Of a stretch of 64,000 nucleotides of DNA, positions 1 through 64,000 are shown piece after piece (within the stretch, counting starts at the first letter, position 1; each line of letters starts with the position of its first letter). The translations under genes and the position numbers were made by a program. The stretch spans positions 2,232,001 to 2,296,000 of the forward strand of contig NZ_JAPEOB010000001.1 in NCBI RefSeq assembly GCF_026341775.1. Reading direction: 5' to 3'. The notes beneath the pieces were generated by a model. The model worked only from the letters and a program-made list of their open reading frames with translations. It was not told the DNA's origin and searched no databases. Source of the stretch: Streptomyces sp. NBC_00654. Lineage in GTDB: Bacteria > Actinomycetota > Actinomycetes > Streptomycetales > Streptomycetaceae.

Positions 1-1446
1 GCCCGCGCCGCCCGCCCCGAGAAGGACCCCGTCCTGACCCTCCGGGCGGCCGCCGCGGCCGCCGAATCCGGACTGCCGCTCTCCCGCCACCTCGTCCGCC
101 ACCTCGCCACCGCGGCCCGCCCGCTGCCCGTGCCCTGGCCCGCCGAGGCCCGCGAGGAACTCGTCACCCTCCTCGGGGCCGGCGAGCCGACCGTCGGCGT
201 CTGGGAGGCGCTGGAGTCCGAGGGGATCATCACCCGGCTGCTGCCGGACTGGGAGCGGGTCCACTGCCGCCCCCAGCGCAACCCCGTCCACACCTGGACC
301 GTCGACCGCCACCTCGTCGAGACCGCCGTCCGGGCCGCCGCCCTCACCCGCCGCGTCCACCGCCCCGACCTCCTCCTGGTTGCCGCGCTGCTCCACGACA
401 TCGGCAAGGGCCGGCCCGGCGACCACTCCGTGGCGGGCGAGGTCATCGCCCGGGACATGGCCGCCCGCATGGGCTTCGACGGGCACGACGTGGGCGTCGT
501 CGCCACCCTCGTACGTCACCATCTGCTGCTCGTCGAGACCGCCACCCGCCGCGACCTCGACGACCCCGCCACCGTCCGCTCCGTCGCCACCGCCGTCGGC
601 AGCACCTCCACGCTGGAGCTGCTGCACGCCCTCACCGAGGCCGACGCGCTCGCCACCGGCCCCGCCGCCTGGAGCTCCTGGCGCGCCTCGCTCGTCGCCG
701 ACCTCGTCAAACGCGTCTCCGCCGTCCTCGCGGGCGAGGCCCCCCGGGAACCGGAACCCACCGTGCCCGGCGCCGAACAGGAACGCCTCGCCATCGAGGC
801 CCTGCGTACCGGCGAACCCGTCCTGGCCCTGCACACCCAGCCCGCGCTGCCCGCGGCCGACGGCGGACCGGAACCCGTCGGGGTGGAGCTGCTCATCGCC
901 CTGCCCGACCGTCCGGGCGTGCTGCCCGCGGCCGCCGGAGTCCTCGCCCTGCACCGCCTGACCGTCCGCGCCGCCGAACTGCGCGCCGTGGAGCTGCCCA
1001 CCGAAGTGGGTGACTCCGCGGACCTGCTGCTGCTCAGCTGGCGGGTGGCGGCCGAGTACGGGTGCCTCCCGCAGGCGGCCCGGCTCCGCGCCGACCTCGT
1101 ACGCGCCCTGGACGGATCCCTGGACATCCGGGCCCGCCTCGCCGAACGGGAGGCCGCCCACCCGCGCCGCCGCGGGGTGAAGGCCCCGCCGCCCCGGGTG
1201 ACGGTCGCGGCGGCGGGCTCCCGGCTCGCGACGGTGATCGAGGTCCGGGCCCAGGACGCCCCGGGCCTGCTGCACCGGATCGGCCGGGCTCTGGAGCAGA
1301 GCGCGGTACGGGTGCGCAGCGCCCATGTCTCCACGCTCGGAGCCAACGCGGTGGACGCCTTCTACGTCACCGGGACGGACGGCGGACCGCTGCCCGGCGT
1401 GCGGGCCGCCGAGGTCGCCGAGGAGGTCGAGAAGGCCCTCGGCTGA
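1..1446 (+). CDS. glnD: [Protein-PII] uridylyltransferase GlnD, C-terminal part (5' end outside window)
   Basis: This is the C-terminal ~481 residues of the bifunctional enzyme that modifies and demodifies PII proteins in nitrogen signalling. The frame is open from base 1, so the start lies upstream. An HD phosphohydrolase domain is visible (LLHDIGKG, then H..A further on), followed by two ACT domains, one beginning VELLIALPDRPGV and one TVIEVRAQDAPGLLHRIG. These are the glutamine-sensing repeats that end every GlnD. The nucleotidyltransferase domain is not in the window. In streptomycetes the gene usually follows amtB-glnK. A strong hairpin follows directly. The family assignment is secure. 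Whether the PII modification here is adenylylation, as reported for actinomycetes, cannot be read from this part. Confidence 0.95.
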   Translation, partial: ARAARPEKDPVLTLRAAAAAAESGLPLSRHLVRHLATAARPLPVPWPAEAREELVTLLGAGEPTVGVWEALESEGIITRLLPDWERVHCRPQRNPVHTWTVDRHLVETAVRAAALTRRVHRPDLLLVAALLHDIGKGRPGDHSVAGEVIARDMAARMGFDGHDVGVVATLVRHHLLLVETATRRDLDDPATVRSVATAVGSTSTLELLHALTEADALATGPAAWSSWRASLVADLVKRVSAVLAGEAPREPEPTVPGAEQERLAIEALRTGEPVLALHTQPALPAADGGPEPVGVELLIALPDRPGVLPAAAGVLALHRLTVRAAELRAVELPTEVGDSADLLLLSWRVAAEYGCLPQAARLRADLVRALDGSLDIRARLAEREAAHPRRRGVKAPPPRVTVAAAGSRLATVIEVRAQDAPGLLHRIGRALEQSAVRVRSAHVSTLGANAVDAFYVTGTDGGPLPGVRAAEVAEEVEKALG

Positions 1447-1464
1447 CCCGTCCGAACGCGCGGA

Positions 1465-1502
1465 GAAGCCCTCGTCCGGTACGAGAACCGGGCGAGGGCT
1501 TC
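1465..1502 (+). terminator. Intrinsic-type terminator hairpin after glnD
   Basis: The arms at 1465-1480 and 1487-1502 pair over 16 bp, with one G-U, around a 6-nt loop. There is no long T tract, as is usual in Streptomyces. It begins 18 bp after the glnD stop and separates glnD from ffh. A TACCCT motif at about 1522-1527 may be the -10 box of ffh. Confidence 0.7.
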
Positions 1503-1577
1503 GCGTTCCGCGGGGGCCGGATACCCTGGAGTGCGACTGACCTGCCCCGCCCCCGACCCTGAGGACCGACGAGCGCC

Positions 1578-3137
1578 GTGTTCGATACTCTCTCCGACCG
1601 CCTTAGCGCGACTTTCAAGAACCTCAGGGGCAAGGGCCGCTTGTCCGAGGCGGACATCGACGCCACGGCCCGCGAGATCCGTATCGCGCTCCTCGAAGCC
1701 GATGTGGCCCTGCCGGTCGTGCGCGCGTTCATCGCCAACGTCAAGGAGCGGGCGCGCGGCGTCGAGGTCTCCCAGGCGCTGAACCCCGCCCAGCAGATGA
1801 TCAAGATCGTCAACGAGGAGCTCGTCGGCATCCTCGGCGGCGAGACCCGGCGCATGCGGTTCGCCAAGACCGCGCCCACCGTGATCATGCTCGCGGGCCT
1901 CCAGGGTGCCGGTAAGACCACCCTCGCCGGAAAGCTCGGCCTCTGGCTCAAGGGCCAGGGCCACTCCCCGCTGCTGGTCGCCTGTGACCTCCAGCGCCCC
2001 AACGCCGTCAACCAGCTCAGTGTCGTCGCCGACCGCGCCGGTGTCGCGGTGTACGCCCCGGAGCCGGGCAACGGCGTCGGTGACCCGGTCCAGGTCGCCA
2101 AGGACTCGATCGAGTTCGCCCGCTCCAAGCAGTACGACGTCGTCGTCGTCGACACCGCGGGCCGCCTCGGTATCGACCAGGAGCTGATGCGGCAGGCCGC
2201 GGACATCCGCGACGCCGTCAGCCCGGACGAGATCCTCTTCGTCGTCGACGCGATGATCGGCCAGGACGCGGTGAACACCGCCGAGGCCTTCCGCGACGGC
2301 GTCGGCTTCGACGGCGTGGTGCTCTCCAAGCTCGACGGCGACGCGCGCGGTGGCGCGGCCCTGTCGATCGCCCATGTCACGGGCAAGCAGATCATGTTCG
2401 CGTCGAACGGCGAGAAGCTCGAGGACTTCGACGCCTTCCACCCGGACCGCATGGCCTCCCGCATCCTCGACATGGGTGACCTGCTCACCCTGATCGAGCA
2501 GGCGGAGAAGACGTTCAGTCAGGAAGAGGCCGCCAAAATGGCCTCCAAGCTGGCGTCGAGCAAGGGCAAGGACTTCACGCTCGACGACTTCCTGGCCCAG
2601 ATGGAGCAGGTCCGGAAGATGGGCTCCATCTCCAAGCTGCTCGGGATGCTGCCCGGCATGGGGCAGATCAAGGACCAGATCAACAACATCGACGAGCGCG
2701 ACGTGGACCGTACCGCGGCGATCATCAAGTCGATGACCCCGAAGGAACGCGCCGAGCCGACGATCATCAACGGCTCGCGCCGGGCCCGTATCGCCAAGGG
2801 CTCGGGCGTCGAGGTCTCCGCCGTGAAGAGTCTGGTGGAGCGCTTCTTCGAGGCCCGCAAGATGATGTCGAAGATGGCCCAGGGCGGTGGCATGCCCGGG
2901 ATGCCGGGGATGCCGGGCATGGGCGGCGGTCCCGGCCGTCAGAAGAAGCAGGTCAAGCAGGCCAAGGGTAAGCGCAAGAGCGGCAACCCCATGAAGCGCA
3001 AGGCCGAGGAGCAGGCCGAGGCGGCCCGGCGCGAGCAGGCGGCGCAGGGCGGCGCGTTCGGACTGCCGGCCGGTCAGGGCGGCAAGCCCGCCGAGGACTT
3101 CGCCCTCCCGGACGAGTTCAAGAAGTTCATGGGCTGA
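1578..3137 (+). CDS. ffh: Signal recognition particle protein Ffh
   Basis: Ffh is the GTPase of the signal recognition particle. It binds 4.5S RNA and hydrophobic signal sequences and docks with FtsY at the membrane. The 519 residues show the N-domain helices (LSDRLSATFKNLRGKGRL), the P-loop GLQGAGKTT near 107-115, DTAGR near 192, TKLDGDARGG-type motif SKLDGDARGG, and a Met-rich M domain ending in MPGMPGMPGMG near 440. A basic, Ala-rich tail follows, longer than in E. coli but normal for actinomycetes. The ATG start gives the canonical MFDTLSDRL N-terminus. The gene is monocistronic between two hairpins. Confidence 0.98.
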   Translation: MFDTLSDRLSATFKNLRGKGRLSEADIDATAREIRIALLEADVALPVVRAFIANVKERARGVEVSQALNPAQQMIKIVNEELVGILGGETRRMRFAKTAPTVIMLAGLQGAGKTTLAGKLGLWLKGQGHSPLLVACDLQRPNAVNQLSVVADRAGVAVYAPEPGNGVGDPVQVAKDSIEFARSKQYDVVVVDTAGRLGIDQELMRQAADIRDAVSPDEILFVVDAMIGQDAVNTAEAFRDGVGFDGVVLSKLDGDARGGAALSIAHVTGKQIMFASNGEKLEDFDAFHPDRMASRILDMGDLLTLIEQAEKTFSQEEAAKMASKLASSKGKDFTLDDFLAQMEQVRKMGSISKLLGMLPGMGQIKDQINNIDERDVDRTAAIIKSMTPKERAEPTIINGSRRARIAKGSGVEVSAVKSLVERFFEARKMMSKMAQGGGMPGMPGMPGMGGGPGRQKKQVKQAKGKRKSGNPMKRKAEEQAEAARREQAAQGGAFGLPAGQGGKPAEDFALPDEFKKFMG

Positions 3138-3153
3138 CGGCCGACGGACCACG

Positions 3154-3189
3154 CGTAAGGGGCGCCCACCATGGTGGGCGCCCCTTACG
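3154..3189. terminator. Perfect 36-bp palindrome, probable bidirectional terminator
   Basis: Bases 3154-3171 and 3172-3189 are exact reverse complements (18 bp each). The palindrome lies between the convergent ends of ffh (+) and the yhfW-like gene (-), starting 16 bp after the ffh stop. It can form the same hairpin in either direction. Confidence 0.75.
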
Positions 3190-3212
3190 GCGTTCACGCG
3201 CGACCCAGGCCT

Positions 3213-4454
3213 TCAGGCCGCGTGCCGCCCCGGGCGCAGCGCCCGGCCGTTGGCCAGGCCCGCCGGGTCCAGTGACAGCGACACGGCGGCGGTCGCGCCC
3301 ACGTCCGCCAGGCTGTCCGCGTCCGGCAGCAGTTCCACCGCGCCCGCGCCGGGCCGGTGGACGAGGACGGGGACGTACTCACGGGTGTGGAAGGCGTGCC
3401 CGACCGTCGGGTCGTTGCCGTGGTCACCGGTCACGATGAGGCGGTCGCCGGGGCTGTCGAGCAGGGCGACGAGCGCGGCCAGGCCCGCGTCGACCTGCTC
3501 CAGGAGACGTCCGTACCGCTCGGTGTCCTGCTGGTGCCCGGCCAGGTCCGTCTCCTGGACGTTGGCGACCACCAGAGCGTCGCCCGGGGCGCGTACCGCT
3601 TCGAGGGTGTACGTGAACACGTCCGCGGTCCCCACTGCGGGGTGCCGTACCGCCGCGTCGCAGGCCAGGATGTCGGCGGCCTTCCCCACCAGGGTGACGG
3701 GGATGCCCGCGCGGGCGGCCAGATCGGGGAGCTGGCGGGTGTGGTCGAGCCGGGCGCCCAGGTGCTGCACTTCGAGGCCGCCGTTGCGGTAGAAGCCGGT
3801 GGCGGGGGTGTCGAGGCCGACCGTGCCCGCCTCCCCGTCGCGGACGAAGCGCGGCAGCGGGCTGTCCGCATGGCCGCCGACCGCGATGACCCGGGCCACC
3901 GGGGCGACGGTGCGTACCGTACGGGCGATGGCGAGGATGCCGTCCGGTCCGTCGAACGGCAGGTCCTCCAGCCGGCCGGAGGCGTTCCAGTTGATCCCCG
4001 GGTCGGCCTCCAGGTTGTCGTGGACCAGAACGGCCCCGTCGACGACCAGGAGCGGCTTGCCCTCCAGCGGCTCGACGCGGTGTCCGGCCGCTTCGAGGAC
4101 GGCGGTCACCTCCCCGATGTGATCCGCGAGCCGGGCCACGGTGACGCGGCTGAAGTCGGCGCCCATCATCGTCTGGTGGCCGGCGAAGGTGTCGGCGCCC
4201 GGATAGCCGAGGGCGGCCCGGCCCGCGGCGACGGGCAGACGCGTCCGGCGGGCGAGGTCCGGGTGCGGGTGGACGAGGCCGAGGCCGAGCGCGCCCAGCA
4301 CCGGCAGCCGCAGCGGGCGGCCGAAGGCCTCGCGGCAGTGGTCCAGGACATGTCCGCAGGTGTCGGCGGTGAGATCGCCGGGGCGCAGTGTGCCCGCGTC
4401 GGGCATGGCGCCGATGCCGAATCCGTCGATGACGACGATGACGGTCTTGGCCAT
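3213..4454 (-). CDS. yhfW: YhfW-like phosphopentomutase-family metalloenzyme
   Basis: This 413-residue protein belongs to the phosphopentomutase/alkaline phosphatase superfamily. Typical metal-site motifs are present: VIVVIDGFGIGAMPDA at the N-terminus, TADTCGH, and VTGDHGNDPTVGHAFHTRE near the C-terminus, which supplies Asp and His ligands. Phosphopentomutases move phosphate between C1 and C5 of pentoses, but YhfW is a separate branch whose substrate I cannot name. It is the last gene of the minus-strand yhf-like operon, 11 bp after yhfX. The ATG at 4454 gives MAKTVIVVIDG. Longer upstream open frames only read into yhfX and were rejected. A housekeeping DeoB is possible but less likely, given the neighbours. 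Confidence 0.85.
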   Translation of the reverse strand: MAKTVIVVIDGFGIGAMPDAGTLRPGDLTADTCGHVLDHCREAFGRPLRLPVLGALGLGLVHPHPDLARRTRLPVAAGRAALGYPGADTFAGHQTMMGADFSRVTVARLADHIGEVTAVLEAAGHRVEPLEGKPLLVVDGAVLVHDNLEADPGINWNASGRLEDLPFDGPDGILAIARTVRTVAPVARVIAVGGHADSPLPRFVRDGEAGTVGLDTPATGFYRNGGLEVQHLGARLDHTRQLPDLAARAGIPVTLVGKAADILACDAAVRHPAVGTADVFTYTLEAVRAPGDALVVANVQETDLAGHQQDTERYGRLLEQVDAGLAALVALLDSPGDRLIVTGDHGNDPTVGHAFHTREYVPVLVHRPGAGAVELLPDADSLADVGATAAVSLSLDPAGLANGRALRPGRHAA

Positions 4455-4465
4455 GGGATGCCTCC

Positions 4466-5632
4466 TCAGCTCAGGGCCCGGCCCTGGGCGTCGTACAGAC
4501 CGATCCGGCGAGGGCCCCCGGAGGAGAGTCCGGAGACGACGGCGACGGTCGAGCGGGTGACGAAGATCTGGGTACGGAAGGCGAGCAGCGCGGTGTCGCC
4601 GAGCCGGACGTCCTGCCCGGCGGCGGGCGCGTCGAGCAGCCGGTAGTAATCGATGTTCTCGGCGGGCGCGTCCTGTACGCCCAGGCGTGCGCCGGTGCGC
4701 GGCAGCAGTGCGCTCTTGATGTGGGAGCGGGCGTAGAACCCGCCGCCGAAGAGCGCGGGACGGCCGTCGTCCAGCGTGTGGGCGACCTCGCTGACGTACA
4801 CATAGGCGGGGGTCTCCGGCTGCGCCGGGTCGAGCGCGTGCAGCGGAGTGGTGCCGGTCAGGGCATGGCCCGGTTCGCCGTGGGTGGCGCCGAGTCCGGC
4901 GAGCAGCGGGAGGGAGGCCATCGAGGTGGCGCTCGGGGCACTCAGCTTGAGGTCCTCGTGCCCGCGGGAGGCGAGGAGCTCTCGGGCCTTGAGCGCGAGC
5001 GCGAAGTTGGGTGTGGCGTACGGGACCCCGGTCACCGGATCGCACAGGACGCACGGGAAGGCGGTGACGCCCGCGATCCGGATACCGGGCAGCCGTTCGG
5101 CGGCCTCCGCGAACGCGTCCAGCCGGGCGAGCGGGACACCGCCCTCCTGGCCCGGGTAGACGGTGCCCTCGGCGCCTTCGAGGCGGACGAGGACGTCCTG
5201 GACGAAGCCCAGCCCCGTGGCCGCTTCGGAGACCGCGCGGGCGTTGTCCAGGTCGTAGACGGTGACGGTCCCGGGCCGCCAGGCCAGCATCCCGGGCAGC
5301 GCGCGGCGGGGGATCTGGACGAGGTGGCCGAGGTTGCCCGCGCGGGCGCCCGCGGCGTGCAGGGTGCGGGCCTCGGGCGCGTCGATCGCGGCGTACTCGG
5401 GGATGTGCCGGGCGACGGCGGCGATCAGCTCCGGGTTGCGGCCGAGCTGCTTGACGACGAACCAGAGCGAGAGGCCGAGCCGTTCGGCCTCGGCGGCCAG
5501 GAGCGCGGCGTTGGCCTCCACCGCGTCGAGGTCCATGACATAGGTGTCGGGCGGGATCGCGCCGTCGCGGTGGAGGGCCGCCGCGGTCTCGACGAGCCCG
5601 GGGTTGCGGGTGAGGAGGGTGTCGAGGAACAC
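4466..5632 (-). CDS. yhfX: YhfX-like PLP enzyme, alanine-racemase fold
   Basis: The 388-residue protein resembles fold-type III PLP enzymes (alanine racemase N-terminal barrel). The presumed PLP lysine is in WFVVKQLGRNPE, a stretch diagnostic of YhfX. GNLGHLVQIP, SAPSATSMAS, GATHGEPGHALTGTTP and RTQIFVTRS are other conserved blocks. The family is annotated as an amino-acid racemase or similar, and no reaction is known to me. I chose GTG at 5632, two bases after the yhfS stop, because it gives MFLDTLLTRNPGL, the usual N-terminus. The frame stays open further upstream inside yhfS without homology. It sits between yhfS and yhfW in the operon. Confidence 0.87.
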   Translation of the reverse strand: MFLDTLLTRNPGLVETAAALHRDGAIPPDTYVMDLDAVEANAALLAAEAERLGLSLWFVVKQLGRNPELIAAVARHIPEYAAIDAPEARTLHAAGARAGNLGHLVQIPRRALPGMLAWRPGTVTVYDLDNARAVSEAATGLGFVQDVLVRLEGAEGTVYPGQEGGVPLARLDAFAEAAERLPGIRIAGVTAFPCVLCDPVTGVPYATPNFALALKARELLASRGHEDLKLSAPSATSMASLPLLAGLGATHGEPGHALTGTTPLHALDPAQPETPAYVYVSEVAHTLDDGRPALFGGGFYARSHIKSALLPRTGARLGVQDAPAENIDYYRLLDAPAAGQDVRLGDTALLAFRTQIFVTRSTVAVVSGLSSGGPRRIGLYDAQGRALS

Positions 5633-5634
5633 GG

Positions 5635-6750
5635 TCAGTCGTCCTTCGGGTCGTTCAGGGTGTCCAGCGAACGGCGCAGGATCTCGATCACGAGATCCGC
5701 GCCCGCCCGCATCGGGTTGATGCGCACGGTCCAGTCGGCCAGCTCGGGGGAGTCGTCCAGCGCGGAGCTGGACATCCGGTAGAAGAGCGGGGCGATCTCG
5801 TAGCGCGAGTTGGAGCCGACGGGGTACGGGGCCGCGCCGAACCGGGCGGCGACGGCGGGCAGCTCCTTGGCCACCGGCCGGTCGAGGCGGACCAGCAGGC
5901 ACCGGTCCTGGGCGTTGGCGAGCCGCACCTCGGCGACCCCGGCCACCTCGCCGGCCGCCAGCCGGTCCGCGACCTCGGCGCCGACCTGCGACTGTACGGA
6001 CCACATGACCGGTACGTGGGTGAGCGCGCGCAGCGCGTCGAGTGCCTGGTGGCCCTGGACCTGGCCGCCGCCGGAGTAGTTGTCGCGCCGGACGCGCTCG
6101 ACCAGGTCCCGGGCGCCGACGACGATCCCGACCCCCTCCGGGCCGTGCAGCTTGAACAGCGAGAAGCAGGAGGCGTCCGCGCCCAGCTCCACCCCGGCGG
6201 CGGGGGTGCGCATGACGGCGTAGTTGTCGTCGACGATCGTGCGGACACCGGCCGCCCGGCAGGCCGCCAGGACCGCGCCGGGGTCGTAGGAGTCGGCGAG
6301 CCGCTGGCGGGTGTGCTGGACGTAGGCCCAGCGGAACCGGCCCGACTCCAGCGCCGCGCGCAGCTCGTCGGGGTCGTTGAAGTCGGCCTCGACGGTCTGT
6401 ACGCCGATGCCGCGCAGGGTCACCTCGGTGGTGCGGTAGACGGGCGCGCGGTGGATCAGCAGCGGGTCGCCCGCCCGCACGGCGGCGTTCAGGGCGGCCC
6501 GGATCGCCCCCGTGCCGGCGCCCTGGACGAAGGCGGCGTCCTCGGCGCCGAAGAAGTCGGCGAGGACGGCTTCGACACGGGCGGTGGTGCGGGGGCGGCC
6601 GAGACCGGGGACGACCCCGGCGTCGGAGGCGAAGAGCTGCGGGCCCTCGAAGTGCCGGGCGGTGGCCTCGATCAGCCGGAACTGCCGGGCGACGGCGTCG
6701 GACAGCTCCACCGTCGGCAGCGGGAACGTCTCGGGGAGTACGGGACTCAT
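5635..6750 (-). CDS. yhfS: YhfS-like PLP-dependent aminotransferase/lyase
   Basis: This 371-residue protein is a fold-type I PLP enzyme. FFGAEDAAFVQGAGTGAIRAAL forms the cofactor phosphate region, TIVDDNYAV carries the ring-binding Asp, and FSLFKLHGPEGVG carries the probable Schiff-base Lys. It is distantly related to cystathionine gamma-synthase-type enzymes, and YhfS itself has no established reaction that I know of. Its start is two bases after the php stop and its end is two bases before yhfX, so it is probably translationally coupled. With YhfX it gives the operon two different PLP enzymes, which suggests an amino compound as substrate. Confidence 0.87.
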   Translation of the reverse strand: MSPVLPETFPLPTVELSDAVARQFRLIEATARHFEGPQLFASDAGVVPGLGRPRTTARVEAVLADFFGAEDAAFVQGAGTGAIRAALNAAVRAGDPLLIHRAPVYRTTEVTLRGIGVQTVEADFNDPDELRAALESGRFRWAYVQHTRQRLADSYDPGAVLAACRAAGVRTIVDDNYAVMRTPAAGVELGADASCFSLFKLHGPEGVGIVVGARDLVERVRRDNYSGGGQVQGHQALDALRALTHVPVMWSVQSQVGAEVADRLAAGEVAGVAEVRLANAQDRCLLVRLDRPVAKELPAVAARFGAAPYPVGSNSRYEIAPLFYRMSSSALDDSPELADWTVRINPMRAGADLVIEILRRSLDTLNDPKDD

Positions 6751-6752
6751 GG

Positions 6753-7718
6753 TCAGATCTCCTCCACGCTCGCGCCGGTGAGGAAGCGCAGCGGGTTGCG
6801 GCGGGTCATCAGGTCGATCAGGTCCTCGTCCACACCGGCCGCCCGGACCTTGGGCAGAAAGCCGCGGAAGAGGTGCCCGTAGCCCTGGCCGCCCTCGGTG
6901 GTCAGATAGCCGTGGCGGGAGATGTCGCAGCTGAGCAGTGCCCGGTCGGCGTGTCCGGCCTCCAGGAGGGCGAGCAGCAGCCGCAGCCGGGTGTCGTCGC
7001 TCTGGTAGCCGTCCTTGCCGACCGTGTCGAAGGCGACGTACGCGCCGCTCGCCGCCAGCTCCTTGTGCACCGCCGGGTCGTCGAGCAGGTCCTGGTGGCC
7101 GATGCTGATCCGGTGCGGCTCCAGGCCCTCGGCGGTGAGCAGGTCCAGCTGGGCGAGGCCGCCGCGGCCGAGCTGCGCGTGGGTGGCCACGGAGAGCCCG
7201 GTGGCGACGGCGGCCCGCGCACTGGCGCGCAGCACCTTGGTCTCGGGCGCCGTCGGGATGTCGCCGTGGCTGCCGATCTCGCCGAGGACGCCGGGCCGGA
7301 TGCCGGTGGCGCCGATCCCGCCGTTGATCTCGCGGACGAGGGTGCCGGTGAGCTGTTCGACGCTGCTGTCGTCGATCTCGGGGGTGTGGAACGGCTCGTA
7401 GTACCAGCCGGTCGCGGCGACGACGGCGACCTGGGAGTCCCGGGCGATCCGGGCCAGGGTGCGCACATCGCGGCCCATGCCGCGGCAGGTCAGCTCGACG
7501 ACCAGGGACAGCCCGAACTCCTCGCGGAGTCCGGCCAGCTCCGCGGTGACGGCGGCGGCGTGCCGCTCGGGGGTGAGGACGGCGGCGCCGTCGCCCCGGT
7601 GGTCCAGGTCCAGGACCAGGTGTTCGTGGGCGAGGGCGGGGCCGCGTACGGAACCGGGGGCGAGGTCTCCGAGGACGGTACGGAGAACGGGGGCGGGTCG
7701 GGGGGTGGCGCTGTTCAT
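6753..7718 (-). CDS. php: Php/YhfV-like phosphotriesterase-homology amidohydrolase
   Basis: The 321 residues form an amidohydrolase TIM barrel of the phosphotriesterase family. Metal ligands expected from the family are visible: HEH in LAHEHLVLDL, Glu in LGEIGSHGD (E. coli Php also has Glu where phosphotriesterase has a carboxylated Lys), His in VATHAQLGRG, His in ISIGHQDL, and Asp in LLSCDISR. Family members include lactonases and phosphotriesterases. The enzyme probably opens a lactone or cleaves an ester in the yhf pathway, but this is inference. It lies between yhfT (46 bp gap) and yhfS (2 bp). Confidence 0.9.
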   Translation of the reverse strand: MNSATPRPAPVLRTVLGDLAPGSVRGPALAHEHLVLDLDHRGDGAAVLTPERHAAAVTAELAGLREEFGLSLVVELTCRGMGRDVRTLARIARDSQVAVVAATGWYYEPFHTPEIDDSSVEQLTGTLVREINGGIGATGIRPGVLGEIGSHGDIPTAPETKVLRASARAAVATGLSVATHAQLGRGGLAQLDLLTAEGLEPHRISIGHQDLLDDPAVHKELAASGAYVAFDTVGKDGYQSDDTRLRLLLALLEAGHADRALLSCDISRHGYLTTEGGQGYGHLFRGFLPKVRAAGVDEDLIDLMTRRNPLRFLTGASVEEI

Positions 7719-7764
7719 CGTGGGGGTCCTTCCTGGCGGTGGCGTACCTGATCCGGACCGGGCG

Positions 7765-9099
7765 TCAGCCCTTGACCGGGGTGAACAGATCGAGCCAGTA
7801 CAGGAGGTTGAGGAGGACGCCGCCGACGATCACGGCCGCCGGTGCCGCGGCCATCCGGACGATCGGCCGGCCCATCGCCTCGTTCAGCAGGTAGAGCCCG
7901 CCGACCACGAGGATGCCGAGCCCGCCGCCCATCGCGTTGGCGGCCATCAGCGAACCGAAGAGGATCGCCAGCTGGAGGGTGTCGCTGATCGCGCTGCGCA
8001 GGTGCTCCGAGGAGTCGCGGACGCTGGGCAGCTTGCCGAGGAGCTTGCCGATGTAGGAGAGGGCCAGCACCTCGATGGCGAAGACGAGGGCGCCGACGAT
8101 CGCGGCGACGAACGGGTTCGGCAGCAGGTAGCCGATGGGGTACACGAGGGTGAAGCCGGCGATGCCGTACGCGCCGGAGGCCAGCGCGGTCGTCGCGATC
8201 AGCGGGATGAACCCGAAGACCCGGTAGAAGTCGACCTGGGCGGCTTCGGCGTACTGCCCCTTGGCGATCAGGAAGCTGGTCGCCTCGCCGCCGCCGAATA
8301 TGTGCATCTGGGCGAGCACACAGACCCCGGCCCCCAGCACCATGAACAGGGGGAGGTACTTGCGCAGCCGTGCCGCGCTGGCGCTGAAGAGCGAGGCCAT
8401 CGGATCGTCGTCGAGGACGACCTCGGTGACGCCCGCCGCCTTGTCGGCCCTGCGCTGCCCCAGGTCCTTGGCGACGGCGAGGCCGATGAGCATCAGCACG
8501 CCGACGGCCATCGCGAGGGCTCCGGCGAACATGTTCGGCCAGAGCTTCATGGTCATGACGACCAGGGCGAATTCCAGGACACCGGCGATGCCGCCCCACT
8601 TGCGGCCGAACTGCTTGGTGATGGCCAGCACCGGGAAGAGCGTGAAGAGGAAGAGGATCGGCGTCGACATCTGCTGCATCGCCGTGATGAAGTCGACCGG
8701 CAGGTCGTGCGCCACATTGTTGGCGCCGTTCAGCCCGAAGACGACGACCGCGCCCCAGGCCCCGCCGAGGATCGGCGCGAGCCACTTCTTCGGCGACAGC
8801 ATGCCGAGGATGTCCGTGGGCAGGAAGAGGAGCCACGGGTTCAGCACACCGGTGGAGAGGGCCATCGGCGCGCCGAGTCCGAAGATGAACCCGGCCGAGA
8901 GACCGAAAGAGACCGCCGTCGTGGCGCTGCGGGTGGTGCGCCCCTGGATGAAGTCCAGGAGGAACGGTCGTACGCCGTCGTTGAAGACGGCCAGCGCCAT
9001 GTGCGAGATGTACGCGGTCAGCGCACAGAGGGCTATCACGGTCAGCTGCTGCGCCAGCGAGAAATCGAGGCCGGCGCCGGCTGCGAGTGTGGTACTCAC
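7765..9099 (-). CDS. yhfT: YhfT-like integral membrane protein, probable transporter
   Basis: The 444-residue, highly hydrophobic protein has about 10-12 predicted membrane segments. Its N-terminus (YISHMALAVFNDGVRPF) and FGLGAPMALSTGVLNPW are typical of the YhfT family. A soluble loop around residues 215-245 carries charged residues. It is presumed to import the pathway's substrate, since it is the only permease in the cluster. The coding order YhfU-YhfT resembles a split carrier with a small soluble partner. GTG at 9099 is the start. No substrate can be assigned from sequence. Confidence 0.85.
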   Translation of the reverse strand: MSTTLAAGAGLDFSLAQQLTVIALCALTAYISHMALAVFNDGVRPFLLDFIQGRTTRSATTAVSFGLSAGFIFGLGAPMALSTGVLNPWLLFLPTDILGMLSPKKWLAPILGGAWGAVVVFGLNGANNVAHDLPVDFITAMQQMSTPILFLFTLFPVLAITKQFGRKWGGIAGVLEFALVVMTMKLWPNMFAGALAMAVGVLMLIGLAVAKDLGQRRADKAAGVTEVVLDDDPMASLFSASAARLRKYLPLFMVLGAGVCVLAQMHIFGGGEATSFLIAKGQYAEAAQVDFYRVFGFIPLIATTALASGAYGIAGFTLVYPIGYLLPNPFVAAIVGALVFAIEVLALSYIGKLLGKLPSVRDSSEHLRSAISDTLQLAILFGSLMAANAMGGGLGILVVGGLYLLNEAMGRPIVRMAAAPAAVIVGGVLLNLLYWLDLFTPVKG

Positions 9100-9145
9100 G
9101 GGGTCACTCCTTCGTGCCCGGGATGATCAAGAAAAGTGGCTGGGG

Positions 9146-9502
9146 TCAGCCGCGGGCGGCGATGGCGCGCGCCATGAGGGGAGCGATGGTGTCGATCTGG
9201 TCCATCGAGAAGCCGAAGACCTTTTTGCCCTCGGCGAGCAGGGCGGTGATCTGCTCCTCGGTGGGGACGCTGCGGCCGAAGGTGTGGCAGGCGGCGTTGC
9301 CCATCAGACCCACGAGCACGCCGAGCGAGGCACCGGCCCCGGTGTGGCAGGTGCCCAGGTAGTAGTCGGCCTGCCCCACGCGGAGCTTCATCGCGGCGTC
9401 CATGTCGCTGGAGGCGACGACGTCGATGCCGTCGATGCCCAGCTTCTTGATGGTGTCGGTGACCTCGATCTTGCCGACGCCGCCGGTGAGGATCTTCGTC
9501 AT
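9146..9502 (-). CDS. yhfU: YhfU-like small protein (DUF2620)
   Basis: This 118-residue cytosolic protein begins MTKILTGGVGKIEV and contains YYLGTCHTGAGASLG. It is an alpha/beta protein rich in Gly and matches the DUF2620/YhfU family. No catalytic residues can be named. There are cysteines in GTCHTG and in AACHTFG. The size and the position just before a large permease recall PTS IIB subunits, but that is a comparison of layout only. It lies 63 bp after yhfY and 46 bp before yhfT. Confidence 0.82.
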   Translation of the reverse strand: MTKILTGGVGKIEVTDTIKKLGIDGIDVVASSDMDAAMKLRVGQADYYLGTCHTGAGASLGVLVGLMGNAACHTFGRSVPTEEQITALLAEGKKVFGFSMDQIDTIAPLMARAIAARG

Positions 9503-9565
9503 GGCTGTCCTTCTTCCGTGGGGTGCTGCGGCCGGGGGACGGTCCCGGCCGGGGGAGCGGGTGGG

Positions 9566-9952
9566 TCAGGGGGCGGGGGTGGCGGGGGACTGCTGGGCCA
9601 GGACCGCCAGGTGCATGCCGAGGAAATTGACCTCGGACTCCGGCAGCGCGGCGCCGAGGTCCCGCTCGGCGCGCGCGGAGACGGCGCGGGCGCGGGCCAC
9701 GGCGTCGGGGTGCCCGGCCAGTTCCGCGGCGACCTGGTCGTCGGTGAGGAACTGCTCGATGGGCTCGCCGTTCAGGAGCCTGGTGAGCGCCATCATCAGA
9801 TGACTGGTGAGCATGCCCGCGGTCGCTTCGGTGACGGTGCGGCCGTCCGCTTCGAGGGCGGCCAGCTCGGCGGCGACGAAGTCGGCCACTTCGGGCCTGA
9901 CCTGTCCGCCTTCACGGAAGAGCTGGATCCGCAGAGCGAGCTGGTCGTCCAT
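9566..9952 (-). CDS. yhfY: YhfY-like single PRD-domain protein
   Basis: The 128 residues resemble a lone PTS-regulation domain, the all-helical module normally phosphorylated on histidines by PTS proteins. Visible features are the central SHLMMALTRLLNGEPIE and the C-terminal FLGMHLAVLA, each with a conserved-type His. No DNA-binding domain is attached. An excellent ribosome site (AGGAGG, 9959-9964) fixes the ATG at 9952. It is the first gene of the main yhf operon, directly downstream of one copy of the duplicated promoter element. It may relay phosphorylation or ligand state to YhfZ, but that is speculation. Confidence 0.75.
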   Translation of the reverse strand: MDDQLALRIQLFREGGQVRPEVADFVAAELAALEADGRTVTEATAGMLTSHLMMALTRLLNGEPIEQFLTDDQVAAELAGHPDAVARARAVSARAERDLGAALPESEVNFLGMHLAVLAQQSPATPAP

Positions 9953-9970
9953 GGTGATCCTCCTAAAATC

Positions 9971-9996
9971 AACAATAACCAGGATTTTGTATTTTG
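9971..9996 (-). promoter_or_regulatory. Promoter/operator element A upstream of yhfY
   Basis: This AT-rich 26-bp block matches element B upstream of yhfZ at 21 of 26 positions in the same orientation. Read on the minus strand it ends with TATTGT (9977-9972), a plausible -10 box. The -35 region is weak (CCTTCA). Transcription would start at about 9965, just ahead of the yhfY ribosome site. Sharing with element B suggests common control, most simply by YhfZ. Confidence 0.6.
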
Positions 9997-10003
9997 AAGG
10001 TGG

Positions 10004-10031
10004 CGAAGGTCCCCCGGTTTCAGGACCTTCG
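10004..10031 (-). terminator. Hairpin between yhfZ and yhfY
   Basis: Perfect 9-bp arms (10004-10012 and 10023-10031) flank a 10-nt loop, 36 bp after the yhfZ stop on the minus strand and just upstream of element A. It would end yhfZ transcripts so that yhfY onward depends on its own promoter. Confidence 0.6.
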
Positions 10032-10066
10032 GCCCCCGCCCCGCCGGAGCCCGGCAGGACGGTCCG

Positions 10067-11005
10067 TCAGTACGAGGGCACGCGCTCGCCCCTGAGTACT
10101 TCGTTCTGGAGCGAGGTGATCAGGGAGAGGTCGAGCGAGTCCCGGACGGCGGCCAGGGCCTTCGTCCCGTCGGTCCGGCCGATGATGGCCGCGCTGGAGT
10201 TGCGCAGGGCCAGTTCACGGGTGACCTCGTCGCCCAGCGGGAGCACATCGACGCCGAGCCCGACCCGGTCCTGTGCCTCGTCGAGGTTCCACACGGTGGC
10301 GTCGACCTCGTCGCGGGCGAAGAGATCGCGCAGCTGCATGTACGAGGCCTCGCGCCACAGGACGTCCTCGCGCCCGGCGAAGACCCGCTCGACGAGCATC
10401 CGCAGGTCCTCCGACGCATGGTCGACCGCGACCCGCAGGCCGGGGGCGTCGAGGTCGACGCCACGGCGTACGAGCATGCCGTGCGCGCCGACATAGGTGG
10501 CCGGGCCCAGATCGGCGACGAGCTCCACCGGGTGCTCGGAGATCAGCTGGTCGGCCGCGAAGCGGGACAGGACGACGAGGTCGACCTTTCCTTCGAGCAG
10601 CGCGGCGGTACGGGCTCCGGCGCCACGCATGAACGTGATCGCGAAGGGGGCGCCGGCCTCCTCGAAGGCGCTGCGCAGCCCGGTCGCCAGACCCTCGTAC
10701 CGCCGGGAGTACGGCAGGGGCATCGCGGCGAGCAGTGTCCCGAGGCCGGAGAGCCGCCACAGTATGGAGCGGTCCGAGCGGACGAGGAAGGTGCCGAGGT
10801 GCCCCCGGGCGGTCGTCTCGATGGCGCCCGATTCCTCCAGGAGCTGCAACGCGGCCTGGACCGTGCCGTTGCCGCAGCCCAGCTCCTGGGCGTAGTCGCG
10901 AACGCGGGGCAGCCGGGTGTCCGGCTCGTGGTTGAGCAGCAGAACCGCGAGCTGCCGGGCGGCGAGGCCGTTTCGCGTGAGGAATCGGTCATCGAAAGCG
11001 TTCAC
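10067..11005 (-). CDS. yhfZ: YhfZ-like transcriptional regulator (GntR-like HTH plus ligand domain)
   Basis: This 312-residue regulator has an N-terminal winged-helix region (RLPRVRDYAQELGCGNGTVQ, residues ~30-50) and a periplasmic-binding-protein-like sensor domain. MPLPYSRRYEGLATGL, GPATYVGAHGMLVRRG and the terminal EXXPSY-like ending are family hallmarks. GTG at 11005 gives a protein close to the ~300 residues of E. coli YhfZ; the open frame further upstream has no homology. No ribosome site is visible. A TTGCCA-17-TACTGT promoter would start the mRNA at or within a base of the GTG, so the message is probably leaderless. It probably controls the downstream operon through elements A and B. 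Confidence 0.85.
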   Translation of the reverse strand: MNAFDDRFLTRNGLAARQLAVLLLNHEPDTRLPRVRDYAQELGCGNGTVQAALQLLEESGAIETTARGHLGTFLVRSDRSILWRLSGLGTLLAAMPLPYSRRYEGLATGLRSAFEEAGAPFAITFMRGAGARTAALLEGKVDLVVLSRFAADQLISEHPVELVADLGPATYVGAHGMLVRRGVDLDAPGLRVAVDHASEDLRMLVERVFAGREDVLWREASYMQLRDLFARDEVDATVWNLDEAQDRVGLGVDVLPLGDEVTRELALRNSSAAIIGRTDGTKALAAVRDSLDLSLITSLQNEVLRGERVPSY

Positions 11006-11011
11006 GAAACG

Positions 11012-11041
11012 AACAGTAAACAGGATTCTGGATATTGGCAA
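11012..11041 (-). promoter_or_regulatory. Promoter/operator element B upstream of yhfZ
   Basis: The 26-bp shared block is 11012-11037. On the minus strand TTGCCA (11041-11036) and TACTGT (11018-11013) are separated by exactly 17 bp, close to the sigma-70-type consensus. The predicted start point falls on or within a base of the GTG codon of yhfZ at 11005. The conserved bases include the spacer, which suggests an operator overlapping the promoter. Confidence 0.65.
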
Positions 11042-11210
11042 GGAGTTCACCCGGGGGGCGTGGTGGGCCACGGGGTGGCGTCCGTCGCCCCGCCGCCCCC
11101 ACCGCGACCCGCCATGTCCCTCCATGGGGCCACTGGGGCGCCCCTCCAGAGGCTTTGGTGTGATTTCTCCCCTAATGTCGCCATCAGTGGCCGTCGGCAG
11201 AGGAGCACGA

Positions 11211-13142
11211 GTGACCAACCCCGTACCTCCGCGCGATCGGACGGACCAGCCATGGCGCTCCGAGGGCGCGCCCCCGCCCCAGCCGCCCGGCCGCAAGATG
11301 CCCGGCGGCTGGGGCGGGCTGCTCCTGACCGCTCTGGCCGTCTATCTGATCGCCAACCTGGTGCTGTCCTTCTTCAACGGTGACGACGAGCCGACCATCG
11401 CGTACACCGAATTCAGCAAGCAGGTCACCGCGGGCAACGTCTCCAAGATCTACTCCAAGGGCGACGCGATCCAGGGGCAGCTCAAGAAGGAGACCAAGGT
11501 CCCAGGCAAGGACGACAAGTACACCAAGTTCACCACCCAGCGGCCCGCCTTCGCCGACGACGACCTCTGGGCCGAGCTGACCGAGGACGATGTCACCGTC
11601 ACCGCCGAACCGGTCGTCCAGCAGCGCAGTTTCCTGGCCAACCTGCTGATCTCGCTCGCCCCGATGCTGCTGCTCGTCCTGCTCTGGGTCGTCATCGCCC
11701 GGCGGATGCGCGGCGGGCTCGGCGGCGGCATGGGCGGACTCGGACGCAAGCCCCCGCCCAAGCCGGTCGAACTCGAAGGGCGCAAGCGCACCACCTTCGA
11801 GGACGTGGCCGGGATCGACGAGGTCGAGGGCGAGCTCAACGATGTCGTCGACTTCCTCAAGAACCCCCAGGAGTACGCGAAGATGGGCGCCCGGATGCCC
11901 GGCGGTGTCCTTCTCGCCGGTCCGCCCGGCACCGGCAAGACGCTCCTGGCCCGAGCCGTGGCGGGCGAGGCCGGGGTGCCGTTCTTCTCCGCGTCCGCCT
12001 CCGAGTTCATCGAGATGATCGTGGGCGTCGGGGCCGGCCGGGTGCGTGAACTCTTCGCCGAGGCCCGCAAGGTCGCCCCCGCCATCATCTTCATCGACGA
12101 GATCGACACCATCGGCCGGGCGCGCGGCGGCGGCTCCGGCATGGGCGGCCACGACGAGCGCGAACAGACCCTCAATCAGATCCTCACCGAGATGGACGGC
12201 TTCTCCGGCTCCGAAGGCGTCGTCGTGCTCGCCGCCACCAACCGCGCCGACGTCCTGGACCCCGCCCTCACCCGGCCCGGCCGCTTCGACCGGATCGTGC
12301 AGGTCAGCCCGCCGGACAAGGGCGGCCGGGAGGCGATTCTCAGGATCCACACCCGGCAGATCCCGCTCGCCGGGGACGTCAACCTGGCCCAGGTCGCCCG
12401 GATCACCCCCGGCATGACGGGCGCCGACCTCGCCAATCTGGCCAACGAGGCCGCCCTGCTCGCCGTCAAACGCAAGCAGACCGAGGTCAGCCAGTCCGAC
12501 CTGTCCGACGCCCTGGAGAAGGTCCAGCTCGGTGCCGAGCGTCCGCTCGTCATGCCCGACGAGGAGCGCCGCAGGACCGCCTACCACGAGAGCGGCCACG
12601 CGCTCCTCGGCATGCTCCAGCCCGGCGCCGACCCGGTGCGCAAGATCACCATCGTGCCGCGCGGGCGCGCCCTCGGCGTCACCCTCTCGACCCCGGACAT
12701 CGACAAGTACGCGTACACCGAGGAGTATCTGCGCGGCCGGATCATCGGCGCCCTCGGCGGGATGGCGGCCGAACACGTGGTGTACGACGTGATCACCACC
12801 GGTGCGGAGAGCGACCTGGAACAGGTCACCTCCCTGGCCCGCGGCATGGTCGGCCGCTGGGGCATGAGCGACAGGATCGGCCGTCTCACCGCCATCCCCG
12901 CCGACGCCCAGCAGGCCTACGGCCTCTCCGCGGCGCCCGCCACCCTCGACGCCGTCGACGCCGAGATGCGCCGCATCGTCGACGAGTGCTACGAGGACGC
13001 CTGCCGTCTCCTGCGCGAGAACCGCGACAAGCTCGACTCACTGGCCGAGGCGCTGATGGCGAATGAGACCCTGGACGAGGCGGCGGCCTACCGGGCGGCC
13101 GGCGTCACCCGGCTGGACAAGCCGGACGGCGGCGCCTCCTGA
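11211..13142 (+). CDS. ftsH: FtsH-type ATP-dependent zinc metalloprotease
   Basis: The 643-residue membrane AAA protease degrades misfolded or regulatory membrane proteins. Two membrane segments flank an extracytoplasmic domain (about residues 33-55 and 142-164). The AAA module has Walker A GPPGTGKT (~238-245), Walker B IIFIDEID and an SRH region ending RPGRFDR. The protease has HESGH at 459-463 and the downstream Asp ligand in [11 protein letters not shown] at 11211 is chosen because GAGGAG lies 6 bp upstream. An in-frame ATG at 11175 has no such site. Streptomycetes commonly carry a second FtsH near folE, so this may be a paralogue. It is divergent from yhfZ across 205 bp. Confidence 0.93.
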
Positions 13143-13248
13143 CGGTGTGCCGGTGGCGGGGCCGGGGCGCGTGCGCGTCCTGCGCGTGCCGTCCCGGTGC
13201 GTGCCGGCCGCCCCGTTCACCGGACGGCCGGGGTTCTCCTGGGGCGGG

Positions 13249-14142
13249 TCAGACCAGGCACACGAGATAGCGGAACACGTTCGGCATCCATACGGTGCCG
13301 TCCGGCCGCTGATACGGACGCAGCGCCCGAGCCACTTCCTTCTCCACCGGGGCGCGGTCCGCGGCCCGCGCCGCCGTGTCGAACAGGCCGGTCGACAGCA
13401 GCCCGCGCACCGCGCTGTCCAGGTCCGCGTACCCGAACGGACATGACACCCGGCCGGAGCCGTCCGGCCTCAGTCCGGCCCGCGCGGCCACCTCCTCCAG
13501 ATCGTCCCGCCGGGCGGCCCGCCAGCTGTCCGCCCGCCCGCCGCGCTCCGGACCGGAACCGGCCGGCCGTGACGCCACCCGCAGCACCGCGGCGGTGGCG
13601 CACCGCTCGGGCGGACCCCAGCCGGTCAGCACCACGGCGGCCCCCCGCGCCGCCAGCGGTACGGCGGACTCCAGTGCGGGGGCGAGCCCCTCGGAGTCAC
13701 CGGCCACGCACCCGATCGGGTGGAACGCGGTGATCAGGTTGTACGGTCCACCCTCCGCCGGGGGCGCCGCCGCGGGTCCGCCCACGGCCAGCCGGGCCGC
13801 AGGCTCCGCCGCCGGACCGCCGGGCGGCCCGGCCGGGTGCCCCGGATCGGGCAGCAGTCGCTCGCGGGCCAGCGCGAGCCGTTCCCGGTCGGTGTCGACG
13901 CCGGTGACCCGCGCCCCCCGGGACGCGGCGATCAGCAGGGCGAGCCCGGAGCCGCAGCCGAGGGAGAACAGCCGTGTGGCGGCCCCGACCTCCAGCCGTT
14001 CGTACACCGCCTCGTACAGCGGCGCCAGCATCCGCTCCTGGATCTCGGCCCAGTCACGGGCACGGGTGCCGGCGTCCACCGGGAGGGACGGATCGGCGTA
14101 CGGATCCGTGTACCGGTGATGCCGGACGAGCGTTGGTGTCAT
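13249..14142 (-). CDS. Class I SAM-dependent methyltransferase
   Basis: The 297-residue protein has motif I LFSLGCGSGLALLIAASRGA and an acidic second strand (VTGVDTDRERLALA), the Rossmann signature of SAM methyltransferases. A Pro/Ala/Gly-rich insertion around residues 125-150 separates it from the next conserved strand (YNLITAFHPIG). The C-terminal third has no recognisable specificity motif, so the substrate is unknown. It is a stand-alone gene, convergent with ftsH and divergent from the SprT-like gene across a long spacer. ATG at 14142 gives MTPTLVRHHRYTDPY; the open frame upstream lacks a ribosome site. Confidence 0.75.
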   Translation of the reverse strand: MTPTLVRHHRYTDPYADPSLPVDAGTRARDWAEIQERMLAPLYEAVYERLEVGAATRLFSLGCGSGLALLIAASRGARVTGVDTDRERLALARERLLPDPGHPAGPPGGPAAEPAARLAVGGPAAAPPAEGGPYNLITAFHPIGCVAGDSEGLAPALESAVPLAARGAAVVLTGWGPPERCATAAVLRVASRPAGSGPERGGRADSWRAARRDDLEEVAARAGLRPDGSGRVSCPFGYADLDSAVRGLLSTGLFDTAARAADRAPVEKEVARALRPYQRPDGTVWMPNVFRYLVCLV

Positions 14143-14551
14143 GGAATGCGCCCCAATCCGCCGAGAGGCCGGCCGTGCCCGAGTGACAGTCCCCCGCGTA
14201 CGTGCGCCCGCGGTCCCCATAGGTCAGGGAACTGCGCATCCGCGGCCCCGTCGAGGGCTCGAAGGGGGTGCGACGGGTTCAACGGCGATGCTCGTGTGCC
14301 CGGTCGTGCGCCCCCGCGCGTGGCACCGTGCCGCGTCCCGCTCCTGGGTCCCAGTCTTACCCGAGCCGCCGGGCGCGGCACGTCGGGAACGCGGCCCCGG
14401 AATCCCGCGCGGGCGTCGCCGGCCGATGAAGCGCTGGTGGGCGGCCCGCCGCGCGCACCGCCGGGCGGCCCGGTGCCGCGGGTGGTGATCCGCCGGGTAA
14501 TGTCGCACGCGGCGGCAGTGTCCCGCGCCCGTCGGTACGCCGGGGCGCACC

Positions 14552-14569
14552 AGGTGCTACGTACCACCT
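14552..14569. promoter_or_regulatory. Imperfect 18-bp palindrome, candidate operator
   Basis: Sixteen of 18 positions are symmetric: AGGTG and CACCT arms around a TACGTA core. Its place in the divergent spacer, about 140 bp before the SprT-like gene, fits a dimeric repressor site. No regulator can be named. Confidence 0.35.
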
Positions 14570-14664
14570 TGTTGTGAGCTGCGCGCCTTCTCCGCAGATC
14601 TGCGCACCCGCCCTCGTCCGGACGCATCAAGGGCAACTGACTGGTACGTGCAAATTATTTGGGA

Positions 14665-14690
14665 TGCCCCGGAATAGGAACACCGGGGCA
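14665..14690. repeat. Inverted repeat upstream of the SprT-like gene
   Basis: Perfect 8-bp arms (TGCCCCGG and CCGGGGCA) enclose a 10-nt loop and end 20 bp before the start codon. It could be an operator or an mRNA hairpin near the translation start. Confidence 0.4.
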
Positions 14691-14710
14691 CTCAGGCTCG
14701 TTGTCACGAC

Positions 14711-15304
14711 GTGAGCACGACACCACCTGTACTTGCCGCAGAGCTGGCACAGGCGTGGGCCGACATTCAGCGGTACCACCCCGAGCTGCCCGATCTTGCC
14801 GCGCCCGAGTCCCTGATCGGAGAGTCGTCGTCCGCCTGTGGCGCCGAGCTCTCCTTCGAACGACTGCTCCATGAGGCAGTCCACGGCATCGCCGCCGCGA
14901 GAGGTGTCCGAGACACCTCCCGGGCCGGCCGCTATCACAACCGACGTTTCCTCGCGATCGCCGAGGAGCTGGGCCTCGATCATGCCGAGGAGCCCCACCC
15001 CAGCAGCGGATTCTCGCTCGTCACGCTGAATCCGGAGGCCAAGCGCCGGTACCGCCCGACGACCGAACGGCTGCAGCGCGCCCTCAAGGCGCACACCGTG
15101 GCCACCGCCGCCGACACCAAGCGCTCCTTCCGCGGTCCCGCCGCCCGGCACGGCTCCTCCGGGGGCGGCGTCCGGGTCAAGGCCGTCTGCGACTGCGGAC
15201 GCAACGTCCGTGTCGTTCCCTCGGTCCTCGCCCAGGCGCCGATCGTCTGCGGCGGCTGCGGCAAGCCCTTCCAGATCCCGGAAGCGGCGGTCGCGGTGGG
15301 GTGA
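14711..15304 (+). CDS. SprT-like putative metallopeptidase with C-terminal zinc ribbon
   Basis: The 197-residue protein contains HEAVHG (HExxH) near residue 54, followed by a Tyr-His-Asn-Arg-Arg-Phe segment and EELGL. This is the arrangement of SprT-like zinc metallopeptidases. The C-terminus has CDCG...CGGC, a four-cysteine zinc ribbon. Members of the wider family (Spartan/SprT) cleave proteins crosslinked to DNA, but activity of this short actinobacterial form is not established. GTG at 14711 is the start. It is separated from rpsP by 156 bp and appears to be transcribed alone. Confidence 0.65.
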   Translation: MSTTPPVLAAELAQAWADIQRYHPELPDLAAPESLIGESSSACGAELSFERLLHEAVHGIAAARGVRDTSRAGRYHNRRFLAIAEELGLDHAEEPHPSSGFSLVTLNPEAKRRYRPTTERLQRALKAHTVATAADTKRSFRGPAARHGSSGGGVRVKAVCDCGRNVRVVPSVLAQAPIVCGGCGKPFQIPEAAVAVG

Positions 15305-15460
15305 GGCGATGTGGTGTGGCACAATGGCTAGCTGTACTCGACAGTCGCATAGGACCCCTCTCTCCTCCGGCTGACGCGTCCGTCGGGCACGCGAGTACCG
15401 CAACCCCACGTGGCATCTTCGTTGTGCCCAACCACGTCAAGACCAGGAGACACCACTTCC

Positions 15461-15901
15461 GTGGCAGTCAAGATCAAGCTGAAGCGTCTGGGCAAGATCC
15501 GTTCGCCTCACTACCGCATCGTCGTCGCCGACTCCCGTACCCGCCGTGACGGCCGGGCCATCGAGGAGATCGGCCTGTACCACCCGGTGCAGAACCCGTC
15601 GCGCATCGAGGTCAACTCGGAGCGTGCGCAGTACTGGCTGTCCGTCGGCGCCCAGCCGACCGAGCCGGTTCTCGCGATCCTGAAGCTCACCGGTGACTGG
15701 CAGGCCCACAAGGGTCTTCCGGCCCCGGCGCCGCTGCTGCAGCCCGAGCCCAAGGCTGACAAGCGCGCTCTGTTCGAGGCCCTGTCCTCGGACGGCGACG
15801 AGGCCAAGGGTGAGGCCATCACCCAGAAGGCCAAGAAGGCCGACAAGAAGGCGGACGAGGCGGCTGACGCTGCCGCGTCCACCGAGTCGACCGAGGCCTG
15901 A
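15461..15901 (+). CDS. rpsP: 30S ribosomal protein bS16
   Basis: The protein has the S16 core [35 protein letters not shown] and the [10 protein letters not shown] block. At 146 residues it is longer than E. coli S16 (82) because of a Lys/Ala-rich C-terminal tail typical of Streptomyces. GTG at 15461 is chosen because [11 protein letters not shown] is the conserved N-terminus and AGGAGA lies upstream at 15445. It heads the rpsP-khpA unit, with 2 bp between the genes. Confidence 0.96.
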
Positions 15902-15903
15902 GC

Positions 15904-16143
15904 ATGCTCGAGGAGGCTCTCGAGCACCTCGTGAAGGGCATCGTCGACAACCCCGACGACGTGCAGGTGGCCTCGCGCACCCTGCGCCGCGGGCGCGTGC
16001 TGGAGGTCCGGGTCCACCCCGATGACCTCGGCAAGGTGATCGGCCGCAACGGCCGCACCGCTCGCGCTCTGCGTACCGTCGTGGGCGCCATCGGTGGCCG
16101 TGGTATCCGTGTCGACCTCGTCGATGTGGACCAGGTTCGCTGA
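15904..16143 (+). CDS. khpA: KH-domain RNA-binding protein KhpA
   Basis: This small (79-residue) protein is a single KH domain with the GxxG loop in KVIGRNGRTARALRT. Proteins of this family bind RNA, often as partners of KhpB/Jag, and in most Gram-positives the gene follows rpsP. It starts 2 bp after the rpsP stop and is followed by a terminator hairpin, so rpsP-khpA is a two-gene operon. Confidence 0.93.
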   Translation: MLEEALEHLVKGIVDNPDDVQVASRTLRRGRVLEVRVHPDDLGKVIGRNGRTARALRTVVGAIGGRGIRVDLVDVDQVR

Positions 16144-16163
16144 AAGAGTTGAACACCGGCCAG

Positions 16164-16198
16164 GGCCGGGGAGGGCTTTCGAGCCGTCCCCGGCCTTT
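16164..16198 (+). terminator. Terminator hairpin after khpA
   Basis: A 9-bp stem (16164-16172 with 16187-16195) extends by three more pairs after one mismatch, with the loop TTTCGA and a following TTTGT. It begins 21 bp after the khpA stop and separates it from rimM. Confidence 0.75.
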
Positions 16199-16217
16199 GT
16201 CGTCCGTCACCATCTAC

Positions 16218-16253
16218 TTCTACGTCCGTACACCATTTCTACGTCCGTACACC
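16218..16253 (+). repeat. Tandem 17-bp direct repeat in the rimM promoter region
   Basis: TTCTACGTCCGTACACC occurs at 16218-16234 and again, unchanged, at 16237-16253, a 19-bp period. The second copy ends 19 bp before the rimM start. It could be a regulator site or a recent local duplication. The mRNA start point is not known. Confidence 0.7.
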
Positions 16254-16272
16254 CATCAATCGGAGAAGCAGC

Positions 16273-16872
16273 GTGCAGTTGGTAGTTGCGCGGATCGGCC
16301 GCGCCCACGGCATCAAGGGCGAGGTCACCGTCGAGGTACGTACGGACGAGCCGGAGCTGCGGCTCGGGCCCGGGGCCGTCCTGGCCACCGATCCGGCCGC
16401 GACGGGGCCGCTGACGATCGAGACCGGCCGGGTGCACAGTGGCAGGCTGCTGCTGCGCTTCGAGGGCGTGCGGGACCGTACGGGCGCCGAGGCCCTGCGC
16501 AACACTCTCCTGATCGCCGACGTGGACCCGGCGGAACTCCCGGAGGACCCCGAGGAGTTCTACGACCACCAGCTGATGGACCTCGATGTCGTCCTCGCCG
16601 ACGGCACCGAGGTCGGGCGGATCACGGAGATCAGTCACCTGCCCTCGCAGGACCTGTTCATCGTCGAGCGCCCGGACGGCAGCGAGGTGATGATCCCGTT
16701 CGTGGAGGAGATCGTCACCGAGATCGACCTCGACGAGCAGCGCGCGGTCATCTCCCCGCCGCCCGGCCTCATCGACGAGAGCCAGGCCGTGGTGGCCTCC
16801 GCCCGCGACGACGAGGCGGACGGTGCCGGTGCGGCGGACAGCGCGGGCGAGGCGCCGAAGGGTGACGCGTAA
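16273..16872 (+). CDS. rimM: 16S rRNA processing/ribosome maturation factor RimM
   Basis: RimM binds uS19 and helps mature the 30S head. The 199 residues open with [21 protein letters not shown], the RimM signature, and the PRC-barrel half contains [15 protein letters not shown] and a terminal motif near [14 protein letters not shown]. The last ~35 residues are an acidic, low-complexity tail. The ATG of trmD overlaps the rimM stop by one base, so the two are translationally coupled. Confidence 0.96.
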
Positions 16873-17693
16873 TGCGGCTCGACGTCGTCACGATCTTCCC
16901 CGAGTACCTGGAACCGCTGAACGTGTCGCTCGTCGGCAAGGCCCGCGCCCGCGGCCGGCTCGACGTACACGTGCATGATCTGCGCGGCTGGACGCACGAC
17001 CGGCACAACACGGTGGACGACACCCCCTACGGCGGCGGACCCGGCATGGTCATGAAGACCGAGCCGTGGGGCGAGGCGCTGGACGACGCACTGGCGGACG
17101 GGTACGAGGCGGGGGCGGGCTCCCCCGTGCTCGTCGTCCCGACCCCCAGCGGCCGGCCGTTCACCCAGGAACTGGCCGTCGAGCTCGCCGAGCGGCCCTG
17201 GCTGATCTTCACCCCGGCCCGCTACGAGGGCATCGACCGCCGGGTGATGGACGAGTACGCCACCCGGATACCGGTCATCGAGGTGTCGATCGGTGACTAC
17301 GTCCTGGCCGGCGGGGAAGCGGCCGTCCTGGTCATCACGGAGGCCGTGGCCCGGCTGCTGCCCGGGGTGCTAGGGAACGCGGAGTCGCACCGCGACGACT
17401 CGTTCGCCCCCGGCGCCATGGCCAGTCTGCTGGAGGGGCCGGTCTACACCAAGCCGCCCGAGTGGCGCGGCCGGGGCATCCCGGACGTCCTGCTCAGCGG
17501 TCATCACGGCAGGATCGCGCGCTGGCGGCGGGACGAGGCCTTCGCCCGTACCGCCCTGTACCGGCCCGACCTCATCGAGCGCTGCGAGGCGAGCGGCTTC
17601 GACAAGAAGGACCGCGAGATCCTCTCGATCCTCGGCTGGTCACCGGAGCCGGGCGGCCGATTTTGGCGCAGGCCCCCGGCCGTGGAAGAATAG
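16872..17693 (+). CDS. trmD: tRNA (guanine37-N1)-methyltransferase TrmD
   Basis: TrmD methylates G37 of tRNAs reading CNN and related codons, preventing frameshifts. The 273-residue SPOUT enzyme shows [16 protein letters not shown], the conserved GGGPGMVMK, TPSGRPFTQELA, RYEGIDRRV and the trefoil-knot motif EVSIGDYVLAGGEAA. The length is normal. It follows rimM with a one-base overlap; rplS begins 129 bp later, probably from its own promoter. Confidence 0.97.
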   Translation: MRLDVVTIFPEYLEPLNVSLVGKARARGRLDVHVHDLRGWTHDRHNTVDDTPYGGGPGMVMKTEPWGEALDDALADGYEAGAGSPVLVVPTPSGRPFTQELAVELAERPWLIFTPARYEGIDRRVMDEYATRIPVIEVSIGDYVLAGGEAAVLVITEAVARLLPGVLGNAESHRDDSFAPGAMASLLEGPVYTKPPEWRGRGIPDVLLSGHHGRIARWRRDEAFARTALYRPDLIERCEASGFDKKDREILSILGWSPEPGGRFWRRPPAVEE

Positions 17694-17822
17694 GCCGCTG
17701 CTGTACGTCCGGCGTGCGCCCCTGCCACAGGGGGAATGACGCCCGCCCGACGCGATCGGCACTCCGAACTCCTTACGATCTCCCGTCGATGACCTGTGGC
17801 ATCGGCGAAGAAAGCAGACAAA

Positions 17823-18173
17823 ATGGCTTCCCTGCTCGATGGCGTCAACGCCGCCTCCCTGCGTACGGACGTTCCGTCCTTCCGCCCCGGTGACACCGTC
17901 AACGTCCACGTGCGCGTGATCGAGGGCAACCGCTCCCGTATCCAGCAGTTCAAGGGTGTTGTCATCCGCCGCCAGGGCTCGGGCGTCAGCGAGACCTTCA
18001 CGGTCCGCAAGGTCTCCTTCAGCGTCGGTGTCGAGCGCACCTTCCCGGTGCACAGCCCGATCTTCGAGAAGATCGAGCTCGTCACCCGCGGTGACGTCCG
18101 TCGCGCCAAGCTGTACTTCCTCCGTGAGCTGCGCGGCAAGGCCGCGAAGATCAAGGAGAAGCGCGACAACTGA
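17823..18173 (+). CDS. rplS: 50S ribosomal protein bL19
   Basis: The 116-residue protein carries the L19 signature [30 protein letters not shown] and the closing [23 protein letters not shown] at 17823 gives MASLLDGVN, as in other streptomycetes. An in-frame upstream start at 17796 would add nine residues without homology. It is followed 45 bp later by the first of four signal peptidase genes, with which it may be co-transcribed. Confidence 0.96.
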
Positions 18174-18218
18174 GCTGACGCACCCGTCCACAGCGCGGCC
18201 GGATAAGCTTCGGCCGCG

Positions 18219-18989
18219 ATGGACACGGAAGCACAGCACACGGAGCGCGATCTCTCCTCCGGACCCGGGAACGGGCCGGAGGAGGGGTCGCGCTTCTCGC
18301 GTACCCGGGACCGTTCGGCCCCGCCGATGTCCTGGCGCCGGGCAGCCGCCCTGGGGGCCGTCTGCACCGTCGTCCTGCTGCTGTTCAGCGCGTATGTGAT
18401 CCAGCCCTTCCTGATCCCCAGCGGCTCGATGGAGCCCACCCTGCGGGTCGGGGACCGGGTGCTCGTCAACAAACTGGCGTACCGGTTCGGCTCCGGGCCG
18501 GAGCGCGGCGACGTGGTGGTGTTCGACGGGACCGGCTCCTTCGTCCAGGAGAACGCCGAGGAGAACGCCGTCGCCGGGCTGCTGCGCGGCGCGGCCGCGT
18601 CCCTGGGGCTGACCGAACCCGCCGCGACCGACTTCGTGAAGCGTGTGGTGGGCGTGGGGGGCGACCGGGTGGTCTGCTGCGACAAGCGGGGCCGGATCGA
18701 GGTGAACGGCCGGCCGCTGGACGAGCGGTATGTGCACCCCGGGGACGTGCCTTCCCAGGTGCCCTTCGACATCGTCGTGCCCATGGGCACCCTGTGGATG
18801 ATGGGCGACCACCGCGGCAGTTCGCGCGACTCCCGGGACCACCTGGGGCAGCCCGGCGGCGGCATGGTCCCCGTCGACATGGTGATCGGGCGGGTCGACT
18901 GGCTGGGCTGGCCGCTGGGGCGGCTGGGGTCACTGCCGGGCACCGACGCCTTCGCCGGGGTGCCGGAGCCTGCCGGAGCCCATGGGTAA
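18219..18989 (+). CDS. lepB: Type I signal peptidase, paralogue 1 of 4
   Basis: This enzyme removes signal peptides from exported proteins at the outer face of the membrane. It is 256 residues long, with a membrane segment around 43-60 followed by PSGSMEPTL (catalytic Ser70) and VKRVVGVGGD (general-base Lys141). It also has the GDHRGSSRDSR box. The C-terminus lacks an obvious second membrane segment. It is the first gene of a run of four signal peptidase genes, the arrangement known in Streptomyces as sipW-sipX-sipY-sipZ. It overlaps the next gene by 8 bp. Confidence 0.94.
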   Translation: MDTEAQHTERDLSSGPGNGPEEGSRFSRTRDRSAPPMSWRRAAALGAVCTVVLLLFSAYVIQPFLIPSGSMEPTLRVGDRVLVNKLAYRFGSGPERGDVVVFDGTGSFVQENAEENAVAGLLRGAAASLGLTEPAATDFVKRVVGVGGDRVVCCDKRGRIEVNGRPLDERYVHPGDVPSQVPFDIVVPMGTLWMMGDHRGSSRDSRDHLGQPGGGMVPVDMVIGRVDWLGWPLGRLGSLPGTDAFAGVPEPAGAHG

Positions 18990-20070
18990 CCGGGGGCGCG
19001 GGCGTGGCGCACCGGACCGGGGAGGCGAGCCGCCGGGCGGGAGCGCCGCGACCGGGCAGGCCGCTCCGCGCTCGCCGCGGACCCGCGCCGAGCGCCGGAG
19101 GCTCGCCCGCAAGGTCCGACGGCGGCGGCGCGGGTCGGCGGTGCGGGAGATCCCCGTGCTCATCGTGGTGGCCCTGCTGATCGCGCTGGTGCTCAAGACC
19201 TTCCTGGTGCAGGCCTTCGTGATCCCTTCGGGATCGATGGAACAGACCATCCGGATCGGCGACCGCGTGCTCGTGGACAAGCTCACCCCCTGGTTCGGGT
19301 CGAAGCCGCGGCGCGGCGATGTCGTGGTCTTCAAGGACCCCGGCGGCTGGCTGAACGCGGAGCGGGCGGACACGGACGGGAAGGACGCCCCCATCGGCGT
19401 CAAACAGGTCATGGAGCTGCTGACCTTCATCGGACTGCTGCCGTCCGACGACGAGCAGGACCTGATCAAGCGGGTCATCGCGGTCGGCGGCGACACGGTG
19501 AAGTGCTGCGGCGAGGACGGCAGGGTCAGTGTCAACGGCGTCCCTCTGGACGAGCCCTATCTGCATCCCGGCAATGAGCCATCGACTGTCCAATTCGAGG
19601 TAAAGGTTCCGGTCGGCCGGATCTTCGTGATGGGGGACCACCGGTCCAATTCCGCGGATTCGCGCTTCCACCTCGACGACGCGGGCAGAGGCACGGTGTC
19701 CGAGGACGAGGTCGTGGGACGGGCTGTCGTGATCGCCTGGCCGTTCGGGCACTGGCGCACCCTGGAGGAACGCGAGACCTTCGCCTCGGTGCCGGATGCG
19801 CGTGCCGGGGCGGCGGCGTCGCCCCGCATGTCGAATAGTGTGTCCCCCCAGGATCGATATGCGATGGTCCGGCTCCCGACCCCTGCGGAACTCCCGCTCG
19901 TTATGGGAGTGGTGGGCCTGCACCGGACCGGGCGCGGGCAGTGGCACGGATTGAGGAGTGGATGTGGGGGATTTGGCGGTCGGCGCACGATCCGGACACG
20001 ACGAACCCGAGGACCGGCCGGAGCACGCCGAGTCCTCCGGGGAGGCCGCGGCGGGCCGGGCGGAGGGTGA
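18982..20070 (+). CDS. lepB: Type I signal peptidase, paralogue 2 of 4
   Basis: The 362-residue signal peptidase has a basic, Arg-rich N-terminal extension (~50 residues), one membrane segment, PSGSMEQTI (Ser85) and LIKRVIAVGGD (Lys163), then GDHRSNSADSR. The catalytic core ends near residue 275. The remaining ~85 residues include a short hydrophobic stretch (LPLVMGVVGL) and an Arg/Gly-rich tail that reads into the next gene in a different frame. The overlap with paralogue 3 is about 107 bp, much longer than the 8-bp overlap with paralogue 1. A frameshift trimming a normal C-terminus is possible but not demonstrated. Confidence 0.9.
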   Translation: MGNRGRGRGAPDRGGEPPGGSAATGQAAPRSPRTRAERRRLARKVRRRRRGSAVREIPVLIVVALLIALVLKTFLVQAFVIPSGSMEQTIRIGDRVLVDKLTPWFGSKPRRGDVVVFKDPGGWLNAERADTDGKDAPIGVKQVMELLTFIGLLPSDDEQDLIKRVIAVGGDTVKCCGEDGRVSVNGVPLDEPYLHPGNEPSTVQFEVKVPVGRIFVMGDHRSNSADSRFHLDDAGRGTVSEDEVVGRAVVIAWPFGHWRTLEERETFASVPDARAGAAASPRMSNSVSPQDRYAMVRLPTPAELPLVMGVVGLHRTGRGQWHGLRSGCGGFGGRRTIRTRRTRGPAGARRVLRGGRGGPGGG

Positions 20071-20866
20071 CGCCGGCTCCGCGGGCAGCGGTGGCAGGAC
20101 TCCGAAGAAGCCGCGTTCCTTCTGGAAGGAACTGCCGCTGCTCATCGGTATCGCGCTCGTCCTGGCCTTGCTGATCAAGACCTTCCTGGTGCAGGCGTTC
20201 TCGATCCCCTCGGATTCCATGCAGGACACACTGCAGCGGGGTGACCGGGTGCTGGTCGACAAGCTGACCCCGTGGTTCGGCTCGGAGCCGGAGCGCGGCG
20301 AGGTCGTGGTGTTCCACGACCCGGGCGGCTGGCTGGAGGACACCGTGACACCGGAGCCCAACGCGGTGCAGAAGTTCCTCAGCTTCATCGGCCTGATGCC
20401 GTCGGCCGAGGAGAAGGACCTGATCAAGCGGGTCATCGCGGTCGGCGGCGACACGGTGGAGTGCAAGAAGAACGGGCCGGTGACGGTCAACGGGAAGGCG
20501 CTGGACGAGAAGTCGTTCATCTTCCCGGGGAACACTGCGTGCAACGACGAGCCGTTCGGGCCGATCCATGTGCCCGAGGGCCGGATCTGGGTGATGGGCG
20601 ACCACCGTCAGAACTCGCTGGACTCCCGGTACCACCAGGAGCTTCCCGGTCAGGGCACGGTCTCCACGGACGAGGTCGTCGGCCGCGCCGTCGTCGTGGC
20701 CTGGCCCATCAACCGCTGGGCGACGCTGCCGGTTCCCAACACGTTCGACCAGCCCGGTCTGAACGCGGCGGTCGCCATGGCTCCCGGAGCACTGGGCGTG
20801 GCCGGAGCGCTGCCCCTCGTGCTGTGGCGCCGCAAGAGGCTGACCAGCGCGCGTACCGCCGGGTAG
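19964..20866 (+). CDS. lepB: Type I signal peptidase, paralogue 3 of 4
   Basis: The 300-residue enzyme has a long acidic cytosolic N-terminus, a membrane segment, IPSDSMQDTL (Ser85; Asp replaces the usual Gly) and LIKRVIAVGGD (Lys155), then GDHRQNSLDSR. A C-terminal hydrophobic segment (GALGVAGALPLVLW) precedes a basic end, giving two-anchor topology. GTG at 19964 is preferred over GTG at 19958 because AGGAG ends 5 bp before it, whereas at 19958 it would abut the codon. The start lies inside the coding region of paralogue 2, so translation is probably coupled. Confidence 0.92.
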   Translation: MGDLAVGARSGHDEPEDRPEHAESSGEAAAGRAEGDAGSAGSGGRTPKKPRSFWKELPLLIGIALVLALLIKTFLVQAFSIPSDSMQDTLQRGDRVLVDKLTPWFGSEPERGEVVVFHDPGGWLEDTVTPEPNAVQKFLSFIGLMPSAEEKDLIKRVIAVGGDTVECKKNGPVTVNGKALDEKSFIFPGNTACNDEPFGPIHVPEGRIWVMGDHRQNSLDSRYHQELPGQGTVSTDEVVGRAVVVAWPINRWATLPVPNTFDQPGLNAAVAMAPGALGVAGALPLVLWRRKRLTSARTAG

Positions 20867-20916
20867 GGTGCCGACTCGGATCAGCGATTGTCGATCTCTG
20901 ATGGGGGAGCGCTGGG

Positions 20917-21684
20917 ATGAGCGGAATGGGACGTACGGGCGACGGCCGCGGCCGGCTCGGCAGTGTGCTGTCGGGCCTGGCCGTGGCCGTCGGCTGTGTG
21001 CTCTTCCTCGGCGGATTCGCCTGGGGAGCGGTGGTGTACAAGCCGTACACGGTGCCTACGGACTCGATGTCCCCGACGGTGAACGCCGGGGACCGGGTGC
21101 TCGCGGAGCGCGTGGACGGCGCCGATGTGCGGCGCGGGGACGTGGTGGTGTTCACCGATCCGGCCTGGGGCGCCGTGCCGATGGTGAAGCGGGTCGTCGG
21201 CATCGGCGGCGACAAGGTGGCCTGCTGCGACAAGGGCGGCCGGCTGACGGTCAACGGCATCCCCGTTGAGGAACCGTATCTGCGGGCGTACGACGGTTCG
21301 GCGGGCTCGGCCGCGGGCACTCCGGCCTCGCCGCAGGGCTTCACCGCCGAGGTGCCCGAGGGCCAGATCTTCCTCCTCGGGGACGAACGGGCCGGCTCCT
21401 TGGACTCCCGGGTCCACCTCGACGACCCGGGACAGGGCTCCGTCCCCCTCGGCGCGGTCGAGGCCCGGGTGGACGCGGTCGCCTGGCCGATGGACGGCAT
21501 GATCGGACGGCCGGGGTCGTTCGCGGCCCTGCCGGGCGGGGTGTCCGCCAACGGGCCGCTGAAGCTCCAGCTCGGTGCGGTCCTGGCGGGCCTGGTGCTC
21601 ATCCTGGGCGGCAGCGCGTACGGGCCGGTCGCGGCCCGCTCCGCACGCCGGAGGCAGCAGACACCGGCGGCCGCCGGTGTCTGA
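20917..21684 (+). CDS. lepB: Type I signal peptidase, paralogue 4 of 4
   Basis: This divergent 255-residue member has a membrane segment near 18-40, [10 protein letters not shown] (Ser50) and [11 protein letters not shown] (Lys91). The box that reads GDHR in the other three is [11 protein letters not shown] here. A second hydrophobic segment near 210-230 and an Arg-rich tail end the protein. The shorter core and altered box suggest a different substrate range. It is 50 bp after paralogue 3, and the NUDIX gene overlaps its end by 8 bp. Confidence 0.92.
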
Positions 21685-22192
21685 GGAGAGTGAGGGCCCC
21701 GCGATCACGGGGAAGACCCGCAAGGTCGCGCGGGTGGTGCTGCTGGACCCCGAGGACCGCATCCTGCTGATGCACGGCTACGAGCCGGACGACCCCGCGG
21801 ACACCTGGTGGTTCACACCCGGCGGCGGCCTGGAGGGCGACGAGACCCGGGAGCAGGCCGCGCGGCGCGAGCTGGCCGAGGAGACCGGGATCACGGACAT
21901 CGAGCTGGGCCCGGTGCTCTGGCGGCGGACCTGCTCCTTCCCGTTCGACGGGCGGCGCTGGAACCAGGACGAGTGGTACTTCCTGGCCCGCACGGCGCAG
22001 ACCACCACCGACCCGCAGGGCCTCACCGACCTGGAGCGGCGCAGCGTCGCCGGTCTGAGGTGGTGGACTTCCGCCGAACTCCTCGCGGCGCGTGAGACGG
22101 TGTACCCGACCAGACTCGCCGAGCTGCTGCGCACGCTCCTCGACGAGGGTCCCCCACGTGCTCCGCTCGTTCTGGCCCCCGAAATCGTCTAA
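21677..22192 (+). CDS. NUDIX hydrolase
   Basis: The 171-residue protein has a NUDIX box running from [20 protein letters not shown] to ETGI (GX5EX7REUXEEXGU), the metal site for cleaving nucleoside diphosphate derivatives. WWFTPGGG precedes it and DEWYFLAR follows. The substrate cannot be deduced. GTG at 21677 overlaps the last signal peptidase gene by 8 bp, so it is probably the last gene of that operon. Confidence 0.85.
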
Positions 22193-22255
22193 TCGTCCAG
22201 GGGTGCCAGGGGCTGACGCACAATAGGGGGACGCACGGCTGAAGGGGAACATGCC

Positions 22256-22564
22256 ATGAGCGCCGAGGACCTCGAGAAGTACGAGACCGAGATGGAGCTG
22301 AAGCTCTACCGGGAGTACCGCGATGTCGTCGGTCTGTTCAAATATGTGATCGAGACCGAACGGCGCTTCTACCTCACCAACGACTACGAGATGCAGGTGC
22401 ACTCGGTCCAGGGCGAGGTTTTCTTCGAAGTATCCATGGCGGATGCCTGGGTGTGGGACATGTACCGGCCCGCCAGGTTCGTCAAGCAGGTCCGCGTGCT
22501 GACCTTCAAGGACGTCAACATCGAGGAGCTCAACAAGAGCGATCTCGAACTTCCGGGCGGCTGA
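22256..22564 (+). CDS. DUF2469 conserved actinobacterial protein
   Basis: This 102-residue protein begins [23 protein letters not shown] when read through (only part is needed for recognition). It contains [14 protein letters not shown] and ends in FKDVNIEEL. The family is strongly conserved in actinobacteria between the signal peptidase and yraN genes and has no assigned function. The high content of charged and aromatic residues and lack of membrane segments suggest a cytosolic protein. AGGGGA lies 7 bp before the ATG. Confidence 0.85.
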
Positions 22565-22689
22565 TCCACGGACCGGTCACCCGTATGGGTGGCCGGGATA
22601 TCCACATTCGCGGAGTTGTCCACCGAAAATCACCAAGATCCACACGTCTGGGCCGGAAGCGTCAGAGTCGGTGCCGGAGGTGGTGCCGA

Positions 22690-23049
22690 ATGAACGCACG
22701 GGGGGCACTCGGGCGGTACGGCGAGGATCTGGCGGCGCGGCTGCTGACCGAAGCCGGAATGGCGGTCCTGGAGCGCAACTGGCGCTGTCGCGCCGGAGAG
22801 ATCGACATTGTCGCCAGGGACGGTGACGCACTGGTCATCTGCGAGGTGAAGACCCGCAGGTCCGGGGTTTTCGAACACCCCATGGCGGCCGTCACACCGG
22901 TCAAGACGGACCGGCTGCGACGGCTCGCCGAGATCTGGCTGGACGGTCACGGCGGGCCGCCGGACGGCGGGGTCCGGATCGACCTGGTCGGAGTGGTCGT
23001 TCCCCGGCGCGGAGCCCCGGTCACCGAACATGTGCGCGGGGTGTCCTGA
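22690..23049 (+). CDS. yraN: YraN family endonuclease-like protein (UPF0102)
   Basis: The 119-residue protein has the UPF0102 core: [30 protein letters not shown] and CEVKTRRS, which matches the E...D...ExK active-site pattern of restriction-endonuclease-fold nucleases. The cellular role is unknown. It overlaps the next gene by one base (TGATG), forming a coupled yraN-comM-dprA unit found in many actinobacteria. ATG at 22690 has GGAGG-like sequence upstream. Confidence 0.9.
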
Positions 23050-24671
23050 TGGGATTCGCGCGAGCGTGTTCGGTGGCGCTGGTGGGCGTCGAAGGGGTGG
23101 TGGTGGAGGTCCAGGCGGACCTGGAACCGGGCGTGGCGGCGTTCGCCCTCGTGGGACTGCCGGACAAGAGCCTGGTGGAGAGCCGCGACCGGGTCAGGGC
23201 CGCCGTGGTCAACTCCGGGGCCGAGTGGCCGCAGAAGAAACTCACGGTGGGGCTCTCCCCGGCGTCCGTGCCCAAGGGGGGTTCGGGGTTCGATCTCGCC
23301 GTGGCCTGCGCGGTGCTCGGCGCGGCCGAGCGGATCGATCCGGCCGCCATCGCCGACGTGGTGATGATCGAGGAGCTGGGGCTGGACGGCCGGGTGCGCC
23401 CGGTGCGCGGGGTGCTGCCCGCCGTGCTCGCCGCGGCCGAGGCGGGGTATCACCACGTCGTCGTTCCCGAGCAGACCGCCGGTGAGGCCGCCCTGGTGCC
23501 GGGGGTCTCGGTCCTCGGCGTACGGAGCCTGCGCCAGCTGATCGCGGTACTGGCCGATGAACCCGTCCCCGACGAGCCGGCCGACGACCAGGGCCGTCCC
23601 GACGCGATGCTGGCGGGACTGATGATGCCGGGCGCCGGGGTGGGCACCGGACTCGCCCCGCTCCGTGCGCGGGGCGAGGGCCACCGGCCCGACCTGGCGG
23701 ACGTCGCGGGGCAGGCGCGTCCCCGCAAGGCCCTTGAGGTGGCCGCGGCGGGCGGACACCATCTGCTGCTCTCCGGGCCCCCGGGGGCCGGGAAGACGAT
23801 GCTGGCCGAGCGGCTGCCGGCGATCCTGCCTCCGCTGACCCGGCAGGAATCCCTCGAAGTGACGGCGATCCATTCGGTGGCGGGAATCCTCCCACCGGGT
23901 GAACCTCTGGTCACCAGGGCGCCGTACTGCGCGCCGCACCACTCGGCGACGATGCAGTCGCTGGTCGGAGGCGGCAACGGACTGCCCAGGCCCGGAGCGG
24001 TCTCGCTGGCCCACCGGGGGGTGCTTTTCCTGGACGAGGCACCGGAGTATTCCGGCAAGGTGCTCGACGCGCTGCGCCAGCCTCTGGAGTCCGGCCATGT
24101 GGTGGTCGCGCGGGCGGCCGGGGTGGTGCGGCTGCCCGCCAGATTCCTGATGCTGCTCGCCGCGAACCCGTGTCCCTGCGGCCGGCACACGCTCAGCGGC
24201 ACGGGCTGCGAATGCCCGCCCTCCCTGGTGCGGCGCTACCAGGCGAGACTGTCCGGGCCGCTCTTGGACCGGGTGGACCTGCGGGTCGAGGTGGAGCCCG
24301 TCAGCCGTGCCGACCTGATGGGGCGAGGGGGCCTGGGCGAGTCGACGGCCGAGGTCGCCGCACGGGTACGGGAAGCCAGGGCGCGGGCCGCCGAGCGGCT
24401 GGCGGGCACGCCCTGGACCACCAACAGCGAGGTGCCGGGCCATGAGCTGCGGACCCGGCTGCTGGCGGCCCCCGGGGCACTGATGGCGGCGGAGCGGGAC
24501 ATGGAGCGCGGCACGCTCACGGCCCGTGGCCTGGACAGGGTGCTGAGAGTGGCGTGGACGGTGGCGGACCTGCGCGGCGCCGACCGCCCGGACGCCTCCG
24601 ACATCGCGGTGGCACTGGAACTGCGCACGGGCATCCAGCGCGGGGTGCCGATGGAGGTAGCGCCATCGTGA
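23049..24671 (+). CDS. comM: YifB/ComM family AAA ATPase (Mg-chelatase-like)
   Basis: The 540-residue protein has the N-terminal ComM domain (GLPDKSLVESRDRVRAAV), a P-loop GPPGAGKTMLAERL near 242, Walker B VLFLDEAPEY and the cysteine cluster NPCPCGRH...CECPPS. In naturally competent bacteria ComM is a branch-migration helicase that helps integrate single-stranded DNA. The old name 'Mg chelatase-like' is by sequence only. It is coupled to yraN upstream and overlaps dprA by four bases. Confidence 0.93.
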   Translation: MGFARACSVALVGVEGVVVEVQADLEPGVAAFALVGLPDKSLVESRDRVRAAVVNSGAEWPQKKLTVGLSPASVPKGGSGFDLAVACAVLGAAERIDPAAIADVVMIEELGLDGRVRPVRGVLPAVLAAAEAGYHHVVVPEQTAGEAALVPGVSVLGVRSLRQLIAVLADEPVPDEPADDQGRPDAMLAGLMMPGAGVGTGLAPLRARGEGHRPDLADVAGQARPRKALEVAAAGGHHLLLSGPPGAGKTMLAERLPAILPPLTRQESLEVTAIHSVAGILPPGEPLVTRAPYCAPHHSATMQSLVGGGNGLPRPGAVSLAHRGVLFLDEAPEYSGKVLDALRQPLESGHVVVARAAGVVRLPARFLMLLAANPCPCGRHTLSGTGCECPPSLVRRYQARLSGPLLDRVDLRVEVEPVSRADLMGRGGLGESTAEVAARVREARARAAERLAGTPWTTNSEVPGHELRTRLLAAPGALMAAERDMERGTLTARGLDRVLRVAWTVADLRGADRPDASDIAVALELRTGIQRGVPMEVAPS

Positions 24672-25975
24672 CGGGGCGGCCGGAGACAGCGGGACGTGCG
24701 GGGCCGGGGAGCGGCGGGCCGGGCGGCGGAAGGGGCGGCGGACCGGGCCGCGCAGGGCCCGGCGGGCCGGAAGGCGGAAGGGACGGCGGCGGGTACGGAC
24801 GTGACGGGGACGGCGGCGGGTGCACGGAGGGGGTGCGGCTGGCCAGGGCCGCGTTGACACGGATTCTGGAGCCGGGCGACGAGCGTGCCGGACGGTGGCT
24901 GCGGGAGTCGGGGCCGGTCGAGCTGGTGCGGCGGCTCACCGCCCGGGACGGCTCGGCCGGGGAACTGCCGGGCATGACCGCCGCGCGCCTGGGCGGCTAC
25001 CGTCTGCGTGCCGCGGCGGCCGAGCCCGAGCGGGACCTGGCGGCGGTGGCCGAGCTGGGAGGCCGCTTCATCTGCCCGGGTGACCGGGAGTGGCCCAGCC
25101 AGCTCGACGACCTGGGTGACGCACGGCCGGTCGGGCTCTGGGTGCGCGGGCGTCCCGACCTGCGCCTGTGGGCCCTGCGTTCGGTCGCGGTGGTCGGCGC
25201 CAGGGCCTGCACCCCGTACGGGGCCCATATGGCGGCGAGCCTCGGCGCGGGGCTGGCGGAGCGCGGCTGGGTGGTGGTGTCGGGTGCCGCGTTCGGGGTG
25301 GACGGGGCGGCCCACCGCGGGGCGCTGGCCGCGGGCGGGGCGACGATGGCGGTGCTGGCTTGCGGGGTCGACGTTGCCTATCCCCGCGGTCATGCCGAGT
25401 TGATCGCACGCATGGTGGAACAGGGGCTGGTCATCGGGGAGTTGCCGCCCTCCGGGCATCCCACCCGCAGTCGGTTCATCCTCCGCAACAGGGTGATCGC
25501 CGCACTCACCAGGGGAACGGTCGTGGTGGAGGCCGAATACCGCAGCGGTTCGCTCGTCACCGCCCGCAGTGCCCAGCGCCTCGGCCGCTACACGATGGGG
25601 GTGCCCGGCCCGGCGACCAGCGGTCTGTCCGCAGGCGTCCATGAGCTGCTGCGCGGCGAGGGCGTCCTCGTCACCGATGCGTCGGAAGTCGCCGAACTGG
25701 TGGGGGACATCGGTGACCTCGCACCGGTCGGACGCGGCCCGGTCCTGCCCCGGGACCTGCTGGACGCGGTCACCGCGAGAGTGCTGGACGCCCTCCCCTA
25801 CCACGGAATCGTCGACGTGCGTGACGTCGCCCGCGCCGCGGGAGCGTCCGCCGACGAAGCACTCGGGCGACTGTACGAACTGCACTCACTGGGGTTCGTC
25901 GAACGCGAGGGCGACGGATGGAGGTTGACCAAGGCGCCGGCATGCAACGGCGACGCGCGGCGAGGCGGTACTTGA
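24668..25975 (+). CDS. dprA: DNA-processing protein DprA
   Basis: DprA loads RecA on incoming single-stranded DNA in transformation and may support other recombination. The 435 residues include a Gly/Arg-rich N-terminal extension (~55 residues, low complexity), the helical N-domain, and the Rossmann core VVGARACTPYG, VVSGAAFGVDGAAHRGAL and RFILRNRVIAALTRGTVVVEA. A winged-helix-like C-terminal domain follows (PYHGIVDVRDVARAAGAS). GTG at 24668 overlaps comM by four bases, and a later start inside the low-complexity stretch is possible. Streptomyces is not known for natural competence, so the role here is open. Confidence 0.93.
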   Translation: MTGRPETAGRAGPGSGGPGGGRGGGPGRAGPGGPEGGRDGGGYGRDGDGGGCTEGVRLARAALTRILEPGDERAGRWLRESGPVELVRRLTARDGSAGELPGMTAARLGGYRLRAAAAEPERDLAAVAELGGRFICPGDREWPSQLDDLGDARPVGLWVRGRPDLRLWALRSVAVVGARACTPYGAHMAASLGAGLAERGWVVVSGAAFGVDGAAHRGALAAGGATMAVLACGVDVAYPRGHAELIARMVEQGLVIGELPPSGHPTRSRFILRNRVIAALTRGTVVVEAEYRSGSLVTARSAQRLGRYTMGVPGPATSGLSAGVHELLRGEGVLVTDASEVAELVGDIGDLAPVGRGPVLPRDLLDAVTARVLDALPYHGIVDVRDVARAAGASADEALGRLYELHSLGFVEREGDGWRLTKAPACNGDARRGGT

Positions 25976-26229
25976 CCTGGAGCATTCGGGTGAAAAGGTA
26001 ATGCCGATGATCTCGGCAGTTAATTCAGCGGCGCCTCCGGGGCCGGTGCGCGCGGCGACGGTCCCGGCCGTCGGCCGTGTCCGGCGGCAGAATCGCCGGT
26101 GCGAAATCGCACAGCGTCGAACCCGTATCCTGCGCGCACTGCGACGCTCCAGTCACGCTACGCTCACAAGGATTCCGCCCCAGACAAACGTCCCCCAGCA
26201 CTTCACAGCAGAACGGCTCAAGGCACCAC

Positions 26230-27066
26230 ATGCCCCAGCACACCTCCGGGTCTGACCGCGCGGCAGTACCACCGGCTGCGCGTGGCACTGTGCGCCCTTC
26301 CGCTCCCTCCTCCCTCGACGAGTTGTGGCGTTCGTACAAGACCACGGGCGACGAGCGCCTGCGGGAGCAGTTGATCCTTCACTACTCGCCACTCGTCAAA
26401 TACGTCGCGGGCAGGGTCAGCGTGGGGCTGCCGTCCAACGTCGAACAGGCCGACTTCGTCTCCTCCGGAGTCTTCGGACTGATCGACGCCATCGAGAAGT
26501 TCGACATCGAACGGGCCATCAAGTTCGAGACGTACGCGATCACCAGGATCCGCGGCGCGATGATCGACGAACTCCGGGCGCTGGACTGGATCCCGCGCTC
26601 GGTACGGCAGAAGGCGCGGAACGTGGAACGCGCCTACGCCACCCTGGAGGCCCGGCTGCGCCGCACCCCGTCGGAGGCGGAGGTCGCCTCGGAGATGGGC
26701 ATCGCCCTGGAGGAACTCCACGCGGTTTTCAGCCAGTTGTCGCTGGCGAACGTGGTGGCCCTGGAGGAGCTGCTGCATGTCGGCGGCGAGGGTGGCGACC
26801 GGCTGAGCCTGATGGACACACTGGAGGACACCGCCGCCGACAACCCGGTGGAAGTCGCCGAGGACCGTGAGCTCAGACGGCTGCTCGCACGTGCCATCAA
26901 CACGCTCCCCGACCGGGAGAAGACCGTTGTCACCCTCTACTACTACGAGGGCCTCACGCTCGCCGAGATCGGCAATGTCCTCGGGGTCACCGAGAGCCGG
27001 GTCAGTCAGATCCACACCAAGTCCGTGCTGCAGCTCCGGGCGAAACTGGCCGACGCCGGGCGCTGA
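26230..27066 (+). CDS. whiG: Sporulation sigma factor WhiG (FliA/SigD type)
   Basis: WhiG directs early sporulation genes in aerial hyphae and is held inactive by an anti-sigma factor with cyclic-di-GMP in characterised streptomycetes. The 278 residues start [15 protein letters not shown] and show regions 2.1-2.4 ([20 protein letters not shown] within them), region 3 ([20 protein letters not shown] in part) and a 4.2 helix-turn-helix ([21 protein letters not shown]). It lacks flagellar neighbours, as expected. It lies 254 bp downstream of dprA, a spacer in which no gene was seen and which should hold its promoter. Confidence 0.98.
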
Positions 27067-27137
27067 GCGTGCGCCGTCGGCCATCCCGAGGGAGGTCGCG
27101 CCCTTCCCCCGAACACGTGCCGCCGTAGAGTGGAAGC

Positions 27138-27719
27138 GTGCCCAGGATTCGAGCGGCCTCCGTGGCCGAGCACCGGACCATGCAGCGCGGCGCCCTCCTG
27201 GACGCCGCGCGCTCGTTGCTGTCCGAGGGCGGTACGGAGGCGTTGACCTTCCCCGCGCTCGCCGAACGCACGGGCCTCGCCCGGTCCTCCGTGTACGAGT
27301 ACTTCCGTTCCCGCGCGGCCGTGGTCGAGGAGTTGTGCGCCGTCGACTTCCCCGTCTGGGCGGCCGAGGTCGAGAACGCCATGGAGCGCGCCGAGACCCC
27401 CGAGGCGAAGATCGAGGCGTATGTGCGCCGGCAGCTCGATCTCGTCGGGGACCGTCGCCACCGCGCGGTCGTCGCGATCTCCGCGAGCGAGCTGGACGCC
27501 GGGGCCCGCGAGAAGATCCGGGCCGCGCACGGCGGTCTGATCGCCATGATCGTCGAGGCGCTGGGCGATCTCGGCCATACCCAGCCGAGGCTTGCCGCGA
27601 TGCTGCTGCAGGGTTCGGTGGACGCGGCGGTGCGCCGTATCGAGCTGGGCGTGGCGGAGGAGCCGGGCGTCGTCGCCGACACCGCCGTCGCCATGATCCT
27701 GCGCGGCGTACGGGGCTGA
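27138..27719 (+). CDS. TetR family transcriptional regulator
   Basis: The 193-residue regulator has a typical N-terminal helix-turn-helix (LTFPALAERTGLARSSVYEYF, here spanning residues ~40-60, shortened for citation) and an all-helical ligand domain ending AMILRGVRG. No target can be assigned. The gene lies 71 bp after whiG in the same direction and is convergent with the M23-like gene. GTG at 27138 is the start. Confidence 0.88.
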   Translation: MPRIRAASVAEHRTMQRGALLDAARSLLSEGGTEALTFPALAERTGLARSSVYEYFRSRAAVVEELCAVDFPVWAAEVENAMERAETPEAKIEAYVRRQLDLVGDRRHRAVVAISASELDAGAREKIRAAHGGLIAMIVEALGDLGHTQPRLAAMLLQGSVDAAVRRIELGVAEEPGVVADTAVAMILRGVRG

Positions 27720-27740
27720 CCCCGCCCCGTACGACAGCCC

Positions 27741-28505
27741 CTAACGAGCTGGTCGGGGCCCGTCCGGGTGCGGTACGCCGAAGACCGGCAGCAGCCGGGA
27801 AGGGCCCCGCCGCAGCGCCGGGGGCGGCAGCAGGGACAGCGGATCCAGATAGACGTCCCCGCGTCGCAGCCCCCAGTGCAGACAGCCCGTACGGCAGTGG
27901 AACGGCCCCTGCTCCAGCACCGCGACCGCCTGGCCCGCGATCACCTCCTCACCCCGGGCCACCAGCGCCCGCACCGGCTCGTACGTGGTGCGCAACGGCG
28001 GCTCCCCGCTTCCCGCCACCTCGATGGTGAGCACCCCGCGTCCGGCCACCCGCCCCGAGAACGTCACCCGGCCGGTGGCCGCGGCCCGGACCCCGGCTCC
28101 GGGCGGCGCCGCGAGATCGACGCCGCGATGGCCCCGCCCGTACGGGCCGGCGGGGGGCTCCCATCCGCGTACGACCATGGGCCGGCCGGGCAGTGGCCAG
28201 GCCCGTTCGTCTCCCGGAACGGGGGCCGGAGCGGGGGCCGGAGCGGGAACGGGAACGGGATCCGGGACGGGATCCGGAGCGGGCTCCCGTGCGGGAGCGG
28301 GAGCCGCAACCCCGCCCGGTCCCGGCCCCGCCGAGGCCCGGCCCGAGGACGGTCCGAGCAGCACCGCCGGCACGGCGGCCGCCAGGGCGGTCAGCAGGAG
28401 CACGGCCGGCGGTGCGGCCCGTGCGGCAGTCCGCCGGGCGCGCGGGACGGGCGGAGGCCTGGACGCGGGCGAGCTGGAGCGAGGAGGTCCGGGTGTGGTG
28501 CGCAT
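27741..28505 (-). CDS. Secreted M23/LytM-like protein with an altered active site
   Basis: The 254-residue protein has a signal sequence or membrane anchor (hydrophobic ~30-50), a Pro/Ala/Val linker of PAPAP and PDPVP repeats (~68-98), and a LytM-type domain. The HxxxD zinc motif is intact (GHRGVD). The second motif, normally HxH, reads GCLHWG: the zinc-binding second His is kept but the catalytic first His is replaced by Cys-Leu context. FHC and GC cysteines nearby could form a disulphide. It may regulate rather than cut peptidoglycan. It lies upstream of, and divergent from, rpsB. Confidence 0.8.
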   Translation of the reverse strand: MRTTPGPPRSSSPASRPPPVPRARRTAARAAPPAVLLLTALAAAVPAVLLGPSSGRASAGPGPGGVAAPAPAREPAPDPVPDPVPVPAPAPAPAPVPGDERAWPLPGRPMVVRGWEPPAGPYGRGHRGVDLAAPPGAGVRAAATGRVTFSGRVAGRGVLTIEVAGSGEPPLRTTYEPVRALVARGEEVIAGQAVAVLEQGPFHCRTGCLHWGLRRGDVYLDPLSLLPPPALRRGPSRLLPVFGVPHPDGPRPAR

Positions 28506-28782
28506 GCACGGAACGATCCTCCGGTACGCCCGATCCGGGGGATCATGAACCGTTCCTGTGGACAGCCCGCCGGTTGTGGACATCGCCGTCACCCGGCACT
28601 CGGCGGGTCCCGTACACTTCTTGTGGCGATCCGGGTCACCGGGTCGACTTCGCACGCCCCGCCACCTCCCTCTCTTCGGGGGTGGCCGCGCTCCTCGGTC
28701 CCTTGTGGCACGGCGCGTAGGGGCGTCAGGCGCGATCGCAATCCTGCGGTCGCGACAACCGAGCACCTCAAGGAGTACGGCC
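28506..28782 (+). promoter_or_regulatory. rpsB upstream/leader region
   Basis: This 277-bp divergent spacer should hold the rpsB promoter and leader. A TACACT hexamer at about 28613-28618 is a possible -10 box with a poor -35. Leader structures that control rpsB-tsf are known in other bacteria, but I could not fold one with confidence here. Confidence 0.35.
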
Positions 28783-29703
28783 ATGGCCGTCGTCACGATG
28801 CGGGAGCTGCTGGAAAGCGGCGTCCACTTCGGTCACCAGACCCGTCGCTGGAACCCGAAGATGAAGCGCTTCATCTTCACCGAGCGCAACGGCATCTACA
28901 TCATCGACCTGCTCCAGTCGCTGTCGTACATCGACCGCGCCTACGAGTTCGTCAAGGAGACCGTCGCCCACGGCGGCTCCATCATGTTCGTGGGTACCAA
29001 GAAGCAGGCGCAGGAGGCCATCGCCGAGCAGGCGACGCGCGTCGGCATGCCGTACGTCAACCAGCGTTGGCTCGGTGGCATGCTCACCAACTTCTCCACC
29101 GTCTACAAGCGCCTTCAGCGTCTGAAGGAGCTCGAGCTCATCGACTTCGAGGACGTGGCCGCCTCCGGCCTCACCAAGAAGGAGCTCCTGGTCCTCTCGC
29201 GCGAGAAGGCCAAGCTGGAGAAGACCCTCGGTGGTATCCGCGAGATGCAGAAGGTGCCCAGCGCCGTCTGGATCGTCGACACCAAGAAGGAGCACATCGC
29301 CGTCGGTGAGGCGCGCAAGCTCCACATCCCGGTCGTCGCGATCCTCGACACCAACTGTGACCCCGACGAGGTCGACTACAAGATTCCGGGCAACGACGAC
29401 GCGATCCGCTCCGTCACCCTGCTCACCCGTGTGATCGCCGACGCCGTCGCCGAGGGCCTCATCGCCCGTTCCGGTGCCGCCACCGGTGACTCGAAGCCGG
29501 GCGAGAAGGCCGCCGGCGAGCCGCTCGCCGAGTGGGAGCGCGACCTGCTCGAGGGCGACAAGAAGGACGAGACCGCGGCCGCCGCCGAGGTCCAGACCTC
29601 CGCCGAGACCGAGAAGGTCGCGGACGCCGAGCAGACCGACGCCGCCGCCGAGGCACCCGCTGCCGAGGCCGAGGCTCCGGCCGCGGACGCCGAGCAGGCC
29701 TGA
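28783..29703 (+). CDS. rpsB: 30S ribosomal protein uS2
   Basis: The 306-residue protein has the S2 signatures [20 protein letters not shown] and [17 protein letters not shown]. The C-terminus carries a long Ala/Glu-rich tail (~60 residues) usual in Streptomyces and absent from E. coli. ATG at 28783 follows AAGGAG. It is the first gene of the rpsB-tsf unit, with a strong hairpin between the two. Confidence 0.97.
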
Positions 29704-29721
29704 CACCCGTCACGGCTGAAG

Positions 29722-29759
29722 ACGGCGGGGCCGGTGCCACAGGGCACCGTCCCCGCCGT
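29722..29759 (+). terminator. Hairpin between rpsB and tsf (terminator or attenuator)
   Basis: A 17-bp stem with one mismatch (29722-29738 with 29743-29759) and a 4-nt ACAG loop, beginning 19 bp after the rpsB stop and 44 bp before tsf. Placement inside a normally co-transcribed pair suggests partial termination that lowers tsf relative to rpsB. Confidence 0.7.
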
Positions 29760-29802
29760 TCACCCGTAGATCTTTCAGACTTCGAGAGAGAAATACAGAC
29801 TC

Positions 29803-30639
29803 ATGGCGAACTACACCGCCGCTGACGTCAAGAAGCTCCGTGAGCTCACCGGCGCCGGCATGATGGACTGCAAGAAGGCGCTCGACGAGGCCGATGGCAA
29901 CGTCGACAAGGCCGTCGAGGCGCTCCGTATCAAGGGTCAGAAGGGCGTCGCCAAGCGCGAGGGCCGCTCTGCCGAGAACGGTGCCGTCGTCTCCCTCATC
30001 TCCGAGGACAAGACGTCCGGCGTCCTGCTCGAGCTGAAGTGCGAGACGGACTTCGTCGCCAAGGGTGACAAGTTCCAGGCCGTCGCCAACACGCTCGCCG
30101 CCCACGTGGCCGCGACCTCCCCGGCCGACATCGCGGCGCTGCTGGCGTCCGAGATCGAGCCCGGCAAGACCGTCCAGGCGTACGTGGACGAGGCCAACGC
30201 CAACCTCGGCGAGAAGATCGTCCTGGACCGCTTCGCGCAGTTCACCGGCGACTTCGTCTCCGTGTACATGCACCGCACCATGCCCGACCTGCCCCCGCAG
30301 ATCGGTGTCCTGGTCGAGCTGGACAAGGCCGACGCCGAGCTGGCCAAGGGCATCGCGCAGCACATCGCCGCGTTCGCCCCGAAGTACCTGTCCCGCGAGG
30401 ACGTCCCCGCCGAGATCGTCGAGGCCGAGCGCCGCGTCGCCGAGGAGACCACGCGCGCCGAGGGCAAGCCCGAGGCCGCGCTCCCGAAGATCGTCGAGGG
30501 TCGCGTCAACGGCTTCTTCAAGGAGGCCACCCTCCTCGGTCAGCCGTACGCGCTGGACGCCAAGAAGTCTGTTCAGAAGGTCCTGGACGAGGCCGGTGTC
30601 ACCCTGAAGCGCTTCTCGCGCATCAAGGTCGGCATCTGA
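29803..30639 (+). CDS. tsf: Translation elongation factor Ts
   Basis: EF-Ts is the nucleotide exchange factor for EF-Tu. The 278 residues start with the UBA-like domain (VKKLRELTGAGMMDCKKAL) and contain the signature ELKCETDFVAKGD and the core ending VTLKRFSRIKVGI. The length is normal for actinobacteria. It is preceded by the rpsB hairpin and followed by another hairpin before pyrH. Confidence 0.97.
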   Translation: MANYTAADVKKLRELTGAGMMDCKKALDEADGNVDKAVEALRIKGQKGVAKREGRSAENGAVVSLISEDKTSGVLLELKCETDFVAKGDKFQAVANTLAAHVAATSPADIAALLASEIEPGKTVQAYVDEANANLGEKIVLDRFAQFTGDFVSVYMHRTMPDLPPQIGVLVELDKADAELAKGIAQHIAAFAPKYLSREDVPAEIVEAERRVAEETTRAEGKPEAALPKIVEGRVNGFFKEATLLGQPYALDAKKSVQKVLDEAGVTLKRFSRIKVGI

Positions 30640-30726
30640 GCCCGTCCGCGAACAACGGTGGACCCCGATAGGGTCTAGTGCAGTCGACGGCCGCACTCAT
30701 GCCGGACGACCGCAGATCTGACGAGG

Positions 30727-30770
30727 AGGCCATTGCCGCTGAGGGACACCAGACCCACCGGCAATGGCCT
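30727..30770 (+). terminator. Hairpin between tsf and pyrH
   Basis: Perfect 12-bp arms (30727-30738 and 30759-30770) with a 20-nt loop, followed by TCTT. It lies 88 bp after tsf and 28 bp before pyrH, and may terminate tsf transcripts or fold in the pyrH leader. Confidence 0.6.
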
Positions 30771-30798
30771 TCTTCGTATGTGCACGAGGAGAATTTCC

Positions 30799-31575
30799 AT
30801 GGACAAGGGCGCGGACGCCACTCAGGGTGACCACAAGCGCGACGACGGCAAGGTTTCCGGACGCTTCATGCTGAAGCTGTCCGGCGAGGCATTCGCCGGT
30901 GGCGGAGGCCTCGGTGTCGACCCCGATGTCGTGCACGCCATCGCCCGCGAGATCGCCGCCGTCGTGCGCGACGGCGCGGAGATCGCGGTCGTCATCGGCG
31001 GCGGCAACTTCTTCCGTGGTGCCGAGCTCCAGCAGCGCGGCATGGACCGGGCCCGGTCCGACTACATGGGCATGCTCGGCACGGTCATGAACTGCCTGGC
31101 ACTCCAGGACTTCCTGGAGAAGGAAGGCATCGACTCGCGCGTCCAGACCGCCATCACCATGGGCCAGGTCGCCGAGCCGTACATCCCGCTCCGTGCCGTC
31201 CGGCACCTGGAGAAGGGACGCGTCGTCATCTTCGGCGCCGGCATGGGGATGCCGTACTTCTCCACCGACACCACAGCTGCCCAGCGTGCCCTGGAGATCG
31301 ACGCCGAGGCGCTGCTGATGGGCAAGAACGGGGTGGACGGGGTCTACGACTCCGACCCCAGGACCAACCCCGCCGCGGTGAAGTTCGACGCGCTGGAGTA
31401 CAGCGAGGTGCTCGCCCGCGATCTGAAGATCGCCGACGCCACCGCCATCACCCTGTGCCGTGACAATCAGCTCCCGATCCTCGTCTTCGAGCTGACCGCC
31501 GCCGGCAATATCGCCCGTGCCGTCAAGGGTGAGAAGATCGGCACGCTCGTGAGTGACGAGAGCACCCGGGCCTGA
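30799..31575 (+). CDS. pyrH: UMP kinase
   Basis: PyrH phosphorylates UMP to UDP and is the bacterial amino-acid-kinase-fold enzyme. The 258 residues have a short charged N-terminal extension, then [47 protein letters not shown] and [15 protein letters not shown] at 30799 follows GAGGAG by 6 bp. It precedes frr in the usual tsf-pyrH-frr order. Confidence 0.97.
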
Positions 31576-31645
31576 CGGCCCCAAGGATGGACAACGGCCT
31601 GCCGGTCGGACACCGTGCAGGTGAGGACGCGACGCAGGACCCGCC

Positions 31646-31672
31646 GGGCCCGGCGATGACGATGCCGGGCCC
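31646..31672 (+). repeat. Hairpin in the frr leader
   Basis: Perfect 9-bp arms (31646-31654 and 31664-31672) with a 9-nt loop lie 24 bp before the frr start. It may be a partial terminator between pyrH and frr. Confidence 0.5.
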
Positions 31673-31696
31673 ACACAAGACACGCAGGAGCACGTG

Positions 31697-32254
31697 GTGA
31701 TCGAAGAAATCCTCCTCGAGGCCGAGGAGAAGATGGAGAAGGCCGTTGTCGTCGCGAAAGAGGACTTCGCCGCGATCCGTACCGGCCGCGCGCACCCGGC
31801 GATGTTCAACAAGATCGTCGCCGACTACTACGGCGCGCTGACCCCGATCAACCAGCTGGCCTCGTTCTCGGTTCCCGAGCCGCGGATGGCCGTCGTGACG
31901 CCGTTCGACAAGACCGCTCTGCGCAACATCGAGCAGGCGATCCGCGACTCCGACCTCGGCGTCAACCCGAGCAACGACGGCAACATCATCCGGGTGACCT
32001 TCCCCGAGCTCACCCAGGACCGCCGCAAGGAATACATCAAGGTCGCCAAGACCAAGGCCGAGGACTCCAAGATCTCGATCCGCTCCATCCGCCGCAAGGC
32101 CAAGGAGACCCTCGACAAGCTCGTCAAGGACAAGGAGTCCGGCGAGGACGAGGTGCGCCGCGCGGAGAAGGAGCTCGACGACACCACCGCGAAGTACGTC
32201 GCGCAGGTGGACGAGCTGCTCAAGCACAAGGAAGCCGAGCTGCTCGAGGTCTGA
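31697..32254 (+). CDS. frr: Ribosome recycling factor
   Basis: RRF works with EF-G to split post-termination ribosomes. The 185 residues run from [16 protein letters not shown] to [11 protein letters not shown] and contain [10 protein letters not shown] and the conserved PLTEERRKE-like [19 protein letters not shown] at 31697 rather than the adjacent GTG at 31694 is chosen because CAGGAG then lies 6 bp upstream and the standard length results. The stop overlaps the cdsA ATG by one base. Confidence 0.97.
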
Positions 32255-33339
32255 TGAACGACTCTTCCTGGGGCGCGCCGCAGGGAGCCGGTTACTGGGG
32301 CACGCCCGAGATGGGGGCTGCTCCGGCGGGTCCTGCCTACGATGTGCATGACGCCCAGCAGACTCGGCCCATGCCCAACGTGCCGGACGTTCCCGACGCA
32401 GGTAGAGACGCAGACGACCGCGACGACCGGGACGGGGATGCCGCTCACGTCGGCGGCCCCCTGTTCCGTGACGAGAAGCCGCAGGAGCCCATGTCCACCC
32501 CGATGCCGCCCCCGCCGCAGAAGAAGCGTGCGGGGCGCGATCTGCGCGCCGCCATAGGGGTCGGCGTGGGGCTCGGCGCGGTCATCGTCGCCTCGCTCTT
32601 CATCGTGCAGGCCGTCTTCGTCGGCGTGATAGTCGTCGCCGTGGTCGTCGGCCTCTGGGAGCTCACCTCCCGCCTGGAGGAGCGCAAGGGCATCAAGGCC
32701 CCTCTCGTGCCGCTCGCCGTCGGCGGGGCCGCCATGGTCGTCGCCGGCTACGCGCGGGGCGCGGAGGGCGCCTGGGTCGCCATGGCGCTGACCGCGCTCG
32801 CGGTGCTGGTCTGGCGGATGACCCAGCCGCCGGAGGGGTATCTCAAGGACGTCACGGCCGGGGTCTTCGCCGCGTTCTACGTACCGTTCCTGGCCACGTT
32901 CGTCGCGATGCTCCTGACGGCGGACGACGGGCCGCAGCGGGTGCTCACCTTCCTGCTGCTCACGGTGGTCAGCGACACCGGTGCCTATGCGGTGGGCTGG
33001 CGCTTCGGCAAGAACAAGCTCGCACCGCGCATCAGCCCCGGGAAGACCCGCGAGGGCCTGCTCGGAGCGGTCGCCTTCGCGATGGCCGGCGGCGCGCTGT
33101 GCATGCAGTTCCTGATCGACGGCGGCTCCTGGTGGCAGGGACTGCTGCTGGGCTTCGCGGTCGCCGTCAGCGCCACTCTCGGTGACCTGGGCGAGTCCAT
33201 GATCAAGCGGGATCTCGGGATCAAGGACATGGGCACCCTGCTGCCCGGTCACGGCGGCATCATGGACCGGCTGGACTCGCTGCTGCCGACCGCTCCGGTG
33301 GTGTGGCTGCTGCTGGTGCTGTTCGTCGGATCCGGCTGA
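32254..33339 (+). CDS. cdsA: Phosphatidate cytidylyltransferase
   Basis: CdsA makes CDP-diacylglycerol, the precursor of acidic phospholipids. The 361-residue protein has a ~95-residue soluble, Pro/Asp-rich N-terminal extension, about eight membrane segments, and the family signature S-x2-K-R-D-x4-KD in ESMIKRDLGIKDMG followed by PGHGGIMDRLDS. It overlaps frr by one base. A strong terminator lies downstream. Confidence 0.95.
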   Translation: MNDSSWGAPQGAGYWGTPEMGAAPAGPAYDVHDAQQTRPMPNVPDVPDAGRDADDRDDRDGDAAHVGGPLFRDEKPQEPMSTPMPPPPQKKRAGRDLRAAIGVGVGLGAVIVASLFIVQAVFVGVIVVAVVVGLWELTSRLEERKGIKAPLVPLAVGGAAMVVAGYARGAEGAWVAMALTALAVLVWRMTQPPEGYLKDVTAGVFAAFYVPFLATFVAMLLTADDGPQRVLTFLLLTVVSDTGAYAVGWRFGKNKLAPRISPGKTREGLLGAVAFAMAGGALCMQFLIDGGSWWQGLLLGFAVAVSATLGDLGESMIKRDLGIKDMGTLLPGHGGIMDRLDSLLPTAPVVWLLLVLFVGSG

Positions 33340-33378
33340 GCCGAACCCGCTCACATAACGTCTGACCTGCAATTCTTG

Positions 33379-33421
33379 CGAGTGAGGGTCCGTTGTCCAC
33401 AGGGCGGCGGGCCCTCACTCG
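33379..33421 (+). terminator. Terminator hairpin after cdsA
   Basis: A 10-bp perfect stem (33379-33388 with 33412-33421) extends inward by about four more pairs including G-U, followed by TCTTTCT. It starts 40 bp after the cdsA stop and ends 25 bp before rlmN. Confidence 0.75.
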
Positions 33422-33445
33422 TCTTTCTGCGACACTGGATGAACC

Positions 33446-34552
33446 ATGCCTAAGCCCGGAGAACTCACTTTCGTCGCGCCCCGCGGAGCCAAGAAGCCCC
33501 CGCGGCACCTCGCCGACCTCACGCCCGCAGAGCGCAAGGAAGCGGTCGCCGCGATCGGCGAGAAGCCGTTCCGCGCCCAGCAGCTCTCGCAGCACTACTT
33601 CGCGCGGTACGCGCACGACCCGGCGGAGTGGACCAACATCCCGGCCGCGTCGCGGGACAAGCTCGCCGAGGCGATGTTCCCCGACCTGATGTCCGTGGTC
33701 CGTCACATCAGCTGCGACGACGACACCACCCGCAAGACCCTCTGGAAGCTGCACGACGGGACGCTCGTCGAGTCCGTCCTGATGCGCTATCCCGAGCGCG
33801 TGACGATGTGCATCTCCTCGCAGGCCGGCTGCGGGATGAACTGCCCGTTCTGCGCCACCGGGCAGGCCGGGCTCGACCGCAATCTGTCGACCGCCGAGAT
33901 CGTGCACCAGATCGTGGACGGCATGCGGGCCCTGCGCGACGGCGATGTTCCGGGCGGCCCCACGCGGCTCTCCAACATCGTCTTCATGGGTATGGGCGAG
34001 CCGCTGGCCAACTACAAGCGCGTCGTCGGCGCGATCCGGCGCCTGACCGACCCCGAGCCGGACGGGCTGGGGCTCTCGCAGCGCGGGATCACCGTCTCCA
34101 CCGTCGGACTGGTCCCGGCCATGCTGCGCTTCGCCGACGAGGGCTTCAAGTGCCGGCTGGCCGTTTCGCTGCACGCCCCGGACGACGAGCTGCGTGACAC
34201 CCTCGTCCCGGTGAACACCCGTTGGAAGGTCCGCGAGGTACTGGACGCGGCGTGGGAGTACGCGGAGAAGTCCGGCCGCCGTATCTCCATCGAGTACGCG
34301 CTGATCCGCGACATCAACGACCAGGCCTGGCGGGGTGACCTGCTCGGACGGCTCCTCAAGGGCAAGCGGGTACACGTCAACCTGATCCCGTTGAACCCGA
34401 CGCCCGGGTCGAAGTGGACCGCCTCGCGGCCCGAGGACGAGAAGGCGTTCGTCGAGGCCATCGCGGCCCACGGCGTTCCCGTCACCGTCCGTGACACCCG
34501 GGGTCAGGAGATCGACGGGGCCTGCGGTCAGCTGGCGGCCTCCGAGCGGTAG
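33446..34552 (+). CDS. rlmN: Dual-specificity RNA (adenine-C2) methyltransferase RlmN
   Basis: RlmN is a radical-SAM enzyme that methylates C2 of A2503 in 23S rRNA and A37 of some tRNAs. The 368 residues include the cluster motif C129-x3-C133-x2-C136 in [23 protein letters not shown] and the catalytic-cysteine regions (CISSQAGCG and the C-terminal IDGACGQL). The start is ATG 33446 with a short basic N-terminus. It is followed by the TPP riboswitch region. Confidence 0.96.
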
Positions 34553-34598
34553 GCCGGAAATCGCCCGTGTAGCCTGGGTGCGAATTCAACTTCATATT

Positions 34599-34697
34599 CC
34601 GACAGGGGAGCGCCACAGCGCTGAGAGTGCGGCACCGGACAGGTTGGCCGCAGACCCTCTGAACCTCGCCCGGGTCATTCCGGGTAGGAAGTTCGGT
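34599..34697 (+). ncRNA. TPP riboswitch (THI element) upstream of thiBPQ
   Basis: The aptamer core is clear: GGGGAGC near 34605, CTGAGAGTGCGG (34621 on), ACCCTCTGAACCT (34654 on) and CGGGT..TTCCGGGTAGGAAG (to ~34691). TCCGAC at the left pairs with GTTCGG at the right to form P1. Binding of thiamine pyrophosphate should reduce expression of the transporter genes that follow. The ends are approximate by a few bases. Confidence 0.95.
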
Positions 34698-34715
34698 CAT
34701 TACTCAAGCTGTTGC

Positions 34716-34753
34716 GCCCTGCCCGCTTGCGGTTCGCCGTGAGCGGGCAGGGC
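34716..34753 (+). terminator. Riboswitch expression-platform terminator hairpin
   Basis: Eleven perfect pairs (34716-34726 with 34743-34753) lie 19 bp after the aptamer and 34 bp before the thiB start. A short pyrimidine stretch, GTCTCTTCC, follows. The layout fits transcriptional attenuation when TPP is bound. Confidence 0.65.
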
Positions 34754-34787
34754 CGCGTCTCTTCCTGGTCACTCCAGGAGGAATCAC

Positions 34788-35888
34788 ATGAACACCACCA
34801 AGAAGTACGCGGCGACGGCCCTCGCCGCTGCGCTCGGCGTCACGGTGCTGGCCGGCTGCGGCAGTTCCGACGACACCTCGCCGGGAGCGGGCGGTACCAA
34901 GGGCTCCGGCTCCAAGACCGTGACCCTGGTCAGCCATGACTCCTTCAACGCCTCGGAATCCGTACTGAAGGAGTTCACCGAGGAGACCGGCTACACGGTC
35001 GAGGTGCTCAAGAGCGGTGACGCGGGGGCCGCGCTCAACCAGGAGATCCTGACCAAGGGCTCTCCGCGCGGCGATGTCTTCTTCGGCGTCGACAACACCC
35101 TGCTCTCCCGCGCCCTCGACAACGGCCTGTTCACGGCGTACGAGGCCAAGGGCCTGGACCGGGTCGCGGCCGGCACCCAGCTGGACGACAAGCACCGGGT
35201 CACTCCGGTCGACACCGGTGACGTCTGCGTCAACTACGACAAGAAGTACTTCGCCGACAAGAAGCTCGCGCCCCCGCAGTCCTTCGACGACCTGCTGAAG
35301 CCCGCGTACAAGAACCTGCTCGTCACCGAGAACGCCGCGACCTCCTCTCCCGGTCTGGGCTTCCTCCTCGGCACCATCGCCGACAAGGGCGAGGACGGCT
35401 ACCAGGACTACTGGAAGCAGTTGAAGAGCAACGGCGTGAAGGTCGTCGACGGCTGGGAGCAGGCGTACAACGAGGAGTTCTCCGGCTCCGCGGGCGGGAA
35501 GAAGGCCAAGGCGGAGCGGCCGCTCGTCGTCTCCTACGCCTCCAGCCCGCCGGTCGAGGTGCTGTACGCGAAGCCGCAGCCGGCCGAGGCCCCGACCGGG
35601 GTCGCCACCGGCACCTGCTTCCGGCAGATCGAGTTCGCCGGGCTGCTCACCGGCGCGAAGAACGAGGCGGGCGGCAAGGCGCTGCTGGACTTCCTGATCA
35701 GCAAGAAGTTCCAGGAGGACATGCCCCTGAACATGTTCGTGAACCCGGTCGCCGAGGACGCGGAGCTGCCGGAGCTCTTCACGAAGTTCGGCGCGACCAT
35801 CGACAAGCCCGTCACCGTGGCTCCGGAGAAGATCGCCGAGAACCGTGAGCAGTGGGTCCAGTCGTGGCACTCGCTCGTCGTGAAGTAG
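34788..35888 (+). CDS. thiB: Thiamine ABC transporter substrate-binding lipoprotein
   Basis: The 366-residue protein has a lipoprotein signal peptide with lipobox LAGC (Cys at 25) and a periplasmic-binding-protein fold: VTLVSHDSFNASE, FFGVDNTLLSRAL, VTPVDTGDVCVNYDK and LVVSYASSPPVEV. These match ThiB. It captures thiamine or its phosphates outside the cell. The TPP riboswitch upstream supports the assignment strongly. It is followed by thiP with overlap. Confidence 0.93.
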   Translation: MNTTKKYAATALAAALGVTVLAGCGSSDDTSPGAGGTKGSGSKTVTLVSHDSFNASESVLKEFTEETGYTVEVLKSGDAGAALNQEILTKGSPRGDVFFGVDNTLLSRALDNGLFTAYEAKGLDRVAAGTQLDDKHRVTPVDTGDVCVNYDKKYFADKKLAPPQSFDDLLKPAYKNLLVTENAATSSPGLGFLLGTIADKGEDGYQDYWKQLKSNGVKVVDGWEQAYNEEFSGSAGGKKAKAERPLVVSYASSPPVEVLYAKPQPAEAPTGVATGTCFRQIEFAGLLTGAKNEAGGKALLDFLISKKFQEDMPLNMFVNPVAEDAELPELFTKFGATIDKPVTVAPEKIAENREQWVQSWHSLVVK

Positions 35889-37609
35889 GCGAGGCGGCAG
35901 GGGCCGGGGCCTCCGCCGCTCGCCGCGGCGGTGGACGGTCCGGCGGTGGGCGGCCCGGTGGCGACCGGCGCGGGAACGCGGTGCGGCTCGGCCTGATGGC
36001 CGTACCCGTCGCGTTCTTCGCGCTGTTCTTCGCCCACCCCGTCGCCGCCATCGTCGGCCGCGGCCTGAAGTCCGGGGGCAGCTGGCAGTTCGGCCGGATC
36101 GGTGAGGTACTGGCCCGGCCGGACATCCTGGACGTGCTCTGGTTCACCACCTGGCAGGCGTGCGCCTCGACCGGGCTCACCCTGTTGATCGCCCTGCCCG
36201 GCGCCTATGTCTTCGCCCGCTTGGACTTCCCCGGAAAGCAACTGCTGCGGGCGGTCGTCACCGTGCCGTTCGTGCTGCCGACGGTGGTCGTCGGCACCGC
36301 GTTCCTGGCGTTGCTGGGGCGCGGCGGCTTCCTCGACGAACTGTGGGGCGTACGGCTCGACACCACCGTGTGGGCGATCCTGCTGGCCCATGTCTTCTTC
36401 AACTACGCGGTGGTCGTACGGACCGTCGGCGGGCTCTGGTCGCAGCTCGATCCCCGGCAGGAGGAGGCCGCGCGGGTGCTCGGCGCCGGACGGTTCGCCG
36501 CCTGGCGACGGGTGACGCTGCCCGCGCTGGCGCCCGCCGTGGCCGCCGCGGCGCTGATGGTCTTCCTGTTCACCTTCACTTCCTTCGGCGTCGTGCAGAT
36601 CCTCGGCGGTCCGGCCTACTCCACCCTGGAGGTGGAGATCTACCGGCAGACCGCGCAACTGCTCGACCTGCCGACGGCGGCCGTACTGACCCTCGTGCAG
36701 TTCGCGGCGGTGGGCGGGATTCTCGCCGTGCACGCCTGGACGGTACGGCGCCGGGAGACCGCGCTGAAGCTGGTCGATCCCGCGCAGACGGCCCGCCGCC
36801 CGCGCGGCGCCGGACAGTGGGCGCTGCTCGGCGGGGTGCTGCTGACCATCCTGCTGCTGATCCTGCTGCCGCTCGGCGTGCTGGTGGAGCGCTCGTTCGA
36901 CGGGCCCGGCGGATACGGCTTCGGCTACTACCGGGCGCTCCAGTCCGCCGGGGCCGGCGGCTCCACCTTCCTGGTCGCCCCCCTCGAAGCGATCTGGAAC
37001 TCCCTCCAGTACGCGCTGGTCGCGACCGTCATCGCCCTTGTCGTCGGCGGGCTCGCCGCAGCGGCGCTGACCCGGCGGGCGGGGCGGCTCGCGCGTGGCT
37101 TCGACGCCCTGCTGATGCTGCCGCTCGGGGTGTCCGCCGTCACCGTCGGCTTCGGATTCCTCATCACCCTGGACAAGCCGCCGCTCGACCTGCGGACGTC
37201 CTGGATCCTGGTGCCGCTGGCCCAGGCGCTGGTGGGCGTCCCCTTCGTCGTACGGACCATGCTGCCGGTCCTGCGTGCGGTGGACGGGCGGCTGCGCGAG
37301 GCGGCGGCGGTACTCGGCGCCTCGCCGCTGCGGGCCTGGCGCGAGGTCGATCTGCCGCTGGTGCGCAGGGCGGTGCTGGTCGCCGCGGGTTTCGCGTTCG
37401 CCGTGTCGCTGGGTGAGTTCGGGGCGACCGTGTTCATCGCGCGGCCCGACAATCCGACGCTTCCGGTCGCCGTGGCGCGGCTCCTGGGGCGCTCCGGGGA
37501 GCTCAACTACGGGCAGGCGATGGCCCTCAGCACCATTCTGATGCTGGTGTGCGCGGTGTCGCTGCTGCTTCTCGAACGCATCCGCACCGATCGATCCGGG
37601 GAGTTCTGA
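35852..37609 (+). CDS. thiP: Thiamine ABC transporter permease ThiP
   Basis: This 585-residue protein is two fused permease halves with ~12 membrane segments. Each half has an EAA-type loop, EEAARVLGAGRFAAWRRVTLP in the first (cite trimmed) and LREAAAVLGASPLRAWREVD in the second, which contact the ATPase. GTG at 35852 overlaps thiB by 37 bp; GTG at 35864 is an equally plausible start. The N-terminal ~40 residues are Arg/Gly-rich. It sits between thiB and thiQ. Confidence 0.92.
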   Translation: MGPVVALARREVGEAAGAGASAARRGGGRSGGGRPGGDRRGNAVRLGLMAVPVAFFALFFAHPVAAIVGRGLKSGGSWQFGRIGEVLARPDILDVLWFTTWQACASTGLTLLIALPGAYVFARLDFPGKQLLRAVVTVPFVLPTVVVGTAFLALLGRGGFLDELWGVRLDTTVWAILLAHVFFNYAVVVRTVGGLWSQLDPRQEEAARVLGAGRFAAWRRVTLPALAPAVAAAALMVFLFTFTSFGVVQILGGPAYSTLEVEIYRQTAQLLDLPTAAVLTLVQFAAVGGILAVHAWTVRRRETALKLVDPAQTARRPRGAGQWALLGGVLLTILLLILLPLGVLVERSFDGPGGYGFGYYRALQSAGAGGSTFLVAPLEAIWNSLQYALVATVIALVVGGLAAAALTRRAGRLARGFDALLMLPLGVSAVTVGFGFLITLDKPPLDLRTSWILVPLAQALVGVPFVVRTMLPVLRAVDGRLREAAAVLGASPLRAWREVDLPLVRRAVLVAAGFAFAVSLGEFGATVFIARPDNPTLPVAVARLLGRSGELNYGQAMALSTILMLVCAVSLLLLERIRTDRSGEF

Positions 37610-37632
37610 GTGATGGATGGGGAGTTCTGCGC

Positions 37633-38655
37633 ATGCTGAGGCTGGAAGAGGCCACGGTCCGGTTCGGGAAGCGGGCGGCCCTGGACGCCGTGGATCTGGA
37701 GGTCGCCGACCACGAGATCGTGTGTGTGCTCGGGCCGAGCGGCAGCGGGAAGTCCACCCTGCTGCGGGTCGTCGCCGGGTTGCAGGCGGTGGACGGCGGC
37801 AGGGTGCTGCTGGACGGGGCCGATCAGTCGGGGGTGCCCGTGCACAAGCGCGGGCTGGGGCTGATGTTCCAGGATCACCAGCTGTTCCCGCACCGGGATG
37901 TCGGCGCCAATGTGGCCTTCGGGCTGCGGATGCACGGGGCCGGCCGGGCCGGGGCGGACCGCGAGGTGGGCGAACTCCTCGATCTGGTGGGGCTGCCCGG
38001 CGCGGCACGCCGCGCGGTGGCCGCGCTGTCCGGCGGTGAGCAGCAGCGCGTCGCCCTCGCCCGTGCGCTCGCCCCGCGCCCGAAGCTCCTGATGCTGGAC
38101 GAGCCGCTGGGCCAGCTGGACCGCAGCCTGCGCGAACGCCTCGTCGTCGAACTGCGCACCCTGTTCGGCCGCTTGGGTACGACGGTGCTGGCCGTCACCC
38201 ATGACCAGGGCGAAGCCTTCGCGCTCGCCGACCGGGTGGTCGTCATGCGGGACGGGCGGATCGCCCAGGCCGGTACGCCGCTGGAGGTCTGGCAGCGGCC
38301 CGCCTCGGCGTTCGTCGCCCGCTTCCTGGGCTTCGACAATGTGGTCGACGCGACGGTGACCGGCACGACCGCCGACACGGCGTGGGGCAAGGTGCCGGTG
38401 CCCGGCGGGTCACCACAGGGCCGCTGCGATGTGCTGGTCCGGCCTGCCGGGGTGCGGATCGGCGCCCCGGAGAGCGGGTTGCGCTGCACGGTCGGCGTAG
38501 GGACGTTCCGGGGGAACCATGTGGCGGTGCGGCTGAGGCCCGACAGCGGCCCGGTGCTGGAGGCGGAGTGCGCGCTGCGGGACACCCCGCGGGAGGGCGC
38601 GGTGGTGGGAGTCCGCTTCGACGCGGCGGAGACGGTCGTCCTGGCCCGGGAGTGA
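37633..38655 (+). CDS. thiQ: Thiamine ABC transporter ATPase ThiQ
   Basis: The 340-residue ATPase has Walker A GPSGSGKST (~33-41), Q-loop MFQDHQLFPHRDV, signature ALSGGEQQRVALARAL, Walker B KLLMLDEPLG and the His-loop AVTHDQGEA. A C-terminal TOBE-like regulatory domain of ~110 residues makes it longer than E. coli ThiQ. ATG at 37633 is 23 bp after thiP. It completes the transporter and is convergent with the response regulator. Confidence 0.93.
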   Translation: MLRLEEATVRFGKRAALDAVDLEVADHEIVCVLGPSGSGKSTLLRVVAGLQAVDGGRVLLDGADQSGVPVHKRGLGLMFQDHQLFPHRDVGANVAFGLRMHGAGRAGADREVGELLDLVGLPGAARRAVAALSGGEQQRVALARALAPRPKLLMLDEPLGQLDRSLRERLVVELRTLFGRLGTTVLAVTHDQGEAFALADRVVVMRDGRIAQAGTPLEVWQRPASAFVARFLGFDNVVDATVTGTTADTAWGKVPVPGGSPQGRCDVLVRPAGVRIGAPESGLRCTVGVGTFRGNHVAVRLRPDSGPVLEAECALRDTPREGAVVGVRFDAAETVVLARE

Positions 38656-38676
38656 TGTGCGACGGTGGCATCACGA

Positions 38677-39345
38677 TCACGCCCCTCTCGTTCCCGCGAC
38701 GACCAGGCCCAGTTCGTACGCCAGGATGACCGCCTGTGCCCGGTCCCGCAGTCCCATCTTGGCGAACAGCCGGTTGATGTGGGTCTTGACCGTGTGGTCC
38801 GTGATGGTGAGCCGGCCGGCGATGTCCCCGTTCGACAGGCCCCGCGCGATCAGTACCAGTACCTCGCACTCGCGGGCGGTGAGTCCCTCGATGTCGCGGA
38901 CCGGGGGAGCGCAGACCCGCTGCCGGGCGAACTCCGCGATCAGCCGCCCGGTGATCTCGGGCGAGAGCAGCGCGTGTCCGTCGGCCACCACCCGTACCGC
39001 GTGCAGCAGTTCGGGGAAGGTCGCGTCCTTGAGCAGGAAGCCGCTCGCCCCCGCGGCCAGCGCCTCGTACACGTACTCGTCCAGGCCGAACGTCGTCAGC
39101 ATCAGCGCTCTGGTGGCGCCCTCCGACGCGGCGACGATCTTCCGCGCCGCCTCGATGCCGTTCAGCCGGGGCATCCGGATGTCGAGCAGCACCAGATCGG
39201 GCCGGTGCTCGGCGGCGCCCCGGACCGCCTGCTCCCCGTCCTCGGCCTCGCCGACCACCTCGATGTCCTCCTGCGTGTTCAGCAGGCTGGAGAACGCCGT
39301 CCGGACGACCGCCTGGTCGTCGGCCACCAGAACCCGGATCACCAC
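38677..39345 (-). CDS. NarL/LuxR-type response regulator
   Basis: The 222-residue protein has a receiver domain (VLVADDQAVVR, phospho-Asp in LVLLDIRMPRLNG, Lys in FLLKDA) and a LuxR-type helix-turn-helix (LTARECEVLVLIARGLSNGD through TVKTHINRLFAKM). It overlaps the upstream histidine kinase gene by 7 bp and is its probable partner. The gene targets are unknown. It starts at GTG 39345; the next codon is also GTG. Confidence 0.92.
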   Translation of the reverse strand: MVIRVLVADDQAVVRTAFSSLLNTQEDIEVVGEAEDGEQAVRGAAEHRPDLVLLDIRMPRLNGIEAARKIVAASEGATRALMLTTFGLDEYVYEALAAGASGFLLKDATFPELLHAVRVVADGHALLSPEITGRLIAEFARQRVCAPPVRDIEGLTARECEVLVLIARGLSNGDIAGRLTITDHTVKTHINRLFAKMGLRDRAQAVILAYELGLVVAGTRGA

Positions 39346-40706
39346 GGCAGTTCCGCCTCCACGAGAAAGCCACCGGCGGGGCCCCGGCCGGTGGTGAGTC
39401 TGCCGCCGAGCAGGGCGGCCCGTTCCCCCATGCCCACCAGGCCATGGCCGATGCCGTCGTCAGCTCCGGCACCGGCGGGGGCGGGGCCCGGACCGTCGTC
39501 ACCGATCCGTACCGTCAGCAGGCCCGGACGGTAGCCGATCTCCACGACCGCGTGGGCACCCGGCGCATGGCGGCGGGTGTTCGTCAGAGCCTCCTGCACG
39601 ATCCGGTACGCCGACAGCTCCCAGGAGGCCGGCAGCGGTATCTGCTCACCGCTGACCCGCAGTTCGGCGGTGCCGCCCACCGCCCGGTGCTGCTCCAGGA
39701 GCTCGCCGACGCCGGCCAGGGACGGCTGTGGAGCGGTCAGCGCGGCCGGGGCCGTTCCGCTGTCCGTGCGCAGCACCCCCAGGAGCCGTCGCAGTTCCGT
39801 CATCGAGGACCGGGCCGTCCCGGCGATCTGCTGGAACGCGTCCCGGGCCGGCGGTGAGAGCCCGGGAGTCGTGTACGTCGCGCTCTCGGCCTGCACCGCG
39901 ATCATCGAGACCGAGTGGGCGATCATGTCGTGCAACTCCCTCGCGATGGCGGCCCGTTCGGCCTCGGCCGCCTGTCGGCGCTCCATCGCCAGCAGCCGGG
40001 ACTGGGCGGCGGCCCGCTCGTTCCGGGTCTCCTCGCGGGACCGCACCGCGTCCCCCATGCTCACCGCTCCCAGGATCGTGACCGTCAGCGCCAGCGTCTC
40101 GGCGTACAGCCCGAGGCTGAAGCGGTCACTGCCCTGGAGCGCGGGCAGCCCGGGGGATCCCGCGCGTGCCCACCGGTCGATATGGACGAGATTGACGGTG
40201 AGCGAGGCCAGCGCCCCTCCGAGCACGAGCAGTGCCGGATGCTGCACACGGTGGCGCCCCAGGGTGTAGCAGCCGATGACGGCACCGGCCGTCGTCGCGT
40301 ACGACAGATTGCCGTCGGTCGCGAAACTGAGCAGTGCCGCGCCGACGGTCAGGAAGCCGACGGCGGGCCGGGAACCGCGCCACATCAGTGACGCCGTACA
40401 GACCAGCACCCCGAAGGACGTGATGGCCGAGCCCGGCACGATGACCAGCTCCACGAGCGCGAAGAGGGTCAGCGCGGCACCCGTCAGCCGGGGGTACGCG
40501 GGCGCCGCCGACCAGCGGCGCACCCGCTGCCGCAGCCGCTCGGGCGCCCGCTGCCGCACCTGCGGGGAAGCGCGGCGGGCCGCCGGCGGGCGCGGGGTGG
40601 GGCCTCCCGGGTCTGCCGGGTCTGCCGGGTCTGCCGGCCCTGCCGGGGCGGCCGGAGGGGCCGGTCCCGCCGGAGTGGCCGGGACGGCCCGGGGCGTGCT
40701 GCTCAT
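39339..40706 (-). CDS. Sensor histidine kinase (HisKA_3/DesK-type)
   Basis: The 455-residue kinase has a Pro/Asp/Ala-rich N-terminus made by a 9-bp tandem repeat, about five membrane segments, a dimerisation helix with phospho-His in AIARELHDMIAHSVSMIAVQ, and a HATPase domain (EALTNTRRHAP, IGDDGPGP, GHGLVGMGERAALLGG). No extracellular sensor loop is seen, so it may sense membrane state or an intramembrane ligand. ATG 40706 is chosen; an in-frame ATG at 40742 cannot be excluded, and neither has a clear ribosome site. Confidence 0.88.
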   Translation of the reverse strand: MSSTPRAVPATPAGPAPPAAPAGPADPADPADPGGPTPRPPAARRASPQVRQRAPERLRQRVRRWSAAPAYPRLTGAALTLFALVELVIVPGSAITSFGVLVCTASLMWRGSRPAVGFLTVGAALLSFATDGNLSYATTAGAVIGCYTLGRHRVQHPALLVLGGALASLTVNLVHIDRWARAGSPGLPALQGSDRFSLGLYAETLALTVTILGAVSMGDAVRSREETRNERAAAQSRLLAMERRQAAEAERAAIARELHDMIAHSVSMIAVQAESATYTTPGLSPPARDAFQQIAGTARSSMTELRRLLGVLRTDSGTAPAALTAPQPSLAGVGELLEQHRAVGGTAELRVSGEQIPLPASWELSAYRIVQEALTNTRRHAPGAHAVVEIGYRPGLLTVRIGDDGPGPAPAGAGADDGIGHGLVGMGERAALLGGRLTTGRGPAGGFLVEAELPW

Positions 40707-40742
40707 GCCGTGATTCTTCGTCACCACCGGGTGGAGACGCAT

Positions 40743-41042
40743 CGGAGCAGGGGTGGAATTCCCCGTCCCGTCTCATGCCACGGGTTGAGTCCCCGGACCG
40801 GACGGTGGTGTGACGCCCCGTGAGCCCGCCGCTCCTAGCCTCGGACTCATGGGCACAGCGGCACCACTCACGGTGCGGCGCCCTCAGCCCTCAGCCCTTC
40901 GCCCGCCCCCGCCCTTCGCCCCCGCCCTTCGCCCACCCCGTCCTTGCCCAGCCGCGCCCTCGCCCGTCCCCGCGCTTGTCCCCGCCCCGTCGCCGTAGCC
41001 GCCGCAGTGGCCCCCACCACCCGTACGAGAAAAGGCACTCCG
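40743..41042. other. 300-bp divergent spacer with C-rich repeats
   Basis: This region separates the divergent kinase and glycosyltransferase genes. It is very C-rich on the plus strand around 40905-40980, with short direct repeats of CGCCCTTCGCCC type. No gene was recognised. The promoters of both genes should lie here. Confidence 0.5.
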
Positions 41043-42191
41043 TTGTCCCGCCACCGCACCCTCGTCGTCACCAATGACTTCCCACCGCGTCAAGGCGGCA
41101 TAGAGACCTTCGTGCACGCCATGACCAGCCGGTTCCCCGCCGGCTCCGTCGTCGTCCACACCTCCGCCGAACCGGGCGCCGCCGCCCATGACGCGGCCCT
41201 CGCGTACCCCGTGATCCGTGATCCGGCCCGGATGCTGCTGCCCACCGCCCGCGTCGCCGCCCGGTCCGCGGAACTCGCCCGCCGCCACGGCTGCGACAGT
41301 GTGTGGTTCGGGGCCGCCGCGCCGCTCGGCCTGATGGCGGACCGGCTGCGCCGCGAGGCCGGGGTGCGGCGGGCCGTCGCCACCACCCACGGCCATGAGG
41401 TCTGGTGGGCCCGCACCCCGGGCTCCCGGTCCCTGCTGCGCCTGATCGGCGAGCGCACGGATGCCGTGACCTACCTCGGCGCGGCCACCCGGGCACCGAT
41501 CGCCGCCGCGCTCGGGCCCGCCGCCGCCCGCCGGATGGTGCGCCTGGCCCCGGGCGTCGACACGGAGGTGTTCCGGGTACGGTCCGGGGCGCGGGGCGGC
41601 CCCGGAAGCGTCCGGGAGCGGTACGGGCTGGGCGGGAGGCCGGTGATCCTGTGCGCCGCCAGGCTCGTTCCGCGCAAGGGCCAGGACATGCTGATCCGCG
41701 CGCTTCCGGCCGTGCGGCGGGCGGTTCCCGGCACCGTACTCCTGCTGACCGGGGACGGACCGTACGCGCGCACCCTGCACCGCCTGGCCAGGTCCGCCGG
41801 GGTCGGGGACGCCGTGATCCTGGCGGGCGGGCAGCCCCATACGGCGATGCCGGACCACTACGCGGCCGCCGATGTCTTCGCGATGCCCTGCCGCACACGT
41901 CGTCGCGGCCTGGAGGTCGAGGGCCTCGGCATCGTCTTCCTGGAGGCCGCGGCGGCGGGGCTGCCCGTCCTCGTCGGGGATTCGGGCGGTGCGCCGGACA
42001 CCGTGCGCGAGGGGGAGACGGGGCACCTGGTCGACGGGCGGGACGTTCCGGCCATCGCCGCCCGGCTCGTCGGCCTGCTGCGGGACCGCGAGGCCGCCGC
42101 CGCGATGGGGGAGAAGGGCCGGGCCTGGGTGCGCGAGGACTGGGGATGGGACCGGGCGTACGACACGCTGGCGGCGCTCCTTCGCCCGTGA
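41043..42191 (+). CDS. GT4 glycosyltransferase, PimB-like mannosyltransferase
   Basis: The 382-residue retaining glycosyltransferase has the N-terminal LVVTNDFPPRQGGIETFVH, GHEVWWARTPGSR and the nucleotide-binding EX7E motif in EVEGLGIVFLEAA. It resembles PimB', which adds the second mannose to phosphatidylinositol monomannoside in the actinobacterial membrane. TTG at 41043 is preferred because AAAGG lies 7 bp upstream; GTG at 41007 is an alternative. No other PIM genes lie in the window. Confidence 0.82.
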   Translation: MSRHRTLVVTNDFPPRQGGIETFVHAMTSRFPAGSVVVHTSAEPGAAAHDAALAYPVIRDPARMLLPTARVAARSAELARRHGCDSVWFGAAAPLGLMADRLRREAGVRRAVATTHGHEVWWARTPGSRSLLRLIGERTDAVTYLGAATRAPIAAALGPAAARRMVRLAPGVDTEVFRVRSGARGGPGSVRERYGLGGRPVILCAARLVPRKGQDMLIRALPAVRRAVPGTVLLLTGDGPYARTLHRLARSAGVGDAVILAGGQPHTAMPDHYAAADVFAMPCRTRRRGLEVEGLGIVFLEAAAAGLPVLVGDSGGAPDTVREGETGHLVDGRDVPAIAARLVGLLRDREAAAAMGEKGRAWVREDWGWDRAYDTLAALLRP

Positions 42192-42259
42192 CCGCCCGGG
42201 GTGTGGGCTGCGTCCCGCCCCGTGCGCCGAGCCGCCCCGGTCCGTCGTGGGGCAGCCGG

Positions 42260-43426
42260 TCAGGCGGTCAGCGGCAGTGCCGCGAGCTCCGCGATCACCC
42301 AGGTCAACGGGGCGAACACGACCAGCAGCACACCCGCGCGCAGGGCGGTCGCGGACCGCAGTGCCGAGGCCGGGGCACCCATCCTGAGCAGCGCTTCGGC
42401 GGTGTGGGCGCGGGCGTTCCTGGCCTCCACCGCCGAGGTCAGCAGCGTCGCCGTCGTACAGCCCAGAACGAGCACGGCACCCAGCGCGGTCAGCGGGCCG
42501 TAGGGCCGCGGGCCCGTCCCGTACAGCGTCGCGGCCGCGATCCCCGCGGAGAGCACGGCGCAGACCACACCGAGCGGACGGCCGATCCGGCGCGCCTCGT
42601 CCATCAGGACCCGGCCCGCCAGCAGACGTACGGCGCCGGGGCGCACCGCCTGGAGCAGCCGCCCGCAGAGGTGGGTGACTCCGGGGCCCGCCATGGCCAG
42701 GCCGATCGCGGTGAGGACCCAGCCGGCCAGCACCGCCGCCGGGGTGGAATCCAGCCTGCCGGGCAGCGGGAACGCGTGGCCGGCCGAGCCGCGGCTCGCG
42801 TACGCCTCGACCGCGAGACCGGCGGCCGTCAGGGCAACGCCCCAGGGCAGCCCGGCCGGAGCGGGTGCCGGAGCGGACGGTTCCGGTGTCTCGAAGGTCT
42901 CCTCGGCCGTGGCGGGGGGCCGGTTCCGCAGTGCCAGCGCGCTCGCGGCCGACGAGGCCAGCGGTACGAGGACCAGCAGGGTGAGCGCGGCGGCGAGCGG
43001 CAAGGGGGCGTTCGCGCCGAGGAGTTCCGCCGCACTGCCGTCGAACGGCAGGCCGGTCAGATCGCCGCGCAGATGGAGGAAGAGGAGCAGGGCCACCATC
43101 GAGCCGAGAGTGGTGGAGACGGCGGTGGAGACCGCGGCGAGCACCGAGAGCCGGACCGGGCCGAGACCGACGGCCGACAGCCCGGCGCGCGGGCGGGTGC
43201 TCGGGTCCGTACGGGCCACCGCGACCGCGAACTGCACGGTGGCCGCCAGCGGTACGAAGCACCAGAGCAGCCGGAGCACGGAGCCGGTGGCCTGCGCCGG
43301 GTGCCCGGAGGCGTACCCCAGGGTGCAGAGCAGCAGGAAGCCGACCCCGGCCGATGCGGCGGCCACGAGCAGCCGCCGCATCAGCACCAGTGGGTGACTG
43401 CCGCGGGCTAGACGGAGAGCGAGCAC
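42260..43426 (-). CDS. Polytopic membrane protein, ABC permease partner
   Basis: The 388-residue protein has about eight to ten hydrophobic segments and a charged Pro/Ala linker in the middle (~165-190). No FtsX or ABC-2 signature was definite, but it is coupled to the ATPase gene and overlaps it by 19 bp, so it is the likely membrane part. GTG at 43426 starts MLALRLARGSHPL. The frame is open further upstream across the ATPase gene, but that is shadow sequence. Confidence 0.7.
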   Translation of the reverse strand: MLALRLARGSHPLVLMRRLLVAAASAGVGFLLLCTLGYASGHPAQATGSVLRLLWCFVPLAATVQFAVAVARTDPSTRPRAGLSAVGLGPVRLSVLAAVSTAVSTTLGSMVALLLFLHLRGDLTGLPFDGSAAELLGANAPLPLAAALTLLVLVPLASSAASALALRNRPPATAEETFETPEPSAPAPAPAGLPWGVALTAAGLAVEAYASRGSAGHAFPLPGRLDSTPAAVLAGWVLTAIGLAMAGPGVTHLCGRLLQAVRPGAVRLLAGRVLMDEARRIGRPLGVVCAVLSAGIAAATLYGTGPRPYGPLTALGAVLVLGCTTATLLTSAVEARNARAHTAEALLRMGAPASALRSATALRAGVLLVVFAPLTWVIAELAALPLTA

Positions 43427-44145
43427 GCCGAGCGGCCTTCCGTATCCGATACGGCGGGCAGAGTGACGGTGGCGACCCGGCGGCCGTCCAGCAGGGCGAC
43501 GGTGCGGTCGGCGAGGGCGGCGATCTCCGCGTCGTGCGTGGCCAGCACGACGGTGATGCCGTGCGAGCGCGCCGCGGTGGTCAGGGTGCGCAGGAGCTGG
43601 GTGCGGTCGGCGCGGTGCAGGGTGGCGGTCGGCTCGTCGGCGAAGATCACGGACGGGGACGCGGCCAGGGCCCGTGCGACGGAGATCCGCTGGCGCTGTG
43701 CCTGGAGCAGCGCGTGCGGCCGCTTCCTGGCGGACGCGCCGATGTCGAGGCGGTCCAGCCACTCCAGCGCGGCCTTCTTGGCGGTCCGGTGCGGTACGCC
43801 GCGCAGCAGCAGCGGGAGGGCGGCGTTCTCCCAGGTGGTCAGTTCCGGGACGAGCTGGGGGTCGGAGGCGATCCAGCCGAAGCGGTCGCGCCGCAGCCGC
43901 TCGCGCAGCCGGGGCCCCATGGTGTGCACGGGGACGCTGTTGAACCAGACTTCGCCCTGCTGGGGCACCAGCCGGCCGGAGAGGCAGTGCAGCAGGGTCG
44001 TCTTCCCGCTGCCGCGCGCGCCGGTCACGGCGAGGATCTCGCCGTCGCGGATGCCGAGGGAGACACCGTCGAGGCCGGGCGAGCCGTTGTGGGAGTGGTG
44101 CAGGGAACGCGCCCAGATCACGTCGTTGTCCGGCGGGGCCACCAT
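43408..44145 (-). CDS. ABC transporter ATPase with degenerate signature motif
   Basis: The 245-residue protein is a LolD/MacB-like ATPase with Walker A GARGSGKTT, a Walker B VIFADEPTATL and His-loop LATHDAEIAAL. The signature expected as LSGGQ reads LLQAQRQRISVARAL, so the ATP-sandwich Ser and Gly are missing. Members in Streptomyces often act with a large permease whose role is unknown. ATG at 44145 has GAGGTG upstream. A 22-bp perfect palindrome lies 32 bp before the start. Confidence 0.85.
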   Translation of the reverse strand: MVAPPDNDVIWARSLHHSHNGSPGLDGVSLGIRDGEILAVTGARGSGKTTLLHCLSGRLVPQQGEVWFNSVPVHTMGPRLRERLRRDRFGWIASDPQLVPELTTWENAALPLLLRGVPHRTAKKAALEWLDRLDIGASARKRPHALLQAQRQRISVARALAASPSVIFADEPTATLHRADRTQLLRTLTTAARSHGITVVLATHDAEIAALADRTVALLDGRRVATVTLPAVSDTEGRSACSLSV

Positions 44146-44176
44146 GGCGTAACACCTCGGTTCAGATCAGTTTTCC

Positions 44177-44198
44177 CGTTCCCCCGTACGGGGGAACG
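44177..44198. promoter_or_regulatory. Perfect 22-bp palindrome upstream of the ABC ATPase gene
   Basis: Bases 44177-44198 are exactly self-complementary, centred on GTAC with runs of five C and five G. The position 32 bp before the start codon fits an operator for a dimeric regulator, although a hairpin in the mRNA is possible too. Confidence 0.5.
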
Positions 44199-44261
44199 AA
44201 GACGCGGCCGATCGGTCACTCGGCACCGTAGGGAGTCGGACCGGGGTGTGCGTACAGCACG

Positions 44262-44307
44262 TGGCCCGGATGCGCCCCTTCTCACTCGAACGGGTGCATC
44301 CGGGCCA
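44262..44307 (-). terminator. Terminator hairpin after the aminotransferase gene
   Basis: A 16-bp stem with one G-U (44262-44277 with 44292-44307) and a 14-nt loop begins 56 bp past the aminotransferase stop on the minus strand. It separates that operon from the ABC genes. Confidence 0.75.
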
Positions 44308-44363
44308 GGTGGACCGTATGAAATGACCGCTGGACGCTGATCATCCAGAGGACGTGAGGCAGG

Positions 44364-45725
44364 TCAGAGCTTTGTCCAGGCCTCCGTCAGGACGCCCCGC
44401 AGGATGCCCTCGATCTCGTCGAACGTCGACTGGTCGGAGATCAGCGGCGGCGCGAGCTGCACGACCGGGTCGCCGCGGTCGTCCGCCCGGCAGTAGAGGC
44501 CGTTCTCGTACAGCGCCTTGGAGAGGAAGCCGTACAGGACGCGCTCGGTCTCCTCGTCGGTGAAGGTCTCCTTGGTGACCTTGTCCTTCACCAGCTCGAT
44601 GCCGTAGAAGAAGCCGTTGCCGCGGACGTCGCCGACGATCGGCAGGTCGTGCAGCTTCTGCAGCGTCGTGAGGAACGCGTTCTCGTTGTCGAGGACGTGC
44701 TTGTTGAGGCCCTCGCGCTCGAAGATGTCCAGGTTGGCGAGGCCGACCGCGGCGGAGACCGGGTGGCCGCCGAAGGTGTAGCCGTGCAGGAAGGTGTTGC
44801 CGCCCCGGTAGAACGGCTCCGCGATCCGGTCCGAGACGATGCATGCTCCTATCGGGGAGTACCCGGAGGTCATGCCCTTGGCGCAGGTGATCATGTCCGG
44901 CACATAGCCGAACTTGTCGCAGGCGAACATCGTGCCCAGGCGGCCGAAGGCGCAGATGACCTCGTCGGAGACGAGCAGCACGTCGTACTGGTCGCAGATC
45001 TCGCGGACCCGCTGGAAGTACCCGGGCGGCGGCGGGAAACAGCCGCCGGCGTTCTGCACCGGCTCCAGGAAGACCGCGGCGACGGTCTCCGGGCCCTCGA
45101 AGAGGATCTCCTGCTCGATCTGGTCGGCGGCCCAGCGGCCGAAGGCCTCCGGGTCGTCGCCGAAGAGCGGGGCGCGGTAGATGTTGGTGTTCGGCACCTT
45201 GTGGGCGCCGGGGACCAGCGGCTCGAAGGGGGCCTTCAGGGCCGGCAGCCCGGTGATCGACAGGGCGCCCTGCGGGGTGCCGTGGTAGGCGACCGCGCGT
45301 GAGATGACCTTGTACTTGGTCGGCTTGCCCTGGAGCTTGAAGTACTGCTTGGCCAGCTTCCAGGCGGTCTCGACGGCCTCGCCGCCGCCGGTGGTGAAGA
45401 AGACCTTGTTGAGGTCGCCGGGCGCGTAGTCCGCCAGTCGCTCGGCCAGTTCGACGGCCTTCGGGTGGGCGTAGGACCACACCGGGAAGAAGGCCAGCTC
45501 CTGCGCCTGCTTGTACGCCGTCTCGGCCAGCTCACGGCGGCCGTGGCCGGCGTTGACGACGAACAGGCCGGAGAGGCCGTCGAGGTACCGCTTGCCCTGG
45601 TCGTCGTAGATGTAGGTGCCCTCACCCCGCACGATGGTGGGAACGGGGGCGTTCTCGTAGTCCGACATGCGGGTGAAGTGCATCCACAGGTGGTCGTACG
45701 CGGTTCGGCTGAGGTCCTTGCTCAC
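44364..45725 (-). CDS. Class III PLP aminotransferase, probable polyamine (SpuC/PatA-type)
   Basis: The 453-residue class III aminotransferase has TTGGGEAVETAWKLA (PLP phosphate site), AYHGTPQGALSITG, LLVSDEVICAFGRLG and the Schiff-base lysine in ITCAKGMTSGYSPIG. Such enzymes convert putrescine-like amines, beta-alanine or similar omega-amines. The neighbouring aldehyde dehydrogenase and polyamine transporter genes favour putrescine or gamma-glutamyl derivatives. GTG at 45725 lies 2 bp after the Lrp stop; GTG at 45743 is the alternative. It is the second gene of the lrp-aminotransferase operon. Confidence 0.87.
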   Translation of the reverse strand: MSKDLSRTAYDHLWMHFTRMSDYENAPVPTIVRGEGTYIYDDQGKRYLDGLSGLFVVNAGHGRRELAETAYKQAQELAFFPVWSYAHPKAVELAERLADYAPGDLNKVFFTTGGGEAVETAWKLAKQYFKLQGKPTKYKVISRAVAYHGTPQGALSITGLPALKAPFEPLVPGAHKVPNTNIYRAPLFGDDPEAFGRWAADQIEQEILFEGPETVAAVFLEPVQNAGGCFPPPPGYFQRVREICDQYDVLLVSDEVICAFGRLGTMFACDKFGYVPDMITCAKGMTSGYSPIGACIVSDRIAEPFYRGGNTFLHGYTFGGHPVSAAVGLANLDIFEREGLNKHVLDNENAFLTTLQKLHDLPIVGDVRGNGFFYGIELVKDKVTKETFTDEETERVLYGFLSKALYENGLYCRADDRGDPVVQLAPPLISDQSTFDEIEGILRGVLTEAWTKL

Positions 45726-45727
45726 GG

Positions 45728-46219
45728 CTATCGGGTTCCCCACATATAGGTCTGCTTCTTGAGCTTGAGGTAGACGAAGCTCTCGGTGGAGCGCACGCCG
45801 GGTATCGCCCGGATGCGTTTGTTGATCGTCTCCAGCAGGTGGTCGTCGTCCTCGCAGACGATCTCCACCATGAGGTCGAACGAGCCCGCGGTCATCACCA
45901 CGTACTCGCACTCGGCCATGGCCGACAGGGCCTCGGCCACGGGGTCGAGGTCACCCTCGACATTGATGCCGACCATCGCCTGGCGCCGGAGGCCCACGGT
46001 GAGAGGGTCCGTGACGGCGACGATCTGCATCACGCCCTGATCGAGCAGTTTCTGGACACGCTGGCGCACAGCCGCTTCGGAGAGGCCGACCGCCTTGCCG
46101 ATCGCGGCGTACGGACGCCGTCCGTCCTCCTGGAGCTGCTCGATGATCGCGAGGGAGACGGCATCGACCGCCGGGGGCGATCCGTTCCCTGTCCTGGAGT
46201 CTGCGCTGCGACTGGCCAC
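45728..46219 (-). CDS. Lrp/AsnC family transcriptional regulator
   Basis: The 163-residue regulator has an N-terminal helix-turn-helix (RRPYAAIGKAVGLSEAAVRQ) and a RAM/ACT-like effector domain (MVGINVEG, VMTAGSFDLMVEIV). It is likely to respond to an amino acid or amine and to control the aminotransferase downstream and the divergent dehydrogenase gene. GTG at 46219 was chosen; TTG at 46255 would add 12 residues without homology. A candidate inverted-repeat site lies in the 177-bp divergent spacer. Confidence 0.92.
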   Translation of the reverse strand: MASRSADSRTGNGSPPAVDAVSLAIIEQLQEDGRRPYAAIGKAVGLSEAAVRQRVQKLLDQGVMQIVAVTDPLTVGLRRQAMVGINVEGDLDPVAEALSAMAECEYVVMTAGSFDLMVEIVCEDDDHLLETINKRIRAIPGVRSTESFVYLKLKKQTYMWGTR

Positions 46220-46286
46220 GCACTCACCATGCACCGGGACTCGTCTGTCTCGCAACCCCAGATCGATGAAATTCGTTGTTTGAGGG

Positions 46287-46308
46287 TCCGGATATCACTG
46301 AATCCGAA
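46287..46308. promoter_or_regulatory. Candidate Lrp operator in the divergent spacer
   Basis: Seven-base arms TCCGGAT (46287-46293) and ATCCGAA (46302-46308), 6 of 7 symmetric, are separated by 8 bp. It lies midway between the lrp and aldehyde dehydrogenase genes. Confidence 0.35.
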
Positions 46309-46396
46309 GTTGCCGGTGGTTGGGTATGTCGAAAGCGACACCGGACCGATTAGGGTGGACATCTCACCCATCGGACAGCCGACAGGAGGGGTGGTT

Positions 46397-47833
46397 GTGA
46401 CCACCGAGGTGCGCCGTCTGCGCAACTACATCAACGGAGAGTTCCGGGACGCCGCGGACGGGCGGACCATCGATGTGGTCAACCCGGTGACGGAAGAGGT
46501 CTACGCGACCTCGCCGCTCTCCGGCCCGACCGATGTCGATGCCGCCATGGACGCTGCCGCCGCGGCGTTCCCCGCCTGGCGTGATGTCACGCCCGCCGAG
46601 CGCCAGCGGGCCCTGCTCAAGATCGCGGACGCGTTCGAGGAGCGGGCCGAGGACCTGATCGCGGCCGAGTCGGAGAACACGGGCAAGCCGCTGGGGCTCA
46701 CCCGTACCGACGAGGTCCCGCCGATGGTGGACCAGATCCGCTTCTTCGCGGGTGCCGCCCGGCTGCTCGAAGGCCGCTCGGCCGGTGAGTACATGGAGGG
46801 CCTCACCTCCATCGTCCGCCGCGAGCCGGTCGGGGTCTGCGCGCAGGTCGCGCCGTGGAACTACCCGATGATGATGGCCGTGTGGAAGTTCGCCCCGGCG
46901 CTCGCCGCGGGCAACACCGTCGTGATCAAGCCGTCCGACACCACCCCGGCGTCGACCGTGCTGATCGCCGAGATCATCGGCCAGATCCTCCCCAAGGGCG
47001 TCTTCAACGTCATCTGCGGCGACCGTGACACCGGCCGCGCGATGGTCGAGCACCCGACCCCGGCGATGGCCTCCATCACCGGTTCGGTACGGGCCGGGAT
47101 GCAGGTCGCCGAGTCGGCGGCCAAGGACGTCAAGCGCGTCCACCTGGAGCTCGGCGGCAAGGCGCCCGCCGTCGTCTTCGAGGACAGCGACATCGCCAAG
47201 GCCGTCGAGGGCATCTCCGCCGCCGGCTACTTCAACGCCGGGCAGGACTGCACGGCCGCGACCCGCGTCCTGGTCCACGAGTCGATCCACGACGACTTCG
47301 TGACCGCGCTCGCCAAGGCCGCCGCCGACACGAAGACCGGGCAGCCGGACGACGAGGACGTGCTGTACGGCCCGCTGAACAACGCCAACCAGCTCAAGCA
47401 GGTCAGCGGCTTCATCGAGCGGCTCCCCGCCCACGCCAAGGTCGAGGCGGGCGGCCACCGGGTCGGCGAGAAGGGCTACTTCTACGCCCCGACCGTCGTC
47501 TCCGGCCTCAAGCAGGACGACGAGATCATCCAGAACGAGGTCTTCGGCCCGGTCATCACGGTCCAGTCGTTCACCGACGAGGCCCAGGCCGTGGAGTACG
47601 CGAACGGCGTCGAGTACGCGCTGGCCTCCTCGGTGTGGACCAAGGACCACTCCCGCGCGATGCGGATGTCCAAGAGCCTCGACTTCGGCTGTGTGTGGAT
47701 CAACACCCACATCCCGCTCGTCGCCGAGATGCCGCACGGCGGGTTCAAGAAGTCCGGCTACGGCAAGGACCTCTCCGCGTACGGCTTCGAGGACTACACC
47801 CGGATCAAGCACGTGATGACGTCGCTCGACTGA
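46397..47833 (+). CDS. Aldehyde dehydrogenase, gamma-aminobutyraldehyde type (paralogue 1)
   Basis: The 478-residue NAD(P)-dependent dehydrogenase has APWNYPMMMAVWK, the Glu in VHLELGGKAPAVVF and the catalytic Cys in GQDCTAATR. It ends EMPHGGFKKSGYGKDLS. It resembles PatD/PuuC-type enzymes that oxidise aminobutyraldehyde to GABA. GTG at 46397 is 7 bp after AGGAGG, which rules out the nearer GTG at 46391. It is divergent from the lrp-aminotransferase pair; its product would act just after the aminotransferase. Confidence 0.9.
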   Translation: MTTEVRRLRNYINGEFRDAADGRTIDVVNPVTEEVYATSPLSGPTDVDAAMDAAAAAFPAWRDVTPAERQRALLKIADAFEERAEDLIAAESENTGKPLGLTRTDEVPPMVDQIRFFAGAARLLEGRSAGEYMEGLTSIVRREPVGVCAQVAPWNYPMMMAVWKFAPALAAGNTVVIKPSDTTPASTVLIAEIIGQILPKGVFNVICGDRDTGRAMVEHPTPAMASITGSVRAGMQVAESAAKDVKRVHLELGGKAPAVVFEDSDIAKAVEGISAAGYFNAGQDCTAATRVLVHESIHDDFVTALAKAAADTKTGQPDDEDVLYGPLNNANQLKQVSGFIERLPAHAKVEAGGHRVGEKGYFYAPTVVSGLKQDDEIIQNEVFGPVITVQSFTDEAQAVEYANGVEYALASSVWTKDHSRAMRMSKSLDFGCVWINTHIPLVAEMPHGGFKKSGYGKDLSAYGFEDYTRIKHVMTSLD

Positions 47834-47902
47834 CGTCACATCGGCGGACGCCGCCGATGCGCGGCGTCCGTATCGGCACCGGCAACGGCGTCCGCATCGA
47901 TG

Positions 47903-47930
47903 ACGGCCCCGGGCTCCGGCCCGGGGCCGT
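47903..47930 (+). terminator. Terminator hairpin after aldehyde dehydrogenase 1
   Basis: Perfect 11-bp arms (47903-47913 and 47920-47930) enclose a 6-nt loop, 70 bp after the dehydrogenase stop. The rest of the 316-bp spacer before the PotD-like gene holds the tandem repeat at 47979-48050. Confidence 0.65.
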
Positions 47931-47978
47931 TCCGCGCCGCGCGGCCGTTTTGTACGGCGGCGGCCCGGCGCGCCGGGC

Positions 47979-48050
47979 GTCCGCGTCATCGCCGACGTCC
48001 GCACCATCGGCGACGTCCGCACCATCACCGGCCGTCCGCGCCATCGACAG
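47979..48050 (+). repeat. Four imperfect 18-bp tandem repeats
   Basis: Units start at 47979, 47997, 48015 and 48034 (the last is 17 bp, after one extra base). The consensus is GTCCGCACCATCGGCGAC. Units 2 and 3 share 15 of 18 bases. They lie 100-170 bp before the PotD-like gene. Confidence 0.6.
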
Positions 48051-48149
48051 GGTGTGCGGACCGGGCGGGTGCCGCTGGACGGTTGGTCCATTGCCCGCCG
48101 CCCCGCCGAACGGCATCCTGCGGACGTGCGAGCGATCCCGAACAATCCC

Positions 48150-49313
48150 ATGTCCCGCCGTTCCCTGCTGCGCGCCCTCGGGGCGGGAGCGGCCGGTGCC
48201 ACGCTGGCCGGCTGCGGCGTGCCCGCCGCCTATGTGGAGCCCGGGGACCGGGCCGGCCGCGACAGCTCCGAGCGTGACCGCTCCCTGCACTTCGCCAACT
48301 GGCCGCTCTACATCGACACCGACGACGAGAACGAGTCGAAGCGGCCCACCCTGGACGCGTTCACACGGCGGACCGGGATCTCCGTCACGTACACCGAGGA
48401 GATCAACGACAACGACGAGTTCTTCGGGAAGATCGGTCCGGCGCTGATGAACCACCAGCAGACCGGCCGCGACCTCATCGTGATCAGCGACTGGATGGCC
48501 GCCCGCTTCGTACGCCTGGGCTGGGTGCAGGAGATGGACCGGGCCGAGCAGCCCAATGTCGCCACGTACCTGGACCCGCAGCTGCGCACGCCCGCGTTCG
48601 ACGAGGGGCGGCGGCACAGCGTTCCCTGGCAGTCCGGGATCACCGGCATCGCCTACAACCGCAAGCGGCTGGGCCGCGAGATCCGGCACACGAGCGAGCT
48701 GTGGGCCGACGATCTGCGCGGCAAGGTGACGCTGCTGTCCGGACTGGACGAGTCGCTCGCGCTGCTGATGCAGGGCAACGGGGTCGACGTCACCCGCTGG
48801 ACGGCCGACGACTTCTACACGGTGTGCGAGCAGGTGGAGAAGCGGGTGAGGTCCCGGCACATCCGCCGCTTCACCGGCAACGACTACATCAAGGACCTGG
48901 CCACCGGCGATGTGCTCGCCTGTCAGGCCTACTCCGGCGATGTCATCCAGCTCCAGGCCGACAACCCGGAGATCGAGTTCGTGGTGCCCGAGGAGGGCGG
49001 CGAGCTCTGGGCGGAGTCGCTCATGATCCCCAACCTCGCGCACCACAAGCGCAACGCGGAGAAGCTGGTCGACTTCTACTACGAGCCCGAGGTCGCGGCC
49101 GAACTGGCCACCTGGGTCAACTACGTCTGCCCGGTCCCGGCCGCCCGGGAGATCCTGGCCTCCGCCAAGGACGAGGAGACCGCCGCGCTCGCCGAGGACC
49201 CGCTGATCTTCCCCGACGACGCGATGCGTGCACGGCTGGCGATCGCCCGGGACATCACGTCGGAGGAGCGCACCGGCTTCGCGAAGAAGTGGAACTCCAT
49301 CGTCGGCCTCTGA
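48150..49313 (+). CDS. PotD-like polyamine-binding lipoprotein (paralogue 1)
   Basis: The 387-residue protein has a Tat-type lipoprotein signal (RRSLLRALGAGAAG, lipobox LAGC) and a spermidine/putrescine-binding fold: LHFANWPLYIDTD, FTRRTGISVTYTEEINDN and GDVIQLQADNP. It shares the pattern of the second PotD-like protein 7 kb away. No permease or ATPase follows, so it may use the PotABC genes at 57-59 kb. ATG at 48150 is chosen; GTG at 48126 would add eight residues. Neither has a strong ribosome site. Confidence 0.87.
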   Translation: MSRRSLLRALGAGAAGATLAGCGVPAAYVEPGDRAGRDSSERDRSLHFANWPLYIDTDDENESKRPTLDAFTRRTGISVTYTEEINDNDEFFGKIGPALMNHQQTGRDLIVISDWMAARFVRLGWVQEMDRAEQPNVATYLDPQLRTPAFDEGRRHSVPWQSGITGIAYNRKRLGREIRHTSELWADDLRGKVTLLSGLDESLALLMQGNGVDVTRWTADDFYTVCEQVEKRVRSRHIRRFTGNDYIKDLATGDVLACQAYSGDVIQLQADNPEIEFVVPEEGGELWAESLMIPNLAHHKRNAEKLVDFYYEPEVAAELATWVNYVCPVPAAREILASAKDEETAALAEDPLIFPDDAMRARLAIARDITSEERTGFAKKWNSIVGL

Positions 49314-49380
49314 TCCGGGCCGGCGGCCGCGGCCCGGGGGCCGGAGCCCCCGCAGCCGCCGCCGGACCCCCGTACCGGCG

Positions 49381-50187
49381 TCAGGGCTTGCGGGCCACCG
49401 CGCCGAACTGGGCGACCTCGGGCGACTCGGCACCCTCCTCGGGGCGCCAGCGGGAGCAGGACACGATGCCCGGTTCCAGCAGCTCCAGACCGGTCAGGAA
49501 CTCCGCGAACTCGGCGCGGCTGCGCGCGGTGATCGGCGGGGTGGCGTTCTCGTTCCAGAAGCGCATCGCCGCCTCGTTGCCCTCACCGCCCAGTTCCCGA
49601 GTGGGATGGGTGAGCACCAGATAGCTGCCCGCGGGCATCGCGTCCATCAGCCTGCGCACGATGGACAGGGCCTCGCCGGTGTCCAGCACGAAGTTCAGGA
49701 TGCCGAGCATCATCACCGCGACCGGCTGCTTCAGGTCCAGCGTCGGCTCGACCGCCCGCAGGATCTGCTCGGGGTGGTGGGCGTCCGCGTCGATGTACTC
49801 GGTGGCACCCTCGGGCGAGCTGGTCAGCAGGGCCCGTGCGTGGGCCAGCACGATCGGGTCGTTGTCGACGTACACGATGTGCGAGTGCGGCGCGGTGTGC
49901 TGGGCGATCTCATGCGTGTTGTGGAACGTCGGCAGACCGGTGCCGATGTCCAGGAACTGGCTGATGCCCGCGTCGCCGGCCAGATGCCGCACGACGCGGC
50001 CGAGGAACGCCCGGTCCGCGCGCGCCACTTCGCCGATGCTCGGGTACATGCCGGTGACCTGGTCGCCGACCGCCCGGTCCACCGGATAGTTGTCCTTGCC
50101 GCCCAGCCAGTAGTTCCACACCCGGGCGTTGTGGGCGATGTCGGAACGGATGCGGGCGGGATCGGAGGGCTTGCGGGGATCGGTCAC
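49381..50187 (-). CDS. DUF574 SAM-dependent methyltransferase
   Basis: The 268-residue protein belongs to the actinobacterial DUF574 family. It shows NARVWNYWLGGKDNYPVDR, FLDIGTGLPT, a DNDP motif and the closing LELLEPGIVSCSRWRPE. The family is much expanded in Streptomyces, with unknown substrates. GTG at 50187 is chosen because GAGGAG lies 6 bp upstream and MTDPRKPSDPARIRSD is typical. It is convergent with the PotD-like gene and 67 bp from the next gene. Confidence 0.9.
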   Translation of the reverse strand: MTDPRKPSDPARIRSDIAHNARVWNYWLGGKDNYPVDRAVGDQVTGMYPSIGEVARADRAFLGRVVRHLAGDAGISQFLDIGTGLPTFHNTHEIAQHTAPHSHIVYVDNDPIVLAHARALLTSSPEGATEYIDADAHHPEQILRAVEPTLDLKQPVAVMMLGILNFVLDTGEALSIVRRLMDAMPAGSYLVLTHPTRELGGEGNEAAMRFWNENATPPITARSRAEFAEFLTGLELLEPGIVSCSRWRPEEGAESPEVAQFGAVARKP

Positions 50188-50254
50188 GTCTGCTCCTCTG
50201 GTGCCGGGCCGGGCATCACGGGCGATGCGGGCACTGCCCATCATGCCGGACGGA

Positions 50255-50977
50255 TCAAGAAACGTCGCTGGTGGGGGAGTTGGTCAGCAGGCTGTGCAGG
50301 GCGTCGATCCGGTTGGTGGTGATCGAGTCGACGCCCCGCGCGATCAGCCGGCGCATCGAGCGCTTCGTGTCGGGCGTCCAGACGGAGACCAGCAGCCCGT
50401 CGCGGTGCGCACGGTCCGTCAGCTCCCGGCTGACCAGTCCGAACCGGTAGTTCAGCCAGCGCGGCTTCACCGCCTCCAGCAGCGTGGCGCGCGGCGGGGC
50501 GAGCGTCGTCCAGGTCAGCGCGATCTCGGCGGACGGGTCCGCCGCCCGTACCTGGAGCATCGCCCCGGCGCCCGCGCAGTAATAGGCGCGCTCGCCCGCC
50601 CCGCACTCGCGGACCACCCCGACGATTCTGCGTACCGACGTGTCCGTGGCGCCGGGCAGGTCGACCATCACCCGGTGCGCCCCCGCCGCGAGCAGCGCCT
50701 CGCGCAGGGTGGGCACCTGGCCGCGGGTCAGCTCCAGCAGCTCCCGGTGATCGAGGCGCTCCAGCCGGCGGTCGTGGCCCCACAGCCGCTCCAGGGTGGC
50801 GTCGTGGAGCAGTACGGGTACCCCGTCACGGGTCACCCTGACATCGATCTCGACCGCGTCCGCCCCCCGTGCGAGAGCGGAGCGGATCGAGGGCAGGGTG
50901 TTCTCGCGGAGCCGGTAGGGATCGCCGCGATGCCCCACGGCGGTGACGGCGCCGGTGCTGGAGAAAGGTTTGGCCAT
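50255..50977 (-). CDS. Glycerophosphodiester phosphodiesterase
   Basis: The 240-residue GDPD protein has the active-site pattern: GHRGD near the N-terminus, ENTLPSIRSALARGADAVEID with the metal-binding Glu and Asp (residues trimmed), and PVLLHDATLERLWG. It cleaves glycerophosphodiesters to glycerol-3-phosphate and an alcohol. No signal peptide is present, so it acts in the cytosol. It lies 23 bp from the deaminase gene, and the two may be co-transcribed. Confidence 0.9.
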   Translation of the reverse strand: MAKPFSSTGAVTAVGHRGDPYRLRENTLPSIRSALARGADAVEIDVRVTRDGVPVLLHDATLERLWGHDRRLERLDHRELLELTRGQVPTLREALLAAGAHRVMVDLPGATDTSVRRIVGVVRECGAGERAYYCAGAGAMLQVRAADPSAEIALTWTTLAPPRATLLEAVKPRWLNYRFGLVSRELTDRAHRDGLLVSVWTPDTKRSMRRLIARGVDSITTNRIDALHSLLTNSPTSDVS

Positions 50978-51000
50978 GGGGCCATTGTGACCACTGGGGG

Positions 51001-52035
51001 TCAGCGGCCGGGAGTCTCCAGCCAGTTCGCCGTGTATGTGTCGATCTCGGCGGCGAGCTTCCGCTTGCCGGCCGGATCGAGGAACGACGCCTCAACCGCG
51101 TTCTTCGCGAGATCGGCGATCCCCCGCTCGTCGAGGTCCAGGAGGCGGGCCGCCACCGCGTACTCGTTGTTGAGGTCGGTGCCGAACATGGGCGGGTCGT
51201 CGCTGTTGATGGTGACGAGGACGCCCGCCCGCACCATCTCCCTGACCGGGTGCCGCTCGATGTCGGCGACGGCGCGGGTGGCGATGTTCGAGGTCGGGCA
51301 GACCTCCAGGGCGATCCGGTGCTCGGCCAGGTGCGCCAGCAGCGCGGGGTCCTGGGTGGCGCTGGTGCCGTGGCCGATGCGCTCGGCGCGCAGCGAGGTG
51401 AGCGCGTCCCAGATCGTCCCCGGTCCGGTGGTCTCCCCGGCGTGCGGCACGGAGTGCAGGCCCTCGGCGATGGCCCGGTCGAAGTAGGGCTTGAACTGCG
51501 GGCGGTCCACCCCGATCTCCGGTCCGCCCAGACCGAAGGAGACCAGCCCCTCGGGCCGCAGGTCCACCGCCAGCCGCGCGGTCTCCTCGGCCGAGACGAG
51601 CCCGGCCTCGCCGGGGATGTCGAAGCACCAGCGCAGGACGACCCCGAACTCGGCCTCGGCGGCCTTGCGGGCGTCCTCGATGGCCTCCATGAAGCCCTGC
51701 TCCGGGATGCCCCGCCGGACCGAGCTGAACGGCGTGATGGTCAGCTCCGCGTACCGGATGTTCTGCCGGGCCATGTCCCGGGCGACCTCGAAGGTCAGCA
51801 GCCGGACGTCCTCGGGGGTGCGGATCAGGTCCACCACGGAGAGATAGACCTGGATGAAGTGGGCGAAGTCGGTGAACGTGAAGTAGTCGGCCAGCGCCTC
51901 CGGGTCCGTGGGGACCCGGGAGTCCGGGTGGTGCGCGGCGAGCTCGGCGACGATGCGGGGCGAAGCGGATCCGACGTGATGGACATGGAGCTCGGCCTTG
52001 GGCAGCCCCGCGATGAAGGGGTGCGGATCGGTCAT
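51001..52035 (-). CDS. Adenosine deaminase-family protein, probable aminodeoxyfutalosine deaminase
   Basis: The 344-residue amidohydrolase has HVH in AELHVHHVGS, PHAGETTGPGTIWDA, HGTSATQDP and the zinc-ligand Asp in TINSDDPPMFGTD. It resembles adenosine deaminases. Streptomycete proteins of this subgroup (cog1816) were shown to deaminate 6-aminodeoxyfutalosine in the futalosine route to menaquinone. FSSVRRGIPEQGFMEA and the long IQVYLSVVD region support that subgroup. No other menaquinone gene is in the window. ATG at 52035 gives MTDPHPFIAGLPKAE. Confidence 0.82.
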   Translation of the reverse strand: MTDPHPFIAGLPKAELHVHHVGSASPRIVAELAAHHPDSRVPTDPEALADYFTFTDFAHFIQVYLSVVDLIRTPEDVRLLTFEVARDMARQNIRYAELTITPFSSVRRGIPEQGFMEAIEDARKAAEAEFGVVLRWCFDIPGEAGLVSAEETARLAVDLRPEGLVSFGLGGPEIGVDRPQFKPYFDRAIAEGLHSVPHAGETTGPGTIWDALTSLRAERIGHGTSATQDPALLAHLAEHRIALEVCPTSNIATRAVADIERHPVREMVRAGVLVTINSDDPPMFGTDLNNEYAVAARLLDLDERGIADLAKNAVEASFLDPAGKRKLAAEIDTYTANWLETPGR

Positions 52036-52156
52036 GGGACATCTCCCGGTTCTCAAGGATTTCGGCCGGGCTCACCGGCTGCACCGATCATCGTAGGCGG
52101 GGCCCGGTGGCCCGGGGCCGGGCCGTAGCATGACGGGACCACGATGGGGGAGGCCC

Positions 52157-52909
52157 ATGTCAGACAACAGAGAGCAGCCCGGCGGCGGACCCGCGCCGCG
52201 CGATCCGTGGGCGCCGCCGGACAGCAGGGTGGATCTGGGGAAGCAGCCCGCCGACGCCCGTCCGCCCGCAGTGCACGACCAGCCGACGGTGACGTCGATG
52301 CCGGGCGCCGGAACGGGCCCCGGGGACGGGACCGGTCCGATACCGGCAGCGGGGACCGGACCGATACCGGTGGCGGGGAGCGGGCCGGTCCCGGGCACCG
52401 GTGGCTTCGGCCCGTCGCCCGCCGACGTACCGCCGCCGCCGATCGCTCCGAACGGCCCCGGACAGATGCCGGGTCCGCCCGGTCCGCCCGCCGGTCACTA
52501 CGGCTACCCGGCACCGCCCGCGCAGCCGTACGGCGGCTACCCGGGGTACAACGCCTTCGGCGGCCAGCCCGCCTGGGGCCCGGCGCCGTCGAACGGCCTG
52601 GGCACCGCCGCCCTGGTGCTCGGCATCATCTCGGTGGTCGCCTTCTGCATGTGGGGCGTCGGCGCCCTGCTCGGCATCCTCGCGCTGACCTTCGGCATCA
52701 TCGGCCGGGGCCGCGCGCAGCGGGGTGAGGCGAACAACGGAGGCATGGCACTCGCGGGGATCATCCTGGGATCGATCGGCACCCTGATCGGCGCCGCGTT
52801 CCTCGGCTTCCTCATCTGGGCCGTGGCCAGCGGCGAGTCCAGCAGCGGCGAGGACATCTACGAGGACGACCCCTTCGCCACGTCCCTGGTCGTCGACGTC
52901 ACCCGGTAG
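52157..52909 (+). CDS. DUF4190 membrane protein
   Basis: The 250-residue protein has a long Pro/Gly/Ala-rich cytosolic N-terminus (~145 residues, PIPAAGTGPIPVAG type repeats) and two membrane segments (148-180 and 200-223) that form the DUF4190 domain: LGIISVVAFCMWGVGALLGI then MALAGIILGSIGTLIGAA. An acidic tail follows. The function is unknown. ATG at 52157 follows GGGGGAGG. It is divergent from the deaminase gene. Confidence 0.8.
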   Translation: MSDNREQPGGGPAPRDPWAPPDSRVDLGKQPADARPPAVHDQPTVTSMPGAGTGPGDGTGPIPAAGTGPIPVAGSGPVPGTGGFGPSPADVPPPPIAPNGPGQMPGPPGPPAGHYGYPAPPAQPYGGYPGYNAFGGQPAWGPAPSNGLGTAALVLGIISVVAFCMWGVGALLGILALTFGIIGRGRAQRGEANNGGMALAGIILGSIGTLIGAAFLGFLIWAVASGESSSGEDIYEDDPFATSLVVDVTR

Positions 52910-52962
52910 GACGGGGGGCACCGCGCGGCCGGCCCGTACACCGGCCGGCCCGTATCGGCCGT

Positions 52963-53011
52963 CGCCGCCCGTGCGGGGCCGGGAGTGATTCCCGGACCCG
53001 GACGGGCGGCG
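52963..53011. terminator. Bidirectional terminator between DUF4190 and NADAR genes
   Basis: Perfect 10-bp outer arms (52963-52972 and 53002-53011) continue as an imperfect inner stem through GGGAGTGATTCCC. The long GC hairpin lies in the convergent spacer. Confidence 0.65.
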
Positions 53012-53014
53012 GTG

Positions 53015-53572
53015 TCATGCCGCGTCCCGGTCGCGCAGCCGCGTCCGCGCCTCCATCAGCGCGAAGCCCAGCAGATTCAGCCCGCGCCACTGCTGCGGGC
53101 GCTCCGCCCGCTCGTCGTCCGCGGCGAGGCCGATGCCCCAGATCCGGTCCATGGGGCTCGCCTCCACCAGCACCCGCTCCCCGGTGCTCAGCAGGAACTC
53201 GCACAGGTCCGGGTCCTGGCCGAACTTGTGGACGCTGCCCTCGACCACCAGCGGGAAGCGCTCGCGCACCCAGGTGTCCTCGTCGAAGCCGCGCACCAGC
53301 CGGCCGGCCTTCTTCGCCGCCGCCGGGCTGCTCGCCTCCAGGGCCTCACGCTCCGCCGCCGCGTCGCCGAAGAGCCGCGCCTTGCCGGCCATCATCCAGT
53401 GCTCGGCCGTCGGGTAGGTCACCGAATCCACCGTGAACGGCGAGGGCCACCACTGGCTGAGACAACTCGGTCCGAGGGTGCCGTCGGGACGGGGGCGGTG
53501 GCCCCAGAACGGCAGGTACTTCACCCGCCTCCCGCGGGCCAGACCGGCCAGAAGGTCATCAATCCGTTCCAT
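53015..53572 (-). CDS. NADAR (YbiA-like) family protein
   Basis: The 185-residue protein has the NADAR/YbiA features: FWGHRPRPDGTLG, LSQWWPSPF, YPTAEHWMMAGKARLFGD and DRIWGIGLAADD. YbiA and relatives act on riboflavin intermediates or on ADP-ribosylated and N-glycosidic substrates. A different activity has been reported for some members, so the substrate here is open. Met at 53572 was chosen; further upstream codons in frame lack a ribosome site. It is convergent with the DUF4190 gene. Confidence 0.85.
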   Translation of the reverse strand: MERIDDLLAGLARGRRVKYLPFWGHRPRPDGTLGPSCLSQWWPSPFTVDSVTYPTAEHWMMAGKARLFGDAAAEREALEASSPAAAKKAGRLVRGFDEDTWVRERFPLVVEGSVHKFGQDPDLCEFLLSTGERVLVEASPMDRIWGIGLAADDERAERPQQWRGLNLLGFALMEARTRLRDRDAA

Positions 53573-53778
53573 GACAGGTGAGTCTGGCATCCGCCACTGA
53601 CACTCCGTACGGGGATTTCCGCACCGACACGACACATGGTCGACAGATTCCGTCGCGTAACCAAAAGGCAACAACGGAATCACTTGTTGGGCTCAGGTCC
53701 CTCTGTCAGGATCGGCACTCAATTCACGAAGAATCTACGCCGGTCCCGCCCAGCGGGCACGCGGCGGAGGAGAACGTC

Positions 53779-55293
53779 ATGGGCAACGGCATCCAGGTGC
53801 AGGACCACTTCGCGAAGGGTGCGCAGTTCATCGGCGGCGAACTGCTTCCCGGTACATCGGGACGCCACCACGAAGTGGTGAATCCGGCGACGGGCGAAAC
53901 CGTCCACCGCTACGAGCTCGCGGGTACCGACGACGTGGACGCGGCTGTCGCCGCCGCCCGCGCGGCCTTCCCCGGCTGGTCCGGTGCCACCCCGGCCGAG
54001 CGCTCCGAGGCGCTGCACCGGTTCGCGGCGGTCCTCGCCGAGCGGGCCGACGACTTCGCGTACGCCGAGTCGCTCCAGTGCGGCAAGCCGGTCAAGCTCT
54101 CCACCGAGTTCGACGTGCCCGGCACGATCGACAACACCTCGTTCTTCGCGGGCGCCGCCCGGCATCTGGAGGGCAGGTCCGCGGCCGAGTACGACGGTGA
54201 CCACACCTCCTACGTACGCCGTGAGGCGATCGGGGTCATCGGCTCCATCGCTCCCTGGAACTACCCGCTCCAGATGGCCGCCTGGAAGATCCTCCCGGCC
54301 GTCGCGGCGGGCAACACCATCGTGCTGAAGCCCGCCGAGATCACCCCGCTGACCTCGCTGATGTTCGCGCAGGCGGCCACCGAGGCGGGCATCCCCGACG
54401 GGGTGATCAACGTCGTCACGGGCGCGGGCAAGGACGCGGGCGAGCACCTCGTGGGCCACCCGGACGTCGTGATGACCTCCTTCACCGGTTCCACCGCCGT
54501 CGGGAAGCGCGTCGCGGAGATCGCCACCTCCACCGTCAAGCGCCTCCACCTCGAACTCGGCGGCAAGGCCCCCTTCCTGGTCTTCGACGACGCCGACCTC
54601 GAAGCCGCGGTCAACGGCGCGGTCGCCGGCGCGCTCATCAACACCGGCCAGGACTGCACCGCCGCCACCCGCGCCTATGTCCAGCGCCCGCTGTACGACA
54701 CCTTCGTGCGGGAGGTCGCCGCGCTGATGGAGACCGTGCGGCTCGGCGACCCCTTCGACCCGTCGACCGACCTCGGCCCGCTGATCAGCCACGCCCAGCG
54801 CGACCGGGTCGCCGGATTCGTCGAGCGGGCCCGCGCGTACGCCACCGTCGTCACCGGCGGCGAGGCACCCGGCGGCGACCTCGCCGCGGGCGCCTACTAC
54901 CGGCCGACCCTGATCGCGGACGCCGCGCAGGACAGCGAGATCGTCCAGTCGGAGATCTTCGGCCCGGTCCTGGTGGTGCTGCCCTTCGACACCGACGACG
55001 AGGGCATCGCCCTGGCCAACGACACCCCCTACGGGCTCGCCGCCTCCGCCTGGACCCGCGATCTGTACCGCGCGGGCCGCGCCACCCGCGAGATCAAGGC
55101 GGGCTGTGTCTGGATCAACGACCACATCCCGATCATCAGCGAGATGCCGCACGGCGGATACAAGGCCAGCGGCTTCGGCAAGGACATGTCCTCGTACTCC
55201 TTCGAGGAGTACACGCAGGTCAAGCACGTCATGTACGACAACACCGCGGTGGCCCGGAAGGACTGGCACCGCACGATCTTCGGGGACCGATAG
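53779..55293 (+). CDS. Aldehyde dehydrogenase, gamma-aminobutyraldehyde/betaine type (paralogue 2)
   Basis: The 504-residue dehydrogenase has GVIGSIAPWNYPLQMAAWK, the LHLELGGKAPFLVF block and the catalytic Cys in TGQDCTAATRAYV. It ends EMPHGGYKASGFGKDMS. It is clearly related to the dehydrogenase at 46-48 kb but differs in the N-terminus and tail. GGAGGAGAACGTC-ATG fixes the start at 53779. It is the first gene of the unit with potD-potA-potB-potC and the FAD oxidase. Confidence 0.9.
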   Translation: MGNGIQVQDHFAKGAQFIGGELLPGTSGRHHEVVNPATGETVHRYELAGTDDVDAAVAAARAAFPGWSGATPAERSEALHRFAAVLAERADDFAYAESLQCGKPVKLSTEFDVPGTIDNTSFFAGAARHLEGRSAAEYDGDHTSYVRREAIGVIGSIAPWNYPLQMAAWKILPAVAAGNTIVLKPAEITPLTSLMFAQAATEAGIPDGVINVVTGAGKDAGEHLVGHPDVVMTSFTGSTAVGKRVAEIATSTVKRLHLELGGKAPFLVFDDADLEAAVNGAVAGALINTGQDCTAATRAYVQRPLYDTFVREVAALMETVRLGDPFDPSTDLGPLISHAQRDRVAGFVERARAYATVVTGGEAPGGDLAAGAYYRPTLIADAAQDSEIVQSEIFGPVLVVLPFDTDDEGIALANDTPYGLAASAWTRDLYRAGRATREIKAGCVWINDHIPIISEMPHGGYKASGFGKDMSSYSFEEYTQVKHVMYDNTAVARKDWHRTIFGDR

Positions 55294-55340
55294 CAGCCGC
55301 CGCCGACCAGCGGCCACACCCACCCGAAAGGGCAACGCGT

Positions 55341-56591
55341 ATGGAGAGTTACGAGCCCGGCCGCCTCTCACCGCCTCAGCTGGCGGCCATGAGGCGGAGC
55401 CTGACCACCGGCCGGGGCGCCCTCACCCGCCGTTCACTGCTGCGCGCCTCCGGCATGGGCGCACTCGCGCTCGGAGGGCTCGGCACGCTCGGCGCGTGCG
55501 GTATCCCGCCCGCCAAACGGGCGGACGGCGGGGCGGCGTCCTCCGACGACCACTCGGCCGAGGAGAAGCAGGTCACCTTCTCCAACTGGACCGAATACAT
55601 GGACGTCGGCGAGGACGACAAGGGCCGCCCCACCCTGGAGGCGTTCACCGAACGCACCGGGATCAGGGTCAAGTACACCGAGGACATCAACGACAACGTC
55701 GAGTTCTTCGGGAAGATCAAGCCGCAGCTGGCGGCCGGTCAGGACACCGGGCGCGACCTCATCTGCGTCACCGACTGGCTGGCCGCCCGCATGATCCGGC
55801 TCGGCTGGGTGCAGAAGCTCGACCCGGCGAACCTGCCGCACGCGTTCGCCAACCTCTCCTCCCAGTTCCGCACCCCCGACTGGGACCCGGGCCGTGCCTA
55901 CTCCTACCCCTGGACCGGCATCCCCGCCGTCATCGCCTACAACGTGAAGGCGACCGGCGGCCGCAAGGTCGACTCCATCACCCAGCTGCTGGACGACCCC
56001 AAGCTCAAGGGCAAGGTCTCCTTCCTCTCCGAGATGCGCGACTCGGTCGGGCTGACGCTGCTCGACATGGGCAAGGACCCCGGGAACTTCACCGACGCCG
56101 ACTACGACGCCGCGATCGGGCGCATCCAGAAGGGCGTCGACAAGAAGCAGATCCGCCGCTTCACCGGGAACGACTACACCGCGGATCTGAGCAAGGGCGA
56201 CATCGCCGCCTGTGTCGCCTGGGCCGGTGACATCATCCAGCTCCAGGCCGACAACCCGGACATCGAGTACGCCATCCCGGCCGCCGGCTACATCACCTCC
56301 ACCGACAACCTGCTCGTCCCCGCGCAGGCCCGGCACCGGACCAACGCCGAGAAGCTCATCGACCACTACTACGAGCCGAAGGTCGCCGCCCAGCTCGCCG
56401 CGTACATCAACTACGTGTGCCCCGTCGACGGCGTACGCGACGAACTCGCCCGGATCGACGAGTCGATGGCCTCCAACACCCTGATCCTCCCCGACAAGGA
56501 GATGGCGGCGAAGTCCCGCTCCTTCCGCTCGCTGAGCACGGAGGAAGAGACGGCGTACGAAGAGAAGTTCGCCAAGCTCATCGGAGCCTGA
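55341..56591 (+). CDS. potD: PotD-like polyamine-binding lipoprotein (paralogue 2)
   Basis: The 416-residue protein has a Tat-type signal (TRRSLLRASGMGALALGG, lipobox LGAC) and a binding-protein domain: VTFSNWTEYMDVGEDD, FTERTGIRVKYTEDINDN and GDIIQLQADNPDIEY. It is followed by potA after 87 bp and probably delivers putrescine/spermidine to PotBC. The N-terminal ~30 residues before the twin arginine are longer than in paralogue 1. Confidence 0.92.
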   Translation: MESYEPGRLSPPQLAAMRRSLTTGRGALTRRSLLRASGMGALALGGLGTLGACGIPPAKRADGGAASSDDHSAEEKQVTFSNWTEYMDVGEDDKGRPTLEAFTERTGIRVKYTEDINDNVEFFGKIKPQLAAGQDTGRDLICVTDWLAARMIRLGWVQKLDPANLPHAFANLSSQFRTPDWDPGRAYSYPWTGIPAVIAYNVKATGGRKVDSITQLLDDPKLKGKVSFLSEMRDSVGLTLLDMGKDPGNFTDADYDAAIGRIQKGVDKKQIRRFTGNDYTADLSKGDIAACVAWAGDIIQLQADNPDIEYAIPAAGYITSTDNLLVPAQARHRTNAEKLIDHYYEPKVAAQLAAYINYVCPVDGVRDELARIDESMASNTLILPDKEMAAKSRSFRSLSTEEETAYEEKFAKLIGA

Positions 56592-56678
56592 GCCGGCCGC
56601 CGGCGCCTCCCGTGCCGGCGGGCCCCTCGTGCGCCCCCTTCCCCGATCTCTCCCCCGAACACACTGGGACCGCGACCC

Positions 56679-57826
<1,148 letters not shown>

Positions 57827-57830
<4 letters not shown>

Positions 57831-58765
57831 GTGTCACCGACGCGCCTCCCGCGAAGACCGCCGAGCCGCAGCCGCGCAAGCCCTCCGTCCGCAAGCCCTC
57901 CACCCGCAGGCGGCTCGTCCCGTACTGGCTGCTGCTCCCCGGCATCCTGTGGCTCGTCGTCTTCTTCGCCCTGCCGCTCGTCTACCAGGCGTCGACCTCC
58001 GTACAGACCGGGTCCCTGGAGAAGGGCTTCGAGGTCACCTGGCACTTCGCGACCTACTGGGACGCGCTGCGGGACTACTACCCGCAGTTCATCCGCTCCC
58101 TGCTCTACGCGGGCACCGCCACGATCCTGTGCCTGCTGCTCGGCTATCCGCTCGCGTATCTGATCGCGTTCAAGGCGGGCCGCTGGCGCAACCTGGTACT
58201 GGTGCTGGTCATCGCCCCGTTCTTCACCAGCTTCCTCATCCGTACGCTGGCCTGGAAGACGATCCTCGCGGACGGCGGCGCGGTCGTCGACGTCCTGAAC
58301 ACCCTGCACGTCCTGGACGTCACCAGCTGGCTCGGCTGGACCGAGTCCAACCGTGTGCTGGCCACCCCGATGGCCGTTGTCTGCGGTCTGACGTACAACT
58401 TCCTGCCGTTCATGATCCTGCCGCTCTACACCTCGCTGGAGCGGATCGACGGCCGGCTCCACGAGGCGGCCGGCGATCTGTACGCCACCCCCGCCACCAC
58501 CTTCCGCAAGGTGACGTTCCCGCTGTCCATGCCGGGGGTCGTCTCGGGGACCCTGCTGACCTTCATCCCGGCCAGCGGTGACTACGTCAACGCGGAACTG
58601 CTCGGCTCCACCGACACCAAGATGGTCGGCAGCGTCATCCAGACCCAGTTCCTGCGGGTCCTGGACTATCCGACGGCCGCCGCGCTCTCGTTCATCCTCA
58701 TGGCGATCGTCCTGCTGATGGTCACCGTCTACATCCGCCGCTCCGGGACGGAGGACCTGGTCTGA
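57827..58765 (+). CDS. potB: Polyamine ABC transporter permease PotB
   Basis: The 312-residue permease has about six membrane segments and the EAA loop EAAGDLYATPATTFRKVTFP near residue 218. The N-terminus carries a repeat of KPSVRKPSTRR type. GTG at 57827 overlaps potA by four bases (GTGA), and its stop overlaps potC by one base, so potABC is translationally coupled. Confidence 0.94.
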
Positions 58766-59568
58766 TGCCCGTACTGCGCTGGCTTCGCCGCAATCTGATC
58801 GTCATCGCGGGTCTGCTGACCCTCGCGTACATGATCCTGCCGAACATCGTCGTGATGGTGTTCTCGTTCAACAAGCCGAACGGGCGCTTCAACTACGCCT
58901 GGCAGCGGTTCTCGCTGGACGCCTGGAAGGACCCGTGCGGGGTCGCCGACCTGTGCGGCTCGCTCTCGCTCTCCCTCCAGATCGCCGCCTGGGCCACCGT
59001 CGGCGCGACGGTGCTCGGCACGATGATCGCCTTCGCGCTGGTCCGCTACCGCTTCCGGGCGCGCGGCGCGATCAACTCGCTGATCTTCCTGCCGATGGCG
59101 ATGCCCGAGGTCGTCATGGCCGCGTCGCTGCTCACGCTCTTCCTCAACATGGGCGCCGAGCTGGGCTTCTGGACCGTGCTGATCGCCCACATCATGTTCT
59201 GCCTGAGCTTTGTGGTGACGGCGGTCAAGGCACGGGTGATGTCGATGGACCCGCGGCTGGAGGAAGCGGCCCGCGACCTCTACGCGGGGCCCGTCCAGAC
59301 CTTCGTCCGGGTGACCCTGCCGATCGCGGCCCCCGGAATCGCCGCGGGCGCGCTGCTCGCCTTCGCGCTCTCCTTCGACGATTTCATCATCACCAATTTC
59401 AACGCGGGCTCGACCGTGACCTTCCCCATGTTCGTCTGGGGATCGGCACAGCGCGGCACGCCCGTGCAGATCAACGTCATCGGCACCGCGATGTTCGTCA
59501 TTGCGGTATTGGTGGTACTCGCCGGCCAGCTCGTCGCGAACCGGCGGAAGAACAGCGCGAAGAACTGA
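58765..59568 (+). CDS. potC: Polyamine ABC transporter permease PotC
   Basis: The 267-residue permease has six membrane segments and the EAA motif EEAARDLYAGPVQTFVRVTL around residue 170, followed by SFDDFIITNFNAG, typical of PotC. It starts in the last base of potB. The FAD oxidase gene begins 23 bp later. Confidence 0.94.
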   Translation: MPVLRWLRRNLIVIAGLLTLAYMILPNIVVMVFSFNKPNGRFNYAWQRFSLDAWKDPCGVADLCGSLSLSLQIAAWATVGATVLGTMIAFALVRYRFRARGAINSLIFLPMAMPEVVMAASLLTLFLNMGAELGFWTVLIAHIMFCLSFVVTAVKARVMSMDPRLEEAARDLYAGPVQTFVRVTLPIAAPGIAAGALLAFALSFDDFIITNFNAGSTVTFPMFVWGSAQRGTPVQINVIGTAMFVIAVLVVLAGQLVANRRKNSAKN

Positions 59569-59591
59569 AAGTCCCGAAGGAGTTGGAAACC

Positions 59592-61007
59592 ATGGCCCCA
59601 GCTGCCATGCGTAGTGCCGCACAATCCCTCTCCGGCGCGAAGCCGGTCTCCTACTGGCTCGACGACCCCGCCAGGCCACAGGCGCTCCCCGCCCTCACCG
59701 GCGACGAACGGACCGACCTGCTCGTCATCGGCGGCGGCTACAGCGGACTGTGGACCGCGCTCCTGGCCAAGGAGCGCGACCCCCAGCGCGATGTCGTCCT
59801 GATCGAGGGGCACGAGGTGGGCTGGGCCGCCTCGGGGCGCAACGGCGGATTCTGCGCCGCCTCCCTCACCCACGGCCTGCCCAACGGCCTGGAGCGCTGG
59901 CCGGACGAGATCGGGAGGCTGGAGGAGCTGGGCGCACAGAACCTCGACGCCATCGAGGCGGCCGTCGCCCGCTACGGCATCGACTGCGAGTTCGAGCGGA
60001 CCGGCGAGATCGATGTCGCCACCGAACCGCACCAGCTCGAAGAGCTGCGGGAATGGCACCGGGAGGCCACGGAACGGGGCTTCACCGGGCTGGAATTCCT
60101 CGACCGCGACGCGCTGCGCGCCGAGGTCGACTCACCCACCTTCCTGGGCGGGCTCTGGGACCGGCGCGGGGTCGCGATGCTGCACCCCGCCAAGCTGGCC
60201 TGGGGCCTGAAACAGGCCTGCCTCGGCCTCGGCGTACGGATCCACGAGCACACCCGTGCCCTCGAACTCGCCCGTACGGGCTCCGGAATGGCGGTACGCA
60301 CCCCCTACGGGCGGGTCTTCGCCCGCCGGGTCGCGCTCGGCACGAACATCTTCCCCTCGCTCGTCAAGCGGGTCCGCCCCTACACCGTGCCGGTCTACGA
60401 CTACGCGCTGATGACCGAACCGCTCACCCCCGAGCAGCTCGCCTCCATCGGCTGGAAGAACCGTCAGGGACTCGGCGACAGCGCCAATCAGTTCCACTAT
60501 TTCCGGCTCTCCGCGGACCATCGCATTCTGTGGGGCGGCTATGACGCGATCTATCCGTACGGGGGCCGGCTCAGCGCCGATCTGGACCAGCGCCCGGAGA
60601 CCTTCCTGAAGCTCGCGGACCAGTTCTTCACCTGTTTTCCGCAGCTTTCCGGGCTGAATTTCTCGCATGCCTGGGGAGGTGCCATCGACACCTGTTCCCG
60701 CTTCTCCGCCTTTTTCGGGACGGCCCATCAGGGGCGCGTCGCGTATGCCGCCGGATATACCGGGCTGGGTGTCGGGGCGACCCGTTTCGGGGCGGATGTG
60801 ATGCTCGATCTGCTGTCCGGCGAGCGCACCGGGCTGACCGAGCTGGAGATGGTCCGCTCCAAGCCGATGCCGTTCCCGCCGGAGCCCTTCGCCTGGGCCG
60901 GTATCGAGCTCACCAAGCGGTCCCTGGCCCGTGCCGACAGCCATGGCGGACACCGCAATCTGTGGCTGCGGACCATGGACCGGCTGGGGCTCGGATTCGA
61001 CAGCTGA
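59592..61007 (+). CDS. FAD-dependent oxidoreductase, PuuB-like gamma-glutamylputrescine oxidase type
   Basis: The 471-residue DAO-family protein has a dinucleotide fold (LLVIGGGYSGLWTALLAK near residue 40), GWAASGRNGGFCAASL, and a C-terminal flavin-domain motif HAWGGAIDTCSRFSAFFG and GYTGLGVGATRFGADV. It resembles PuuB/OrdL oxidases acting on glutamylated putrescine or related amines. Its place directly behind potABC and one aldehyde dehydrogenase fits polyamine breakdown. A GAAGGAG site lies 10 bp before ATG 59592. No gamma-glutamylputrescine synthetase is in the window. Confidence 0.87.
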   Translation: MAPAAMRSAAQSLSGAKPVSYWLDDPARPQALPALTGDERTDLLVIGGGYSGLWTALLAKERDPQRDVVLIEGHEVGWAASGRNGGFCAASLTHGLPNGLERWPDEIGRLEELGAQNLDAIEAAVARYGIDCEFERTGEIDVATEPHQLEELREWHREATERGFTGLEFLDRDALRAEVDSPTFLGGLWDRRGVAMLHPAKLAWGLKQACLGLGVRIHEHTRALELARTGSGMAVRTPYGRVFARRVALGTNIFPSLVKRVRPYTVPVYDYALMTEPLTPEQLASIGWKNRQGLGDSANQFHYFRLSADHRILWGGYDAIYPYGGRLSADLDQRPETFLKLADQFFTCFPQLSGLNFSHAWGGAIDTCSRFSAFFGTAHQGRVAYAAGYTGLGVGATRFGADVMLDLLSGERTGLTELEMVRSKPMPFPPEPFAWAGIELTKRSLARADSHGGHRNLWLRTMDRLGLGFDS

Positions 61008-61144
61008 GCTGCGCCGATGCCGCTGTGACCCACTTCACTACCGACGAGTAGCGAAACCCGCGTCATGATCCGGGCCCGGCCCTCTCTCGCTCGTGTACGC
61101 ACCGGCGGGACCCTGCCGGTGCCCATGGAACGGGAAGGCGGATC

Positions 61145-61627
61145 ATGACTGACTCGGGGGTAAAGGCGGCGGTGCAGTGGCTCGTGTCCGTGGCACCGGA
61201 CCCGGCCGCGTGCCGGTGGGAATGGGAGCGCAATCCTCACGGGATCGCGCTCCTTCCCGCCGGAAAGTGCTGGGACGTACTGATTCTGCCGGGCGGGCTG
61301 GGGCGTCCGGCGCTCGATGTGCTCACCCGTCTCGTCGACCGGCCCGGCCCGGTGCTCGCCGACTTCGGTGACGCCCGGCTGGGCTTCTTCGTACCGCCGG
61401 GCACCGTGTCGCGCTGGCTCGGAACCGGCGTACGGGGGGCGGGCCGGGGCACCTGGATCGTCGTCCCGTACCCGGGGCGGGCGGCCGGGGGAGTGCGCTG
61501 GGTGATCCCGCCCGACGGCTCGGGGACGCTCGTCGACGCGACCCTGCTGGAACTCGCGATGCACGAGGCCGCGGGGGCGGCGGCGCTCGGCGGCGGGGGC
61601 GGAGCCGAGGGGCGACAGGGCGGCTGA
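61145..61627 (+). CDS. Hypothetical Streptomyces protein
   Basis: The 160-residue protein is soluble and contains WEWERNPHGIALLPAGKCWDV, VLADFGDARLGFFVPPGT and a Gly-rich tail. The pattern faintly recalls the small primase-polymerase-like proteins of actinomycetes, but no catalytic residues stand out and I do not assign a function. GGAAGGCGG lies before the ATG. A DasR-regulated chitinase gene follows 110 bp downstream in the same direction. Confidence 0.7.
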   Translation: MTDSGVKAAVQWLVSVAPDPAACRWEWERNPHGIALLPAGKCWDVLILPGGLGRPALDVLTRLVDRPGPVLADFGDARLGFFVPPGTVSRWLGTGVRGAGRGTWIVVPYPGRAAGGVRWVIPPDGSGTLVDATLLELAMHEAAGAAALGGGGGAEGRQGG

Positions 61628-61665
61628 GGCGGGAAGGGCGTGGCACCCGAGTGGCGCCAGAGGTC

Positions 61666-61694
61666 TTGACAACCTGATTGGTCTGGACCATGTT
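61666..61694 (+). promoter_or_regulatory. Chitinase promoter with a DasR-like operator
   Basis: TTGACA (61666-61671) and CATGTT (61689-61694) are 17 bp apart. Between and across them lies ATTGGTCTGGACCATG (61677-61692), close to the DasR consensus ACTGGTCTAGACCAGT and to the repeats known in Streptomyces chitinase promoters. Binding there would block RNA polymerase. Confidence 0.75.
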
Positions 61695-61736
61695 GTGCGC
61701 ACGCCACGCCCAATTCCCCCCTGCACGGAGGCTGTT

Positions 61737-63560
61737 GTGGAACGCACGGGACCCCCCGCCCGATATTCCGGACTTCTGGCCGCATTCTCGGCCGCCCTGC
61801 TCGCCGCCGGCACGCTGGTCGCCTCGGCGCCCGCGGCCGGCGCGGCTGATGCCGACCTGGCGCGAAACGGCGGTTTCGAGGCGGGCCTGGACGGCTGGAG
61901 CTGTACCGGCGGCAGCGGAGCCGCAGTCAGTACGCCGGTGCACAGCGGCACCTCCGCGCTGCGGGCCACCCCGGCCGGCGGCGACAACGCCAAGTGCTCC
62001 CAGACGGTGACGGTCAAGCCCGACTCCACGTACACGCTCAGCGCCTGGGTGCAGGGTTCCTACGTCTACCTCGGCGCGGCCGGCACCGGCACCACCGACG
62101 TGTCCACCTGGACCCAGTCCGCCGGAGCGTGGAAGCAGCTCACCACCACCTTCAGGACCGGGCCCGCCACCACCTCGGTGAGCGTCTACACCCACGGCTG
62201 GTTCGGTACTCCCGCCTACTACGCCGACGACCTCACCCTGGTCGGTCCGGGCGGCGACCCCGTCGCGCTCCCGTCCGTGCCCGCCGGGCTGAAGGCCGGA
62301 GCGCCCACCTCGTCCTCCGTGCCCCTGTCCTGGACGGCCGCCACCGGCGCCACCGGCTACCACGTGTACCGGGGCGGTACGAAGGTGGCCTTGGTCACCG
62401 GCACCTCCACCACGGTGACGGGCCTGACCGCCTCGACCGCGTACAGCTTCCAGGTCGCCGCGACCAACGCCGCCGGGGAGTCCGCGAAGTCGGCCGCCGT
62501 CACCGCGACCACCACCGCGGGCGGAGGCGGCGGTGACGCCGGGCTCCCGGCCCACGCGCTCGTCGGCTACCTCCACTCCAGCTTCGCCAACGGCTCGGGC
62601 TACACGCGGATGGCGGACGTGCCCGCCTCCTGGGACGTCATCAACCTCGCCTTCGGCGAGCCGACCTCGGTCACCTCCGGCGACATCCGCTTCTCGCTGT
62701 GCCCCGTGACCGAATGCCCGAACGTCGAGTCCGAGGCGGAGTTCAAGGCCGCCATCAAGGCCAAGCAGGCCGCGGGCAAGAAGGTGCTGATCTCCATCGG
62801 CGGCCAGAACGGCCAGGTGCAGCTCTCCACCACCGCCGCCCGTGACGCCTTCGTCTCGTCGGTGTCCAAGATCATCGACACCTATGGCCTGGACGGCCTG
62901 GACATCGACTTCGAGGGCCACTCCCTCTCGCTGAACACCGGTGACACCGACTTCCGCAGCCCGACGTCCCCGGTCATCGTCAACCTGATCTCCGCGGTGA
63001 AGTCCCTCAAGGCCAAGTACGGCTCCGACTTCGTCCTCACCATGGCGCCGGAGACCTTCTTCGTACAGCTCGGCTACCAGTACTACGGCTCCGGCCCCTG
63101 GGGCGGCCAGGACCCGCGCGCCGGTGCCTACCTCCCGGTCATCCACGCCCTGCGGGACGATCTGACCCTGCTGCACGTCCAGGACTACAACTCGGGCTCC
63201 ATCATGGGCCTGGACAACCAGTACCACTCGATGGGCGGCGCCGACTTCCACATCGCCATGACGGACATGCTGCTCACCGGCTTCCCGGTGGCGGGCGACC
63301 AGGCGAAGGTCTTCCCGGCGCTCCGTCCCGAGCAGGTCGCCTTCGGCCTGCCCGCCTCGACCCAGGCGGGCAACGGGCACACCTCGCCCGCCGAGGTCAC
63401 CAAGGCGCTGAACTGCCTGACGAAGAAGACCGACTGCGGTTCGTACCGGACCCACGGCACCTGGTCGGGGCTGCGCGGACTGATGACCTGGTCGATCAAC
63501 TGGGACCGCTTCAACAACTGGGAGTTCTCGAAGAACTTCGACGCGTACTTCGGCGGCTGA
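61737..63560 (+). CDS. Secreted GH18 chitinase with a carbohydrate-binding and an FN3 domain
   Basis: The 607-residue enzyme degrades chitin outside the cell. A signal peptide (~1-40, AXA-type end at APAAGAA) is followed by a jelly-roll carbohydrate-binding domain (~42-165), an FN3 domain (~178-260, SVPAGLKAGAPTSSSVPLSW at its start, trimmed) and a GH18 barrel with DGLDIDFEG (catalytic Glu393). WSINWDRFN closes the barrel. GGAGG lies 5 bp before GTG 61737. The promoter carries a DasR-type operator, linking it to N-acetylglucosamine sensing. Confidence 0.95.
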   Translation: MERTGPPARYSGLLAAFSAALLAAGTLVASAPAAGAADADLARNGGFEAGLDGWSCTGGSGAAVSTPVHSGTSALRATPAGGDNAKCSQTVTVKPDSTYTLSAWVQGSYVYLGAAGTGTTDVSTWTQSAGAWKQLTTTFRTGPATTSVSVYTHGWFGTPAYYADDLTLVGPGGDPVALPSVPAGLKAGAPTSSSVPLSWTAATGATGYHVYRGGTKVALVTGTSTTVTGLTASTAYSFQVAATNAAGESAKSAAVTATTTAGGGGGDAGLPAHALVGYLHSSFANGSGYTRMADVPASWDVINLAFGEPTSVTSGDIRFSLCPVTECPNVESEAEFKAAIKAKQAAGKKVLISIGGQNGQVQLSTTAARDAFVSSVSKIIDTYGLDGLDIDFEGHSLSLNTGDTDFRSPTSPVIVNLISAVKSLKAKYGSDFVLTMAPETFFVQLGYQYYGSGPWGGQDPRAGAYLPVIHALRDDLTLLHVQDYNSGSIMGLDNQYHSMGGADFHIAMTDMLLTGFPVAGDQAKVFPALRPEQVAFGLPASTQAGNGHTSPAEVTKALNCLTKKTDCGSYRTHGTWSGLRGLMTWSINWDRFNNWEFSKNFDAYFGG

Positions 63561-64000
63561 CCCGCTCCAGTCCCGCCCGGAGTACCAGCAGCAGCACCCC
63601 GCTCAGGCACCAGCTGCCGACCACGTCCAGTGGCCAGTGGTAGCCGCGCAGCACCAGGCCGATGCTCGTCGCCGCCGTCAGCAGGACGGCGGCCACGGGC
63701 ATCGGCCATGAGCGCTTCGCATACGGGACCAGCAGCAGGGCCGCCGCGCCGTACGCCACCGCGGCGGTCGCCGTATGGCCGGAGGGGTAGTAGCCGGTCG
63801 CCTCGGTCAGGGGGCCCTGGCGGTCGGTCCAGATCTTCAGCGGGACGACCAGCGCCGGTACGGCCGCCATGGTGAGGACCGCGTACAACGGCTCGCGCCG
63901 GGCGCCGCGGACCAGGGCGAAGACGATCGCGCAGGCCAGTACCGGCAGGGCGATCCGCATACCGCCGAGGTCGGAGAGGGCGTCGGTGAACCCGGCGGAG
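63511..64000 (-). CDS. PAP2-family phosphatase, N-terminus outside window
   Basis: The visible ~163 residues are the C-terminal part of a membrane PAP2 phosphatase. The active-site motifs are KIWTDRQGP (K-x6-R type), YYPSGHTATAA (PSGH) and LRGYHWPLDVVGSW (the third motif with His and Asp). Four membrane segments are seen. The frame is open to the window edge, and an internal ATG at 63960 is not the likely start. Its 3' end overlaps the chitinase gene by 50 bp on the opposite strand. Confidence 0.85.
   Translation of the reverse strand, partial: SAGFTDALSDLGGMRIALPVLACAIVFALVRGARREPLYAVLTMAAVPALVVPLKIWTDRQGPLTEATGYYPSGHTATAAVAYGAAALLLVPYAKRSWPMPVAAVLLTAATSIGLVLRGYHWPLDVVGSWCLSGVLLLVLRAGLERVSRRSTRRSSSRTPSC

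What the first reader, a model, noticed from the sequence alone, without database searches (positions are those of the whole stretch)
3213..11005. Complete yhf-type gene cluster in a streptomycete
Eight minus-strand genes correspond one-to-one to the enterobacterial yhf locus: yhfZ, yhfY, yhfU, yhfT, php, yhfS, yhfX and yhfW. Here the order is rearranged, with the regulator and PRD gene first and yhfW last. The pathway has a likely carrier, a lactonase or phosphotriesterase homologue, two different PLP enzymes and a phosphopentomutase-like enzyme. I infer breakdown of an aminated, phosphorylated or lactone-containing compound. The substrate is not known to me for any organism.
Basis: partly seen in the sequence, partly recalled or inferred. 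Interest (0 to 1): 0.8.

Follow-up and report, generated by a model that had tools for sequence, protein, structure and literature searches.

The report
Orphan yhf operon in Streptomyces
An eight-gene operon of unknown purpose, known from E. coli, sits complete in this Streptomyces chromosome; comparison with distant relatives suggests it imports and breaks down an aminated sugar-like compound with help from the cell's sugar-phosphorylation relay (PTS).

Summary
Confirmed. Window 3213-11005 (minus strand) holds homologues of all eight E. coli yhf genes (29-47% identity) with catalytic residues intact. The order Z-Y-U-T-php-S-X-W is not a local rearrangement: 80 related loci (70 Streptomyces) and a Cetobacterium plasmid share it as far as each is complete; E. 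coli differs. In 34 of 80 loci it lies between ffh and the ftsH/rpsP side. New here: (1) three genomes with divergent clusters encode HPr and enzyme I with the cluster, near the PRD gene yhfY. These three lack PF02378 EIIC permeases; eight genomes with ordinary clusters have them (Fisher p=0.006; small, hand-picked sample). (2) YhfU models as an RpiB-like sugar-phosphate-isomerase fold with an invariant Cys. (3) A probable YhfZ operator occurs twice in the window, before yhfZ and yhfY, and recurs in Streptomyces relatives. (4) Relatives place yhf genes near SIS deaminase-like, aminotransferase, aldolase and ABC-transport genes. Best reading: PTS-linked uptake and catabolism of an aminated sugar-type compound. 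The substrate is unproven; whether the link is transport or regulation is open. No functional paper turned up in the searches made.

The parts
10067..11005 (-). yhfZ: GntR-type regulator with YhfZ_C domain
   Evidence: PF14503 2.7e-55, PF14502 5.6e-14; NF041241 340.8/260 bits; 35% to E. coli YhfZ
9566..9952 (-). yhfY: stand-alone PRD protein, phospho-acceptor candidate (His51, His114)
   Evidence: PF00874 23.4/23 bits; H51 invariant in 9 of 9 divergent members, second His in 6 of 9; both >=98% in 72 members
9146..9502 (-). yhfU: DUF2620, RpiB/LacAB-like predicted fold, invariant Cys52
7765..9099 (-). yhfT: polytopic membrane protein, presumed permease
   Evidence: PF10797 1.4e-153; model pLDDT 84.1, mostly helical; no convincing PDB fold match
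6753..7718 (-). php: phosphotriesterase-family metal hydrolase
   Evidence: PF02126 3.7e-64; H31, H33, E147, H180, H208, D265 conserved; E. coli Php solved, 1bf6/4lef
5635..6750 (-). yhfS: fold-type I PLP enzyme
   Evidence: PF22475 2.4e-42; 47% to E. coli YhfS, solved as 4j8l; K200 conserved
4466..5632 (-). yhfX: alanine-racemase-like PLP enzyme
   Evidence: PF21279 1.7e-24, PF01168 4e-14; 4kbx; K61 conserved
3213..4454 (-). yhfW: phosphopentomutase-like enzyme
   Evidence: NF009049 443.9/254 bits; D10, D303, H307, D344, H345, H356 shared with E. coli DeoB
11012..11033 (-). probable YhfZ operator 1, just upstream of yhfZ
   Evidence: 16/16 match to AATCCTGKTTAYTGTT; >=13/16 upstream of yhfZ in 54 of 66 sequences with a called yhfZ, window included; background 2 of 4000 pieces away from the sites, 5 of 1000 pieces drawn anywhere; coordinates
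9971..9992 (-). probable YhfZ operator 2, in the yhfZ-yhfY gap
   Evidence: 16/16 match; >=13/16 upstream of yhfY in 39 of 74 sequences, window included; coordinates
3155..3188 (.). perfect 34-bp palindrome between convergent yhfW and ffh, bidirectional-terminator candidate
   Evidence: termination is inferred

Best explanation
The eight genes are one inducible uptake-and-degradation operon. Shown: eight intact genes in a widely conserved order, and two copies of a recurring motif before yhfZ and yhfY. Inferred: YhfZ binds both motifs and responds to a pathway metabolite. YhfT brings in an aminated sugar-like compound. The module YhfY-YhfU-YhfT depends on the PEP phosphorelay (enzyme I to HPr to His51 of YhfY), for the transport/phosphorylation step, its control, or both. 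Php then opens a lactone- or amide-type bond. YhfS and YhfX act on the amino group (elimination/transamination and racemisation/epimerisation). YhfW moves a phosphate so that the product can enter central metabolism. Confidence by layer: conserved uptake/catabolic operon about 0.95; PTS dependence through YhfY about 0.6; aminated sugar-type substrate about 0.5.
For: All families and catalytic residues intact. Conserved order in 80 loci and in Cetobacterium. U, T and php detected in 80 of 80 loci. HPr and enzyme I encoded with the cluster in L094, L115 and L125: HPr is the neighbour of yhfY in L094 and L115; in L125 yhfW and yhfX lie between them. The EIs of L094 and L115 pass TIGR01417 (432.5 and 446.7 against 341.7); that of L125 was not scanned there but matches PF05524. 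The three cluster EIs fall in one clade (support 1.0) away from the other EIs of G068 and G358. In G264 they are the only EI and HPr matches of the genome; in G358 the cluster HPr is the only HPr match. PF02378 EIIC: 0 in those 3 genomes, 1-7 in each of 8 genomes with ordinary clusters (Fisher p 0.006). In 6 YhfX-only loci (read of 14 such plasmid records) no Y, U or T was detected in the fetched 21 kb, so Y and U seem to travel with T. Amino-sugar context: SIS genes in L115, L125, L113, L112; class III aminotransferase in the 3 divergent clusters; KDPG aldolase and SDR beside YhfT in L093 and L124.
Against: Only three divergent clusters with EI/HPr were found. In 80 ordinary loci and the window neither gene was detected in the fetched sequence. 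G068 has two further EIs and two further HPrs, G358 one further EI. One genome with an ordinary cluster, G501, showed no EI (14 of 15 had one). Four ordinary-cluster genomes of the EI search (G089, G252, G134, G346) were not put to the EIIC search. PF02378 and PF00359 do not cover the mannose, ascorbate, galactitol or sorbitol PTS types (recalled); PF00359 was also absent from G000 and G500. The G264 EI reads GARTSHAAI where others read GGxTSHxAI. No YhfY/U/T protein tested matches an EII family. E. coli, Vibrio and Cetobacterium YhfY lack the second PRD histidine. Php, S, X and W have no established substrate.
Confidence: 0.5

Rival explanations
1. The PTS link is purely regulatory: HPr phosphorylates the PRD of YhfY to report energy/carbon status to YhfZ, while YhfT is an ordinary secondary transporter and no phosphate reaches the substrate.
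For: PRD domains are usually regulatory (recalled). YhfY lies next to yhfZ and has its own motif upstream. YhfT showed no EIIC match and YhfU is nearer to RpiB than to EIIB.
Against: Three genomes without PF02378 EIIC keep EI and HPr with the cluster, one as its only pair; a purely regulatory relay has less to sense there. Seven loci with enough flank lack yhfZ and yhfW but keep yhfY.
Confidence: 0.3
2. YhfU is a true sugar-phosphate isomerase of the catabolic pathway, YhfT a plain permease, and EI/HPr co-localisation in three clusters is incidental.
Against: D9, N77, K78 and R83, invariant in 8 RpiB-family sequences, are not kept in YhfU. YhfU was not detected in six YhfX-only loci. EI/HPr accompany all three divergent clusters read.
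Confidence: 0.15
3. The operon salvages a glycated amino acid or sugar-amino acid conjugate (Amadori-like): hydrolase frees the parts, YhfX racemises the amino acid and YhfW handles the sugar phosphate.
For: Embleya YhfX sits with an amino-acid permease, a SIS protein and a gene read by eye as a ROK-type kinase; five alphaproteobacterial YhfX with M20 hydrolase and ABC genes; Cetobacterium adds an amidase-annotated gene; E. coli yhf neighbours frl.
Against: No deglycase or sugar kinase in the window cluster; the frl genes are convergent to yhf in E. coli and were not seen beside the other loci read.
Confidence: 0.2

Closest known systems
E. coli K-12 yhfZYXW-php-yhfUTS operon (b3376-b3383)
   Same: all eight families, one strand, regulator and PRD gene first
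   Different: order of the other six; 29-47% identity; no functional study found there either (searches: listings, plus passages of one paper)
PEP phosphotransferase system, especially stand-alone relays such as DhaM (EIIA-HPr-EI) feeding Dha kinase (recalled)
   Same: three divergent clusters encode EI and HPr with a small His-bearing protein; the sister group of the cluster EIs in my tree includes EIIA-HPr-EI fusions
   Different: the small protein is a PRD, not an EIIA; no EIIB/EIIC family match; no EI/HPr in the window
RpiB/LacA/LacB sugar-phosphate isomerases
   Same: predicted fold, Cys-x-Thr/Ser-Gly loop
   Different: 118 aa against about 150; several RpiB-invariant residues missing; below Pfam cut-off
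EF_0830/SFCGS orphan family (TIGR03577, PF14272)
   Same: two divergent YhfU score against it (E 4.3e-6 and 2.3e-4)
   Different: far below its cut-off (26.9 and 21.3 against 141.1 bits); the window YhfU does not score; its gene neighbourhood (PLP ammonia-lyase, aldolase, amidohydrolase) is recalled, not tested

Membership tests
yhf locus (E. coli type) | homologues of all eight proteins | tested here: met
yhf locus (E. coli type) | contiguous, one strand | tested here: met
yhf locus (E. coli type) | same gene order as E. coli | tested here: not met
   the other order is commoner
yhf locus (E. coli type) | same substrate | not testable with these tools
   no substrate found in the papers searched
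PTS permease (EII complex) | EI and HPr available in the genome | tested here: met
   G000 has one EI and one HPr match
PTS permease (EII complex) | match to a known EIIA, EIIB or EIIC family | tested here: not met
PTS permease (EII complex) | EIIB-like fold of YhfU | tested here: inconclusive
PTS permease (EII complex) | EIIC fold of YhfT | tested here: inconclusive
   no convincing match of any kind
PTS permease (EII complex) | PEP-dependent phosphorylation of substrate | not testable with these tools
   needs biochemistry
RpiB/LacAB isomerases (YhfU) | fold | tested here: met
RpiB/LacAB isomerases (YhfU) | residues D9, N77, K78, R83 (invariant in the 8 RpiB-family sequences aligned) | tested here: not met
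RpiB/LacAB isomerases (YhfU) | PF02502 above cut-off | tested here: not met
   best 13.6 against 24.7 bits, E. coli YhfU
PRD proteins (YhfY) | PF00874 above cut-off and PRD histidines | tested here: met
   23.4/23 bits; H51, H114; marginal score
Phosphopentomutase-like (YhfW) | NF009049 cut-off and metal ligands | tested here: met
Phosphopentomutase DeoB proper | TIGR01696 cut-off | tested here: not met
   117 against 341.2 bits
Phosphotriesterase family (Php) | PF02126 cut-off and metal ligands | tested here: met
   the NCBIfam equivalog NF007373 was not reached (210 against 486)
Alanine-racemase-like PLP enzymes (YhfX) | PF01168 cut-off, conserved Lys | tested here: met
   activity not tested

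The most novel reading that the evidence does not exclude
YhfY, YhfU and YhfT form a previously unrecognised kind of PTS permease: a PRD protein (His51) replaces EIIA, an RpiB-fold protein (Cys52 in a Cys-x-Thr/Ser-Gly-x-Gly loop) replaces EIIB, and YhfT replaces EIIC. In genomes without classical PTS permeases the system carries its own enzyme I and HPr.
Probability: 0.22. Interest if true: 0.85.

Novelty: new variant of a known kind. Interest (0 to 1): 0.58.

Why it matters
The E. coli yhf operon is an orphan although three of its products have solved structures (4j8l, 4kbx, 1bf6/4lef). Linking it to the PTS relay, to a fold for YhfU, to a probable operator and to amino-sugar-type neighbours turns an open question into assays with defined residues and mutants. 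If the strong form is true, the PTS has a permease type built from other parts.

Tried and rejected
Rfam and tRNA scans of the window: nothing. The sigma-70/terminator scan found no promoter at its threshold. The yhfZ-yhfY gap folds better than shuffles (z -3.4); not pursued. Literature: (no hit), seen as listings with the start of abstracts; passages seen only in PMC4448311 (a riboswitch prediction table) and PMC4323659 (one legend). No functional study of the operon seen; judged by title, many hits were B. subtilis or staphylococcal genes of the same names or unrelated. The library lacks most subscription papers.

YhfU as a plain EIIB was considered and set back because RpiB stands well above it. 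No EIIC appeared among the YhfT rows shown, which shows neither presence nor absence. Mobile-island origin: no near match on plasmids and a recurring chromosomal site in 34 of 80 loci, so set back for the window. The window order as a local rearrangement: rejected. Searches for further EI-bearing clusters gave one more YhfT locus (G866, L124), without EI on its 11-kb contig and not searched for EI; it was left out of the 3-against-8 comparison. The plasmid EI hits were not read for context. Two further YhfS genomes (G396, G436) were not read. The stop-to-stop gene orders contain sorting artefacts and were replaced.
Full report
OBSERVATION. Eight minus-strand genes fill 3213-11005, each placed in the expected family and each matching its E. 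coli namesake at 29-47% identity. YhfY is the weakest (29% over 87 residues, E 1.6e-4; PRD 23.4 against a 23-bit cut-off). A gene caller of my own returned the same eight genes between genes that NCBIfam names ffh (1578-3137) and ftsH (11298-13142). The enzymes look functional: at >=98% conservation YhfW (67 sequences) keeps D10, D303, H307, D344, H345 and H356, all shared with E. coli DeoB; Php (86) keeps H31, H33, E147, H180, H208 and D265; YhfS (85) keeps K200 and YhfX (87) K61. The roles of these residues are recalled from the families.

DISTRIBUTION AND ORDER. Each lists the genes it has in the order Z-Y-U-T-php-S-X-W; L037 has an extra yhfT after yhfZ. All eight were found in 59 of 80 by tblastn; U, T and php in 80 of 80; the 21 incomplete ones include contig ends, and diverged genes can be missed, as with yhfY of L084/L085, which is there. 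Seven loci with enough flank lack both Z and W; L072 and L083 keep Y-U-T-php (L072 also Z) without S, X, W. Cetobacterium has the same order plus an amidase-annotated gene. E. coli has Z-Y-X-W-php-U-T-S. YhfT is rare overall: 11 of 296 genomes sampled in the class; YhfS-like_C in 2 of 396 of the phylum and 7 of 201 of the phylum of Thermogemmatispora, own genomes included. In 34 of 80 loci the operon lies between ffh and the ftsH/rpsP side, as in the window.

LINK TO THE PTS. I searched 15 genomes holding yhf genes for EI (14 of 15) and HPr (15 of 15). In three genomes with divergent clusters EI and HPr lie with the cluster: G068 (L094: yhfY-HPr-EI adjacent, YhfU-YhfT about 8 kb away on the contig, two YhfS, class III aminotransferase), G358 (L115: yhfY-HPr-EI adjacent, with U, T, W, X, two YhfS, SDR, aminotransferase, SIS) and G264 (L125: U, Y, W, X, HPr, EI in one run, with php, YhfS, aminotransferase and SIS near; its YhfT is on another contig). 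G264 (95% complete) has no other EI or HPr match; G358 has no other HPr but one more EI; G068 has two more of each. The three HPr keep GLHARPAA. The two EIs scanned pass TIGR01417; the G264 EI reads GARTSHAAI where most others read GGxTSHxAI. A FastTree tree puts the three cluster EIs in one clade with support 1.0, away from the other EIs of G068 and G358; part of that set was chosen from hits to the G264 EI, so only the placement of the three and of the same-genome EIs is informative. PF02378 EIIC: none in G264, G068, G358 (nor G866), at least one in each of G000, G154, G296, G497, G498, G499, G500, G501; Fisher p 0.006 for 3/3 against 0/8. G089, G252, G134 and G346, also with ordinary clusters, were in the EI/HPr search but not in the EIIC search. 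PF00359: none in the three, but also none in G000 and G500. In the 80 ordinary loci and the window no EI or HPr was detected by tblastn with the L125 proteins. The sample is small, the genomes were chosen by me, and other PTS types were not searched.

REGULATION. AATCCTGKTTAYTGTT, drawn from the two window sites, occurs at 16/16 exactly twice in the 64-kb window, upstream of yhfZ and of yhfY; the next best is 12/16. It scores >=13 upstream of yhfZ in 54 of 66 sequences and of yhfY in 39 of 74, window included, against 2 of 4000 pieces away from these sites and 5 of 1000 drawn anywhere. The >=13 hits upstream of yhfZ are in Streptomyces and Actinomadura; L084-L091 score 11-12, with a palindrome like ATCCAG-N4-CTGGAT read by eye. 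Most loci are close relatives, so conservation is partly shared descent. Upstream of yhfZ the site lies between TTGCCA and TACTGT with a 17-bp spacer (read), so repression by YhfZ of a promoter with almost no leader is inferred. E. coli shows a different palindrome there.

SUBSTRATE CLASS. Genes recurring near yhf relatives: SIS genes (L115, best model NagB-II below cut-off, 210 against 430; L125, L113, L112; also 3 of 80 ordinary loci), class III aminotransferase (the 3 divergent clusters, 54-63% alike; in no ordinary locus), KDPG aldolase and SDR by YhfT (L093, L124), cupin glucose-6-phosphate isomerase (L125), ABC genes taken as sugar-type from annotation or by eye, M20 hydrolase (5 of 5 alphaproteobacterial loci read), an amidase-annotated gene (Pfam below cut-off). 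This points to an aminated sugar or sugar acid, not to one compound. Some neighbours may be unrelated.

VERDICT. The finding is real, and the operon is an ordinary member of a widely shared but unexplained kind. The PTS association, the YhfU fold and the operator are what this study adds. I do not file the module as a PTS permease, because no EII family is matched; that it works with the PTS remains the better reading.

Noticed in passing
L099 (Vibrio halioticoli plasmid) 5142-9217: A lactose/cellobiose-type PTS (EIIB, EIIC, EIIA), a DUF7916 protein and a porin lie directly upstream of yhfZ on the same strand; no yhfS was found in that record.
   Followed up: partly
L113 (Embleya) 6892-13698: YhfX with an amino-acid permease, a SIS protein and two genes read by eye as ROK-type regulator and kinase; other yhf genes not detected.
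   Followed up: partly
L072 and L083: Reduced clusters Y-U-T-php (L072 also Z) without yhfS, yhfX and yhfW, suggesting that php belongs most tightly to the transport module.
   Followed up: partly
L058, L065, L069, L071, L074, L075, L079: yhfZ and yhfW are missing together while yhfY to yhfX are kept.
   Followed up: no
window 9953-10066: The yhfZ-yhfY gap folds more stably as RNA than shuffles (z -3.4), with GC-rich hairpins.
   Followed up: no
window 44364-45725: A class III aminotransferase (PRK06541, 837.6 against 574 bits) related to the one in divergent yhf clusters, 33 kb away; link unknown.
   Followed up: no
P0290, P0294, P0302, P0303, P0304: EIs of the cluster clade occur in named Streptomyces, Arthrobacter, Microbispora and Sphaerisporangium records; their neighbourhoods were not seen.
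   Followed up: no
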